A stretch of DNA of 64,000 nt from Ostrinia nubilalis (lineage: Eukaryota; Arthropoda; Insecta; Lepidoptera; Crambidae), in NCBI RefSeq assembly GCF_963855985.1, contig NC_087097.1, positions 7,101,001 through 7,165,000 of the forward strand, read 5' to 3'. The notes below the pieces were generated by a model. It was not told the DNA's origin. It made no database searches and worked only from the letters and a program-made list of their open reading frames with translations. Position numbers and translations under genes: made by a program. Of this stretch, positions 1 to 64,000 are shown piece after piece; position 1 is the stretch's first letter, and each line of letters opens with the position of its first letter.

Positions 1-1278
1 AACCAGCGATCCGGTATTGACGGTGGCGCCCCACTGTCAATGTCATCGATAGGACAGTCCAGTATTTTGGAACTATAACCTCGCAGCCGCCTGCTCACAC
101 TTGACATGACACAACTGATTGACAGTTACCTTTTTCTGCGCATCAGTCGGGTGTTACGTTTAGGAATCACAAACCTTCCGCTCTACAGATTTACAGATAA
201 CATAATATTAAGATTGGTACTATTAATCATCAATAATAATTTGCAGCATCTGTGTCCGGCGCCGACAGATATATTAAAGATGATCCCATATTGTTGTCAT
301 TGTCTATATCAGTGTTATGATCACAATTCTTTTTATTTTATTCATGACCTTCGACCATTTGGACACATTAGATAGCTTCTTGTAGTATCGTGCAATATAT
401 TTTTAACTTTTAATTAAAATCTAGTCATACTGTAGCAATTTGGACGATTTATTTTATTTACAAGATCGGTATCTTATTGTCTATGATGACCGCAGTCAAC
501 ATCACTATTACATGGATTCCTAACAATGAAGTACGGCATTGCCTTGTGCCGATTTTATATAGATTTTATCGACACAAATTATGGAACTTCATAGGATATG
601 GAGCAGGCCACGCCCTAAAATGTCCGGATGTCGTCATAGTATTATGGAATACATATAAAATACTTTTATTATTTCATTTTTTAATCCTCAAGTGTCCGTT
701 ACAATCTAATTAATATTTAAGTATTCAAAAAGTAAGAGATTAATTTTGATAATTTACTGCTGTGCCCAGGAATTTAAGGCGGTTTCTGACAATGTCCTTT
801 AAAGTCTGATGTTGTGAGTCTATCGACTGTACAAATCTGAGAATTCTGCGAAAGGCAATCTGGTAATCCAGTTCCAAATTCGAGTTCTATTTTGAGTGAT
901 GGCCTGTCAAGAAAACATTAGGTATATTTTAACAATGAAAAGCACTTAGTTCTGTCAAATGACTATTATAAAGGGTACCAATGCCATCCCTGAAAAATGA
1001 GTGAAGTGGATAATTTCATTGAGAGGCGCTTGCAATACCTAAACTTCTCCCCAAGAATATAGGTACTACTGTTTTCCGAGAAGGCACTGCCTGCGAGTAT
1101 AACCCGCGCTTAAATTGCTAGCCTTTCATAATAAAAGATACAAAGGAGTATGTAAGTAATGTGACATTGAGTTTGTTTCTTTTTTTTATTCCGATATTTT
1201 AACTAAAAAAAACTTTCAATTTTATCGACGAGGAAACATCTCAAATAAATGTATCTCGTCCGTTTTAAAGCGACATAC
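1..1278. other. gene-free AT-rich stretch
   Basis: I see no gene, RNA or clear repeat here. The open frames at 106-375 and 477-713 are short, have no domain-like composition and no splice context, and are treated as chance. Confidence 0.5.
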
Positions 1279-1400
1279 TTATGCCCGTTTTCACCATCAA
1301 TTCCTAATTTTTAAGTGACCCCTATGGTAACATTTAACAGGAATTTTGTTTTCATAGGGGTCACTTGAACATTAGGTATTGATGGTGAAAACGGGCATTA
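1279..1400. mobile_element. Harbinger-type MITE (palindromic)
   Basis: A 116 bp element (1282-1397) begins TGCCCGTTTTCACCATCAA and ends with its reverse complement. The inverted repeats extend inward through a shared AAGTGACCCCTATG. It is flanked by TTA on both sides (1279-1281 and 1398-1400), the 3 bp target duplication typical of PIF/Harbinger elements. It has no coding capacity. Confidence 0.75.
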
Positions 1401-3100
1401 GTTTTGATTATAATATGTAGGCGATCCAATCGGATAATATTATTCCCGCAAAAAAATATACCTAAAATCAATATGATTTTGTTCAGGAAGTTCGGGTCGC
1501 GAATATAAATGCAAACTATTATCTTCTCCAATTTCATAAGAAAACCAAATTCACTTACAAGAACACTCAATCAATTGTCCGCTGTCCTTTGTACAATCCA
1601 CTCTTTTATTTCGTAAATATAACTATTTATTATTGGTTTACGAGTATGTCTACGAGACTAGTTGAGAAGAAAATACAACTTATATATTATATTTCTAATA
1701 TATTTTAATTAAAAGCAAGATTGTGGGTCAAAAGTTTAATATTTCATGCTAAAATTATGAGCTTAAGGTATAAGTTTTTTTCTATCCAACCTAGATGATA
1801 CAAAGTAGGTACAAATTGAAAGATCTTGTGTCCTTGCGCTACATTTTAAATAGTAAAAAAAGAAAAATGCAAACCATTTTCATTAAAAAGAAAATGCATC
1901 ATTTATTTGTGTTGTCATCTGCAGCCTTCACGGGGCGATACAATTTTATCTTGTTGCGTCGCCTCTCAATAAAAAACTCTTGCACTTGGCAGATTCGTTG
2001 CGTTGGTATTCATTTTTATTTGTTTTTCAAGTTATTTAATAATGTTAAATAATATTTAAGTGGAATAGAATATACAAGACCATATCATTAAGATGAATTC
2101 ATACAAAAACAGTGCCCGATAAAATACAATTGTCTACTAAAACAGTTTTTAAAAATCACTAGGTTTTGAAATACAAAATAAGCGACGTAAAATAACATAG
2201 TGAGTACACTTTGTTTTTAGGCAAAAGGCCGAGAAACGATACAGAGCGAGTGTAGGGAATTAACTATGGCTTTAAGAAAAACAAAATAATGCCTATATTA
2301 GAATGAATGTCACTACGGTAACGGTGCATTCATTAATACAAAATAACAGTTACAAAATGGTGTTCCCTTTGTTTAAGTTATTTCGAAGATTTTCTGCTTT
2401 ACGGGTAAATATTATTAACGCGCGCTAAACAAAAATAAGCTCTCACAAGATAATTCATAAATTACCATTGCAGACTGTTTGCCGGCGAGCCTTCAACCAC
2501 TCGCTTTTAATTTAAAACTCTTTAGTATGGTGATTTGATTACGTCGCATATCCCACTTGATGTCTTCCTCCATTCGCCTGTGCATCGTTAAAAACTTTTT
2601 AGGACTTTGTTAATTTCATGTCATTATGCTGTTTTAAATGTTTACCGAGATAGATCATTCACAGTATTTTGATATCTCTATAACCTTGGAATGGAACTAT
2701 TTGAATTTATTATTTTGATACACTTCTGTATGTTACATAAATATTCCAACTACATATTAATTTAAAAAAAAAAAAACTTATCTCGATAATTTTAATTTCG
2801 TTTTATTTTGTTACAATAAATAAAGCCTGGTTAGCTAGACATCGTATTTGGGAACTTAGTTTTACCTTATTTAACCGAAGATTTTTTTCCATAAATACCT
2901 AACTACCTTTTGGGCATTTAGATTTCAGCAACTCTTAAAGCCAGAAAATGAAACATCTCTAATAGTATTCAGACTTGCACATTCGTATTAATTTCTACAA
3001 AAGTTTTTTTTATTTATTATTATTAAAAACGTACCTTGAATATTTGTCAAGTTCACTACCAAAAGTTACACGTGTCTATCAGAACTTGTTGCAAGAATGG
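1401..3100. other. gene-free AT-rich upstream region of orcokinin gene 1
   Basis: No supported coding sequence or repeat was seen. It is the 5' flank of the first orcokinin gene and may hold its enhancers, but nothing in the sequence lets me place them. Confidence 0.4.
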
Positions 3101-3117
3101 TTTGGGCGGTTATCTTG

Positions 3118-3195
3118 CCGCCCAAAGCGCGGAGGCGGGCGGCGTGGCCAGCGAGCGGCGTATATAAGCCGTGGTGGACACTTCTCCGGCACAGC
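3118..3195 (+). promoter_or_regulatory. core promoter of orcokinin gene 1 (TATA box)
   Basis: A GC-rich block (GGAGGCGGGCGGC, 3130-3142) precedes a TATA box TATATAA at 3161-3167, with a likely start of transcription about 25-30 bases further on, near 3190. The same order of GC block, TATA box and CGGCACARCGCG-like start region occurs on the minus strand at 34.34-34.43 kb in front of the second orcokinin gene. That match is the best evidence that this is the true promoter. Exact start inferred. Confidence 0.72.
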
Positions 3196-3240
3196 GCGTC
3201 CCAGCCTTCGATTCGACCATCATCCCATCCAGCTGTAAAG
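3190..3240 (+). other. non-coding first exon of orcokinin gene 1
   Basis: This is the inferred 5'UTR exon. It runs from the predicted start site to a splice donor AAAG|GTTAGA at 3240/3241. The second gene has the same arrangement, with donor TAAG|GTTTGG on the minus strand. No in-frame ATG links it to the prohormone frame; the ATG is in the next exon. The 5' end is approximate. Confidence 0.6.
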
Positions 3241-3481
3241 GTTAGAAAAGTAATGAATATTTTTACATATTTTTTTTAATTAATTTTCAAATATTTTCCT
3301 AAAGTGAAGTTTTTAGTGGCCAGTGTCATTTTATTTTCACATTTATTAGCTGACTTCATTTCAACTTAAATGTTTATGGTTAACTACTCCCCACTAACTA
3401 GATTACTAGGTGCTTGGGCAGTAGGTTCAACAGGGTCCATAGAGATCGCTTAACTTTAATATTAACTTAAGTTACATTAAC

Positions 3482-3628
3482 GTCCGTATTCACAAACGAT
3501 GTTAGCGTAAGTAAAGCAGCAAATCAAACGCTAGTGTTGAATAGAGCTCTGTGATTGGTTAATGTGTCACCCTGTGCGTCCACGCGCACTGTGAGACCTC
3601 ATAGTAATGTTTGTGAATAGGGCCGAAT
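3482..3628. mobile_element. short MITE with terminal inverted repeats
   Basis: CGTATTCACAAAC near 3485 is matched in reverse by GTTTGTGAATAG at 3609-3620, bounding a ~140 bp non-coding element in intron 1 of orcokinin gene 1. The target duplication is unclear. Confidence 0.55.
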
Positions 3629-3843
3629 GGATCGAATAAAAATATTCAGTGTATATGTACGCGTTTTAATAGAAACTGAAAGAATAGCTTATTATCTATT
3701 CTATGTATTTTTTGTTTCCCAGTTGCCACAGGAAATATTATTGAGATCATTACAATACATCTGAAAAAAATGTTATAAAATTTCCCTTAAAACTTCTTTA
3801 GCGTATTTGAAAACTTTAGAAGGTATGTTATTTAATACCTATA

Positions 3844-4366
3844 TACACTCAACATCAAATAAACCGCACCTCCCGCGACGCGAACTTTAAAGATTTTCTC
3901 CTGACACAATCATGGTACCCCAACAATATTGGTGTTATTTGAAAGCCCAATAAATATCCTTAAAGAAAAATACATTTCATTTCTAAATAAATGATTAACA
4001 TATACCATAAATGTGACTTGAAAATAGACCTCACTTTGGGCTCACCTCTGGGATCAATTAGACTAATTTTTATGGTTATAAAACCAAATAAAGATCTCAC
4101 GTGTCCTCTTTAACAGATGGATAGCGATTAATCCCAACTTAACAGTTTTATAGTCATAAAAAATGGCTACAGCGTAACTACCTATTTTTTGAAGAAGTGA
4201 CTCTGGATCCTTGTAAAGACACATTTTTGGGGTAAAAACCTTTCCTTTAATGAAATGAAGTATAGAACTAGGCTTTCAAATGGTACCAATGTTGGTGGGA
4301 AGTAGGGATGCATACGTTTGATAAGTGCTTGTCGCGGGAGGTGCGATTTATTTGATGCCGAGTGTA
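3844..4366. mobile_element. TA-flanked (Tc1/mariner-type) non-autonomous element
   Basis: The left end CACTCAACATCAAATAAA (from 3846) and the right end, read in reverse, CACTCGGCATCAAATAAA (ending 4364), are near-identical inverted repeats. They continue through RCCGCACCTCCCGCGAC-like sequence for about 34 bp. TA lies on each side. The ~519 bp interior has no transposase frame. It sits in intron 1 of orcokinin gene 1. Confidence 0.75.
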
Positions 4367-5376
4367 ATAAACAAAAGTTATACTAAAAGTAGCAAGCACG
4401 TGTAAAATTACGTCCACGTGACATTAAGTTGGGCTATGAACTCTGAGTAGAATCGTTTAGACTTGCTACTGTATCAGCCCAATCATCCTTATAGAAATGG
4501 CAATCAGCGTGCGCGATATAGAAATAATTCCACAAAATTGCTTGCACGAGTATGCTAATGATTGTTGTTTGAAGACAGAAATACATTTTAGAAGATAGAT
4601 GAAAGGAAAATCGTTTAAATTTAGCTTTATTCGTACTTACCAAAACTGTATTTGAGAAAAAAAGCTTATAGTATTTTTTTTTGTACCTGCGTTTTACAAA
4701 TAGATTTAGAAATATCCTGGTTGTGAAATAGCATTTAACAATAAAATTCACAATGTCTGAAGTATGTAATTTAAACTAATATTTTATACGATTTAAAATT
4801 TAGAAACCTCAACGCATCATAGAGCCATTTTACCTGAAAATGTTTGCTTTTAATAATATAAATTCAGACTGTATGCGCACATATAAGTTTAAATATCAGG
4901 ATTAGGGTCAAAGAACAAAGTTCTGGCACTATCAAGGTATTTCTAATGACAGCAACTCTCTAAGATAAGTTTGAGCTAGAAGTTAGGATATTATAACTCG
5001 ACCCCTTGGTGCAAACAGTTTGCTCCGCAGCCTCGCGTTAGTAGGATCTGCACATTATAAATAAGGTGTCTTTAATACTATAGGACTATCCATACCGAGG
5101 TCTTTCTTCTACGTAAGTACCAGGACTAGTTTTCAATTATTACGCAATTGTTTAATACGCAGAATAATAAGCACTGGTACTCCTATAAAAGTTGCCAATA
5201 AGGTGGCTGGAATAGTTGTTATATGAAAAAATCGAAAGAACGTGCTCGTTAGCGCCCATTTCTTTCAGCTGTGGACTGTAATTGTTATAAGGCAATTGCT
5301 AAGCACTCGTAATAAGCTTTCAGTTTGGTATGTAGCCTAAGTTTTCAAATGCACGCTATGTTGTACAGATCAAATC

Positions 5377-7941
5377 ATGCGTGGAGTTGGAGGAGTGTTG
5401 GCCGTGGCCGTCGCCACTCTACTTGTGTGCTGCAGCGCAAACCCTCACCAGGTACGCATTAAAACATTATGTTACGTGGCGAAGAAGTCATGTGGTCAAA
5501 CATGTGGCCTGAAAGGACACTTTTCACCGAGTCATGACTCGTTATATTGCCCTTTCAGGCTCCTAGCTGACGGCGTTGCATATACATGCAACGTCGATGT
5601 TCTTTTGGGCTCTTTTTTTAAGTTTCTTGTATTTGATATTAAATAAAAAGGCAAATACAGATAAGTAGCATTTAGAAAAACTTTCGACTAGAAATTGATT
5701 GTACATTTCTTGCGCAGGAAATAATTATACTCCCATTCGATTCGAAATAACGGTATGAAAACCGTCTAGCTTTATCAGACAACTGCCACTGCTAGATAAT
5801 TTTAAAATCCATTTCCTAATTCAAATGGGTCTACATTCCTAACAAAGGCGTTATATTGACAAAACCCAAATACTGCATTCGACGTGATTTAATTAATATA
5901 AATCTTTGTTGAAAATGTTACTTAAATCTTCCTTCATTTGATCTAAATTACTCGATGAAATTGACATTTGCGATAGAATATTAATTAAGTCTTGCCCAAT
6001 TTTAGTTACCAAAAGCTTTCGGCTCTCGGCGGCAGAAAACATAATGATAACTTAAGCCCCCAATCAAACAGATAATTCTTGAATTTGTTGTTTACTCTAA
6101 ATGCATAAATTTTCTGAAATGGCTCTATCTCTCATTACTCATCACTTGGTAGTTGAGAAATGGGAGGACTTTTATGTTAATATTAAACAAATAAAGCTAC
6201 TTGAATAATATACAATGCTCACAGCTCACGCTCAGTACGATTCCGACAACATTGCGTAGTCATTCATTACTTAGCTTTACCTTTTTGAGAATTTTTCAAT
6301 TATTCACGTTGCTGGTTTACTCAGATACTTGGTACAGTAATCTTTAATGCCATACGTACTCATATTAGCATTCATTGTGATTTCAAGGTTATAAATATAT
6401 TACCATCACAGGCTCATAATTGGTGAAAATATAAGAAGCACATTATCGAAATACATTCTCTACATCTTTGAGTCTTATATTTTCAGTTACATGTCAATCA
6501 AATCACATTACCTTCAACTGCCAGACATGGGTCTCTCTCGACCAACATCACAAATAGCTCTTTTATTACAGTGAATCGAAAGTTAATTTTATCCTTTTTC
6601 TTTCTGACTAGGACTCTGAAGGGAACGAAGGCGAACACACTGGGGAACGTTACGACACTGGTGGTAAGTTCCATTTTGTGATTTGAGGTGTTAATTGATA
6701 CTTTATAGTACCTATTTCTAGCACTTAAAGTATTTACAATGGGACTGTCATTAAGTTAGTAGATACATGGGGAATTTATCCTTTTAAGGCTCGAATTTAA
6801 AAATACCATGTCCATTTTCAATGCTTTAAGTGCAGAATAACATAAGAGCTCACGTTCTCAACTTCGTATTGTTATCACGGTTTGAATTCACCTTTTATTC
6901 GTAGCACATAATACCCTTTACACCGTTTTACTCTCTTTCAAACACTTTTAACTAACTGTGAAAACACATAAAATCATCTTACGTGAATGGTACTCTACAC
7001 ATCTTTTCTTAAACGAAGCACTTTTATAATTTTATCAAATATTATTTTATTAAATATCTTTCTAATAACACAAAATATATTATTGCACTTTTTGTCAAAC
7101 TACTGTACTATATCTCTATAAATATAGTGGTGGATGGGACTACGCACTTTTCCCAGAATGCATCTGCACAAAAACCTTATCTTTACTTTCCTAGTGCACC
7201 ATTTTCCCTTCACCGCCTTTCATCATTTTGTGGTAAGTACTTGTATTTGTACATCTGTATATATATTTTAAATCTAATTTCTATTAAATTAATAAGTACC
7301 TAATACCTAACCTTTATTTAAATATTTTTCTAGAGTTGAGACAGAATGAAGAATACGAAGATTTCCTGCGATTCCTAATTAATTATCAAAATAATCGCAA
7401 CCTTGATGGAATCGGTGGAAGCTCTCTTCTTGGAAGAAACCTGGGTGGCATTGGAGGCTCCTCACTTTTAGGAAGAAATATAGAATCCCAAAATAGCAAT
7501 CTTCACGGCATTGGTGGTTCAACCTTTCCTGGTAGAAATGTGAACGGCATCGGGGGCTCATCTCTTCTGGGCAGAAATCTTCATGGTGTTGGAGGTTCTA
7601 GTTTAGTTGGCAGGAACCTTGCTGGCATAGGAGGCTCTGCTTTATTGGGAAGAAATACCGAGGGTGACAAAAGGTACTCTAGATTTGTTGACTCTATCGG
7701 AGGAGGTAACTTCGTTCGCAACTTGGATTCTATTGGGGGTGGCAATTTTGTGAGGAATCTTGATTCAATCGGCGGCGGAAATTTTGTCAAGAAAAATCTG
7801 GATCACATCGGAGGACCCAACTTTGTAAAGAAGAACTTAGACTCTCTTGGAGGTGGAAACCTAGTGCGTAACCTGGACTCCATTGGCGGAGGCAACTTTG
7901 TCCGCGAACTGGATTCCATTGGAGGTGGAAATCTAGTCTAA
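5377..7941 (+). CDS. orcokinin prohormone 1, B isoform
   Basis: This is a secreted neuropeptide precursor. Exons are 5369-5451 (ATG at 5377; 25-residue hydrophobic signal peptide, phase 0), 6612-6663 (acidic linker, ends phase 1 at G|GTAAGT) and 7334-7941 (terminal exon, TAA). The total is about 244 codons. The first half of the terminal exon has six GIGGSSLLGRN-like repeats. The second half, after DKR, has seven peptides of the NLDSIGGGNFV type separated by R or KK, which is the orcokinin-B signature. A convertase would cut at R, KK or KR. The start is chosen by the signal peptide and by identity in position with the paralogue at 31752. A poly(A) signal follows near 8060. Splice sites are read by eye but phases agree throughout. 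Confidence 0.9.
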
Positions 7942-10900
7942 TCATTTTGATGCCGTATTATTATTTATCTTTTCCATAATTATTCCCTGAAATGTGATAG
8001 TAAATATTATTTAGTTCATTTAATTTTCGTTATCATGTCATTGAAAACTTTAAATAATGAAATAAATCTGTAGCAACCTAAAATTTGCGATTTTATTTTC
8101 CTGTTTCAACAAAATCATAAATTACAAATTGAGAAGAGTTCTCAGACCCTGGATTAGGTAAGATTATTCATGTATTTATTTAAAATGTTAAAGTTACTCT
8201 AAATGGCTCCTTTAAATATGGTTTGTGGGTGTGTAGGACAAAAGCCTCGGGCCCTGGACCACCTGGGTGGTACCAACCTGGGTGGTAGCGACCTGGTGCG
8301 GAATGTACGCGACACAAGCCACATGCTGCTTCCATACCTCTTGGCTCGACAACACTATAACGGGTGAGAATAATTTAAGCTATAAGACCGATGATTTTTA
8401 CACAAACAAATACTTACATCAAGCATTATATACAAGTATTAATATAATACACTCGAACATTAATTTGTGCCACTTGACTAATATGGGCATAATATGGGTG
8501 ACTATTTTTAATAGAACATACTTACATGTTTCATGAGTGAGTTGAAACACAGAATAATATTTTTTATGACGCATTTTACTTATCACACCTTGAACGTGCT
8601 GAACAATAATATTACGTAGGAAGTTAAGTGAAGCTGAAGAGTTTATAGCGAATCGATCCATTTTAATGCGTAAAATATGTACAGGGAAAGCTTACCCAAA
8701 CTTATAAAAATATTGTAAAAAGGATATAAAATATGTTAAAGACGAAACAATATTTTTCATAACAAATATTTATCCAGTCAAGCGTGGAACACGCTGCGAG
8801 TTTCTAGTTTTAACATGATGGTAATAAGTTGTAGGTTTTGTTTGACATTTAATAAGCTTTCTCATAAGGTCATGCTTGTCTAGAACTTGTGTAATTTTGT
8901 ATCTAATTTGGAAGCTTGATTGCCTACAGACCTTCGAGTAAGCGCGAACTGTTTCCAATGTCAGCAGCCAAGTACGGATATGGAGACGGATATCCCAAAC
9001 GGAACTTTGATGAAATAGACCTGTGAGTATCTTTATATTATACTTTTCATTAATTTATGATTGGTTTAATTACCAACCAAGCGTTGCGTTCTCGTAGTGA
9101 CCTGCAGTCCGAACTAAAGTACGAGAAAGTAGGTATACTTATTAACTCTAGTCATCCTTCATTTTACTATATTAACAGTCGCTACTACGGCCGTACCTAC
9201 CTATTGTATTAATTGTTGAATCAATAGATATTGTGAAAGTTTAGACTAAGCAATATTACAATCATATTCAAAGTTTTGTACTTCTGATATCAACTCATCG
9301 GATATATTTCCTCGGTCCTAAGCAAATACGATCCTAAGCTTACATTATAATAGAAAGGTAAGCTGATTATTTAGGAATTTAGTTATGAGTATCTTTTGGT
9401 CACTGAATAAGATGACACTGAATTTCCTTCTCCTCATCCGAATTCACAGACAAAGAAATACAAAACCAAAAAAAATATAGGAGTGCGTATGGGTTCCTTT
9501 TTATGGACTGTTATGAGACTGACCATTATTTTATTTATCAAACAAAATGAGTTGTAAAATAAAGGTAAGCATAGTTTGACTAAGTACCTAGCTAAAATTG
9601 ATCGAATCTTCATTGAATAGCCTGCATTAATTCAAGACCAATTCCAGCCGATGTTTATCTTTCATGAATGTAGTTAAACTTAGCTGGAAACAAATAGTTT
9701 GGGGATCAATGTTACGTTTATTCCATCCTCCTTTGGGAAGAAAACTTATGGCTTAATAAATAATTGCTCACTCTTGGAAGAACTGATTCTATCGACTGAA
9801 ACTTTTTATTGATTAACCTACCTACTTAATTGTTTTTCTTCGATTCGACTTTACCCTGAAAAACTTAAAACAGCTTCAAATAAATTCATAAACTTCATTT
9901 ATTCTTAGAGAGTTGTCCTAAAAAAGCACTACCTCTCAGAACAATTTGAGCAAACTTAAATAGACACTAAATATAACAGACTTATGAGACTATTTCGAAA
10001 TAATAAACGTGTTAAATTTATGCTTAAAAAGTTTCTAGAGAAACTCATCATTTTATCTACCTATATGCATGTCACAAACACTTACATATTAATAAACTAT
10101 TTTAAATAATACATTTACTTACAAAAAACTTAAAATTACCTAAAAACTAAACTTTAAAAATTGCTTATAATAAATATGTGTTATTTACAAAATACTAGTT
10201 ACATACTTGTTATTAGATAACACATCCCTTACATTTATTTCCAAGCAGCCTTTCCAAGCAATCCTGAAATAAAACTTCGGTCCGTCAAAGAAATAATATT
10301 TATACGCTTCCCACAGGAACTGATATTACCAGAATAATAAGTAGAATCACCAGTCACAACTGGGGAATTGTCCCCTTCTATTGGTAACCGTATTTACAGA
10401 ATCGGGTAAAGTTCCTAGACCTTCTATTGCAAACATATATTATGTGAACAAATATAGGTAGGTTAAATATGAATTATAATTGTTATTAATAAAAAAGAAG
10501 GGATTAGACTTGTTTGTAAAATGTTCTAAACTACTATTTGTTACGACACACGAGTACGTACAAAAATACTGAAACGTTTCGGAACACTTTGACAGCAAAG
10601 CAAATATTGATATCTGCACCACCAACGCTACAATACTCGTAGTCGATTTACTAGTACTCATTGGTTTTAGCGTTACTAGTTCAATGATACCGTGCATTTT
10701 AATTGTAAACAATACGTTACTGAAATTCGACAGTTCAACATAATATTCACAAGTCGTAGCTACGATTTTTTCGACTACGATAACTCGTAGCAGTCGTAGC
10801 TACGAGACTCATGTATAATGTATATTGGTCAATTTGGTCACTATACCACAGATTATACTCTCGGTTCTATTAAGCCCTCTACTTACCTTGCCTTTAACTT

Positions 10901-12607
10901 TAACAACTTGTTACAAGCAACAACCCTTGTATTGTAATATCCCATTAAATAGGATTAAACTTACTGGCCCCAAACTCAAAGTAAAAACAAGCCAAAATAT
11001 ATATTTATGAATTAATTAATTTACTGAAATTAATCTTTGGTAGGTACTCTTCCTTCAAATTGTATCTAAAATTTCCATTATTAATTTGTAATCCTAAAAA
11101 TCTGAAATACCATAGCAATTTTGGTATTTTTTTATATTTGTGTACTTCTGCCATTTCACTGCGAATAATATCCTAAGTGGATATCCCGGATTTCCTGTTA
11201 TTGAGCAAGTATGGAAAACTGCTTTGCAAATAAGTCAACGTAGAGCTTACGCGCGTCCGCGTCAGGCGGCTCATGTGATACGTGAACGACTCGTGTTTCA
11301 CGGCACCCCTGTCAACTCAAGATAAGTTTCGACAAGCATGTAATAAGATGCTATCAATGACACGATAGTATCGCTGCAGAAAAACATTTAATCTAATACG
11401 TAACGTATCTTCTGAAGTTATAATATACACTGTAATATTATTTTTTACAACGTTGTTACATGTTAAACTCTGAAACTTAGGATGTTCTCGACTGAGAACT
11501 TAGAACGTAAATTAATGTACAAGTGTAGTGTGGGCAGGCCCACTAGTTGGAACGATGATCTGGTGAAGGTCGCGGGAAGTATGATGAAGGTACCTGGATG
11601 CGGGCAGCGTAGGACCGGTTGTTATGGAAATCCTTATGGGAGGCATTTTATTTGTTTATTTTTATTTATTTATTTACGATGACATCGTAAGGGTAGCAGG
11701 GAAGCGCTGGATGCAGGCCGCTACCAATCGATCAACGTGGAAAGCATTAGGGGAGGCCTATGTTCAGCAGTGGACGTCCTATGGCTGAAATGATGATGAT
11801 GATGATTTATTTATTTTATTTGTTTAACAATGTTTCAACAGCATTAAATTGTACATACCTAAATGTGCAGGAAGATATAACTTGAACATAAGCCAAATTA
11901 AGAAACACATTCTATTACTAAAACATTTTTAAATAAGTTAATTTGTCGAGCAGTGGACGTCATTTGGCTGAACTGAAACGAATAAGTTTTACTATTATTA
12001 ATTGTTATACATATTATGACCTTTTCTAATATTTTTTACTTTTCTAGATCTGGTCTGAACAACTTCGTGCAGAAGAGGAATATCGACGAGATTGACCAGA
12101 CATCAATGCCGTTCCCGTACGCAACCAAGCGCTTCTACCACCTGTACGGGCCCAACCACTCGCCTTTGTAAGAACTTATTTCATTATTAGTAATCCACTA
12201 TAGTTAGATAAAAAGTTCAACTTCTTAAAAAATACTCTCGATTCCATTTGGCAAATATAGAGCCGCAACATAACTCATAATGACAAATCCACAACAATTT
12301 TGCGATTTCATCTTTCTTTCTATTAAGTATTCGATCATTGAAAAATGCTCTTGCTTTTTTTTTCAATTCAATAACTTAGTTCTAGCACAGTCATATTGAT
12401 CTGTGTATTTAATTTGTAACCTGTAACGTGTTTATTTACATGATTTAACTAAGTAATCTATTGACCTAATTTAATTTGTATTTGTTCCACAGATCGAGCT
12501 TTGACAAGAAAAGGTACCGTGCCGACTACCCCATGGATGAGATCGACCTCTCGCACTTCCCCATCGGTTCCAAAAGGTCTCAGGACGCGCTGTGGCCTCT
12601 TCGTTAA
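5377..12607 (+). CDS. orcokinin prohormone 1, A isoform (alternative 3' exons)
   Basis: This isoform shares the signal exon (5377-5451) and linker exon (6612-6663) with the B form. It skips the B exon and joins 8237-8363, 8930-9022, 12048-12167 and 12493-12607 (TAA). All junctions keep frame (phases 1, 2, 2, 2). Peptides visible between dibasic sites include NFDEIDLSGLNNFVQKR, NIDEIDQTSMPFPYATKR, FYHLYGPNHSPLSSFDKKR and YPMDEIDLSHFPIGSKR. NFDEID-S-G is the orcokinin-A core. Alternative A/B splicing is known for insect orcokinin genes. The third and fourth introns hold LINE debris but the exons are clean. Transcript structure is inferred from splice consensus, not RNA. Confidence 0.88.
8055..8070 (+). 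terminator. poly(A) signal of orcokinin 1 B transcript
   Basis: AATAAA about 120 bases after the B stop codon (in GAAATAAATCTG) would end the short B transcript before the A exons. Choice between this site and splicing to 8237 would set the A/B ratio. Confidence 0.6.
11140..11325 (+). other. unrecognised short open frame in an orcokinin intron
   Basis: A 61-codon frame with a denser amino-acid mix than its surroundings (SGYPGFPVIEQVWKTALQIS, then an Arg-rich part) lies upstream of the LINE fragment. It has no clear splice sites. It may be a decayed transposable-element or retrocopy fragment; I do not recognise it. Confidence 0.25.
11500..11815 (+). mobile_element. RTE-type LINE 3' end fragments with (GAT)n tail
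   Basis: Two fragments lie in the intron of orcokinin gene 1. At 11529-11580 a frame reads [16 protein letters not shown], the C-terminal tail seen in RTE-like reverse transcriptases. At 11690-11810 the 3' end repeats the end of that frame ([16 protein letters not shown]), then GTTCAGCAGTGGACGTCCTATG, here broken as in other copies, and a GATGATGAT tail. The copies are too short and damaged to be active. The same 3' end recurs at 17.9, 23.8, 45.2, 45.7 and 47.8 kb. Confidence 0.7.
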
Positions 12608-12966
12608 ACGCCCAAATTAATAATTAACATACAACAAACGACAAAGCCATTCGAAGATCTACTAATTAAGTACGTGCTACATAAACAAAGAATAAACATA
12701 ACTAGTAGTACAAGTCTAGTACACAACTAGTATTCTTCATAATCTTATTACAGTTTTCAAACTATATCAAATTTTCACAAATAGGTACCTAAAAATGTGT
12801 AATAAGTAGACTAGTGTTAATAAGGAGAGAGAGGTTTAGAATTGATATTTATTTTGATTTTAACATAAATGATATTATAAATATTGTAATTACGTAGATA
12901 TTTGCTCGAAGTAATGTTGACGCTAGAATAAAATGTAGACTAGAAATATAGTACTAGAAATATTTT

Positions 12967-12972
12967 AATAAA
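12967..12972 (+). terminator. poly(A) signal of orcokinin 1 A transcript
   Basis: AATAAA lies about 360 bases after the A stop codon, followed by a TGTACACTTTTATTTTG stretch. It is the most likely end of the long transcript; an earlier AATAAA lies near 12927. Confidence 0.5.
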
Positions 12973-12974
12973 TA

Positions 12975-15000
12975 TTAAATTAAAATAAGACGTGTACACT
13001 TTTATTTTGCTCAGTCCCTAGCTCATTTTTTATGTATAAATGCATAGAACGAGACATTAATTTTAGATTGGCTACATAGATTGAATAAACCTAATAACTT
13101 AACTTTTTACTGTTGACTTTTTTATGGAAACTTAATTGAACATCAATTAAGATCGCATTTTCGATGATAGAGGTATAACTGAAAATTAATAACATTTTTT
13201 CCTAGAGTTTTTCAAATAAAAAAATAATACATATTACGAGTAATTATCATTAATTATACATTCATTGAAAGGTATACTTTTAAACTTGTGTCGTTATCGT
13301 CTCTCAGACACTGCGTCGCTCCAGTTAGGTAATCTTGGTACATCAATGTAATCAGCGGTTATTTGCGACGTTAACCACAATTCAAAGCACAAGTAATGAC
13401 ACGCCGAAGGCTAGCTCTGCCTAATTTAACATTAAATAGATTCCTCGAAGTTTGCAATCATGGAGTAAATAGACGCCTTTTTTGTTTACTTCCATTACTT
13501 TCTCAAAATATTAAGTTCAACCTGAAAAGCCTCTGAGAAATGTTTTAAAAGGCTAAGGTACCCGACCTTAATTAAGGTTTTTGTTTACTCCGTAAGCATA
13601 ATATGTAGACAAAGACAAAATTAATCTTCTTACTCTATTCTGTAGGAGCATAAAAAGGTTTGCAACGAAAAAGTAAGATCTATGGTAGAGTACATAAGAG
13701 GCAAGGAAGATGCTTTAAGATGATCTCAAGCTTCTTCAACCACTGAGTTCTTAACTCTGGTGCCAGATTACAGGGTGTGATCTCACTCGATTATTTCTAA
13801 ACTGTACAAGGTATCGATAAACTGGTTATTGATTCAGAAAGAGCTTCACGAGCTCTTTCAAACGGTATCAATAATAGGTTACAGAATAATCTGGATCTAT
13901 CTGAAAATTTAATGTTCCAAGCTTGTGATGGCGATATGCACGTGTTGGTGTGGTTGAAGCATTAGTTATTGTTCCTAGGAACGCACACAAGTCTAGCGAA
14001 GTTTCGCACACAAACTGAAGGACGCTTGCTCATAATCTAACTGAATGTGATTAGTATCTAAACTCTAGACATAGTACCTAACAGTATGAATTAGGAGACA
14101 ATGAATGTAACGATGCATCCTAAACATGAACATGCATTTTGCCTAAGCATTGCTTTGTTTAAGATTAAGCTTTGAGAGAATACGATACAAATAATAGGAT
14201 AGCTAACCCAAAGCTGTGGTTTACGTTTCAAAGGGAACTTATTTAGGTGTAGGCAACTATAGTAAAACACAGCGACTAAAATTTTCAAAATTTATAATGA
14301 AAATATCTAAATGTGGCAATAACAGTTAATAACGGTTAAGTATAATTAAACGTTTCTAAAGTTGGACTCTTTGAAATTAAATGATTTATGTATTACTGTT
14401 TGTCTCATAATCGACCAAGTTAAAGAGAATTTATTTTCTAACAGTCTCAAACATTTTGGAAGTATACTCGTAGTATCAAAAACAAGTGAAATTATTTGCA
14501 CACCCCTTTCATATCTAACTTTTTATAAGAATTATGGTCTCAAATCTAATTTACTATGAACAATCGGACCCACGCAATTTCAATTCTATGTAAACTAAGT
14601 ATGTAATTTAATTCCTGAATTGCTGCCTGTACGAACTTTACTAAGCTCATTCAATTCACATTACAATTTTAAAGTTATATGTATAGGCAGAATTGTTTTA
14701 TGTTGCTTTTACGAGTATAAACACAGTTTGGTATCGTTCTTAGTTTTTATTTATTTAGCAATCTATACAATCTAGGCATGTACAGTACAATTTTATCATG
14801 AAAAAAAAACTACAAAAAGCTTAAAGCGATTAACAAGACTGTTTCAAAATATTATTTTACTAAAAAGTTCTTAACTAATTAACAAATAAGTAGTTCTTAA
14901 TTTATGGATCAAAAGGATAGAGGCGTGGCACGCAATGTTCCAAAGTGTGGCGCTGTATTTTGAAGAGTACCACAAATTGCAATTTAAGGTTAATCCCAAC
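12975..15000. other. gene-free spacer, first part
   Basis: This AT-rich stretch follows orcokinin gene 1. The small frames at 14091-14288 and 14362-14559 have no supporting features. No repeats of clear type were identified. Confidence 0.4.
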
Positions 15001-15002
15001 TA

Positions 15003-15231
15003 TAATATTATATATGCGAAAGTAACTCTGTCTGTCTGTCTGTCTGTTACGCTTTCCCGCTTAAACCTCGCAACCGATTTTGATGAAATTTGGCATAGAG
15101 ATAGTTTGAGTCCCGGGAAAGAACATAGGATAGTTTTTATCCCGGTTTTTGAAACAGGGCCGCGCGCGATAAAGTTTTTCTGTGACAGAAAAAATTCCAC
15201 GCGGGCGAAGCCGCGGGCGGAAAGCTAGTTG
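15003..15231 (+). mobile_element. non-autonomous Helitron
   Basis: It starts in TATAATATTATATATGCGAA-like sequence followed by CTGTCTGTCTGTCTGT and ends with the hairpin-forming GCGGGCGAAGCCGCGGGC, then GGAAAGCTAG|T. A 3' hairpin followed by CTAG and a T is the Helitron end signature. There are no inverted repeats and no protein. It looks nearly intact. A reverse-strand relative lies at 32574-32797. Confidence 0.72.
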
Positions 15232-15856
15232 CTAATATTACTCCCAGTTACAATATTATATTAATTAGCACGGGCATTAAAATCATGAACCTCTTCAACA
15301 ACCAATTTGTAGAGCGTATCTAATGGAGCCATTTTCATTATAATTAAGTACTTTTTATCATTAGAGGTCATGAATCGATTTTAATGTTTTAAAAACATTA
15401 ATTAACCAAATTAAGGAGGAACTGAAGTGACTCAAACTTCTGATATACGTACATATTACAAAATTTTCAGGGTGAAAATGTTACAGTGTAAATGATATTT
15501 CCGAATAAAAAGTAAAGACATCCCTATAAAAACCTAAAAATAACATAACAGCGTTTCAAGTGCTAACATAGTTTTTAAGGCTCACGAACATCCGCTGGAT
15601 TCCCTTTAACTTCTGATGATGATTCCAAGTATACAAAAATAACGAGTATTGAACACAGCTTTTTTATCGAACTAATATTTTCATTGAAAACCTCTAAGTT
15701 CAATGAAGAATGAGACAGACCTTTGCCGTTTTTATCAAAGAACTTAAGTTAACATCCAACCTTTATTTAAAAACTTTCAAGCTTTATCTAACTATGGGTA
15801 CCTTTAATATCGGGTATTTAAAATGCCCATGTAGGTAACTAACGGTTTTCAGTACC

Positions 15857-16056
15857 TCTAGTAGGAAAAACTTTCGAGTTCGTTTCGTTGCGTATTCAAA
15901 GTGTCATCGAAAAATTTTGTATGAAAAATTAAACAGCGCCCCCTAGGGCGGCTATAATATAGGGGGCGCTGTTTAATTTTTCATACAAAATTTTTCGATG
16001 ACACTTTGAATACGCAACGAAACGAACTCGAAAGTTTTTCCTACTAGAAGTACAGG
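15857..16056. mobile_element. fully palindromic foldback MITE, copy 1
   Basis: Two ~85 bp arms, nearly perfect complements, meet at a short centre GCGCCCCCTAGGGCGGC...GGGGGCGC. The ends read CAGTACCTCTAGTAGG and its near-complement. It has no coding capacity. The copy at 21737-21942 is the same element in the opposite orientation: its asymmetric centre is the exact reverse complement of this one. Confidence 0.82.
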
Positions 16057-16633
16057 ATTCTTATCGTAACTGTAACATTTTGTGGTTTTCAGGATTCTTT
16101 CATCATCGTAGTCTTCTACATTGCTACAATAACTGTAAACGAGCCTTTACTCACACATATGTGTTGTGTAGTTACTGTCGAAAAGACGAATGGGCCGATT
16201 TATAAATCGTAGGTGCGGCGTGCGTGTGGCCGGCGGGGGCAACTCCGAAGTAATTAAACTTCGCCGTGATACCAGCCGCAATCAGCTAAACAATCTAAAC
16301 TGTGACAAATAGCCACCGGTTGAATGTCAGGAGAATCGCATCCGATGAAAACACCTACCCTTCACAGTAAAAGCAGCTCTGTGATATGACATTAAATTTC
16401 ATTTTTCCGCTATGAACGTTTCACGGAATGAATCGCAATATTCGCACCTAATATTTCGTGGTGACAATATTGCAGGTTATTGCTACGCTAATGAATTTCA
16501 TGTTAAACCTTTGACCACTCCGACATCACACACACAGGTAGGACTAACTTTTCAATCTTTCTTTTAAGTAAGGCACGAACGCGTAATTGGGATGATGATT
16601 ACTATGATTAGGTAATAAAATTGAAATTCTGTT

Positions 16634-16888
16634 TAGTCCGTCAGACAGATAATAAAGAAATATTGGACACATATTTTTTTTATTTTTTTCATAATCGAAT
16701 AATTACAGTGTTATTATTGAGTTGAAATGTCGCGTGACGACACTTTTAAGTAAAAAATCTACTTACTCGTACATAGGCGTGACGTAACGCGCTGTTTTAA
16801 CTCGATGTAGCACTATTATTATTTAATTAAGAAAGAAAATAAAAAATACGAGTCTAATATTTTCTAATTATCTGTCTGACGGACAAAT
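16634..16888. mobile_element. MITE with ~20 bp terminal inverted repeats
   Basis: GTCCGTCAGACAGATAAT at the left end (16635-16652) is matched exactly in reverse at the right end (16867-16884). Similarity continues inward through AAATATTRGAC. The ~250 bp element has no open frame. Confidence 0.65.
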
Positions 16889-17859
16889 AATTGCAATTTT
16901 GTCATCTAGCCTATTCAACGAATAGACTCGGATAATATTTTTACCTTTCTAAAATAGATTTTGGGTGTGGGCTAACGTAGAGCAAAATCTAACTACTATT
17001 AGGGAACTAGTAAAAGACTAAGTTTACCCATTATCACTAACAAGTGTGTAATATACGATAATAAAGAACTAAGTCCCTAACACTAATTTGGCAACGTTAG
17101 CCAATCTTCCTTTTCATGTGTGTAGTTGTAAATGAAGTGTTGTTTGAAAATAGGTCATGCAATAAATTTAACACCTCACAGTTTTAAAAGATGTAACTGT
17201 AGTTGAACTTGGAAAACTTTCAAGTTTAATATTATGATATACGCTGCATAACATACCTACATAGATAAAAGCAGTATTATTTCTTCTCATACTTTTAAAG
17301 TTAACTACCTACTAGATTTTAAAACCAGCTAATTAAATCCTGCGGTAGATCAAAGCGAACCCTAATTGTATTGAATATTTTCATTCTTAAATTTGACACC
17401 AAATAACTATTAGTTAACTTGATGGTTGATATAGCGTATAAAGTCTTAATAATATTACATATCGTACTATTTCCTAAACTAAAACCTAGGAAAAAAACTA
17501 GAACCTATCGCACACAGGACAGAAAATCATGAATGAAATAATCCATATTAGTTAGCTATAAAAGCTCCACCCCTTATAATGACTAGACACTCATCGAGTT
17601 AATCTTGGCTAGCCTTTGATACGCTGCAACCTATTTCAGGATCAATGTACCAGGAAATTAATCTTTTTCGTAATCAAGTAGAATTCATTGGAAGAAAATA
17701 CTCGACAACCATTAAAACTGAGCTTTGATCAGAAATTGTCAAAGGAAATTGGACGAAATAAAATTGTCAATTACTTTTTAAACCTTGTTATAAAAATATT
17801 CAGAAATTATTCCTCAACTTTTTACAACAACACACAAAGTTTTGTTGTAGGGGTTTTTA

Positions 17860-18030
17860 ACCCAGCAAGTGAGTGGGGCGCCTCGCAGCTAGGTGGAGTG
17901 ACGACTTATGACAGGTCGATGGCAGAAGCTGGGTACCAAACAAAAAGATAAGGTAAAATAAAAGAACCCGTATTAATTAGCAGTACCTAATTTGCTGTAG
18001 GCTGATGATGATGATGATGATGAACCATAG
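17860..18030 (+). mobile_element. RTE-type LINE 3' fragment
   Basis: The frame at 17850-17951 (ASEWGASQLGGVTTYDRSMA) and the following tail with five GAT units (18003-18022) look like a degraded LINE 3' end. It is weaker than the other copies. Confidence 0.4.
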
Positions 18031-18724
18031 CGTGGTTAAAATTGCGTGATATCGAATTGTTTCTTGTAATAGTTACTATTCACAAAATGATAATAATATG
18101 AACTTGTAGTAGCGTCTGCTCATTTTTATCGCATTTTAGTATAGCACACAATTTCTAAACAGTTTTTATTTTAGTAACGTACGGAAAACAACGAACGAAC
18201 CTTCCATAAAATCGATGTAAACCTACTTAAATTTAAATCTCATCAGTGAATACGTCTTTGTTTACAGCCTATCTCACGTTTAAAAGCTTTCGTACTTGTT
18301 TTCCCCGCTTGATCCTAGCTATCAATCACAAATTCTCCTTCTGATTGGATTTGGTCGGCATAAATTTTCTTCACAATACACCCATCGGGATAACTTCGAG
18401 TAACTTGGTCGACGTCAGCGACAAGTTTGATGTGGTGTGTCGAATATAAATAAACATGTAGATTAACTGACAGATGCACAGACATATTTAATAGCCTTTA
18501 CACGCTCAACTCGCGCGATTTTGCAGGATTTTGCTTATATCACCGGCATTCTAAACTATCTAGGCTTAGTTTAAAAAGTTATTACCTACTAACAATAATT
18601 TGGATTGATTCAAAAGCTCCTAAACCCATCCAAAAATCACCTATAAGGAAACAACCGATAATTATTTTTTGTTTGGAAATAAACATTTTATTGCTTTATC
18701 GTCAGTCATTATCAGAAAATTATA

Positions 18725-18980
18725 TTTTTTTTTTAAAGACATTTTACACTACGCTTCTAGTCCCAAACTAAGCAAAGCTTGTACTATGGGTACTAGACAA
18801 CGGAAATAAACATACTTAAATACTTTTTTTTTGTAAATACATACTTATTAAACATAGAAAACACCCAGTCCAATACAAACAAATATGTTCATGCACACAA
18901 ATGTTTGTACTGTGCGGGAATCGAACCCGCCACCTCCGGAATAGTAGTCCGTTTCGAACCACTACACCAAACGGCCGACC
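18725..18980 (-). mobile_element. tRNA-derived SINE, copy 1
   Basis: Read on the minus strand, the head at 18980-18908 has an A-box-like TGGTGTAGTGG and a B box GGGTTCGATTCCC, as in a tRNA. It is followed by ~180 bp of non-tRNA body. It shares head and body (for example the CCCATARYACAAGC block and TATGTATTTA) with the SINE at 27737-28015. The head is not a functional tRNA, because the stems are broken. Confidence 0.75.
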
Positions 18981-18989
18981 GGTATATGT

Positions 18990-21580
18990 TAATTTTCAAA
19001 TATTTACAAACTGAATAAGTGTCTCTACACATTTGCTGTTAATATTCTGAAAAACTTGATGATTCCTGAATTTTATTCTAGAGCTAACGTTAAAGTGACA
19101 CAAATATTATGTGCTTCCTTCAGAAATTCGATACAACTTCTAACTTATTCTCGGTCAAAATAGGATTTAAAAATATGTAATTATCAACTTAACTGTCAGA
19201 ACTAAGGGAGAATAATGGAAAACAAATGTTAATCTACCCACATTAACATTTGTTTATCATTTAATAGTAGGACTCTACCCATATTAGGCCTGATTTAGGG
19301 CATACCCTGAAGGCCTCATAAGTCCTAAGACATGTAGGTAACATTGTTGTCATTATTCTTCATGAACAAATTCTGGATGGCCGTCGCACATAATTTACGG
19401 GTAGATTATTTAATTTAGACATTTATTTTCAGTAAGAAATGTTAAATAAACGTAGCCATCAACAAAAATCCCGTACCATAGAGACAACTTTAATTCCATT
19501 ACTAATTATAATACAAATATATCATCTGGACTTGTCCAGTCTTTAGATATAGCTTGCCGAGAAACACTAATGCTGCGATACGTTTTCTAGGATTAAATAT
19601 ATCAGACAGGAGTTTAACGCCATTTTATTTTATTAAAAAGGAAAGTCCGACTCTATATCTTCACACTGAAAGGCTTCATAATATCATTTCCTACAGTTAA
19701 GCTACCTTGTGCCATTTCACTTTCTGAAAATTGAAATAGGTAGGTATATTGTGAACTGGTTGAATTTTATGACTGACTCTACCTTACCTACAAAATAAAT
19801 TGTAACTAAATATTAATGATGTACTCATTTACTCGTACCTAGGTATATAGTGATTTTCGATGAGATTATTATCCAGTTAAGACTTACACCTGATTCACAC
19901 TACGAGTATGAACACCTGTCAACACGTATCATGGAGTGTCGCGTCAGAGCCTAATCAGTTAATATCTTAAGAAGGAAGGCTCACTACCGTCAAGAGCGGA
20001 CAAATAATAGGTTTTTAACGCATCACATTACAAACGTTTTAACACTGAATAGGTAATAGTGAAAATCCGAAATTAGATTATTTCAAAACATACAACGTAC
20101 CCATCCATATTTTAATATAGATACTGAGATGGCTAATATATTATACTTACCATTCAAGAAAACATAAAATACAAGTAAAACTGTACACGTACCTAAATTG
20201 AAACCTAAACATTTTACGGCTGATGTATAAAACGAACTCGTACGTTTCTTGTTTATTTTTGTGTTTGAAATCCATAACGGTGCAGAGCAGTGTTCACGAA
20301 AGTTCTAAATTTGGCGAATGTCAAAAATTTCACATTCACTGATTGGGAATGTACGATGTAACAATGATCCGGAATAGTCCGAAAAAAAATTGCGAAACTG
20401 TATTCCGGATCTTTTGTTGCGATTCAGCGGAACACGAGTATAATCCAATTGTTTCCTAGCATGTGCATTGTCACTCGAGGGTGTGCCATTCGGGCATCAG
20501 GACCAGCGAGCATCGTCCGTGCACCGCTGTCAGCTGCACGGCTATTCAATTTCACTCGTTCTTTTTCTACTTATCCGTTTCTAGTTATTGTTCCATTTTG
20601 ATAGTTGGACAATTGACATGGCATCCCGTTTTTAAGACACCCAAAGAATTCACTCAATTTAAAATTGGAAATATGTAACTCTCAATATGTGCAAAGTAAC
20701 TAATTAGAATTTGCCTTAAATTAATTAACCTGTTTTCAGACAAATAAATATCATTAAAAGCCCTGAAAAAATAATTGGTAGTATTCTCCTATGACTTTTC
20801 CACAGTCACCGAAGGGACAATCCTCACCACGTGTAATGTAGAAAAAGTCCACGCAGGCGTAAAGTTAACCGTATTAAAATATTTGTCTTTCGTGAAATGA
20901 ATGACTTTGAATACTTTATATATTTGCGGTAAAGCTTGAATGATTTCAATTTGTTTTATTATTTGGCTATTAAGTAGTGAATAAAATTTTAAAATTCAAT
21001 TTCAGTACCATTTTGTATCCATCTGTACCCTACTTCTTTACACTTCTTTACACATCTGTTTCTACTAATGTAATTAATAGTAAATTGGTGTACTATTTGA
21101 GCTGGAGAAATGTAATTGTACTTTAACTAGTGAACGTTGAACAATGCCTCATGTAGAACAAACATTATATCCAAACAATGGTATAATATATGTTCGAATA
21201 TAATGTTTGTGTAGCCCGAATATCTAAGGCTTCAAAAGTTTCAGGGCTTAGGTATTTCTAGAACGTGATCCTAACAGACTAGCAGTACTTTACGTCAAGT
21301 TTATTCAAAACTCTGTTATAATATGTTCGTCGCCGAGGTAGTATACCAATATTCGAAACTTAACGTAGTAGGTACTAAGGCAGTTTGACAATATGTACTT
21401 ACTCCTACTACGAGTATCCCAAGAACAAGTTTGATAGATATACAAGTGTACAAGATACTTAACTAGGTAGTATTTCAGGCAATTTAGAATTTATTCATAT
21501 TTGCTATGAAAGCTGACAAAAGATATCGCCTCTATTTATCATTACCCTATATGCGAAAATGTAGAGTTACGTATACTTTT
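18990..21580. other. gene-free spacer, second part
   Basis: No gene is supported. A short hairpin (AACAAATGTTAAT and its complement around 19222-19256) and a CCGGAATA/TATTCCGG pair near 20370-20410 are the only structures noted. Confidence 0.35.
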
Positions 21581-21589
21581 GCAATAATT

Positions 21590-21715
21590 ATTAACGGGAC
21601 TATTCCCACCTCTCATTCCCACCACTGCAACTCCTGTGTAGCCAGGATCTATACTTCACTACACTGCTTGACTGCCATAAAAACTCAACCAATGAAGGTC
21701 AATAATTTGTAGTGT
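21590..21715. repeat. dispersed repeat, unclassified (copy A)
   Basis: TTAACGGGACTA, then CCCACCTCTCATTCCCACCA and later AAACTCAACCAATGAAGG match 38348-38462 in order and spacing. The repeat is ~120 bp and not assigned to a family. Confidence 0.5.
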
Positions 21716-21734
21716 AATATTGTTCGAAAGCCCT

Positions 21735-21944
21735 ACAGTACCTCTAGTACGAAAAACTTTCGAGTTCGTTTCGTTGCGTATTCAAAGTGTCATCGAAAAA
21801 TTTTGTATGAAAAATTAAACAGCGCCCCCTATATTATAGCCGCCCTAGGGGGCGCTGTTTAATTTTTCATACAAAATTTTTCGATGACACTTTGAATACG
21901 CAACGAAACGAACTCGAAAGTTTTTCGTACTAGAGGTACTGATT
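21735..21944. mobile_element. fully palindromic foldback MITE, copy 2
   Basis: This has the same arms as the copy at 15857, and its outer ends CAGTACCTCTAGTACG are exact complements. The central sequence is inverted relative to copy 1, so the two inserted in opposite orientation. Both lie in the spacer between the two convergent orcokinin genes. Confidence 0.82.
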
Positions 21945-22201
21945 CGTGATTTTACTCACTGACGAACATCAATAAGAGCCTAACAGGCCTAATACTGTTT
22001 ACTGAACGTAATGTTAGCGCGATCTTACATGCATGCATTATTGTAATTGTGAAGGACGTGTAACTATCAAAAAATTAGTTATGTAAGGTTTTGAAAGATG
22101 AATGAATGAAGTTTAAAAGATGGCGAATATGATGGTAAATGTACCTTTATATTCGCTATCTTTTAAGTAAATAAAACCATTTTTAACAACACTAATATCT
22201 T

Positions 22202-22207
22202 TTTATT
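22202..22207 (-). terminator. probable poly(A) signal of orcokinin 2 A transcript
   Basis: TTTATT on the plus strand gives AATAAA on the minus strand, about 400 bases after the stop codon at 22606. This is the right distance for the long transcript. Other A-rich candidates lie between. Confidence 0.4.
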
Positions 22208-22605
22208 TCCATATAGCGTTTACAATAAAACTTACTTTACATCGTGAGCCAGGCATCACCAAAATACATTTAATAAAATAATTTACAGGTATATTTTTAA
22301 TTTTATCAACACCTATTAATTTTTTTGACATATTAATAATGAGACATAATTTTTAACTTACAGTTAAATTACTTAACAATAGTAGTAACTAGTAAACAAA
22401 ATATTTAATAACTTTCGAACATATAATAAACAGTTCACAATATCATGATTAAAATTAATTCCTTACAAATGAGTGAGAATAACATAATCGAATCCTTAAA
22501 GAACCTGCATTATGCCATTGTTTAAATATTATGAATATTATGTAAAGAATGGTACTAATATTAATTACACTAGTCAAATAACGGGAGGGATAAGTAGACA
22601 TAAAA

Positions 22606-25600
22606 TTAGCGGGTCGGCCTGAAAGCGTCTTGGGACCTTTTGGAACCGATGGGAAAGTGAGAGAGATCGATTTCATCCATAGGGTAGTCAGGTCGATACC
22701 TCTTCTTGTCGAAACTCGATCTGTGGAACAAAAACCAAGCATTAATATTCATAGCTAGTCGTCAATAGGGTTGCCAACTATACTGTTTTGAACAGTATTA
22801 TACTGTTTTTCACTAAATTATACTTTTTACTGTTGAACAAAAATAAAGTATACAAAATACTGTTTTCAGCTAGCATCACTAGTATCCATAGATATTTTTA
22901 AAAGTAAATGCCCAACACCACATTTAAGTACGCGTTGTAGAGCTATACTGTTTGTTTTTTTTTAATACTGTCTGTTTTCCTTCTCCGACCTCTAATATAC
23001 TTTATATTTTGAAAGAAAAGTTGGCAACCCTAGTCGTCAAGCAAAGATGCTAAAATATTTATCTTCTATTTTTCAAGAAAATTACCTACGAATCAAGTTT
23101 CACGATCTTGTCTGAGGTAACAGTAAAAATGTATGCTCTCACGATGAATCAAGCCTATAGTAAACAGACAATAACTACAGTTCTGTGGCAATTATCTATT
23201 TATTAGACAAATACATTATGAAGGCTGATTGCCTACATTATGAGTACCTACTGATCAAAAGAAAAAAAACATATTCTAAAAGGTTATTTTTAGATTTCGA
23301 TTCTCGTCGAACCTTGTAGTAATTAATATACATTTGAATTTTAAGTACTATTCGAACCTTAAATAGGAAACAAAAATGTCAAGACATTGAGAATATAACC
23401 TTCTTACTCTATAATTTTATAATTCAAATCAAAGGTCAAGCTTTGAGATACTTTTTTTGCATTTATAAAGCTACTCTATGAATAGCGAAACTTTTGAAGC
23501 AGAGCATGTTAGAAAAGGTTTAGTTTAGTTTAGGTAGAATCTTACATATTTTATCTTTCAACTTTTTACTCACTTTTAGACAAAATAATATTATTGCAAT
23601 CTTTTTTCTTTCGTTTCGATAACACAGAATATTTTTTATGCTCTTAGCCAAAAGATGAAACGTAAAGTTCTATTATGTTGGCACTAACAGTAGTGGCATG
23701 TATTTTGTTGTTGTTGTTGTTTCAGCCAAATGACGTCCACTGCTGGACAAAGGCTTCCTCCAAGGTTTTCCACAATGCACGGTCTTGCGCAGCTCGTAGA
23801 GACGATGGCCGTTGGGGCAGAAAAGTTCTCGAGTGGCGACCACGGGCTGGAAGACGTACGTAGCGTGGGCAGACCTCCTACTAGGTGGACCGACGATCTG
23901 GTAAAGGTCGCGGGAAGAGCCTGAATGCGGGCAGCGCAGGGATATATTTTATTTCAAAGTAACTTAACTAAATCGTTTGCCAGGGTCTTGTCTAACTTCC
24001 TTTATCCATCGCACTACTTTAGCGCCCTCGCCCACGGCGTTAGTCGCATTTGCAACGCACTACAGAAGTGATGCCAACGCGCTACTAACACGTGACTGCA
24101 TCGCTACAAAAAGTCGCCGTGGGCGAGGGCCCTCATAGTAACACACTTACAAAGGCATATCAATCTCGAAGCGGTTGGGCCCGTACAGGTGGTAGAAGCG
24201 CTTAGTGGCGTACGGGAACGGCATCGATGTCTGGTCGATCTCGTCGAAGTTCCTCTTGATCACGAACTGGTCTAGGCCAGATCTAGGAACAAAAAAAAGT
24301 TAATTCAAATAGATAAGTAATTATAAAAGCGAAAGGTCACTGATTGACTGACTCACTCATCACGAAATCTCAGAAACTACAAGTGCTAGGAGTCTCAAAT
24401 TTTACATGGGGGTGGGTTCCTTTTAGATCATAGGTGCTCACTAAGACGAGATTTTGCAAAAATCAACCCCTAAGGCGGTAAATATGTGTTTACGGCGTAT
24501 GTGTTTGCTAAATTGTAATTTGCAAATAAGAAATAGGCAACTAAAATTCTCATTCCATTTTCTAAAAGTCTTACCGGTCAATTTCGTCAAAGTTCCTCTT
24601 GATCACGAATTGGTCTAAACCCGAACTAGAAACAAAAAGATTAAGCTCAAATATACTTCTCAACAGATGTCTTAATTACGAAAAATCCTAGGTATAAACT
24701 GGTATAACTACCAAAATAATAGAAATACAAGTTTATCAATCTACTCGTGCTACGTTTAAAGTTCAGTAGATTAACTACGATTTCACTATATTGAAAGTAA
24801 AATAAAAAAACACCTTCAGATAATCCCCATCGCTGGAACAGACGCAGTCCCACTTACCGGTCTATCTCGTCAAAATTGCGCTTGGGGAACTCGGGGTAAT
24901 ATCCGCCGCGCGCGGGCGCCGCCGGCCACGGCTCGCGCTTGCCGAAGGGACTACAACAACGGACTTATTGAGATCGGGTATCGAATATAAGCTTTCAATA
25001 AAAATATACAGAGAGTTTTTCTATTGATGCTGATTTCGGCACGCGTGTGGATTTGCTCTCTCTAATCTGTGGCGTGCAGTACCTCTAGCATGAACAACTT
25101 TCGTGTTCGAATCGTTTGCGTACCTACTCGATAAAATTACGGGTAAAGAAACTTTATTCTCATAAGAATTACTTCACTTACATGAGAACTTAGAAATAAA
25201 AAAAAATATATTAAAATAAACGTTTTACAAATACGCGAGCGTGCTAAACTAAGTTAGTGTGGGTGGGTAGTTTGGTATCATGAAACAAGACGACAATTTT
25301 CGAATTAAACGATAACGTGACAATTTTGATTCTCAAAATAAGTTTCATGCAACCACATCTCATAAAGTAGTTTTCTTACTAAACTTTTGATGGCGATTCG
25401 AGTACGCAAACGATTTGAACTGGAAAATTTTTCGTGCTAGCCGTACTGGTTGCGTGCATGCAGTCCGCGTAATAGGAAAAACATGTATGAATTAATGAAT
25501 GATCTAAGTATTTTGCTGCTCTAGGTTTGTTTCACTTGACACCACAGTAATTTGACATACTTTTTATGATGTGTCAAAACGTAACGTAACTACCATTTCT

Positions 25601-28600
25601 GCTAACTCAATTGACTAACTAATAAATGAATTTGAAAACCAAAAATATTTTAAATTTTTTACAGGAAATTGAAAACCAACTCTATTATACAGAGCTAGAT
25701 TTTATAAAGAAGTTGTTTCTCGGAATTATTTTATTGGTCAAGTGCCAATTTATCAAACAATGTACAGTCGCGGAATGAAAAGGTTCGTCACCTTAGTGTC
25801 GGTTTTCGTTTGCACTAGGTACTGTAAGAGTCAAACATAACCGTGCAAGAAACAGTGCTGCTAACATTTAAAAAAATATGACGTTTGCGAACGAATAAGG
25901 TTTTGCTTGTTTATTTTTCTATCCCATCAGTGCAATGTTACAAAATGTAGTTTTTTTTACAAGCTTTTATTTACTTTCACATGTCTGGTGTCTGTCGTCA
26001 AATCTTGCAACTTAAAATTGACCCACTTCCCGGTTTCCTATTGAGCTGGAATTTTGCATGCATGTGTAAGTCGGATGACAATGCAATATTATGATGACAC
26101 GGAGCTGATCTGATGATGGAGCTGGAAGGTAGCCATAGGAACTCCGCAATAAAACGACACAGGCCTATCGAGTTTGGGCTCGTTTAATTTGTATTGACGA
26201 GACCTTTAATCCTGTATGGTAACCATCAGGGTCTGATGATGGAACCGGAAGGTGTCCATAGGAAATACGCACTGAAACAACACAACCTCGTCGAGTTTGG
26301 GCTCGTTTAATTTATATTGACGAGTACTTCAATCCTACATGGTACCAGGGTCTGATGATGGAACCGGAAGGTAGTCATAGGAAATTTGCAATAAAACGAC
26401 ACAATGTCATCGAGTTTGGGCTCATTTGATTCGTATTGACGAGTACTTTAATCCTACATGGTAACCAGGGTCTGATGATGGAGCCGGAAGGTGGCCTTAT
26501 GAAATCCGTACTAAATCGACACAACCCCGTCGAGTTTGGGCTCGTTTTATTCGCATTGACGAGTACTTCAATCCTACATGGTAACCAGGGTCTGATGATG
26601 GAGCCGCAAGGTGGTCATAGGAACTTTGCAATAAAACGACACAATACCATCGAGTTTGGGCTCGTTTGATTCGTATTAATGAGGACTTCAATTTTATATG
26701 ATAACCAGGATCTGATGATAGAGCCGGCAGGTGGCTATAGGAATTCCACACTAAAACGACACCACCTTATAGAGTTTTCGCTCATTTGATTCGTATTGAT
26801 GAGCACTTCAATCACATAATATGATAACTAGGGTCTGATAATGAAGCTGAAAGGTGGTCACATGAACTTTGCAATAAAACGACACAATACCATCGAGTTT
26901 GGGCTCGTTTAATTTGTATTGACGATAACTTCATCCTATATAATACTAGGGTCTAATGATGGAGTTGGAATGTGGCCATAGGAACTCCGCAATAAAGCGA
27001 CACAACCCCGTAGACTTTGGGCTCATTTAATACGTCGCAAGTGTAACCCTATCAAATGGGAATAATGTTCGTTACATTTAGTATGAATGTAGTTTCATTT
27101 TGATTAGATGAATAACCCATTGAAAAGGTGCACGAGCTGAGAGCTGAATATTATGAGGGTGTATAAAAAATAATATGTCATAATCACTAACGCTGCGCCT
27201 TAACCAAAATGTTTCAATAAATTTCAACTTTTCAAACCCGCATTATAAATACTAAAAAGTCGAAAATAAAATAAAATAAAAAAATATTTTTCAAAAACAA
27301 GCTTTTAATGCTCTAAAAAGAATAAAATAAAATATAAATTATTTTAAACCCATCAACTTATTACTTTTCTCAATTTATATGATTAAAAGCTTGTCGCGAG
27401 ATTTACTTGTATAAAAAATACATTAAATACGTAACTTGATCTTGCTAAAACTTTGATCTGAGAAAAAAATCAAATAGTTAAATACATACATCTAGTAAAT
27501 CTCGCGACAAGCTTTTAATCATATAAATTGAGAAAAGTAATAAGTTGATGGGTTTAAAATAATTTATATTTTATTTTATTCTTTTTAGAGCATTAAAAGC
27601 TTGTTTTTGAAAAATATTTTTTTATTTTATTTTATTTTTATTTAATAGATAATGACAGGTTGAACCAACAAGAAGGTTTTAGTTTATCAATCATAATAAT
27701 CTTCTTGACAAGTTAAATCGTCAAACAACTTTGATCTAAATTTAATAATAATAATAATAAATCTTTGGACATTTTCACACAGCGCCAGCTAGCCCCAAAG
27801 TAAGCAACTTAATGCTTGTGTTATGGGTGCTAGCTTAACGGATATACTACTTATATACTTTTTTTTTTTTTAAATACATACATATTATACATAGTAACAT
27901 CCAGACCCGTCACAGAAATTAAAATTCATCATTTCAATTTCTGCCCGGCCGGGAATCGAACCCGGGACCTCTCGGCATAGTAGTCCGCTCTGAACCACTA
28001 CACCAAACGGCCGACAAATAAATAATTTTGAACTTTACTGACGAACAGTTAAAGATTATTTTCTCGAGATTCGAGATTATTCTGTAACATAGTTTCAAAA
28101 GGTAATATGTGCTCGCGATTCGTTGAAGGAATCAATTTGAAAACTGACGAACCTTTTCATTCCGTGACTGTACGTGCATTCGTTCCATATTCGCGATTGG
28201 TCTTGCCTGGATTCTAGAAAGTTCGAGGTTAATGCGTTAAGCGTCTACAAAAATGAGCAGAGCCCTGGAAAATCGTATTAAATTTACTAGCAAAACCTCA
28301 AATAGTGAATTCAGATTATGCTTCTTGGTCAAAAACGAATGAGATTTTCGTCTCAAAAGCTACCAATACTTATATTTGCGTGTTTCTTAGCTTTACCGCG
28401 TTGCCAACATATTACGTCTTAGGAAAATAAATGAATAAATAAATACATATAGCGCGCAACTGAGGCACTGCGAAAATCCTCTAGTTTATGAATTACCTAA
28501 TCGTTGTACTCATAATCAATTGGTATGATACACCACATATTAATTCGTACTTGAGAAACTGGCGTCTGACTTTTGTGTTTGCCAGTGCTACTGGAATAGA

Positions 28601-31600
28601 ACATGAATAAATAAACATTTAATACATTTAACGAACATTGAAACATTGTAATCAAGTGTATTCGACAGAACGAAAAAGAAATGACTCTGACTGCAAAAAA
28701 ATAAGGTTTATATTAAAGTGTAAATAAAATATTTAACAACCCTTACCTGTTATCAAATTTTCTTGTCATGAGATACGGTACAAATCCCGTGTCCCTTGCA
28801 GATCTGACCAAAGCGCCTCCAGGGTGATCCATACTCACAGCTTTATGACCTATTGGTATTACAACAGTAACAAGTATTATCACTATTCAAATAGATTTAA
28901 AAAAATCGAATAAAATACTTATAATTTATATCTTACCCGTTCATGATTACATCAATCAATATCCTTTCTTTAATTAACAAAATGAATAAATAGAAAGGGA
29001 TTAGTAATAAAACACCAGATATAGGAGTCAACACAGCTACTAATTTATTTTAAACTCACAACACCAATAGGAGGTAAACCACGATAAATTTAAATAAGAC
29101 CGTAGATTATCACATTTAATTCTGTTGTATTAAGAGAGAAGGTAATGTTAATTGTAAGTTATCGCAAACAACAACATCAAACTGTAATGATTAAACAAGG
29201 TTTCCACCTCCGATGGAATCTAGCTGTCGTATGTAGCGACTGAACACGGGGTCGAAACTCCTTACAAGATTGCCGCCTCCTAAAGAATCCAAAGTCTTCT
29301 TGACCAGGTTAGGTCCTCCAATATGATCCAGATTCTTCTTCACAAAATTCCCACCACCAATCGGATCAAGATTCCTGAGAAACTGTGTCGCTCCCGCTAA
29401 ATCCCTGTTAGGCACAAACTCTCCTCTCACCGAGCTAGACATAGCATCGTTATCTTCAGAATTACCGCCCATTGGCCCAAGTCGATCACCTGCCAGCCTG
29501 CCTATCAGAGATGATCCTCCAATACTATTGATAGCGCCAGTTCCATGGACATTTCTACGCTGGAATGTACTCTCACCGTACCTCGGATACCTTGACCCCC
29601 ATCCCCAAGCGCCAGGCCTACTCAATGCAATACCGATTCCTCTCCTTTTCATAGGTTTCTCAATATTATCAACAAACCCCGATTCTCCCAGGGTGTTTTG
29701 ATAGTTTTGTAGAAGACGTAAGAGATCATATTCCTCTTTTAACGGTCCTGAAACAACATCAGTTCTGATATAGGTGAGCTGTAAATAAGTAGCTTTTCTG
29801 AATAATTTAGACAAATTGATTACTCACCGGGTGTGATAAAAACGGATGCACAGTGCTTAGGAAGCTCGTGATATTCGTTGTGCAGGGTCAAACTCCAAGG
29901 AGGTGCATCAATATGCCACTACTAACAGAAGTTAGTGACAGTTATTCAAAAGCTAAGTGCAAATATTGTGAAATCGTTAACAAGTGTCGTGGTTATGGTG
30001 GGACGTGTGCGGGAAGAGGTGTATCGATTGAGTGTGGTCACGTGATGTTTTGATCGTGCAAGGAAGTGATTAAAAGGGTGTAATTATTTCATGTGCTTGT
30101 AGTATAATTACCACATTTTATATTTCAAAATATTTATGAGAACTTAAAAGCTAATTGTGCTAGGAAAGTCAAATTTCGATCAAACAATTATTTACATTAC
30201 AGTGTGTATCAATCAAGATTAAAAGTGATATGTGATAACAGCATAACCGTCGTTATACAAGAATGTAGATGAATATAAGGATGTCATAAACTTGAAATAG
30301 TGTGGTGTTATGTGCAAAGAGTCGACAAAGTAGTCACGTGCTCGTTGCAAGTGAAGGAAGAATTCTGACAGGTTGTAAAAATTTTGAAAGTGCGTCACAC
30401 GTGTGTGAGGACTCACCGGCGTCGTAATGTTCCCCGGGGCTCTCCCCGGCGCTCATGTCAGATTCCTGGCAAAGAAGGATGAATTATTAACACACTTTCT
30501 ACCACCTTGACGTGTGGGAACGACATTGAATGCAGCTGTACGGTATTACTTCTTTTTTCCATTACTGTGAATCGATTTCAATTAGTCTTATTTTCTAATT
30601 TTACTCAATTACTGCAATAAATTATGTTTAATATTTAGACAAAACGTCTGAAAGTAAATTGGATGTACATCTTTTAACCATTTCATTATGCCCAATTTCC
30701 CGAACCAAGGCTATGGAAATTTGAGGATTACTTTCAAATCTCCTCGAAATACTCAAATTTGTGTTCAAATAACGTTCCAATATAAACTAGAATGGCAAAC
30801 TCAATATAAAGAAGTGTAATACCTACGACACCGTGTATAAACGAAATATTGTAGACCTTGGCCTTTCCGCGATTACCACATTATTGTATCAATAATAGAT
30901 CTACTACACTTATTATCTGGATCTAAATTTACTTTTCCCCAGACTCCTCAAAATATCGTGAAATGTGAGGGAAATAAAAATAATGTCAGTGGTTTTATCA
31001 GTGACACGTGCGATATTGGTTTGGTTGAATAAACAAGCCGTCAGTTATCGTTACGGAGCACTACGAAGACGTGCCATCGCTACGACATGCTACGGTTTGC
31101 TACGAAACTACGACTACGCGTCTACAGTTTTGTTTCTGACGGGTAGAAGTGAAATAATAAATTACTTCATAAGTACATGTATGGTTACGACATTATTATT
31201 TTAAAAAAAATTAACCGTGTGAGAAAGAACGTACCTATTTTGTATCAAGTAATTTCATTATGTAAATTGTCAAATTAATAAACATTCTTCTGTAATTATA
31301 AGTTCAGTCTAAATTAAATTGTTTGGATCCCAATCTCATTACGCTTCTTTACATTGTACGTACATACAATGTAAATATCATTTATCAGGTAAATGACGAC
31401 TCGAGGCAAAATTAATTTAGTACATAGTTAATAGGAAATCCTGAGATGTTATGTTATAATGAGATGTCTACTTTCATTTAGGAACTCGATCAACCATTAA
31501 CAGTAACCATTCTTTATATTTGCATGCCATAGTCTATGACTAAATAGGTCTTAAGTAACATTATATCAAATAAGAACTACTCTGTAACCACCCATTGAAG

Positions 31601-31752
31601 GCAAATAAATGATTATGATTATGATCGTTATATCGATCGCTGGTAGGGCAAAATGTAATATCGTAATTATTATTTACCTGGTGAGAATCGGCGCCACAGC
31701 ACGCAATAATAGCAGCCACGGCTATGACAAGCACTCCGCCGGCTCCACGCAT
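22606..31752 (-). CDS. orcokinin prohormone 2 (paralogue), A isoform
   Basis: Coding exons on the minus strand are 31752-31678 (25-residue signal peptide; exon begins 31766), 30465-30417 (linker, phase 1), then 28849-28747, 24950-24858, 24625-24575, 24282-24151 and 22720-22606 (TAA). All phases agree and match gene 1. Peptides include two NFDEIDRSGLDQFVIKR copies, NFDEIDQTSMPFPYATKR, FYHLYGPNRFEIDMPL and YPMDEIDLSHFPIGSKR. Compared with gene 1 there is one extra exon (24575-24625), a duplicate of the start of the next exon. No stop or frameshift was seen, so the copy appears functional. The gene is convergent with gene 1. Confidence 0.88.
22758..23040. mobile_element. hAT-type MITE with 8 bp target duplication
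   Basis: The element at 22766-23032 has ends TAGGGTTGCCAAC and GTTGGCAACCCTA. It is flanked on both sides by GTCGTCAA (22758-22765 and 23033-23040), an exact 8 bp direct repeat as made by hAT transposases. It inserted about 40 bases upstream of the last coding exon of orcokinin gene 2, inside the intron. The interior is non-coding. Confidence 0.85.
23722..23942. mobile_element. head-to-head RTE-type LINE fragments
   Basis: The left part (23727-23790) is the LINE 3' end in reverse (GACGTCCACTGCTGGACAAA). From about 23795 the same element runs forward: [35 protein letters not shown]. The two parts are fused, either by a nested insertion or by a twin-primed inversion. It lies in an orcokinin 2 intron. 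Confidence 0.65.
24022..24134. mobile_element. GC-rich MITE abutting an orcokinin 2 splice donor
   Basis: GCCCTCGCCCACGGCG at 24025-24040 is matched in reverse at 24114-24129, bounding a ~110 bp non-coding element. Its right end is only about 15 bases inside the intron from the donor of exon 24282-24151. Confidence 0.65.
24330..24490 (+). mobile_element. Helitron-like fragment
   Basis: AAAAGCGAAAGGTCACTGA, CTCAGAAACTACAAGTGCTA and the GGTTCCTTTTAGA block match, in reverse, the fragments at 32450-32570 and 55430-55590. The GC-rich terminal hairpin is missing here. Confidence 0.5.
25073..25455. mobile_element. diverged relative of the CAGTACCTC foldback element
   Basis: The ends CAGTACCTCTAGCATG and GCTAGCCGTACTG are related to the perfect foldback MITEs at 15.86 and 21.74 kb, but the interior is longer and no longer palindromic. 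Flanks GTGGCGTG and GTTGCGTG (one mismatch) may be an 8 bp target duplication. Confidence 0.5.
26100..27035. repeat. ~120 bp tandem minisatellite, eight units
   Basis: Unit landmarks (TGATGATGG) fall at 26111, 26234, 26353, 26473, 26593, 26713, 26836 and 26954, so the period is 118-123 bp. Each unit has GGTCTGATGATGGAGCCGGA, then AAAACGACACAA and TCGAGTTTGGGCTCGTTT. Units differ by scattered substitutions, so the array is not freshly made. Frames crossing it (for example 26436-26669) are by-products of the 120 bp period. Confidence 0.9.
27263..27638. repeat. large inverted repeat (foldback element)
   Basis: The arm at 27263-27407 and its near-perfect complement at 27492-27638 are separated by an 84 bp loop. 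Both arms contain ATTAAAAGCTTGTCGCGAGA in opposite sense. The AT-rich hairpin of ~145 bp arms has no coding capacity. It is probably a MITE nested in the larger element. Confidence 0.85.
27737..28015 (-). mobile_element. tRNA-derived SINE, copy 2, with (ATT)n tail
   Basis: The minus-strand head at 28015-27945 has TTTGGTGTAGTGG (A box) and GGTCCCGGGTTCGATTCCCG (B box). The body ends in a TTATTATTATTATT tail at 27741. It is the same family as 18725-18980 and better preserved. Confidence 0.8.
29044..29049 (-). terminator. poly(A) signal of orcokinin 2 B transcript
   Basis: AATAAA on the minus strand lies ~145 bases after the B stop codon at 29191. It is placed like the signal in gene 1, before the A-type exons. 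Confidence 0.55.
29191..31752 (-). CDS. orcokinin prohormone 2 (paralogue), B isoform
   Basis: The signal exon (31752-31678) and linker exon (30465-30417) are joined to terminal exon 29747-29191 (acceptor TTTCAG|GACCG, phase 1, stop TAA). The B exon opens with KEEYDLLRLLQNYQN, matching EEYEDFLRFLINYQN in gene 1. It carries fewer peptides: NLDPIGGGNFVKK, NLDHIGGPNLVKK, TLDSLGGGNLVR and QLDSIGGGNLV. Only one INSIGGSSLIGR unit of the upstream repeat type remains. A peptide-like SFDPVFSRYIR interrupts the series. The frame is open throughout, but the array is eroded relative to gene 1. The frame continues open 5' of the acceptor to 29814, but phase and homology favour splicing. Confidence 0.87.
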
Positions 31753-32406
31753 CTTGGTGTTAGTACCTACAAGAACAAATGTATTAAATAAATACATGAA
31801 AAATATTTATTTCCCAAAAATACACGTTTAAAATGTTTTGCTAAGTCTTCCCGGTATGGAGTCAAAGACACTTGTATTGGAAATAACTCGCTACATCCCT
31901 TAGGGAATAAGGATAGATAATAAATACGTTAATTATGAAAGTACAAGCTCTGTAACATACAACAACCTCTAATAGCTTGTAATACCTCAAGAAACCAAGA
32001 CAAAGTTCTTGAATAATATTAAACAAGTGACTGTTAATTAATGTTCTTGTCTAGCTATGATTTTATGTAAACTTTTTATAATTATGCAATTTAAATTCAG
32101 AGATACTTTTGTTACAATTTGCCACCTTAAATTATAATGAAGAGTGCACGGGACAGATTTACAACAACTTAAACAAATAAGTCCTGTAAAAATGTTGCGG
32201 CTACTTCTTTGGCATAAAAAAGCTTTAAGGTTGTTTTAAAGTACTTTTCATAAGTTTTTCTTTAACACAAGAAAACATTATAGCTTTGGTGTCCTGGGGG
32301 CACAAACGGAAAACTTCAGTTACACACACAAGGATATGATTCTTTGCTTCAAGACCGAGTACTATCGTACACCAATCCCTATGGTATTATGTACTATTTA
32401 TCTATT

Positions 32407-32572
32407 ATCAACTAGCGTCCGCCCGCGACTTCGTGCGCGCGGATCCCGTTTATTTTACAAAATCCCGTTTTAGTGAGCACCTACGTTTTAAAAGGAACCA
32501 CCCCCATTCACTAGCACTTGTAGTTTCTGAGATTGTCAGTCAGTCAGTCCTCTGACCTTTCGCTTTTATATA
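32407..32572 (-). mobile_element. Helitron-like fragment (reverse)
   Basis: It starts ACTAGCGTCCGCCCGCGACTT, the reverse of a Helitron 3' hairpin end, and runs through GGTTCC and CTGAGATT blocks to CTTTCGCTTTTATA. It is adjacent to the better-preserved copy that follows. Confidence 0.6.
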
Positions 32573-32573
32573 A

Positions 32574-32797
32574 CACTAGCTTTTCGCCCGCGGCTTCGCC
32601 CGCGTGGAATTTTGTCTGTCACAGAAAAACTTTATCGCGCGCTGTTTCAAAAACCGGGATAAAAACTATCCTATGTCCTTTCCCGGGACTCAAACTATCT
32701 CTGTACCTTTCATCAAAATCGGTTCAATGGTTTAGGCGTGAAAGCAAGACAGACAGACAGAGTTACTTTCGCATTTATAATATTAGTATAGATAGAT
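32574..32797 (-). mobile_element. non-autonomous Helitron (reverse)
   Basis: This is the reverse complement of the element at 15003-15231: ACTAGCTTTTCGCCCGCGGC at its 3' end, and CAGACAGACAGAGTTACTTT then TATAATATTAGTATA at its 5' end. The 3' hairpin and CTAG/T end are preserved. Confidence 0.72.
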
Positions 32798-34292
32798 AAA
32801 CAATTCAAAAATATTTATTAAAATCAATAAGTATGTTCGGTTAGGTACGTGTTAAAAAGCTACGTGAACGTTTATATTAAGTTATTATTCTCTTCGTCGC
32901 CGTTCGACTCACATAACATGGGTTTTGCACAAAATCCGTCGAAATTGCGCGAAGTCAACGCAATACTCGTACGTATTATTGCATTCTCATAAATGTCGGA
33001 GTAAACGGTCTGGTTTTACTTCAGTAAATAAAATTTATTGGCAACTTGGTGCAATCAATATCATTAATTCTTTAGACCTTGAATTTGATGGCATTTTTAC
33101 GTGCTAGTTGAATACCATTACAGACTGTTTAAAAGTCCCACAAATGTGAAATCTCAAATGAAATAATTGAGGGAAATGAAGAAATCATTAAGCAAATAAT
33201 TCGACTATCAAAAGACAATATCATTATCGCATTTTTGTAGACATTTCTATTTTTAAGTTGTTTCATTCTATCGTTTGTGAAGATATTTCGTCTAACCAAA
33301 ATTTGTATAAAAAAGCTTTATCAAAATTGATTATCACATATGCTCCACATATTTTTCTTGGAGACCATACATACATAAGTGGCATTTAGAAATAATATTG
33401 AAGGTCAAGTTTATGGCATTTTTAATAATTAAAATAAAAACATTTTAGCGGCACTTAGAAACTTTTTCCCTCGCTACTTTTACTGATGACATAATTAAAC
33501 TCCACTAAACTATATCCACACTTAAGTTTAGCGAGCTGCAGTTTGTGTGTCATTATTTTTATTTTAAAAATTCTAGTGATTTTTCAGTAATCATACTCAT
33601 ATTTTGTGAGTAATTATAGCTCGTTTGGATGTGCAGAATGCATATTTTCAAGTTTCGTGATATATTTTTCGTTTTTCACATTTATTTATTCCTTTATTTT
33701 AATAACGTTTGAATAAGTTTTCCTGACTATTGGAGCGCTTTCCTTGTTATTTTAACGTAACTCTTGAAAGACATCAACGCGTTTCGGTGGCCAAATAAAA
33801 TGGAAAACCTGTTGTATTTCTTGTTTAAGCTTGGGTATTTGAAATTATTTCAGTATTGTTGTATCATTATTGTTAAGTGAAGTGAACTGAAGGAAATAGA
33901 CAGAATAGAATAAACGGTTTCCGAAAATGTATCAACTTTCGGAGATTAGACGTCGGAGTAATAATTTAAAATAATTTAATTTATCAGGAATTTTGATTAA
34001 TTTTCAAATAAGTAATGACTAGCTATGTCTTGAATATCCCAAAACAGTCCACTGCTGGGCGAAAAAGCCTAATTTACTCCACCAAGTGCGATCTCAAATT
34101 TTTTATATTTCTAAAATCGTGACTATCAAAATGAATAAAAAGAATAACTTTTAAAATCACATAATGATTGTAAAAAAAAGTAATTGAAAGCAAACTTAAA
34201 ATTGATAAGACACAACCACACAAATGATTTTAAAATCGTTACTGTAGAAGTTTGAAAAATGTAACAAAAAATACGTATTTTTTTATCCAAAC

Positions 34293-34350
34293 CTTATGTG
34301 GAGTGTAGGCGGATGCGGGGGTTGTCGGTTGGCGGTGGTCGAAGCGCGTT
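34293..34350 (-). other. non-coding first exon of orcokinin gene 2
   Basis: This is the inferred 5'UTR exon on the minus strand, ending at donor TAAG|GTTTGG (34293/34292). It starts about 28 bases below the TATA box. CGGCACAACGCGCTTCGACC near its start resembles CGGCACAGCGCG...TTCGACC in gene 1. The intron to the coding exon at 31766 is ~2.5 kb. Confidence 0.6.
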
Positions 34351-34440
34351 GTGCCGTGCCGCCCGCGAGAGCCCGCTTTTATACGCACCCGCGGCCGCCC
34401 GCCTCCGCAAGGTTTGGGCGCTGGGCGGCGCCCTACACCC
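34345..34440 (-). promoter_or_regulatory. core promoter of orcokinin gene 2 (TATA box)
   Basis: On the minus strand GGAGGCGGGCGGC is followed by GTATAAAA (34384-34377), and then by the start region. The GC block, TATA box and start region are in the same order and spacing as at 3118-3195, so the duplication took the promoter with it. The GC content of this island contrasts sharply with the AT-rich flanks. Confidence 0.72.
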
Positions 34441-34736
34441 GGCATCCCTGCAACAGTACTTAACCATATTGCCCATAATTGATATCTGGAGATGATGTTG
34501 AACTTGAATTGAAACACTGTTGAAATACTTGGCTGGGTGCTTATTATTAACCGTTTAGCATACCTATCGTAAAAACAAAGTGGAGTATGGTTTCGATTCC
34601 CAGTAGAATTGTTTTTTTTTTTTTTCAAAGTTCTACTCTCATCCAGTAATTTTAAATTATCGCAGTCCATTTATTAGATACTTAAACCTACTTTATGAAC
34701 ATACATTATACACGTGGCCAGGTAGTTAACGTTCAA

Positions 34737-35007
34737 AGCTAAAATTTATAATTCTTACATCAAGGTGTATTAGAATCTAAATCACCCCCATGTATATTCT
34801 ACGATTTTGCTTAGTTTAGGACATAGAGTTAATTTTATGATTTACGCTAGAGAAGCTTCCAGATTGAGAAAAAAATAAAAAACCAACCATAGGTGATAGT
34901 TAAGGATAAATCACAAAATTAACTCTATCTCCTAAACAAAGCAAAATCGTAGAGCATACAGGGGTGATTTAGATACACCTTGATGTAAATAATCTAAATT
35001 TTAGCTT
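34737..35007. mobile_element. foldback MITE
   Basis: AGCTAAAATTTATAATTCTT at the left end is answered in reverse by ATAATCTAAATTTTAGCT at the right. The arms (~110 bp each) carry ACATCAAGGTGTAT, AAATCACCCC and TACGATTTTGCTTAGTTTAG with small differences. No gene is present. Confidence 0.75.
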
Positions 35008-35019
35008 TTTTTATCAACA

Positions 35020-35310
35020 ACGAGGAAGCTCTTGGCCTGTATCTCACCTGATGGTAAGTGATGATCAGGCAGGAAACCTCAACCACAGAGGAACTGGCTG
35101 TCTTACCTCTAACTGCCGGAACACAACAATGCTGTTAACATTGTTGTTATGGCGACAGACTTAGGTAAGATGGTGGTAGCTAGCCAGGCGGACTTAGAAC
35201 AAGCCCTACCACCAACCAAACCGAACAGAAAAATCGTCCCCCACCGAAATCGAACCCGGGACCTCTGCGTCTGAAGGAGGTGGTCTTACCACTAGACCAC
35301 AGAGGCGGTT
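35020..35310 (-). mobile_element. second family of tRNA-derived SINE
   Basis: The minus-strand head at 35308-35243 reads CTCTGTGGTCTAGTGGTAAG (A-box region) and GTCCCGGGTTCGATTTCGG (B box). The body is different from the SINEs at 18.7 and 27.7 kb and ends near TCACCTGATGG...GAGCTTCC. It is too altered to be a working tRNA. Confidence 0.7.
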
Positions 35311-36707
35311 TGAGCGGCGGTCAGCTTTGAACGTCAACTCCCTGGCCAGCCTGTATATTCAGTTAAAAAAACTGATGCGCGATGGTATAGATGCGATTGT
35401 ATAAGGACAGTGAGTTCCAATTTCGATTATCTGTCAGATCCATGATCTTAGAATCTTCTTCCTTTCTAAATTGACTCGTTTCTGATGCTGGCGTCCTCGT
35501 AGTATAAATACGTACGTATATGTGGCCCGACCACGTTTACCAAGCTGTAGTTCCAATGAGCTACTAGCAATAACTATTAGTATCTCAAGGCATATAAATT
35601 AATGAAGCTACCCTCCGTGTATTACGATGTAATAGGAACTTTTGTTTAAATTAGCTGCGATAGCCGAGTTCCTCTCAACTGAAAACTACGTCCCCCAGAT
35701 AACTCCAGTCTCATCAAACAAAGGCACTTTACGTTCTCTTTGTTGATTTAACAGAACTTTGACCGACAAATTGGTTTTGAATTACTAAAATAGTGGTACC
35801 TACAATTAAGGTCTAATAAACTATTACTACCAAAATGTAAAGGAGTAATAAAATGAGATAAACAGAATTAGGGCCAAGTCAACGAATGAAAGGTTAACTT
35901 GTGTACCAAAAATACGTAAACTTTGTAGTTTACGTATTGGATTATGTACTGGTTTATGTACTGTTCCGGTACGTAGGTACCTATATTTTGCATGCTTGTG
36001 ACTTTTTAGTATTTACCGAGCTCTAGCGGTTTGTTAACTAAATAATCAATTACCGTGGTTACTAATATTTTATGTATTAGATCTTAATTAGTGAACAATC
36101 TTGATAATTCACTTAGGTACTTGAAAGAAATGGCATTAGAAAGAAATATTAAGGAAACATTCGGTACAATTGATAAAATATGTGCATATATTGGATCGCG
36201 TATTCAGGATATTTAAACCAACAATATGGAATGTATTCCCAACGGTAACAAACCCTGAAGATTCTAACACAATCAAAGACTACCTTCGGAGAAGCGCCGA
36301 AGTAACACATATCTTGATGAACTTTGTTTTATTGATGAGACTTGCCGTACTTGCTCCACCAAGTTTCACCCTGGCTTCGGAGTTGTATGGAAGCAGCTCA
36401 TATAAGTAATCTACTTGATATTACCTGAGTAGAAACTACTCATATTTACCTACTCTCAGAGTAGGTAGTGCAGGCTTTTTATCTTTTCCATCATCTCTCA
36501 TGACAAACTTTAAGACACATAGTAGGTAGGTACTTAGTCTGATTTGCCTCTATTCTACTTTCACTGAGGTTTAATTGGAAACCAACTGTAGATTCTGACT
36601 ATACACAGTTGTAGTGGCCAAAAAATAATTACTTAGGTATTAATAACAGAAATTATATTACACAAACGAATATGTTTATTTAAATCCTGCTTAAGTAAAC
36701 CACCAAG

Positions 36708-36778
36708 AACTGTGATTTCATAACCTTGTTAAATGAATAATTTAACAATGAATTTAACAAGGTTATGAAATCACAGTT
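36708..36778. repeat. short perfect hairpin
   Basis: AACTGTGATTTCATAACCTT and the bases after it, to a ~27 bp arm, are mirrored exactly after a ~17 base loop. It is probably the remnant of a foldback MITE; a small-RNA precursor is possible but unsupported. Confidence 0.6.
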
Positions 36779-38344
36779 ATAATTTTACCGCGTTAGAACA
36801 ATGAAGTCCCTGGACAGCAGTAGGTATTAGGCGCATTTAAACGAAAATCAACAATAATATTGAGCACAAACCAAAACACGGCCACATGATAGGTAAATAG
36901 GTGTTGACTTTATTCAAACATTAAAAATATTATTCTTGCCACCGCTTCATTGGAGGGTCGATAGATAGCGTTCTTTGTATTCACAATTTCACATTTTCAT
37001 AAAAGCGAACGGTATACTAACACAGGTAAAAGATACTTTTCCTGTGTAGTGGGAAAATGGAAAACAGCCTTAAGTTGATTCGTTAACCTTTCGTCTCACT
37101 TATCCGAACAAAACGATCCCTTTAGTTCGGGAAGCGTGAGCTGTATACTGAACAGTCTTTTAAATAAAACTTAGGTTACGTCAAGGCGAGTTGAACAGTA
37201 AAAGGAATATAATAGTTCGTTGGTCCTTTCGTCATTATGTCGTTAAACGCCTTCACGCAAATACTTATCCCAGTAATTATGAAATGAATTAGAAGGAGAT
37301 AATAAGGATAAGCATCTAGATATATAGAGAATGGAATAAAATTGTATTATACTTACTTAGGTACGTAAATGGTTATCAAATACAAATTATTATAGAGACT
37401 ATTAGCGAGAGCTCTCGCTACTAATGATTTGACTTGACAACTCTACCACTGTCACAACAAAACTTTAGGCTTTAATAACATATTCATAAGAACTCTCAAG
37501 ACTCTTGATAAAGTGACAGATAGTTATTAATTAAATTATCTAATAAATCTATTTAACAATACATTCCTGCAATTACCGGTACCTACCCTAACGGTAGGAT
37601 CTGCCAGATATCTCTATCTGAGACCTAAGAAACCAAAAGCTGAAAGTTTATAAGCGAATAATCATTATAGGCTATCAGCGACTTTATCAGGAAGTTGTTA
37701 AATATGATTATGGATTATAGTCTGAATTATTTTTTTCCATTTTTACCACCCAAACACCATATGAAGTGATCAATGCCCGTCCCACTCCATAGCAGCTATG
37801 TCTGATTTAATAAGCAAATAATATATTGTTGGTGAGACATTAATTACAGACTCACAATTTTATTTTATTTGCAACCAATAATTTTCATCTGAAGCCAATA
37901 TTAACATTGTCGGTAGCCCTAATTGGAAATATGAAGAGGGTTTAGCAGCGACCGTATCGTTCGTGCTCACACGAAGAAAATTTTTTCCGCCAATCCACAG
38001 GCTAGCTAGAGCAGAAATAGAGCAGTCCTTGTAACATTATGGGTTAAGTAATGCTTAGGATTTAGATAATTTCCTAAATTGTGAGTTTTGGGCTTAGGTA
38101 CTTATAGAATTTGTATGAATATTAATTTCAAAAGTGACAAAAAGAAAATACGAATTAATATCATTATTAACAAGAATTACTATTAATAAGTATTAAGTAA
38201 AGAACAAGACGAACTGTAAACGTGCTTGGCCAGACTGCACACGAGTCAAACTTATTTAAGAAAGAGTGTGTGAGCTTTGAGTGTACTAGTTATTATTTAA
38301 ACAACTCTTATTTTCAGATGATAGGCTCAGAAAATTAAAAACTT

Positions 38345-38465
38345 CGGGGTTAATAACGGGACTAAGTACTCCCATCTCTCGTTCCCACCACCGCTTTTTC
38401 TATGAAACTAGGAATCAGGATCTACAACTTGATCGCTAACAAATACTCAACCAGTGAAAGCCCAG
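38345..38465. repeat. dispersed repeat, unclassified (copy B)
   Basis: It matches 21590-21715 in order: TTAATAACGGGACTA, CCCATCTCTCGTTCCCACCA, GGATCTA and ACTCAACCAGTGAAAG. Confidence 0.5.
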
Positions 38466-39205
38466 TTTGTCCTTGTAAAGGTTACTGTTATTCAAGGAAT
38501 CGAATGTCTTCAATGGATTAGCAAAGGATTGATTGAGGTCGACAAAACTTAATAGCCTTGCTTGACCATGACCATAGGTAGGACTATAGAAATGGAACGT
38601 AATTATTTCCCTATTTTAAAAGTTACATTTGTTTACAAAAGTACTATTGTATTGCACTTACCAAAATGGAGAATGAATTTATTAACGAGGAAATTTTATT
38701 AAGCCTACTCTATCATGAAATCAATGTTTAGAATTCGGTCAGTTTGATTTCTAAACGGACATGTTGACTGTTGGCATTTAGGACTATCCAACCAAATGCA
38801 AAAGAACGTCATCCCACTAACACAAGTTTTTCTATCTCTTTCTAGCTTTAATATGATACGTAACTACTAGCGCCACTTAAAAAAGTAAAGCTGAAAGCAA
38901 AACTAAATTAAATTAGGGTGGTTAATAGCAAATGGCATCGGCCATGGGAACGATTTGACAGTTCGAATAAATGCTGAGCAGGGAATACGAAAGAAAGAAA
39001 CTATTTTTAACGTTTGCTTCGACCAACTAATAACTTACTTATGATAATCAATAAATAGTAATTCTATAGTGTTATAATTAAAATGTAATCGTATCAATTA
39101 TTATTATAATTTCAAAACAAAGTCTATCAGATGTTTCGAGGTTGCAAAGTGTCTGTGTTCAATGTTATCATTATTTGTGTTGTTTTATCAGTGAAGTAAA
39201 TAGAT

Positions 39206-42200
39206 ATGATGAACAACATGACAGACAGCAAAGCTTTAACCATGGGGCCAGCAAATGGTCTTATGGATAAATCCAAGGAACTCCAGAAGGAAATTCTTAT
39301 GGAGAAACTAAGATCTAAAACTTCACAATACAAAAATTTGTCGGAGACTTCAAAAGCAGTTCGAATGGCATTACTGGTATGCGAAAACTATTTCTTCATA
39401 ATTACACAGTTAATTTAATACTGTTCAATTGACAATATTTTGTGAATTACTCTTTAGGACAAGCGCTGGGCTGTGGACAGTCAAGACCGCATGATTCTTC
39501 AAAAGTGCTTGGACAGTCTTCAGCACTGCATCAAGATTAGCTCTCTTCAAAGCCTCATTGAGAGACTCGAGTGTCTGTCGCGACAACTTGGGTTAGTAAA
39601 CTCTATATTCAAATTTTGTCTAAATGTAGTCATAGTCATAAATGTTTATTGCATCATGTTGGTACATTTGGATCTTAAATACAGAGTCCCGAATCATGTA
39701 AGTGTATTGCAGCAATTAAAAATAATATTTACTGTATATTTGTTAAAATATCCACATTTACATACTTCTACATGCATGTACCTGTGAATTCAGCTAAAAA
39801 TAGGTCTTTTTTCACAAATAACTGTATAAAAAAAATATTACAGGCTTAAGTTTGTTGTTGGGACCTCCGGTGTTAATCTATTCATATCATCCGATATGTT
39901 TTACCTTGAGATACTTGTGGAATCATCTGGCTCAATCAAAGATGTCAAGATTCATCATGAAGGAAAGGTATGCTATATTTTACCTCTGTTGATTCAAGTG
40001 TTGTTTATTCATTTAATTAAACTATGTATCAAGTAGGTACTTATTGATTTATTTTTTGTCTTTTAGATTGAACAACAAAGTTGTGAAGAATTGGTTTCCT
40101 GTATATCTCGGGGTGACTTTGCTGATTTTACTGCTCAATTAGAAGGTCTAACAGCTGTCTACCAGTTAAATGCTGAGAAAAAGGTAAGTTTATATTAATA
40201 TATTTGAATGTAAATACAATACAAAAACAATGTTTTTTATTCTATACTCACAATTAAATAACTATGTATAAACAATATTTATAGGTGAAATGCAAAGCAT
40301 TCAGTGCCCTGCAGAGCTTGGAAGAAGATCTTTGCACCTTAAGGCAGCTGCAAAGCTTCATCAAAGATCCATGGGCACAGGTTCATAAGAGCCCCATTGG
40401 GTTCCTCCAAAAACGAAGGGGAGGTAATGTATAGAACATTCTTTAAATTATTTTTGTTTATAATACCACATTACGCTTGTTTATTGGAATAATAAGACTT
40501 ACTTATTATGTCATGTACATTTTAATACAGGTCACGCCATGCGACTCACATACTTCGTATCACCTTATGAACTTCTGGATAAAGACAAAGGCCTTCAACC
40601 ACTCACAGTAGAACTCTTAACACTGGGCAAACCTCAAGCTTCGAGTGGTCTCGCTTCTTTGGTGGCTCCAACTCACACTCCCATTGGGCATTCAGCTACA
40701 GTCCTGTTGGAGGGCTCTACCGCTAACAAGCTGCAGTTGCAGTCAATCATATCTGGTGGCGGCCAAAGGCCAGGAAAAGGGTAAGTTAGAAATACAGAGT
40801 TTGTTTGAATTATGTAAAGAATTTTTTATTTTTTTTTCATATTTAATTATTTTTATCAGCTGCACGCGGTTTCAAAATTGGCACACGTGGATAATTTACT
40901 TCGTTCATAGAAAAATACGTACATACTGTATACTGCAAAGCTTAATAGACATGCGCGAATTAGAATACCATGAATTAGATTTTCAATGATTTTTTTTTTC
41001 GCGAAAACTACCATAATTAAAAATAATTTAGTTGGTTAAATTGTTCTTTAGTGCTTATTAAAAAAATTGGATACTGATTGCAAAATCACCCTGTATAGTG
41101 CACTTAAAACTTTTTATCTTGCTAAAAGATAGCATTTTTCAGTGTTTAATTTCTTTGTGCTTTAGGAACGGCCCGGTATACGCACCGCTGGTGCCTCAAA
41201 ACAGTGCGATGTTGCCAGCATGTTTCACTCTGAAGCTGTCCCAACCTACACCTATGTGCTCTGGGCTAGCAAAACTCATACATGCTACAACTGAGGTAAT
41301 TATATGAATAAAAATGATTTTAGAGAAACTATAGTTAGATGATGCTTATTTTCTGCACTTAGACTTTTGATTAGGTTATCGAATAGAGAAAATGTAACAT
41401 AATATGTAACTATTCTTAGTATAATTTGTCTATATTTTACTGTAGTCTTGTTTAATGTTCAGTTCATCTTCCCAGGTGGAGGTGGCTGGTGACTGGGCGA
41501 ATGCGAAGCCATTGCTAGGCCTCGTGGCCCAGCAAGCCTACAACAAGCTCGCACCAGGCAAGATTGTAGAGCTGAATCTAAGCAAAGGATTGTTTGTAGT
41601 AAGTATAAACATACTTGACTGTTACTCATTTCATTTCTTCTTATTTTCCCTAGCCCTTTTTCCCATTATTTGGGGTCGGCTGATCGGCTCTCTTTGTTCT
41701 GAGGCGCCAGGACAGTCTATGGGCAGTTGAAATATTTGTCTGGGCACGCTCCAAGTCCTTGGCCACCATAGACCGTCAGGTGGCCAGTAGGCGTCCTCTA
41801 CATTTACACATTATATTTGAATCTTCTAATTAGTTTAGTGAAGTTTTGCTTGTTATTCATGGTTTATTCCACTTTTTTCACCTGGGTGAAATGGTTTTGA
41901 GGTGAAATGAAGACACTAAAAATCTACTTTGGTTCACCCAAGTAAACAAAGTGGAATAAACCATTATTCGTCTATCCTTTTTTTAATTTCTTAAAAAATA
42001 TCAAGTAGATATTGACAAAAAAAATTAAAATTTCCTATTATAGAACCTACCCGAGCAGACTCAGTGCTACTTCTTGTGCGAGACTCGCGGGCTCGAAGGC
42101 TGCGTGGTGACCAGCGTCCCGTTCACTCACCCGTCGCACGTGCCGCCGCTGCTGGCCTGTCTCCGGCAACAGGCGCTCTTCAACGCGCTGGTGGCAAGCT

Positions 42201-45200
42201 GCGTGCGTTTGCAGACCAAGCAAGGTACGATAAAGGAACTAGTCTTTAATACTTAGTCAAAGCATAAACTCTCAAATCTGCAACCTGTCTCATAACACTA
42301 CCTAGTGTCTTTATTTTTGAACCGATAAGCAGGCAGATTATGTTGATATGGTTCGTTAGCTGTGCCTGTGTACTGTTTTGTGACAATCTGCATGAACAGA
42401 GCAGATTCAACTCAATTACGATAAGAACAAAGCTTATTAAAACAATGAAATAACTTGAACCCTGATTTTCCTAATATTAATAGAGCTGAGGGTGTGCTTT
42501 GATTTAGGTATGTTTATTTAGCTAACCATTTAATGTATTCGGACCAACAACAGCAACAGTACAAGTTTAGGTACAAAGTAACATTTTTTCTTTAAAAAGT
42601 TTACTTAATTTTTTATGCAATTTTGTTTTGATCTGATGTTTCTTTTTCAGTTTTGGACCTCGAAAGCGTGCTGATGTTCGAAGTCAGCGCCCTCTCGTGG
42701 CAGCACATCTCCATCTCACTGGAGCACCCGTTGGACGAGAGCATGGCGACCGTAGAACTGGAGCTGTCCGACCCGGCCGCGCCCCGGGCCTCGGTCTACA
42801 CTCTCAACTCGCCGCCGAGAGAACATATAGATGATTATATCAGCCGAGTGCTGCAGAAGAGCCACTCGATACCCATCACTTTGAGGTGAGTGACAGTGAC
42901 GTGACGTCAGCACATCTACTTCACTAGAGCACCCTTTGAACTGGAGCTGTCCGACCCGGCGGCGCCCCGGGCCTCGGTCTACACTCTCAACTCGCCGCCG
43001 AGAGAACATATAGATGATTATATCAGCCGAGTGCTGCAGAAGAGCCACTCGATACCCATCACTTTGAGGTGAGTGACAGTGACGTGACGTCAGCACATCT
43101 ACTTCACTAGAGCACCCTTTGGACTGGAGCTGTCCGACCCGGCGGCGCCCCGGGCCTCGGTCTACACTCTCAACTCGCCGCCGAGAGAACATATAGATGA
43201 TTATATCAGCCGAGTGCTGCAGAAGAGCCACTCTATACCCATCACTTTGAGGTGAGTGACAGTGACGTGACGTCAGCACATCTACTTCACTAGAGCACCC
43301 TTTGGACTGGAGCTGTCTGACCCGGCCGCGCCCCGGGCCTCGGTCTACACTCTCAACTCGCCGCCGAGAGAACATATAGATGATTATATCAGCCGAGTGC
43401 TGCAGAAGAGCCACTCGATACCCATCACTTTGAGGTGAGTGACAGTGACGTGACGTCAGCACATCTCTTCCACTAGAGCACCCTTTGAACTAGAGCTGTC
43501 GGACCCGGCCGCGCCCCGGGCCTCGGTCTACACTCTCAACTCGCCACCGAGAGAACATATAGATGATTATATCAGCCGAGTGCTGCAGAAGAGCCACTCG
43601 ATACCCATCACTTTGAGGTGAGTGACCGTGACGTCAGCACATCTGTATCTCACTCGAGCACCCTTTGAACTGGAGCTGTCCGACCCGGCCGCGCCCCGGG
43701 CTTCGGTCTACACTCTCAACTCGCCGCCGAGAGAACATATAGATAATTATATCAGCCGAGTGCTCCAGAAGAGGCACTCGATACCCATCATTTTGAGGTG
43801 AGTGACCGTGACGTCAGCACATCTCTATCTCACTAGAGCATCCTTTGAACTGGAGCTGTCCGACCCGGCGGCGCCCGGGGCCTCGGTCTACACTCTCAAC
43901 TCACCACCCAGGGAACACATCGATGACAACATCAGTCGAGTGCTGCAGAAGAGCCACTCGATACCCATCACTTTGAGGTAAGTGACAGTGACGTGACGTC
44001 AGCACATCTTTACTAGAGCACCCTTTGGACTGGAGCTGTCTGACCCGGCGGCGCCCCGGGCCTCGGTCTACACTCTCAACTCGCCACCGAGAGAACATAT
44101 AGATGATTATATCAGCCGAGTGCTGCAGAAGAGCCACTCGATACCCATCACTTTGAGGTGAGTGACCGTGACGTCAGCACATCTACTTCACTAGAGCACC
44201 CTTTGGACTGGAGCTGTCTGACCCGGCGGCGCCCCGGGCCTCGGTCTACACTCTCAACTCGCCACCGAGAGAACATATAGATGATTATATCAGCCGAGTG
44301 CTGCAGAAGAGCCACTCGATACCCATCACTTTGAGGTGAGTGACCGTGACGTCAGCACATCTCTATCTCACTCGAGCACCCTTTGAACTGGAGCTGTCCG
44401 ACCCGGCGGCGCCCCGTGTCTCGGTCTACTCTAGGCCCTATTTCATACATTTGAAGATGTTTATCTCTTAAAAAAACGTCATTGCATGATTATAAAACTT
44501 TTCAACCTGTGCACGGAATGACTTCTAACTAATGTTAGACCCCTAAGAGTTTCCTACTTACCATAGTGGCCGTGGTCGTCACACCTGGTTTGGTAGCAAG
44601 CTTCACAATCCGTCGCCATTCCTTCCGCATTGCAGCCTTTCTTGTGCACTCGTGGAATGGACCATTGAGTTGGGTTTTGACCTGATCAGTCTAGTACATG
44701 GGCGATCTGCCACGCGCTCTTGTACCCTCAACCTTCCTCTGCACGTTTCCTACACTGCCTTATGGTTAGTCCGGCCTGGGTTCCCCTGTAGCCCAGGGAC
44801 CCTATATGACCCTTGGTGACTCCCGTGTAGTACGAATGAAGTTAAACTATGATCCGTCTTTGTTTATCAGGTCGCTAGTGAAAATCTGGGAGCGCGAAGC
44901 AGCCACGAAGCAGATGAACGGCGGCTACTCGGCCCTGGAGTCGAATTTTAGCTGCGGCCTGGGGGGCATGGATCCCGGGGGCGAGCACGTGAAGCACGAG
45001 CCCGGGACCATGCACGGCCGAGCTCTCTACCCCTCCAGCGTCAGCCACCCGCACCAGGGCGGTGAGTACCAGCTAGTTGGCATTAGGGTTTACCATAGAG
45101 ATATAGAGACACTGACATAGCCCGACGGATTAGCAAGCTAAAGTGGCAATGGGCTGGTAAAGGTAGCAGGAAGGCGCTGGATGCAGGCCGCTACCAACCG

Positions 45201-48200
45201 TGCGAAGTGAAAGTCTTATGTTCAGCAGTGGACGTCCTGTGGCTGAAATGATGATAGAGAGATGCCAACTAATGTTCTGAGTTCGAAACTCAGTGTCGCA
45301 TTAGAAATTCACACACACAATCAAATCAAAATATGTGCTAATTATCCACTGTATCAGTACTCAACATTTGAATAATCTTTAGTACTACGCAAGCAATGTA
45401 AGCTGTTTACATTATGACGTCGCTGCTGTCAGCATTGCTTTCACGAGCAATGTGTTCTGTTTTTGGGCATATTGCTGCAACACCGGCCCCGCCCCCATGT
45501 CACATTTCCCTTTAGTTTCTGTGATCTGTGGGTTTTACTTAGGCTTCACCCGCGTGAATTTTATAGCCTACTAGCTGTGCCCGCGACTTCGTCCGCGTGG
45601 AATAATGACTTTGGGTAGGCACTTTTAATAATTTAGTCTAATTTTATTTTACAAAGGCCTATGTTCAGCAGTGGACGTCCTATGGATGAAATGATGATGA
45701 TGATGATTTTACAAATAGTTTTTGCCCGCGACTTCGTCCGTGTAGAAGTCGAAAAAGTTCTCATAGGATTTTTAAATGGTTTTTAACGTTATTATCTAAA
45801 TGTTTGAATACTATTTGATCGTTTAAACACAGTGAATGATTCAATTACATAAAATTTTAAATATTATGAACAATATAGTAAATGTAATATTTAATTACTA
45901 AATTATGACTAATGATACGTTTCACGGCTTCGCTCTCATGAATGTTAACGACCGTCAAAAGCACGTCGATAGATGGCGGTCACTAATTTAGACTTTGATT
46001 TGCTCGTTTAAACACAGTGAATTATAAAATTACATAAAATATCTTTATTGATTAAATTTTAAATATTATGAACAGTTCTATAAATGTAATATTTAGTTCC
46101 TAATTAGGACTAATGATACGTTTCACGGCTTCGCCACAGCTTCGCACTCATGAATGTTTACGACCGTCAAAAGCACGTCGATAGATGGCGTTTTTAACGA
46201 AATTTCTCACCACTTAACTATTTATTGAAATTTATTTTGTCACATATCGTCATAAATTGTAGCCTATATGTTAGCCTGGGTTATAAACAATAATACTGAA
46301 AAGTTTCAACAAAATCCGTTTATTAGTTTTTGCGTGAAAGAGGAACAAACATCCAGACATCCAGACAAAAAGGTTACAGTGAGCCAACCATAAAAGATAG
46401 ACATATGCTGTTGCGGACTTTTTTGTAGAACTTTTAAAGGGGAAAATCCTATCATACATAATTTATGCGAAACTTTAACCGTTTACGCAGCGTCAGCTCT
46501 CAAAAGGAAAAAAATCACTGATTTGAAACATTCTTCATTGGTGCTCCGCTCCTAGTGGTCTTAGCGTGATGATATATAGCCTAAAGCCTTCAGGGATTAA
46601 CGGACTATCCAACACAAAAAGAATTTTTCAAATTGGTCCAGTAGTTCCTGAGATTAGCGCGTTCAACCAAATAAACAAACTGTGATTAATAAATTGCGCC
46701 ACTACAAACCGTACCAACAGATGGCGCTGTTACGATCTTACTATGGAAAACTCCACCGCGCATACAATCCTGCATCGCGGTGACGAAGTTTTTTACCCTG
46801 CCCAGTATATATACACAAACCAAAATTATGCAGATTAGATGCACTAACACCTTAGCTTCCTTATGGTGGTTGAGCGTCACATTCCACAATTTCAGCTTTA
46901 TAATATTAGTATAGAATAGTATAGATTAAAACCCGTTCAGTAGTTTTTGCTTAAGGGCCTTTACTAAAATATGCGCGAGCACTTAGATTTAGTGTTCGCT
47001 CCGGACATGTGGCGCGGGAAGGCGCTTCGCGCTGGTTTAACCGGCAACTAAATAAATAAGCGCAACCGGCCCGGTTGTGCCCTGCTTTTTAGTTGTATAC
47101 GGGCCGCGGTAGCTTAGCGTAGACCCTAAAAGGTCGAATAACAAACATCCATCGATTCTCACAAACTCTCATTTATATCATTAAGATAGAAGCTTCAAGT
47201 TTATGTCCGAAGATGGTATTTCGATGTCCGAGTATGTACTGGTCTTAAAAAAATATATAAAACCCTGTATCTTTACAGGCGCATACCTGTCTGAACAGCA
47301 ACACCACCTCTCAATGATATGCCAAGACCCCAACGCGGGGGACAGCAAGTCCCAGGTGTCTGAAGAACGAAAATCTAAAAAGAGGAAGTCCGACATAGAT
47401 CCTTGGTCGGCGAACCAAAAAAAGGGCAAACCCGGCCTCAGCGAAATGCCAGACTCGGAAAGCGACATGGAAAACTCCGATGGATACGTCAACGAGGACG
47501 ATAACACCATGAATAGTAACTCGACCAACGACGACATTGAAGGCAGGGAGTCGTCGGTTTCCCAAAACGAGTTCGCGTCAGATCTGGAACTGTCGGGCAT
47601 GGACGCGGACGCCCTGGGCGGACCAGACAACAGGACCTCCTCCGATATGGACAACTCTAATGATGGCGACGTGGAAGATATTATCAGGTTCGTGACTACT
47701 ATCTTATTTCCTTACTTTTACATGCAAAATACTGTTCGTTTCTTCGTTCGTTTCAGCCGAAAGACGTCCACTGCTGGACAAAGGCCTCCCCCAAGGATTT
47801 CCACAAAGACCGGTCCTGCGCCGCTTGCATCCAGGTACCTCCCGCGACCTTCACCAGATCGTCGGTCCACCTAGTGGGAGGCCTGACCACGCTACGTCTT
47901 CCAGCTCGTGGTCGCCACTCAAGAACTTTCCTGCCCCAGCGGCCATCAGCTCTTCGAGCTATGTGCCCCGCCCACTGCCACTTGATTTTAGCGATTCAGC
48001 AAAATACTGTACCTACAAGAAACTCACCGAATTGTGTTTTGTTCCAGGAATTCTTTTCAGAAGTCTGATCACAAAAGGCAAAAGCTGAAAAGCAAAGACT
48101 CGGAAGCGAGAAGTAATAGAAGCACATCTTCTCTGCTCCTCGACTTGACTGAAGGTAAATCGTACATGCCGTCGTCGGTGAGCATCACGCCCATAGGGAC

Positions 48201-50655
48201 CAACGCAGCGAATACTGCGCGCTCCGAATCCGGGTCCAGTATCAGCTCCATGCTCTGCCTTGACCGTCGCCCGGGAATCGAGATCATACCCATCACCGCA
48301 GCAGCACCCGCAACCCTACCCAGCTCCATAACAATAACACCCATAACGTCGTCTCAACTCAAATCGCTCGACGAACGCCATCGCTCCGAAAAGAAATCCA
48401 GCAAATCAGGCGAAGAACGGAGCAAGGAAAAGAAAAAGAAGCGACGCCGAGACGACTCCATGGGGCCACCAGAAAAAGTACCACCGAAGCAAGACCCGCT
48501 GACAAAACCCGTGTCTGTCAGCATCAAACCCACGGACGGTTCACCGATGCGTTCGACGTCCCCGAATTCGCTGCTGAGAAAATTTAGTCCGAGTCCCACC
48601 CATGGTAGGTCTGTCTCCATCACAAAATCTCCGAGTCCCAGCACGGTTAAAGGTATGGGAAAACCGTCTGGCACGTCTAGTCATCACAGTAGCCCCCGAC
48701 ACTCGCCGGTACAAAACAGCCCAAAACACTTGCCAGGGTATTCGAGCCCAAAAAACCATAGTATCTCTTCCCCTAAACACAGTTCTTCGGGGTCGGGAAA
48801 ACCGAGCATGTCAGCTTTAAAATCTGCCACCAGTGGTTCGCCGTCCGGCAAATCCGGTACCACAGGTTATGATTTATCAAAAAAGATGTCAAAAGACAGC
48901 TACGGATCGAGCTCCGTGTCCTCCAGGGACAAGGAGAAAAAACATTCCAGTTTGTCTTTTTCCAGTTCCGATAGAAGTAGTCCGAAGTTAAAAAACCCGG
49001 TAAAATTAAAACAACTCGAAATAACCCCAGTGTCGTGCGACAGCCCCGTCACTGAACCGCTAATATCCCCACCAAACGTCGAAGTAAACAAATCTAATGC
49101 TCCGAGTCAAGCTCGGAATAGGAAGGGCTCTCTCAGCGCTGTGATAGATAAATTGAAATCTGCTCAACATTGCGGCACCGACACTGAACTAAGCGGTACC
49201 AAATCTAGTAGCTCGTCCAGTAGTACTAACAAATTCTCAGACCCTAAAAACAGTACAGCTAGTAGTAGTTCCAAAATGAGTGAAAGCAAAAATCAAGAAT
49301 ATATGGTCAAACCCAGTCTAGACGGTATGAAAATCACCATTAATAAAACAAGAACAAAAGAATCTTCTAGTAGTAGTTCAAAATTGAACTACAGCAGTTC
49401 AAGTTCAAGTAAACAATCTTCCCCGCAACTAACTCCCCCGAGCCAGGGCTCGCCTAAGACGCACACAGGCCTGAAGCCTGGCGTCATTAGCGGCCCGGCG
49501 TCAAAGAAAACACAAGTCCTCCAGTCATCAAAATCCAGTAGCGTGACTCCAGGATCTACACCACCGAAAGCTAATATGAGTCCCTCAGAATCGTCAAGTT
49601 CTGGTAATAGCAGTCTACCCAAAGTGCCTTATTCTAAATCTTCTAGTACCAGTAGCGCTGGTATTAATTTGTCCAAATCGGCATCCAAATCTAGCTCCGG
49701 TTCACCCAAAAGTAGTAGTATGGACATTGCCAAAATAATAAGAGACAGGGAACGAGAAAAAGCCAGAACCAAACTCACCAGTAATTCAGAAAAATCTATA
49801 TTCGCTTCAAAGTCTGAGAGGCACTCGAGCCCCAGTGGCTCGAGGGATGACGTTGACGGAGACAGGTATAAATCTAAAGAAGCCAACTTTCTAGTCGAGG
49901 GTCTGATCAAGCCTCTCGATACCAGCAAATTCCAAATACCGAAACTTAAAAATCAAAGCACTCCGGACAAAAACAGCCCGGTATCACAGTACGACAGTCG
50001 GTCTTTGGTGAACGATTTTGCTAGAGGATTAGATCAGAGCAAATATTCTTTTTCTCATTTCGACAACTCGAATTCGAGGCCTTCCGACCTACAAAAATCC
50101 GCCTATCCACTAAACGTACCGAAACCCTTACTGAACATGGGTGGAATGAGTCCGAAAACCGTTCAGCCTAACAAGGTGGACCAATCCGATCGGCCTATAG
50201 AATATTCTAAGGCCATCGACAGCTTAAAGGGCGAGAGCCCCCAGCGCAGCAAAGACGACGCGAAGGAAGGCTACTCGGTGTCTTATCCAATGGTGCCTTT
50301 AGATTTTAAAACTGACATGGCGAAGGGGTTTCCCGCTCCGAAAGGTAGTTCAGAGGACAGGAAAGGGGCAGACGCGTGCATGAAGCCTCCGGCGAGCGGG
50401 TCGGTGCCGCGCAGTGGCGCGACCACTCCTCAGGAGGCGGCAGAGATGCTGTTAGATTTTTCGTCATCGTCGGGGAGTAAAGTGTCGGGGATGGTGGCGG
50501 TGCGGCCGGTGTACCCCGCGTCGCCGGCGCTGGCGCTGCAGCTGGCCAAGAGCCCGGCGCCGTCGCCGCTGGTGGCGCCGTCGCCGCACTCCAACTCGCC
50601 CGGCATCACCGACGACGAGCTCATGGACGAAGCGCTAGTCGGGCCCGGCAAGTGA
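39206..50655 (+). CDS. MED1: Mediator complex subunit 1 (MED1)
   Basis: This is a nuclear transcription co-activator subunit. Coding exons are 39206-39376, 39458-39591, 39844-39967, 40067-40183, 40285-40423, 40531-40780, 41166-41295, 41476-41598, 42044-42224, 42651-42885, 44871-45061, 47279-47687 and 48048-50655. All phases agree, giving ~1603 residues. The conserved N-terminal MED1 fold spans about residues 50-530 (for example [38 protein letters not shown]). A linker with VKHEP and acidic stretches follows, then a long Ser/Lys/Pro-rich disordered tail (residues ~735-1603) with a KEKKKKRRR basic cluster and [11 protein letters not shown] near the end. I saw no LXXLL motif. Introns 10-12 carry an exon-repeat array and transposon debris. 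The stop overlaps a donor-like GGCAA|GTGAGT, so a further exon cannot be excluded. Confidence 0.9.
41858..41972. mobile_element. small MITE in MED1 intron 8
   Basis: ATGGTTTATTCCACTTTTTT...GGGTGAA is answered by TTCACCCAAGTAAACAAAGT...GGAATAAACCAT. Flanking TATTC on both sides may be the target duplication. It is ~105 bp and non-coding. Confidence 0.6.
42700..44437 (+). repeat. MED1 exon-10 tandem array (partial exon plus splice donor)
   Basis: The 3' part of MED1 exon 10 with its donor recurs eight more times in the following intron, plus a final partial unit. The donor-adjacent G of TTGAG|GT lies at 42883, 43066, 43249, 43432, 43615, 43795, 43975, 44155 and 44333, so the period is 183 bp, then 180, then 178. 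The first complete copy (42928-43068) is 141 bases, lies between TAG and AG|GTGAGT, and is open in the MED1 frame. Copies lack a short segment (encoding ESMATVE) present in the true exon. Eight donors are GTGAGT and one is GTAAGT. Units are almost identical. Confidence 0.92.
44440..44870. other. MED1 intron 10, distal part with unassigned repeat-like DNA
   Basis: This GC-richer stretch between the array and exon 11 reads on the minus strand as possible LINE-type protein debris ([14 protein letters not shown]). No clear element boundary is visible. Confidence 0.3.
45118..45262 (+). mobile_element. RTE-type LINE 3' fragment in MED1 intron 11
   Basis: [15 protein letters not shown] frame, then GTAGCAGGAAGGCGCTGGAT, GCAGTGGACGTCCTGTGGCT and a short GATGAT end. 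A second, shorter copy of the 3' end lies at 45656-45707 with a longer GATGATGATGAT tail. Confidence 0.65.
45570..46920. mobile_element. cluster of Helitron-like fragments
   Basis: CTAGCTGTGCCCGCGACTTC (45572-45592) and TTTGCCCGCGACTTCGTCCG (45720-45740) are reversed Helitron-end sequences. Two ~200 bp blocks at 45830-46000 and 46010-46195 (each with AATGATACGTTTCACGGCTT and CAAAAGCACGTCGATAGATG) form an internal direct repeat. The right side ends TATAATATTAGTATAGAATA near 46915. The boundaries are mixed. Confidence 0.5.
47752..48005 (-). mobile_element. RTE-type LINE 3' end in MED1 intron 12
   Basis: Read on the minus strand it encodes the C-terminal tail of the LINE protein ([14 protein letters not shown], then the WRPRAGRRS and [11 protein letters not shown] region) and ends at the GACGTCCACTGCTGGACAAA block. 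Almost the whole 360 bp intron 12 is this element. Confidence 0.7.
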
Positions 50656-50683
50656 GTTGGAGTGTCACGCGCGCCCGACTCCC

Positions 50684-51358
50684 CTATACACCACTAAATT
50701 TTTATCACCGAAAAATTTTTAACAGGTTATGTAGAAACGTGTGGAATATTGAAAGAAAAAGAAATGGTTTTCATTAAGTTAATTTTTTAATTAAATTTTC
50801 GTTAGTCCGTATTTTACGCGTCACAGCTTTGTCACTCCGCTGCTCGCTAGAGTAGTCGTACAAGCTCGCACGTTGCATCGTTCTGACTGTCTCGCTCACG
50901 CCTCGACCACGCTTCCAGTGTTATTATTACATACTTAGCTAACTTAAACCATTTTGAATTCTAATAAGTGTTACATTATCGTACTTAAATAGTGCTAGCG
51001 ACGCGTGTGTCCTTAAATTACCAATTTTAGGAGGAAATTTTGAGTCGCTTTATTATTTTTTTTTTTTTTTTTTTTTTTTTTATGCATAACAAGGCAGGTA
51101 TTTGACCACAATCGCACCTGATGTTAAGTGGGATGCAGTCTAGGATGGTACATATCTGCCCTGTAAGTGCTTATTCACTCTCGCCTTGAAGAGGCCCGGA
51201 TTATAGTTTTCGGGAAAGACAGCAGCAGGCAACGAATTCCAGTCCCTAGCTGTTCGCATTATAAAAGTGTCACTTCTTTTTTTGCACAAATGGGATCAGT
51301 ATCAATAACTCATTACCCAGATATTTTTTTTCGGTGATAAAAATTTAGTGGTGTATAG
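50684..51358. mobile_element. TIR element just after the MED1 stop, with nested repeat
   Basis: CTATACACCACTAAATTTTT (continuing through ATCACCGAAAAA, 32 bp, 50684-50715) returns as an exact reverse complement at 51327-51358. A T-tract and a dispersed lepidopteran-style repeat (AAGGCAGGTATTTGACCACA through GCATTATAAAAGTGTCACTT, 51051-51285) lie inside. No transposase frame was seen. It occupies the MED1 3' flank or 3'UTR, 29 bases past the stop. Confidence 0.7.
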
Positions 51359-52058
51359 AAGGCAGTTCAATTCGCTATCGGACTGTTAACCCGCATATAA
51401 ATAAAAAAGGCCAATCATTCAAGAGTACCTACCTAGAATTTAAAATAATGATAAACACTTGTGTATCGTGTGATGTATACTGAAGCCGGTAACTGATTAA
51501 ACTACATTCTATGCAGAAAGTACAAGCGACCGGCCTTATGAATGACATACGTATTGTTACATTCTATGGTTATTATTGTCTGTAACGAAGTATATTTAAC
51601 TGATTTATATAATAATGTTATTTATGAATCTATATTTATTTGTGTCTGATGAATATTCATCGTTTTCTCAGTAGGTGTTATTTAAATTATGTGTTTTAAT
51701 TTTTAAGACCACAAATATTAAACCAAGATATTTTGTGATTAACCTATAATCTGTATATGTTAGTATTTGTATAAATAATATCGTGTCATACAATCATTAT
51801 ACGAGAAGGCCCAGAAAACTAAACATGAAGCCCTTCATATAATCTTATTCAAGAACCACTTCTGACTAAACAACTGCCATGAATACAATTTAGTGTACAA
51901 CATTATGTCCTAATTTTATTTTAGTTACGTAGCCAATAGTGAACAAGAATAATTTTTCAATAATAATTGTAAATATAATTATATGAATTGGTAATATATG
52001 ATATTGAAATTATTACATCGGTAAGGGATTATGCTTTAGTTGAAAAGATTTTTTCAGA

Positions 52059-52064
52059 AATAAA
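52059..52064 (+). terminator. candidate poly(A) signal of MED1
   Basis: AATAAA 1.4 kb past the MED1 stop, ahead of a gene on the other strand. It would give a 3'UTR that includes the TIR element. Confidence 0.4.
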
Positions 52065-52167
52065 ACTATGAAAATCTATTACGTATTTCATTTTAATACT
52101 ATTAAATAAATTAAGAAATAAATTACTTTCCTACACTAATACATTAATGAATACAATCTAGGTACAC

Positions 52168-52725
52168 TTAATAATATCTCAGAGAGCTTGGGCGATAATA
52201 TGCGTAATATGGATAGAAAAAGTAGGGACTTCTTCTGAATGAAGAGTAGTAATATGGTAATGGGTTTCTTTTGAAATGACGCCGGGTTGCGAACCGCTTT
52301 TTCGATTTTTGTCTTTTTCTGATAAACGGTAGGGGAGCAAAACCAGCTGCTGTCTCCATCAACTCGTCAGGATGTTTTTCCATTATATCATCAGCAAACT
52401 CGTCGGTTAGAGTCTCATCATTGTCAAAGAATACCTCGTTATCTGTTTGCGAATAAATGTCACTCGGCAGATCAATGTCTTCTTCAACAATCACCTCCAC
52501 ATTCGGTATTTGCATTTCTACATCATCACTTCTAGTAGGATGTAATACTTGCTTCTTTTGTTCCGAATCGCCTTTGTTCGCTGTTGTTTCTTCATTGTGT
52601 TTGGATTCTGACTCACTGCATTTTGACGAATGTGCGTGGTTGTTATCGGCCGAAACAATTTGTTTTGAAATAGGATCCGCGATGGCGAGTCCCAGCGTCA
52701 GTAATAAAATTATTGGTGTTTTCAT
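52168..52725 (-). CDS. unassigned small secreted protein (acidic pro-region, Tyr/Arg-rich C-terminus)
   Basis: This is a 185-residue uninterrupted frame. Residues 1-16 are a signal peptide (hydrophobic ILLLTLGLAIA core). Residues ~20-130 are polar and strongly acidic. After PDELMETAAGFAPLPF comes a basic, aromatic tail with RKR, KKR, RR and KR sites and a PYYYSSFRRSPYFFYPYYAY run. The acidic-then-cationic layout is that of a processed secreted peptide precursor, such as some antimicrobial or neuroendocrine precursors, but I recognise no family. A TATAAG motif lies ~75 bases upstream (about 52797). MED1 is convergent. The DELMETA motif is shared with the neighbouring gene at 53571. Confidence 0.7.
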   Translation of the reverse strand: MKTPIILLLTLGLAIADPISKQIVSADNNHAHSSKCSESESKHNEETTANKGDSEQKKQVLHPTRSDDVEMQIPNVEVIVEEDIDLPSDIYSQTDNEVFFDNDETLTDEFADDIMEKHPDELMETAAGFAPLPFIRKRQKSKKRFATRRHFKRNPLPYYYSSFRRSPYFFYPYYAYYRPSSLRYY

Positions 52726-53250
52726 TTTCTCTGTAAGATGATATGGTCAAGTTAGTGTACAATCAGAAACTGATGACAAGGTCAAAGGTATAGGCCTTAT
52801 ATCGCTGACTAAGTGGGCCGAAGAAAGGTGAAAACGAAGGTGCTAATATTGTATATTGTTAGGTACACATTTGAAAGCACTGGTTTTTATTTTGTCATAA
52901 CAATTTATAAGGAAAAGGTTTATTTATTTACTTATTCTTTCTATTCGAGGTTGGGGGAAACCAATATAACAAAACAATTTAAGATCGCTGAAACAGGAAG
53001 GAAATAAAATGATGTGCTTTGGCGGTTTATGATTGACCATACATCGACCGTTACCCATATTTGACCATAAATTGAGGTAAATTACTCTTATTTCTTGAAA
53101 TAAAATCTATAAATCATAGACACAAACAATTAAAGAGTCTCTAACTAACTATAGAATTCAAATTTTCTTTACACATCAGCTTATGTATAATTTTAACTGT
53201 CAAATCTAAATAACATGAATTCGGTAAATAAGTCGCGAAGACTGGTAGTC

Positions 53251-53571
53251 CTATAAATATGTACTTACAATATAATAGTCCCGCTTGTAGATTGGTTCTC
53301 TAGAGGTACTGCACTTCGCTTTATGAACGGGTTGTGTCCTCCTTTGTGGTCCCTGAATTCCCTGATTATTCCTCCTCTGGGCTTGGGCTCGAAGCCTTCT
53401 TTCTTTCAGGATCCTCATCGCAAATCGCGGTAGGAAGGGGTTCTGTGCCTCTGCCGTCTCCATCATCTCGTCATCAGAACTTAATCCCGACTCTTCCAGT
53501 GGTTTAGCTTGCGCAAATGTTGGACACAACACGAGTAGGAATACTCCAAAAATTATAACTGAAAACTTCAT
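53251..53571 (-). CDS. unassigned small secreted protein, likely first coding exon
   Basis: The ATG at 53571 opens a 21-residue signal peptide (FSVIIFGVFLLVLCPTFAQA). DDEMMETAEAQNPFLPRF and an Arg/Gln-rich basic part follow, and then KRDYYI. The open frame runs to a stop at 53251, but a strong splice donor ATT|GTAAGT lies at 53269/53268, exactly in phase 0. The true coding exon probably ends there, at codon 101, with a short 3' exon I could not place. A TATAAA box (53650-53645) is ~75 bases upstream of the ATG. Layout and the DE-META motif match the next gene, suggesting diverged tandem paralogues. Function unknown. Confidence 0.65.
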   Translation of the reverse strand: MKFSVIIFGVFLLVLCPTFAQAKPLEESGLSSDDEMMETAEAQNPFLPRFAMRILKERRLRAQAQRRNNQGIQGPQRRTQPVHKAKCSTSREPIYKRDYYIVSTYL

Positions 53572-53644
53572 TTTTGTTTATTGATTCAAGTTCCAACTTC
53601 GAAGCCTAATCCTTGTTTAATAGCTAAACGAGGGCACGGCATCC

Positions 53645-53650
53645 TTTATA
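53645..53650 (-). promoter_or_regulatory. TATA box of the 53571 gene
   Basis: CTATAAAGG on the minus strand sits 74 bases before the ATG. This is consistent with a short 5'UTR and a strongly regulated small gene. Regulatory sites beyond it were not recognised. Confidence 0.55.
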
Positions 53651-53699
53651 GGGACGATATGATCGAGTGACACACATTCAGTGCATTTGTTTACCGGAG

Positions 53700-55070
53700 A
53701 TGTTTTAGGAAACGTAACGGGTCATACGGTCACTTCCAATTATCACATGCTTGGCTCACATTCATAGTCTCCTTTACACAGAAAATAAATATCTATTTTT
53801 AGTTACATTACCTACTTCCTACCTGTGGCCTACTTACTTTTTCTTTTAAAAACTAACTCGTTTTAGGAGCCTATGTCTGCGAAAAAGACCTTGTCCTTGA
53901 ACGCAAAACTAGTTTTATGTTTGTTTTGTTAATTCTATCCTAAATGCATTAATTAAGCGTAGGACTGGGTAGGTTATTCACATTGTACATTTAACGTTAA
54001 CATTTAAGTAAACATACATACAGCTAGTTTAAAATAGCATAATATCCCAAATACCTATGCACTGTTGAAATTATTTTGTTAATTACTGACATCACATTGC
54101 GATATAGCCCAATTTATTTAATTTTGACGAAATTTGGATAAAAGAATAAATAAGTAATCCTAGAATAAGCATTTTTCTAGTTTCTGTAGCCGTAATAGCG
54201 ACCGGATTATGAATTGAAGCCCCTGCGCTTACTGTTTACCCATATCAGTCACATAAAAGTCACGATGAATCATTTACAACATAAACAGCTATATAAAGCT
54301 AATAAACTTTACTAATCCTAAACAAGCAATTCTTTGAAAACACACTACATTAATCACTCTCGTATTGCTAATACTACTGGGCTATAATTAGATCTTTCAA
54401 CAAGTTCTATACTTAAATGTTTTTTACCGTAGGTATTAATGCCTTCTTAAGACTATGATTATGCAATTATGTATAACTGTCTAGCTGCTATATGAGGCCA
54501 ATTTCAAGGTTAATTTTATATGATCTCTTTCTGTTTTAGTATCTTGCCAATATTTTCATATGTGGCTTGTTTGCCTTGGTCTAGCGTCGTGTTGGTGTCG
54601 GTTAGGCAACACGCGGCCAGACCGTGGAACTAGGTAGAGCCGTTTCGTATTCAATTTGAGTATCTATGAAATTATCTTTCTTTTGTCCAGTACGTGCTTC
54701 TAAACGATTTTACTATCAGTGATTTACCTGTATCTTTACTTATGGTTACTTAAACCTTTGTTTGTCACATGTCCACTTTGCACTGGAGGGAAGTCCATCC
54801 GTAACTTCGAACTCCTATGTTCTTCTGACCAATTTCTTTGCGGGGTCCAACAATTTAACTTTCCCCGGGGCAAACTTGATATTCATTGGTTAGGTTTTTA
54901 TTCACGGTAAAGCTGTATATCCTTGCTAGCTAGATACACAGGAGTTGCAGCGCGGCGGTGGGTCGAGAGGTAAGAAGAAGTATCCCCGAGCCCATGTACC
55001 ACTAGGTCTAGACCACAACCTCCCCCGCAGGTTAGCAGAGCACATTATGACGTATAACGAACGAATGACA
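53700..55070. other. gene-free stretch
   Basis: No supported gene. The frame at 54719-54910 is short and lacks splice or domain support. A GC-richer patch at 54940-55040 adjoins the tRNA-like sequence. Confidence 0.35.
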
Positions 55071-55074
55071 ATGA

Positions 55075-55142
55075 ACACCACCTGGGAATCGAACCCATAC
55101 CTCCGCGTCGCTACTACTTAGGTACTCTACGCTGTTACTAAA
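55075..55142 (-). mobile_element. tRNA-like SINE head fragment
   Basis: On the minus strand GGAGGTATGGGTTCGATTCC forms a B-box-like motif, with a weak A-box region AGAGTACCTAAGTAG before it. Its stems do not pair as a tRNA. It is probably a third SINE family. Confidence 0.45.
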
Positions 55143-55394
55143 ACATTTAACAATAACTTACTACCTACCTAGTTATCCGTACATTATGCGGGCTCTGAAA
55201 ATTAAACCAAGTAGGTACCTAGGTAGTTATTTATAAGTAGGAAAGCATAATTTAGGTCTGCATTAAAAATGTCATTTTTCATTTAACTCGATTCAAGATT
55301 TTAATTGGTAGAATTTGAATTTTGAATATTTGGTAAAATCACTTACCTGTCTGAATTTAATTTTAAATTATACCTGACCTTATACTACTTACGT

Positions 55395-55595
55395 AGCGGC
55401 CACCCGCGACTTCGTACGCGTGGATCCCGTTTTACCCCCTTAGGGGTTGAATTTTGCAAAATTCCGTCTTAGTGAACCTATGTTCTAAAAGGAACCCCTA
55501 TGCAAATTTTGAGACTCCTAGCACTTGTCGTTTCTGAGATTTCGTGATGAGTGAGCAGAGTGAGTCAGTAACCTTTCGCTTTTATAGATACTTAG
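55395..55595 (-). mobile_element. Helitron-like fragment (reverse)
   Basis: GGCCACCCGCGACTTCGTAC, then GTGGATCCCGTTTT and the GTTCTAAAAGGAACCCC block, ending ACCTTTCGCTTTTATAGAT. It matches 32407-32572 and, reversed, 24330-24490. Confidence 0.55.
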
Positions 55596-56439
55596 ATTGG
55601 TAAATTAAAGTAGATTTGTGCTTGAATGTCGTTTATAAATGGTTCTAATCTAAATAATAAGTAGGTATTCTAAAATGGACAAGTGCCAAAACAGGATGTG
55701 GGGTGAACAGATTGCGTAATATTGTGTCATAATAATAAAGTATGTATAAAAAAATAGGTAGTTAATATAATGAACATCTACACCTGTATAACATCTGCGA
55801 TTGGGCCTTCCCCATTCCCCATCTTAAGTTTAAGATAGGAAAATAATTCACAAATCAATTGAATCGCAGAACTCAATATTGTAGTCATACTTAATGCGTC
55901 GTGTTTACTGAAAAGTTTATCAATGTGTTATTTTAAATCCACTTAATCCGATTTATAATGTTTCCTAATTAAAAGAAGTATGGGTAGGTATGTTGTGTCC
56001 AAAACTGTAGAGCTCGAAAAATTTCTCTTTTACTAAACACAGGTGTAGGTTTTCAAAACAAAGGGAAAAATGCTAAACAGCATGCTTTAACTCATTGTTA
56101 CCATAAATGAACACATGTAGAGCATGCATCAAAAGTTTATTTATATTTTAAGAAAGTCGCAGAACTAGGAAGAAGAGATACTAACCAAAGACAATATAAA
56201 ATGCAGAGTCATTCGAAAATGCGCCACAACTTGCAGTTATGAGCTAAATTATACAGCGACTGTCGCCGTGCATCGGACCATTGCAATGGATTTTTAGCTA
56301 GACTTTGGCTTTTACGTAGAAAACGTACGTAGGTACCGTAGGTAGGTACTTACGTATGTTAAAATAGCAAAAACTAACGCGATTTAAAGTTTTGCATGTA
56401 GTACAAATAAATAATGTTTCATACATAATATAAAAACAA

Positions 56440-56780
56440 AGTCGCTTTCCGCTGTCTGCCCTTATGTATGCTTAGATCTTTAGAACTACTGGAACTACGC
56501 AACGGATTTTGATGCGGTTTTTCTAATAGACAAAGTCAAGAGGAAGGTTTATAAGTATAAAACATGCATATTATACTTAGAAGAGAAAAGTCGAGAAATT
56601 GCATTACAAACCGGGGTGCGCCGCTAGTTATAAATAAAAAGGAAAGATTTGATTGTTTGTTTCAATTGAAAAGGCTCAAAAACTACTGGACCGTTTTGAA
56701 AAATTATTTGACACATTAGAATCCTAAAATGTTTCTGATAGGCGATACGAAGTTAGCTGGGGCAGCTAGTTACTGTAGAT
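56440..56780. mobile_element. two Helitron-like or related repeat fragments
   Basis: GCTTTCCGCTGTCTGCCCTT through ACGCAACGGATTTTGATGCG and GGGTGCGCCGCTAGTTA (56450-56630), then a second block with AAAACTACTGGACCG ending GGGGCAGCTAGTTA (56640-56772). Both end in CTAGTTA, as expected of Helitron 3' ends at CTAG followed by T. Confidence 0.5.
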
Positions 56781-56848
56781 ACACACAGTAGATACTGTGC
56801 TATGAATCTACTAAGACTAACAATATCTTTCAGCTCGAGTAAGTAATA

Positions 56849-57164
56849 CCCATCAAAAACAATACTTGTCAAAAAAACCAAGTCTCGCAACTCAGTTGTT
56901 CTACGGTAAAAAGTTGTGAGATCCATGTAATACCAAGTCCAGGCCAGGAAATCTTTAACGTTTTACATAAATTATTGACTTGGCCATCGCACTAAATAAT
57001 TTAATTTACACGTGTTTTCATGCGATGGCCAAGTCAATATATTTATGTAAAACGTTAAAGATTTCCTGGCCTGGACTTGGTATTACATGGATCTCACAAC
57101 TTTTTACCGTAGAACAACTGAGTTGCGAGACTTGGTTTTTTTGACAAGTATTGTTTTTGATGGG
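56849..57164. mobile_element. long, nearly perfect foldback element
   Basis: The left arm (56849-56991), starting CCCATCAAAAACAATACTTG, and the right arm (57021-57164) are complementary over ~143 bp with very few differences. The loop is ~29 bases. It is non-coding. The near-identity of the arms implies a young insertion or arm conversion. Confidence 0.85.
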
Positions 57165-57189
57165 ATCTCATTTCTTTTTGTATTTTGTA

Positions 57190-57640
57190 GACAGCAGTTA
57201 TGTATCTAGAAAACTGGACCGAAATTGAAAAATTTTACTCGACTTGGCGGTTGCACTACCGTGCCCCCAAATATTTTAGTTTTTCCTTGATTCATACACC
57301 AAACACTACTTATATTCCAAATTTGAAGCTTCTAGGTCTGCTAGAAGTGCCTTAGAGTTTTGATGATCAGTGAGTCAGTCAGTGAGTGACAAAATTAAGT
57401 AACTTTGACCCGTTATAATTCTTAAACTACTGGTTCAAATTGAATGAAATTTTAAATATACCGTGTCTTTACAATGCCTGCATAGCTAATGAAAATTCAG
57501 CCTTCTAGTTTTATCCACAACGAAGTTACAGGCGGTCGAAAATGGCCTGAATTGCTTCGAGAAAAGGATGGTACGGCCGTGCCGCTTTTTTGCTCGACTT
57601 GGTGGGGGCACTGCCGTGCCCCCAGACAAGTCTGAATCTT
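57190..57640. repeat. dispersed repeat with internal direct repeat
   Basis: CTCGACTTGG followed by CACTRCCGTGCCCCCA occurs at 57238-57268 and again at 57593-57624. The ACGAAGTTACAGGCGGTCGA and ATTCTTAAACTACTGGTTCA blocks resemble transposon-end sequences. Family unassigned. Confidence 0.4.
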
Positions 57641-59450
57641 TCATTGCATTCGGCTTTGGCGTCTTTGGCAACAACCTACTAATTATTGCGTGACATTTTA
57701 AGTCGTCCGCACCTACTGCGTGTCATTTTGTTTAAAAAAAATAACTATGTACTTAAATTGTAACTCGGCTGGTACCTTTAAGGAGACAGGTCGATGCGAT
57801 TAAGTGTGCTATTTTAATACTAAGTTGACAAATCCACTTTGTAGTTTTTACTGACCACGTTTTCCTCATATCTGAAGCATTTGACGCAAGCTAGAGGATA
57901 CTTATGTGGGGAGGTAATTGTAAACATAAAACCAAGGTCGCAATTCGTTCATACAGGAGCTATTTATTTATTTGATTGGTGATCAAATAACAAGATTACA
58001 TTGTAGCGTTCACAAGAATAACTTACAGAAACGACACTTGTTTAATGCAAACTTAATTAGAGGTGAAAACAACATGCATTAGAGACTAAAGCAACATTAG
58101 CATAAGCTATGGCGACATTCCCATAAATAATATTATAGTTTTTACAAGTTTAACTAGATATATATTTTTTTATAATGGACAGATATTAAACTAAGTAACT
58201 GAAATGCCATTATTCGTTACAAAAATTATAAAAATGTTAAGCACTCATGCTTAGGTACTCATTTGTAGGCAGTTTTTTTGTCGGGAAATGCTCTGCGCTT
58301 ACCCACTGACCAATGTACACCTAACCTTTCCTTATCATTTTACAACAAAATTTTTTCAAATAATATACTCGTAAGGTGACCTATGTATAAAGCGATAAAT
58401 CAGCACATGTGCTTATTTGCCTTGTTCAGTAAAATACTTTCTATCTTGGTTAACTATGTATGTAGGTAGATAATCAAAAATGCAATACAAGAAAGGGACA
58501 TAAGAGTTAAACACACTCACGTTTAAGTATGATTGAGACAAATTACAGGCATTATAAGTACTCAGGGTAAATAATAAAACAACTAAGTAAGTATTACCTA
58601 CTATGTATTATGGAAGCAATAAACATATTGAGTATTGAGTACAAATTATTTGCTTAGAATGCCGCCACCGTCCATATGCTTACTGACTAATTAATGAATG
58701 TGAAAGTATGTTAACTCTACCTGACCTGTGTCTCTTACGCCTAAACCGTAGATTGGTTTTAATAGATTTCATTTTCAGCATACATTATTATGATACGATG
58801 ATTACAAAAGGATGTGGGTGAATGCGAGCAACGCTGCAAAAGCTGGTCATTTTCATGTGAGTAACTAGAGTAAGTAGTAATACTGCTTTTCATGATCTAG
58901 CTGATAAAATAAGTGAGTGGGATTCTGAGTGAACTTTAAAATGCTACTTATTCCATTGGCACTAGGGAAATTGTATGTTCCATTGAATTTGAGACAACCA
59001 CAAAATAAACGCTTAAATTACATTATTATTTATGTACCTAGAGGTAATAATATTGCGAGCTTTGGGGTAAGTTTATTTAGTATGTAGTAATAATTGGGTT
59101 TTATATAGTCTATTTTTCTAAGCTCTTGCATGCTCAAGTTTTTGTTCATCAGCACAGCTATTAAATCTCAGTTTATTGGGTATGAAAACTAATTGAAATT
59201 AATTCTGCGAACTTCATGATTTCATAATATACCTAATAGGTATTATAAACAGTTCCTCAATGACTAGACAAAACAGAAGCGTGCGTGATGTCGCAATCGG
59301 ACGCAACCATGACGCCTCCGCAAAATCTGCGCCACGCATAGAAGTGGTTTGCATCTTATCACAGCGTGTTGGTGATAAGCTGCGTAACTTGCGTTGAGTA
59401 GCAAGCTGTCCGCATGCTGAGGCAGTTCAAGGTTTTGATTGCCCATTGAT
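57640..59450. other. gene-free stretch
   Basis: AT-rich with no supported gene. The 59264-59446 minus frame is short and lies in the upstream region of the next gene's promoter. Confidence 0.35.
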
Positions 59451-59456
59451 TGATGG

Positions 59457-59560
59457 TGACGTCACGGAACCCAACCCGCTAGCACAGCGGCCGCCAGCCC
59501 GCGCTCGCAGTCGCTCGGTCCACACGCTCGACGCCGCGTGCTCGGAGCTTCAGTCCTATC
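59457..59560 (+). promoter_or_regulatory. CpG-rich promoter with a perfect CRE
   Basis: A TGACGTCA palindrome (59457-59464) is followed by an ~80 bp CG-rich block (CGGCCGCCAGCCCGCGCTCG) and a TTCAGTCC initiator-like site near 59548. No TATA box. It stands out strongly from the AT-rich flanks and lies upstream of the coding exon at 59765. Use of the CRE is inferred. Confidence 0.6.
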
Positions 59561-59764
59561 TTACACCCTATCGATCGCATTCATTTACAATGTTTTGGCG
59601 ACGGATAGTATAAATGGTGCCTACCGTGCCCTGAAACCGCATACGAACATTTTATTACCTACTTTTCATACAAGAAGTTACTATTCTACCAGTTTCGCAA
59701 TCTCGCCAGTGAAAGTTGTAGTTGCGGTTGTTTTCATTTTAGAATATTTTTACTTTTCAACAAC

Positions 59765-59784
59765 ATGAAGGATAAGAAAAAAAG
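59765..59784 (+). CDS. first coding exon of a gene leaving the window
   Basis: ATGAAGGATAAGAAAAAAAG is followed at once by GTAAGA, a good splice donor (phase 2). It encodes MKDKKK and part of an R or S codon. The long GC-rich leader and the donor make a true 5' exon likely. No second exon was found before 64000, so the first intron exceeds 4 kb. The product cannot be named from six residues. The overlapping GTG-started frame 59538-59768 lacks an ATG and is not a gene. Confidence 0.5.
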
Positions 59785-59977
59785 GTAAGAATATTTTATT
59801 AATTACAATTTTATTCTACCTAGTCTTATTAAATGTGAATTATCAAAGTTTGTACGAACGAGTCCCGGGAACATCGACATTTTGACATAACGCTCTACCT
59901 TTGACAGAACACGCACGGCCAAAAGCTGTTCATTACTCACGACACGATTTCAATGGTATTGCATGATATTGAATGTT

Positions 59978-60726
59978 ATATAGCCTGACCAGGAACATAA
60001 AAACCCTCGCCATGTTGCGGAAAACTAATGGTACTAATTTCTTTTAATGGCAACAGTAACTGAAAACTTCATTGTCATGTCACCTTGCATGTCAGTCTAT
60101 TGTTGTCAAAGTGTAAACAAACTTTATTTTAAATGTGTGCAATTGATTTTGTGAATTAAATTGCTAAAATATTTTTATAGTCGTGAAAGAAAAGTGGTTC
60201 ACGATGTGTTAATGTATTTGTCGAAGAGAAATACTAAGGGTTCGGACAATATTTTCATTGAATAATGTTTCCGACAAAGGTTGTCAAATTGACTGACATG
60301 TTTATCGTATAGTACAGTCCACTATGAAAATTAGCTGTAGTCTGTTTCAACTACCTATTTTAAAGTTTTTTGTCACTTTCTAAGTTTTGAATTTTATGGA
60401 ATTGGGAAAGAAGTACCGAGTTTGAAGCGTTCATGAGCAGACATTGCAGTTGAATATTCAAGTTCTGAATTTGATTATTGATGAATAATAAAATAAATCG
60501 TACTAGCTCGATTGATGGTTTCATTTAATTTATTTAAACCAGGTTACCTTTAATAATATTTTTCGTTCATTTATGAAAATATCAAATTAGCCCGTAATCC
60601 TGAATCCTGATACATAAATTTAGCCTATTAATTTAACACATGTACGACTGTACTTAGTGTTGCACTATCAAATGCAATTGAAGCGCCTCTATGCCAGGGT
60701 TTTTATGTTCCTGGTCAGTCTATAAA
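59978..60726. mobile_element. ~740 bp TIR element
   Basis: CTGACCAGGAACATAAAAAC (continuing CCT, left end near 59984) returns in reverse as GGGTTTTTATGTTCCTGGTC near 60697-60716. TATA is present at both outer edges. The interior has no transposase frame. It lies in the inferred first intron of the gene that starts at 59765. Confidence 0.65.
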
Positions 60727-60729
60727 ACT

Positions 60730-63700
60730 GACAAAAACATCTTCAAGGTATTATGTATTTATATTTATTACATTAACAATGATAAAATATAGACTTAAAT
60801 AAATAATCTACTTAGCTTCAATACTTAAAAGCTTCCTTCAGAAAGTTTTGAAAGCTTTTTAAGTTTAGCATGATAGAGATATTATTATACATATTTTTTC
60901 TGAAAATCTTTTATTGAATAAATTTCGTTTAATTTATGATTAACTTTTAGAATTCTTATCAATTGACTTTACCTACATTGTTAAATATGCAGTCAAACTT
61001 AATTTAGTTAATTTTTAATGATAAAAACATGACATACTAATTATGATTTTAATATGAGTAGGTATTACCTACGAGTACATACTTATTGTTTATTTAATTT
61101 TATAGATCTAACGTTAGAGGTTTCCCCAATGCGATAGAGTAGATTTATTAGTTTAAAAATTAAATGTTCTAATTTGTAACAATAAAAAATATGCTGTGCC
61201 AAATATTGTTGATTCATTGACTTATTGATTCACCATATTATTAAGTATTTCGTAATCGCGATGATGTTGTGACAAACAATTTTTTCATTGATTGTAAACA
61301 TTGACGCATATTATCTTATTGAATGAGTTCGAAACTTACATGCTCAACTACATACAATATAGTTAAATTATTACAGCAGGCTTATTATTGCCAAAGAGTT
61401 GCCTAAATTTTAAACAGCAACGAGACGATGTTGATTTAAGGTAGGTACGGATATCGCAACTTTTATGCGTTTTTTATCAAACCAACGCCTGTAAAAACGT
61501 CACGTGCGGATTTGTTCTAATCATTACAGTTAATTTCAATTATTACTCGTAGAATCAACATTTCTTACTCTTTTGAGCAGAACCTCGGTATTCCATGTCT
61601 TTAATAGTCAAGGACCAGTCTTCAGACTTTTTACGTACCTACTGGCCACGCCATTGCCAGTCACGATGCCTCGAAACCGTTATTTTCTACCTGTGCAACG
61701 AACGTGTCTGTCTGTGATATAAGATATTACTTTTTTGTAGACAAGGAAGTCTAGGAACCAGACCTCTAGTTAATGTGAATGAGGTAGATTTACATAAGTT
61801 TAGGATGTTCAACACATTTTTTTTAATAGCCCTAATAATTAAATAGATTATTAAATAAGAACTTCTTTTTTGCGACAAAGCACTTCGTGAATTCTTATTT
61901 ATTTTTATACTTCCACTGTAAAAATGTATGGAATGCAATGAAAGATATGCAATTGAAAGTTAAACAACAAGTCTATTTACATCTACTGAGCGCAGTTTCT
62001 AATTTTATAGTTGCACAAATTGAACAGAATTTTTGAAGAATTTAAAATGTCTCATTTCACCTTCTAGCAGTCATATAACATTTTTACACCTCTGACGTAG
62101 GTACTTACTAAGAAAGAAAACAATAGCTACAGACAATACTTCTATACTAACTAAGTAACTAGCGTGGACTCTAGCTAAAATTAAGAGCATACTTACTGTA
62201 TGATAACTACGCTAGTTGTAAGTAGAAGTTCGAAATGTTTATTATCTCTACTTCTAACAAATACGCCATAAGAATGTAAGTACCTGAATTGTTTATACTT
62301 AAAATTCTTCATAAAGAACTAAATAATCAGCCTATTAGTAAGTATCCTTTACTGCCAAATAGTAAGTTGCCTATATTATGAGTAACCTCTTACAATTACA
62401 ATATGTCTAAAGACCCAGTGTTAATCGTGATCGTTTCGCAAGTCCTAAAATAGGTACACAGTTTAGCAGACTGATGTTTTCAGATGTATCTACATAAGTA
62501 GCGAAAGCAAGCTGTCACATTGTGTAAAGAGAGCTGATTAACAAATTAACTCTCAATATTATTTGTTGAAACTAGAGCTTATTTGCTTAGCTTCTATTGC
62601 TATAAATATGTTGGTAGTAGTAGTAGTTGACATAATTCGTACCTACTAAGCAATTCCCCTGAACTTGCCTCAAAAACTTTTCTAGTCTTTGAGAATGTAG
62701 AGTCGGACGAAGTTTTTTTCTTTTTATGTAAGTCACAACTTAATTTGAACACAAGAGTTTTAATACTATGTTTATTGTTTAATTATAAACCTATAAACTA
62801 TGTAACTTAGCGTACGCATCGCGTTGATAATAGCATTGACATACAAAATACAGTAACCATATTTTTACTTTATAGGTACGTATCGGACAAACTTGACAGT
62901 AGATTATTAGAAGTAATAATATTTTATAATAATTTATATAATTTTTCATCAGAAAAGGTTTCCGATCAGTAGTACCGATTTAACTAATGTTTATCCAACA
63001 TGAGATAAATGATAATCCTACATGACCCATAACCTAATATGCCCTAGGAAAGACCAAAGATTAGGCGAGACTCTAGCAAATTACCAGTGCGTACTTAGTG
63101 CAGTATCTGCCCTCCTCTAAGATTGTTTGATGAGCACAAACTCATTCACACGGGTTTAGGTAAGGTATAGGTAATACATTGAAAAAGTACCCATATCTCT
63201 GTAACAATAAAACTTATTACTTATAATTATATCCCACCAGATTTCTACAAATGGTGGTTCCTTATTCTGTTCTGTGACCTAAGGGTTCAAAGATAAAGAC
63301 TGTATTTACGACTCGACAGTCGCTTCCAGTATCCTCAGAAGTGAGACGCCATCCTGCTCTATAATAATTCAAGAGTATACGTCATAATACTAAGATTAAT
63401 AAAATGGTTTTGATAGTGTTTGGTTATGCTGTGTACTGTCGACGAAAATTAAAAATAGTGAAAGTTCAAAGGTAAATTTTCATTTTCTTTACGCTCACGT
63501 CCCCATAATCAAACCTTGGTTAGTGCCAATCTTTACCCGACTGCGCCAGAAGGAGGGTTATGTTTACAGCGCTTTTCATTGTTTTTTAAAGTTTTTTTTT
63601 TAATTAAGTATAGGTACCTAACACGTTATTGTGAATTCTGGATAAAATTTTACAAAACAAATGTAATATTAACCTTCTTACTGTAAGATTGTGTACCGAT

Positions 63701-64000
63701 GTAGTCCCATCCACTATGTTAGCCTACTTTATTGCTAATTAAGTTATCTCAGTGAATAAAACTGATCTCTGTTAACAAGTCATTGTACCTATTGCACACA
63801 AAAGACCATTGTAAGCTGTTTACTGCTTGTATTGACCTGCTTCTGTAATAGAAGCCTTTTGATTTGCTGGCTTAATTTAAATGATTTACTTTTGCATCTC
63901 GCTTGTTATTCAATATCCAATCACTTAACTAATTAATTAACGTACATACTTATCACAATCACCGTTCCACACACTATACCTACTTATTTAAATAATTATA
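60730..64000. other. gene-free right end
   Basis: Probably intron of the gene starting near 59.5 kb, if that model is right. No exons, RNA genes or clear repeats were identified. The small minus frame 61687-61938 has no support. Confidence 0.35.

Follow-up and report, generated by a model that had tools for sequence, protein, structure and literature searches.

A tandem array of copies of a MED1 exon end in the following intron of Ostrinia nubilalis, probably an inert exon-born minisatellite

The MED1 locus and its surroundings

The window analyzed here is a 64,000-nt stretch of the O. nubilalis genome (NC_087097.1, positions 7,101,001 to 7,165,000, forward strand), and all positions are counted from its first nucleotide. 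Three consecutive plus-strand exons (Table 1) give one open reading frame when joined, and the joined product matches the Med1 family in Pfam (PF10744, E 1.8e-10) as well as human MED1 among the solved structures (E 1.3e-19), where query residues 4-140 align with residues 372-513 of the human chain. On the basis of these two similarities, the host gene is assigned as MED1 (Mediator subunit 1), as proposed in a preliminary description of this DNA, from which the exon numbers 10 and 11 are taken. The 77-aa product of exon 10 matches no Pfam family by itself and is 86-91% identical to its relatives P0001-P0004 and P0007.

Several other features were recorded in the vicinity and elsewhere in the window. 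The long open frame that extends over 47992-50655 presumably forms the end of MED1; it has no Pfam match. Between exon 11 and this frame, an 80-codon open stretch on the minus strand (47753-47995), likewise without a Pfam match, looks like the terminal part of a retrotransposon protein. Just beyond the long frame lies a perfect 32-nt inverted repeat (arms 50684-50715 and 51327-51358, 611 nt apart), possibly marking the ends of a small transposon. A second tandem array is found at 26109-27035 (period 120 or 240, 7.7 copies, 79-82% matches). Two open stretches in opposite orientation and about 21 kb apart, 7288-7941 (plus strand) and 29191-29823 (minus strand), contain repeats such as LDSIGGGNLV and LDSIGGGNFV and show no Pfam match; presumably, they resemble orcokinin-B neuropeptide precursors.

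Organization of the array

The intron between exons 10 and 11 (42886-44870) opens with a tandem array, which was detected by TRF at 42755-44429 (period 183, 9.2 copies, 92% matches, score 2812). The exon itself constitutes its first copy, after which come eight complete units and then a truncated one. Successive ends are spaced by 183 nt four times, then by 180 nt three times and finally by 178 nt, so that the approximate 183-bp repetition of the exon end with its donor, reported in the preliminary description, is present throughout with a slightly shortened period in the later copies. The arrangement is that of an intronic minisatellite, with head-to-tail units of tens to hundreds of base pairs located inside an intron.

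Table 1. Positions of the MED1 exons and of the components of the intronic array in the window
Feature	Position	Strand	Basis or remark
MED1 exon	42044-42224	+	in-frame join to 42651-42885
MED1 exon 10, probable source of the array	42651-42885	+	frame join, homology
Spacer 1	42886-42927	+	42 nt; exon's own donor GTGAGT; TAG at end
Unit 1	42928-43068	+	141 nt; TAG before, GT after
Unit 2	43111-43251	+	141 nt; TAG before, GT after
Unit 3	43294-43434	+	141 nt; TAG before, GT after
Unit 4	43477-43617	+	141 nt; TAG before, GT after
Unit 5	43657-43797	+	141 nt; TCG in place of TAG, GT after
Unit 6	43837-43977	+	141 nt; TAG before, GTAAGT after
12-codon patch in unit 6	43901-43936	+	nine private changes, eight synonymous
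Unit 7	44017-44157	+	141 nt; TAG before, GT after
Unit 8	44195-44335	+	141 nt; TAG before, GT after; identical to unit 7 over 126 nt
Last spacer and truncated copy 9	44336-44429	+	TCG; no donor
MED1 exon 11	44871-45061	+	in-frame join 42885/44871

All eight complete units have the same length when measured from the acceptor-like triplet to the donor, and each of them, if placed singly between the neighboring exons, leaves the frame open. A GT dinucleotide follows all nine ends, those of the exon and of the complete units, within GTGAGT in eight cases. The TAG triplet precedes seven of the nine copies, where CTGGAG of the exon is replaced by CTAGAG; the other two carry CTCGAG. The combination of TAG, open frame and GT is thus found in 7 of the 8 complete copies. 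These observations bear out the unit length, phase and splice-site counts given previously. The reported 42-nt gap between neighboring units, however, applies only to the first four gaps, since three others measure 39 nt and one measures 37 nt. Relative to the exon, the units lack 22 nt near their start, and in the spacer the upstream piece of the exon (CAGCACATCT...CACT.GAGCACCC) is fused behind intron sequence.

On the minus strand, the end of the exon and the first units (42716-43489) are open for 257 codons from stop to stop. Since 183 nt correspond to 61 codons, a single stop-free antisense unit keeps the whole stretch open, and a search with 200 antisense residues against the 7993 candidate proteins sharing most words revealed no relative at E <= 1. 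An antisense gene was therefore rejected in favor of a by-product of the repeat.

Differences among the units

The units are nearly identical to the exon, though to an uneven degree. Within the 126 nt that the exon and all complete units have in common, which exclude the first codons of each unit, the numbers of positions deviating from the exon are 1, 2, 1, 3, 5, 12, 3, and 3 for units 1-8, respectively. Units 1-3 differ at 1-3 sites, and private changes occur in four units only (2, 4, 5, and 6).

In neutral copies, some 25-30% of the changes should be synonymous, and random mutation with transition weights from 1 to 4 would be expected to yield 26-30% over the 126 nt. With each distinct change counted once, the observed number in this stretch is 16 synonymous changes out of 21 (p 2e-6 to 2e-5), where this and the following p values on unit changes are to be read in the light of the non-independence of related units and of tests picked after looking at the data. 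Counting whole units adds two amino-acid changes in the first codons, one in unit 6 and one in units 2, 3, 7, and 8 (16/23 synonymous; p 1e-5 to 1e-4). As the patch in unit 6 possibly represents one exchange event, counts made outside of it are fairer: these gave 8/12 synonymous changes over 126 nt (p 0.003-0.01) and 8/14 over whole units (p 0.01-0.03), or 9/14 (p 0.003-0.009) and 9/16 (p 0.008-0.03), respectively, after addition of truncated copy 9.

This excess is not predicted for a satellite that evolves in a purely neutral manner; it could result either from exchange with the constrained exon or from translation of the units. Copying of variants from the exon, by gene conversion or unequal exchange, is the favored explanation because homogenization among copies is evident and because three of the four variants common to several units are synonymous (GCG, TCT, and CCA, as opposed to GAA/GGA), as expected if many of them came from an exon under constraint, while the private changes located within the 126 nt but outside the patch are synonymous in only 5/9 cases (p 0.05-0.1). 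Unit 5, with two synonymous and three amino-acid changing differences, accounts for three of the five amino-acid changes within the 126 nt and looks neutral.

Outside the patch, the TAG units show 6/7 synonymous changes over 126 nt (p 0.002-0.004) and 6/9 over whole units (p 0.01-0.03), vs. 2/5 in the TCG unit. This contrast was sought after the fact and provides no evidence: over 126 nt, Fisher tests returned p 0.22 when the patch was left out and 0.063 when it was counted; the corresponding values were 0.27 and 0.045 after inclusion of truncated copy 9, and 0.58 and 0.14 for whole units (0.16 with both patch and copy 9).

The patch in unit 6

The nine changes in the patch are clustered (p about 7e-4). 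In its counterpart in the exon (42809-42844), seven successive codons end in A or T (AGA GAA CAT ATA GAT GAT TAT), although G or C is the last base in 82% of the codons of the surrounding 202-codon stretch (permutation p 5.5e-4 for the A/T run). Unit 6 reads AGG GAA CAC ATC GAT GAC AAC at the same place, and its patch encodes the residues of the exon except for an N in place of Y. At this position, Y is present in 11 of the 12 relatives aligned to the exon, P0014 being divergent there (P0005 and P0006 were excluded, as they do not cover the exon). The patch occurs once in the window when up to 3 mismatches are allowed, and none of 16 pattern-matching stretches in viral contigs encodes a relative of the exon. 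Unit 6 may thus either preserve an earlier form of the exon or have taken up the patch from a diverged coding copy. If the patch were a simple relic, amino-acid changes should have accumulated in it as well, so that a constrained source appears likelier.

Splice-site prospects of the units

In a Bombyx cDNA survey, introns have a minimum length of 34 nt and a median of 730 nt (PMC3755909). By this measure, splicing across the gaps between adjacent units is improbable, as had been proposed, though all of these gaps exceed the Bombyx minimum. A jump over one unit, the route foreseen in the preliminary description, would require an intron of 217-225 nt, which is a plausible size.

Upstream of the eight unit starts, pyrimidines make up a fraction of 0.65-0.71. 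This value falls inside the range spanned by the three true acceptors (0.59, 0.76, and 0.71) and speaks for the use of the units as optional exons. However, a CAG located 14-19 nt upstream of TAG or TCG in all eight units would compete with these triplets, and its use gives an out-of-frame unit. A strict YTNAY branch site is absent 10-59 nt upstream of all seven TAG sites; by the same rule, it is absent at the authentic acceptor of exon 11. GTGAC, found 20-34 nt upstream of TAG, is a possible weak branch site. Judged from their sequence, the units would be possible but mediocre exons with doubtful acceptor strength, and their use in splicing is unsupported. RNA structure as a means of selecting among the units was rejected, since the two stretches that were folded, unit 1 with its spacer and the surroundings of the exon donor, behave as expected (z 0.04 and -0.50, respectively).

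Origin of the array

Taken together, the array most probably represents an inert intronic minisatellite that was born from the end of a MED1 exon and is skipped by normal splicing, a reading to which we assign a probability of about three in four. In this scenario, the minisatellite would have been born by a partial tandem duplication comprising the exon end, the donor and some 22 nt of the intron. An early 22-nt deletion together with the base change in CTGGAG would then have produced the present unit shape, and unequal exchange would have multiplied it. Both the fused spacer and the 22-nt gap are what would remain after a partial duplication and a subsequent deletion. Continued exchange with the living exon has probably kept the copies similar to it and supplied them with its synonymous variants, while the spliceosome most likely joins 42885 to 44871 and discards the array.

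The frame-preserving nature of eight units appears at first to argue for a coding role. Without the deletion, however, the unit would measure 163 nt (141 + 22), a multiple of three plus one, and its start would be one nucleotide out of phase; the 22-nt loss corrects this. The deletion and the new TAG position would thereby have set the phase of all units in a single early event with a chance of about 1 in 3, and the match does not amount to eight independent coincidences. As the openness of the units is largely inherited from the frame of the exon itself, the argument from eight frame-preserving units is weakened further. The constant unit length counts against pure inertness, since at least three length changes occurred and these lie in the short spacers. 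The preliminary description hence holds for the anatomy of the locus, and the plain alternative that it offered, an exon-born intronic satellite, is favored over its optional-exon proposal.

Alternative explanations

According to that proposal, splicing jumps at least one unit and adds 47-residue blocks to MED1, their number being set by the length of the array. The intact phase, the TAG and GT sites, the intron size of a one-unit jump and the synonymous excess are all compatible with it. Besides the competing CAG and the lack of a strict branch site, the added block would repeat the end of the region that can be aligned to human MED1, making a disturbance of the fold probable, and the optional-exon reading is considered unlikely. 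Its stronger form, in which the units are true coding exons kept by selection, unit 6 carries an old coding patch, the TAG-less unit is decaying and the satellite sets a 47-residue repeat, is slightly less likely still.

An equally doubtful explanation regards the array as a series of decoys, in which nine near-identical donors compete for U1 and thereby alter the efficiency of intron removal or yield a short MED1 ending in ...PITLR. A precedent for a splicing effect is the intronic VNTR6-1 of human TERT, which is reported to act as a splicing switch linked to a G-quadruplex rather than to donors (PMC11830802). All nine ends do carry GT, and retention of the unspliced array places a stop directly after PITLR; the donors, on the other hand, may be intact simply because the copies are young or have been refreshed. 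If decoys were at work, the length of the array would tune the dose of MED1.

Least probable of all is an assembly artefact that created or inflated the copy number. Misassembly of tandem arrays is common, and units 7 and 8 do not differ over the 126 nt, where only half of the units have private changes. These four units do carry such changes, however, spacer lengths differ, and a repeat search of 38000-52000 found no repeat family in the stretches flanking the array.

Comparison with known systems and implications

In classical tandem exon duplication, the entire exon is copied together with its native acceptor and donor, whereas the MED1 array copies only the exon end and the donor. Furthermore, its sole in-phase acceptor was created when a base changed within what had been exon sequence, and nine copies at a spacing of about 183 bp look satellite-like. 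What is shared with tandem exon duplication is the presence of exon-similar sequence in the same gene outside of annotated exons, which is what a survey of such duplications looks for, unannotated copies included (PMC9013439). Like the TERT repeat (PMC11830802), the MED1 units lie in tandem inside an intron and possibly affect splicing; unlike it, they are coding in origin, carry a donor and are known from one sequence. Many similar tandem units in one gene are also a feature of the Dscam exon clusters (PMC3236188), which are whole, mutually exclusive alternative exons, whereas the MED1 units are candidate exons separated by gaps of 37-42 nt. Among the matches listed in a literature search covering few subscription journals, no MED1 intron array or satellite of an exon end with its donor was found.

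If the units were translated, a conserved regulator of transcription would obtain optional protein blocks from a satellite, and new exons would arise from the end of an exon itself. Even if inert, the locus may present an exon and its intronic copies exchanging sequence, so that earlier forms of the coding exon could be preserved in the copies.
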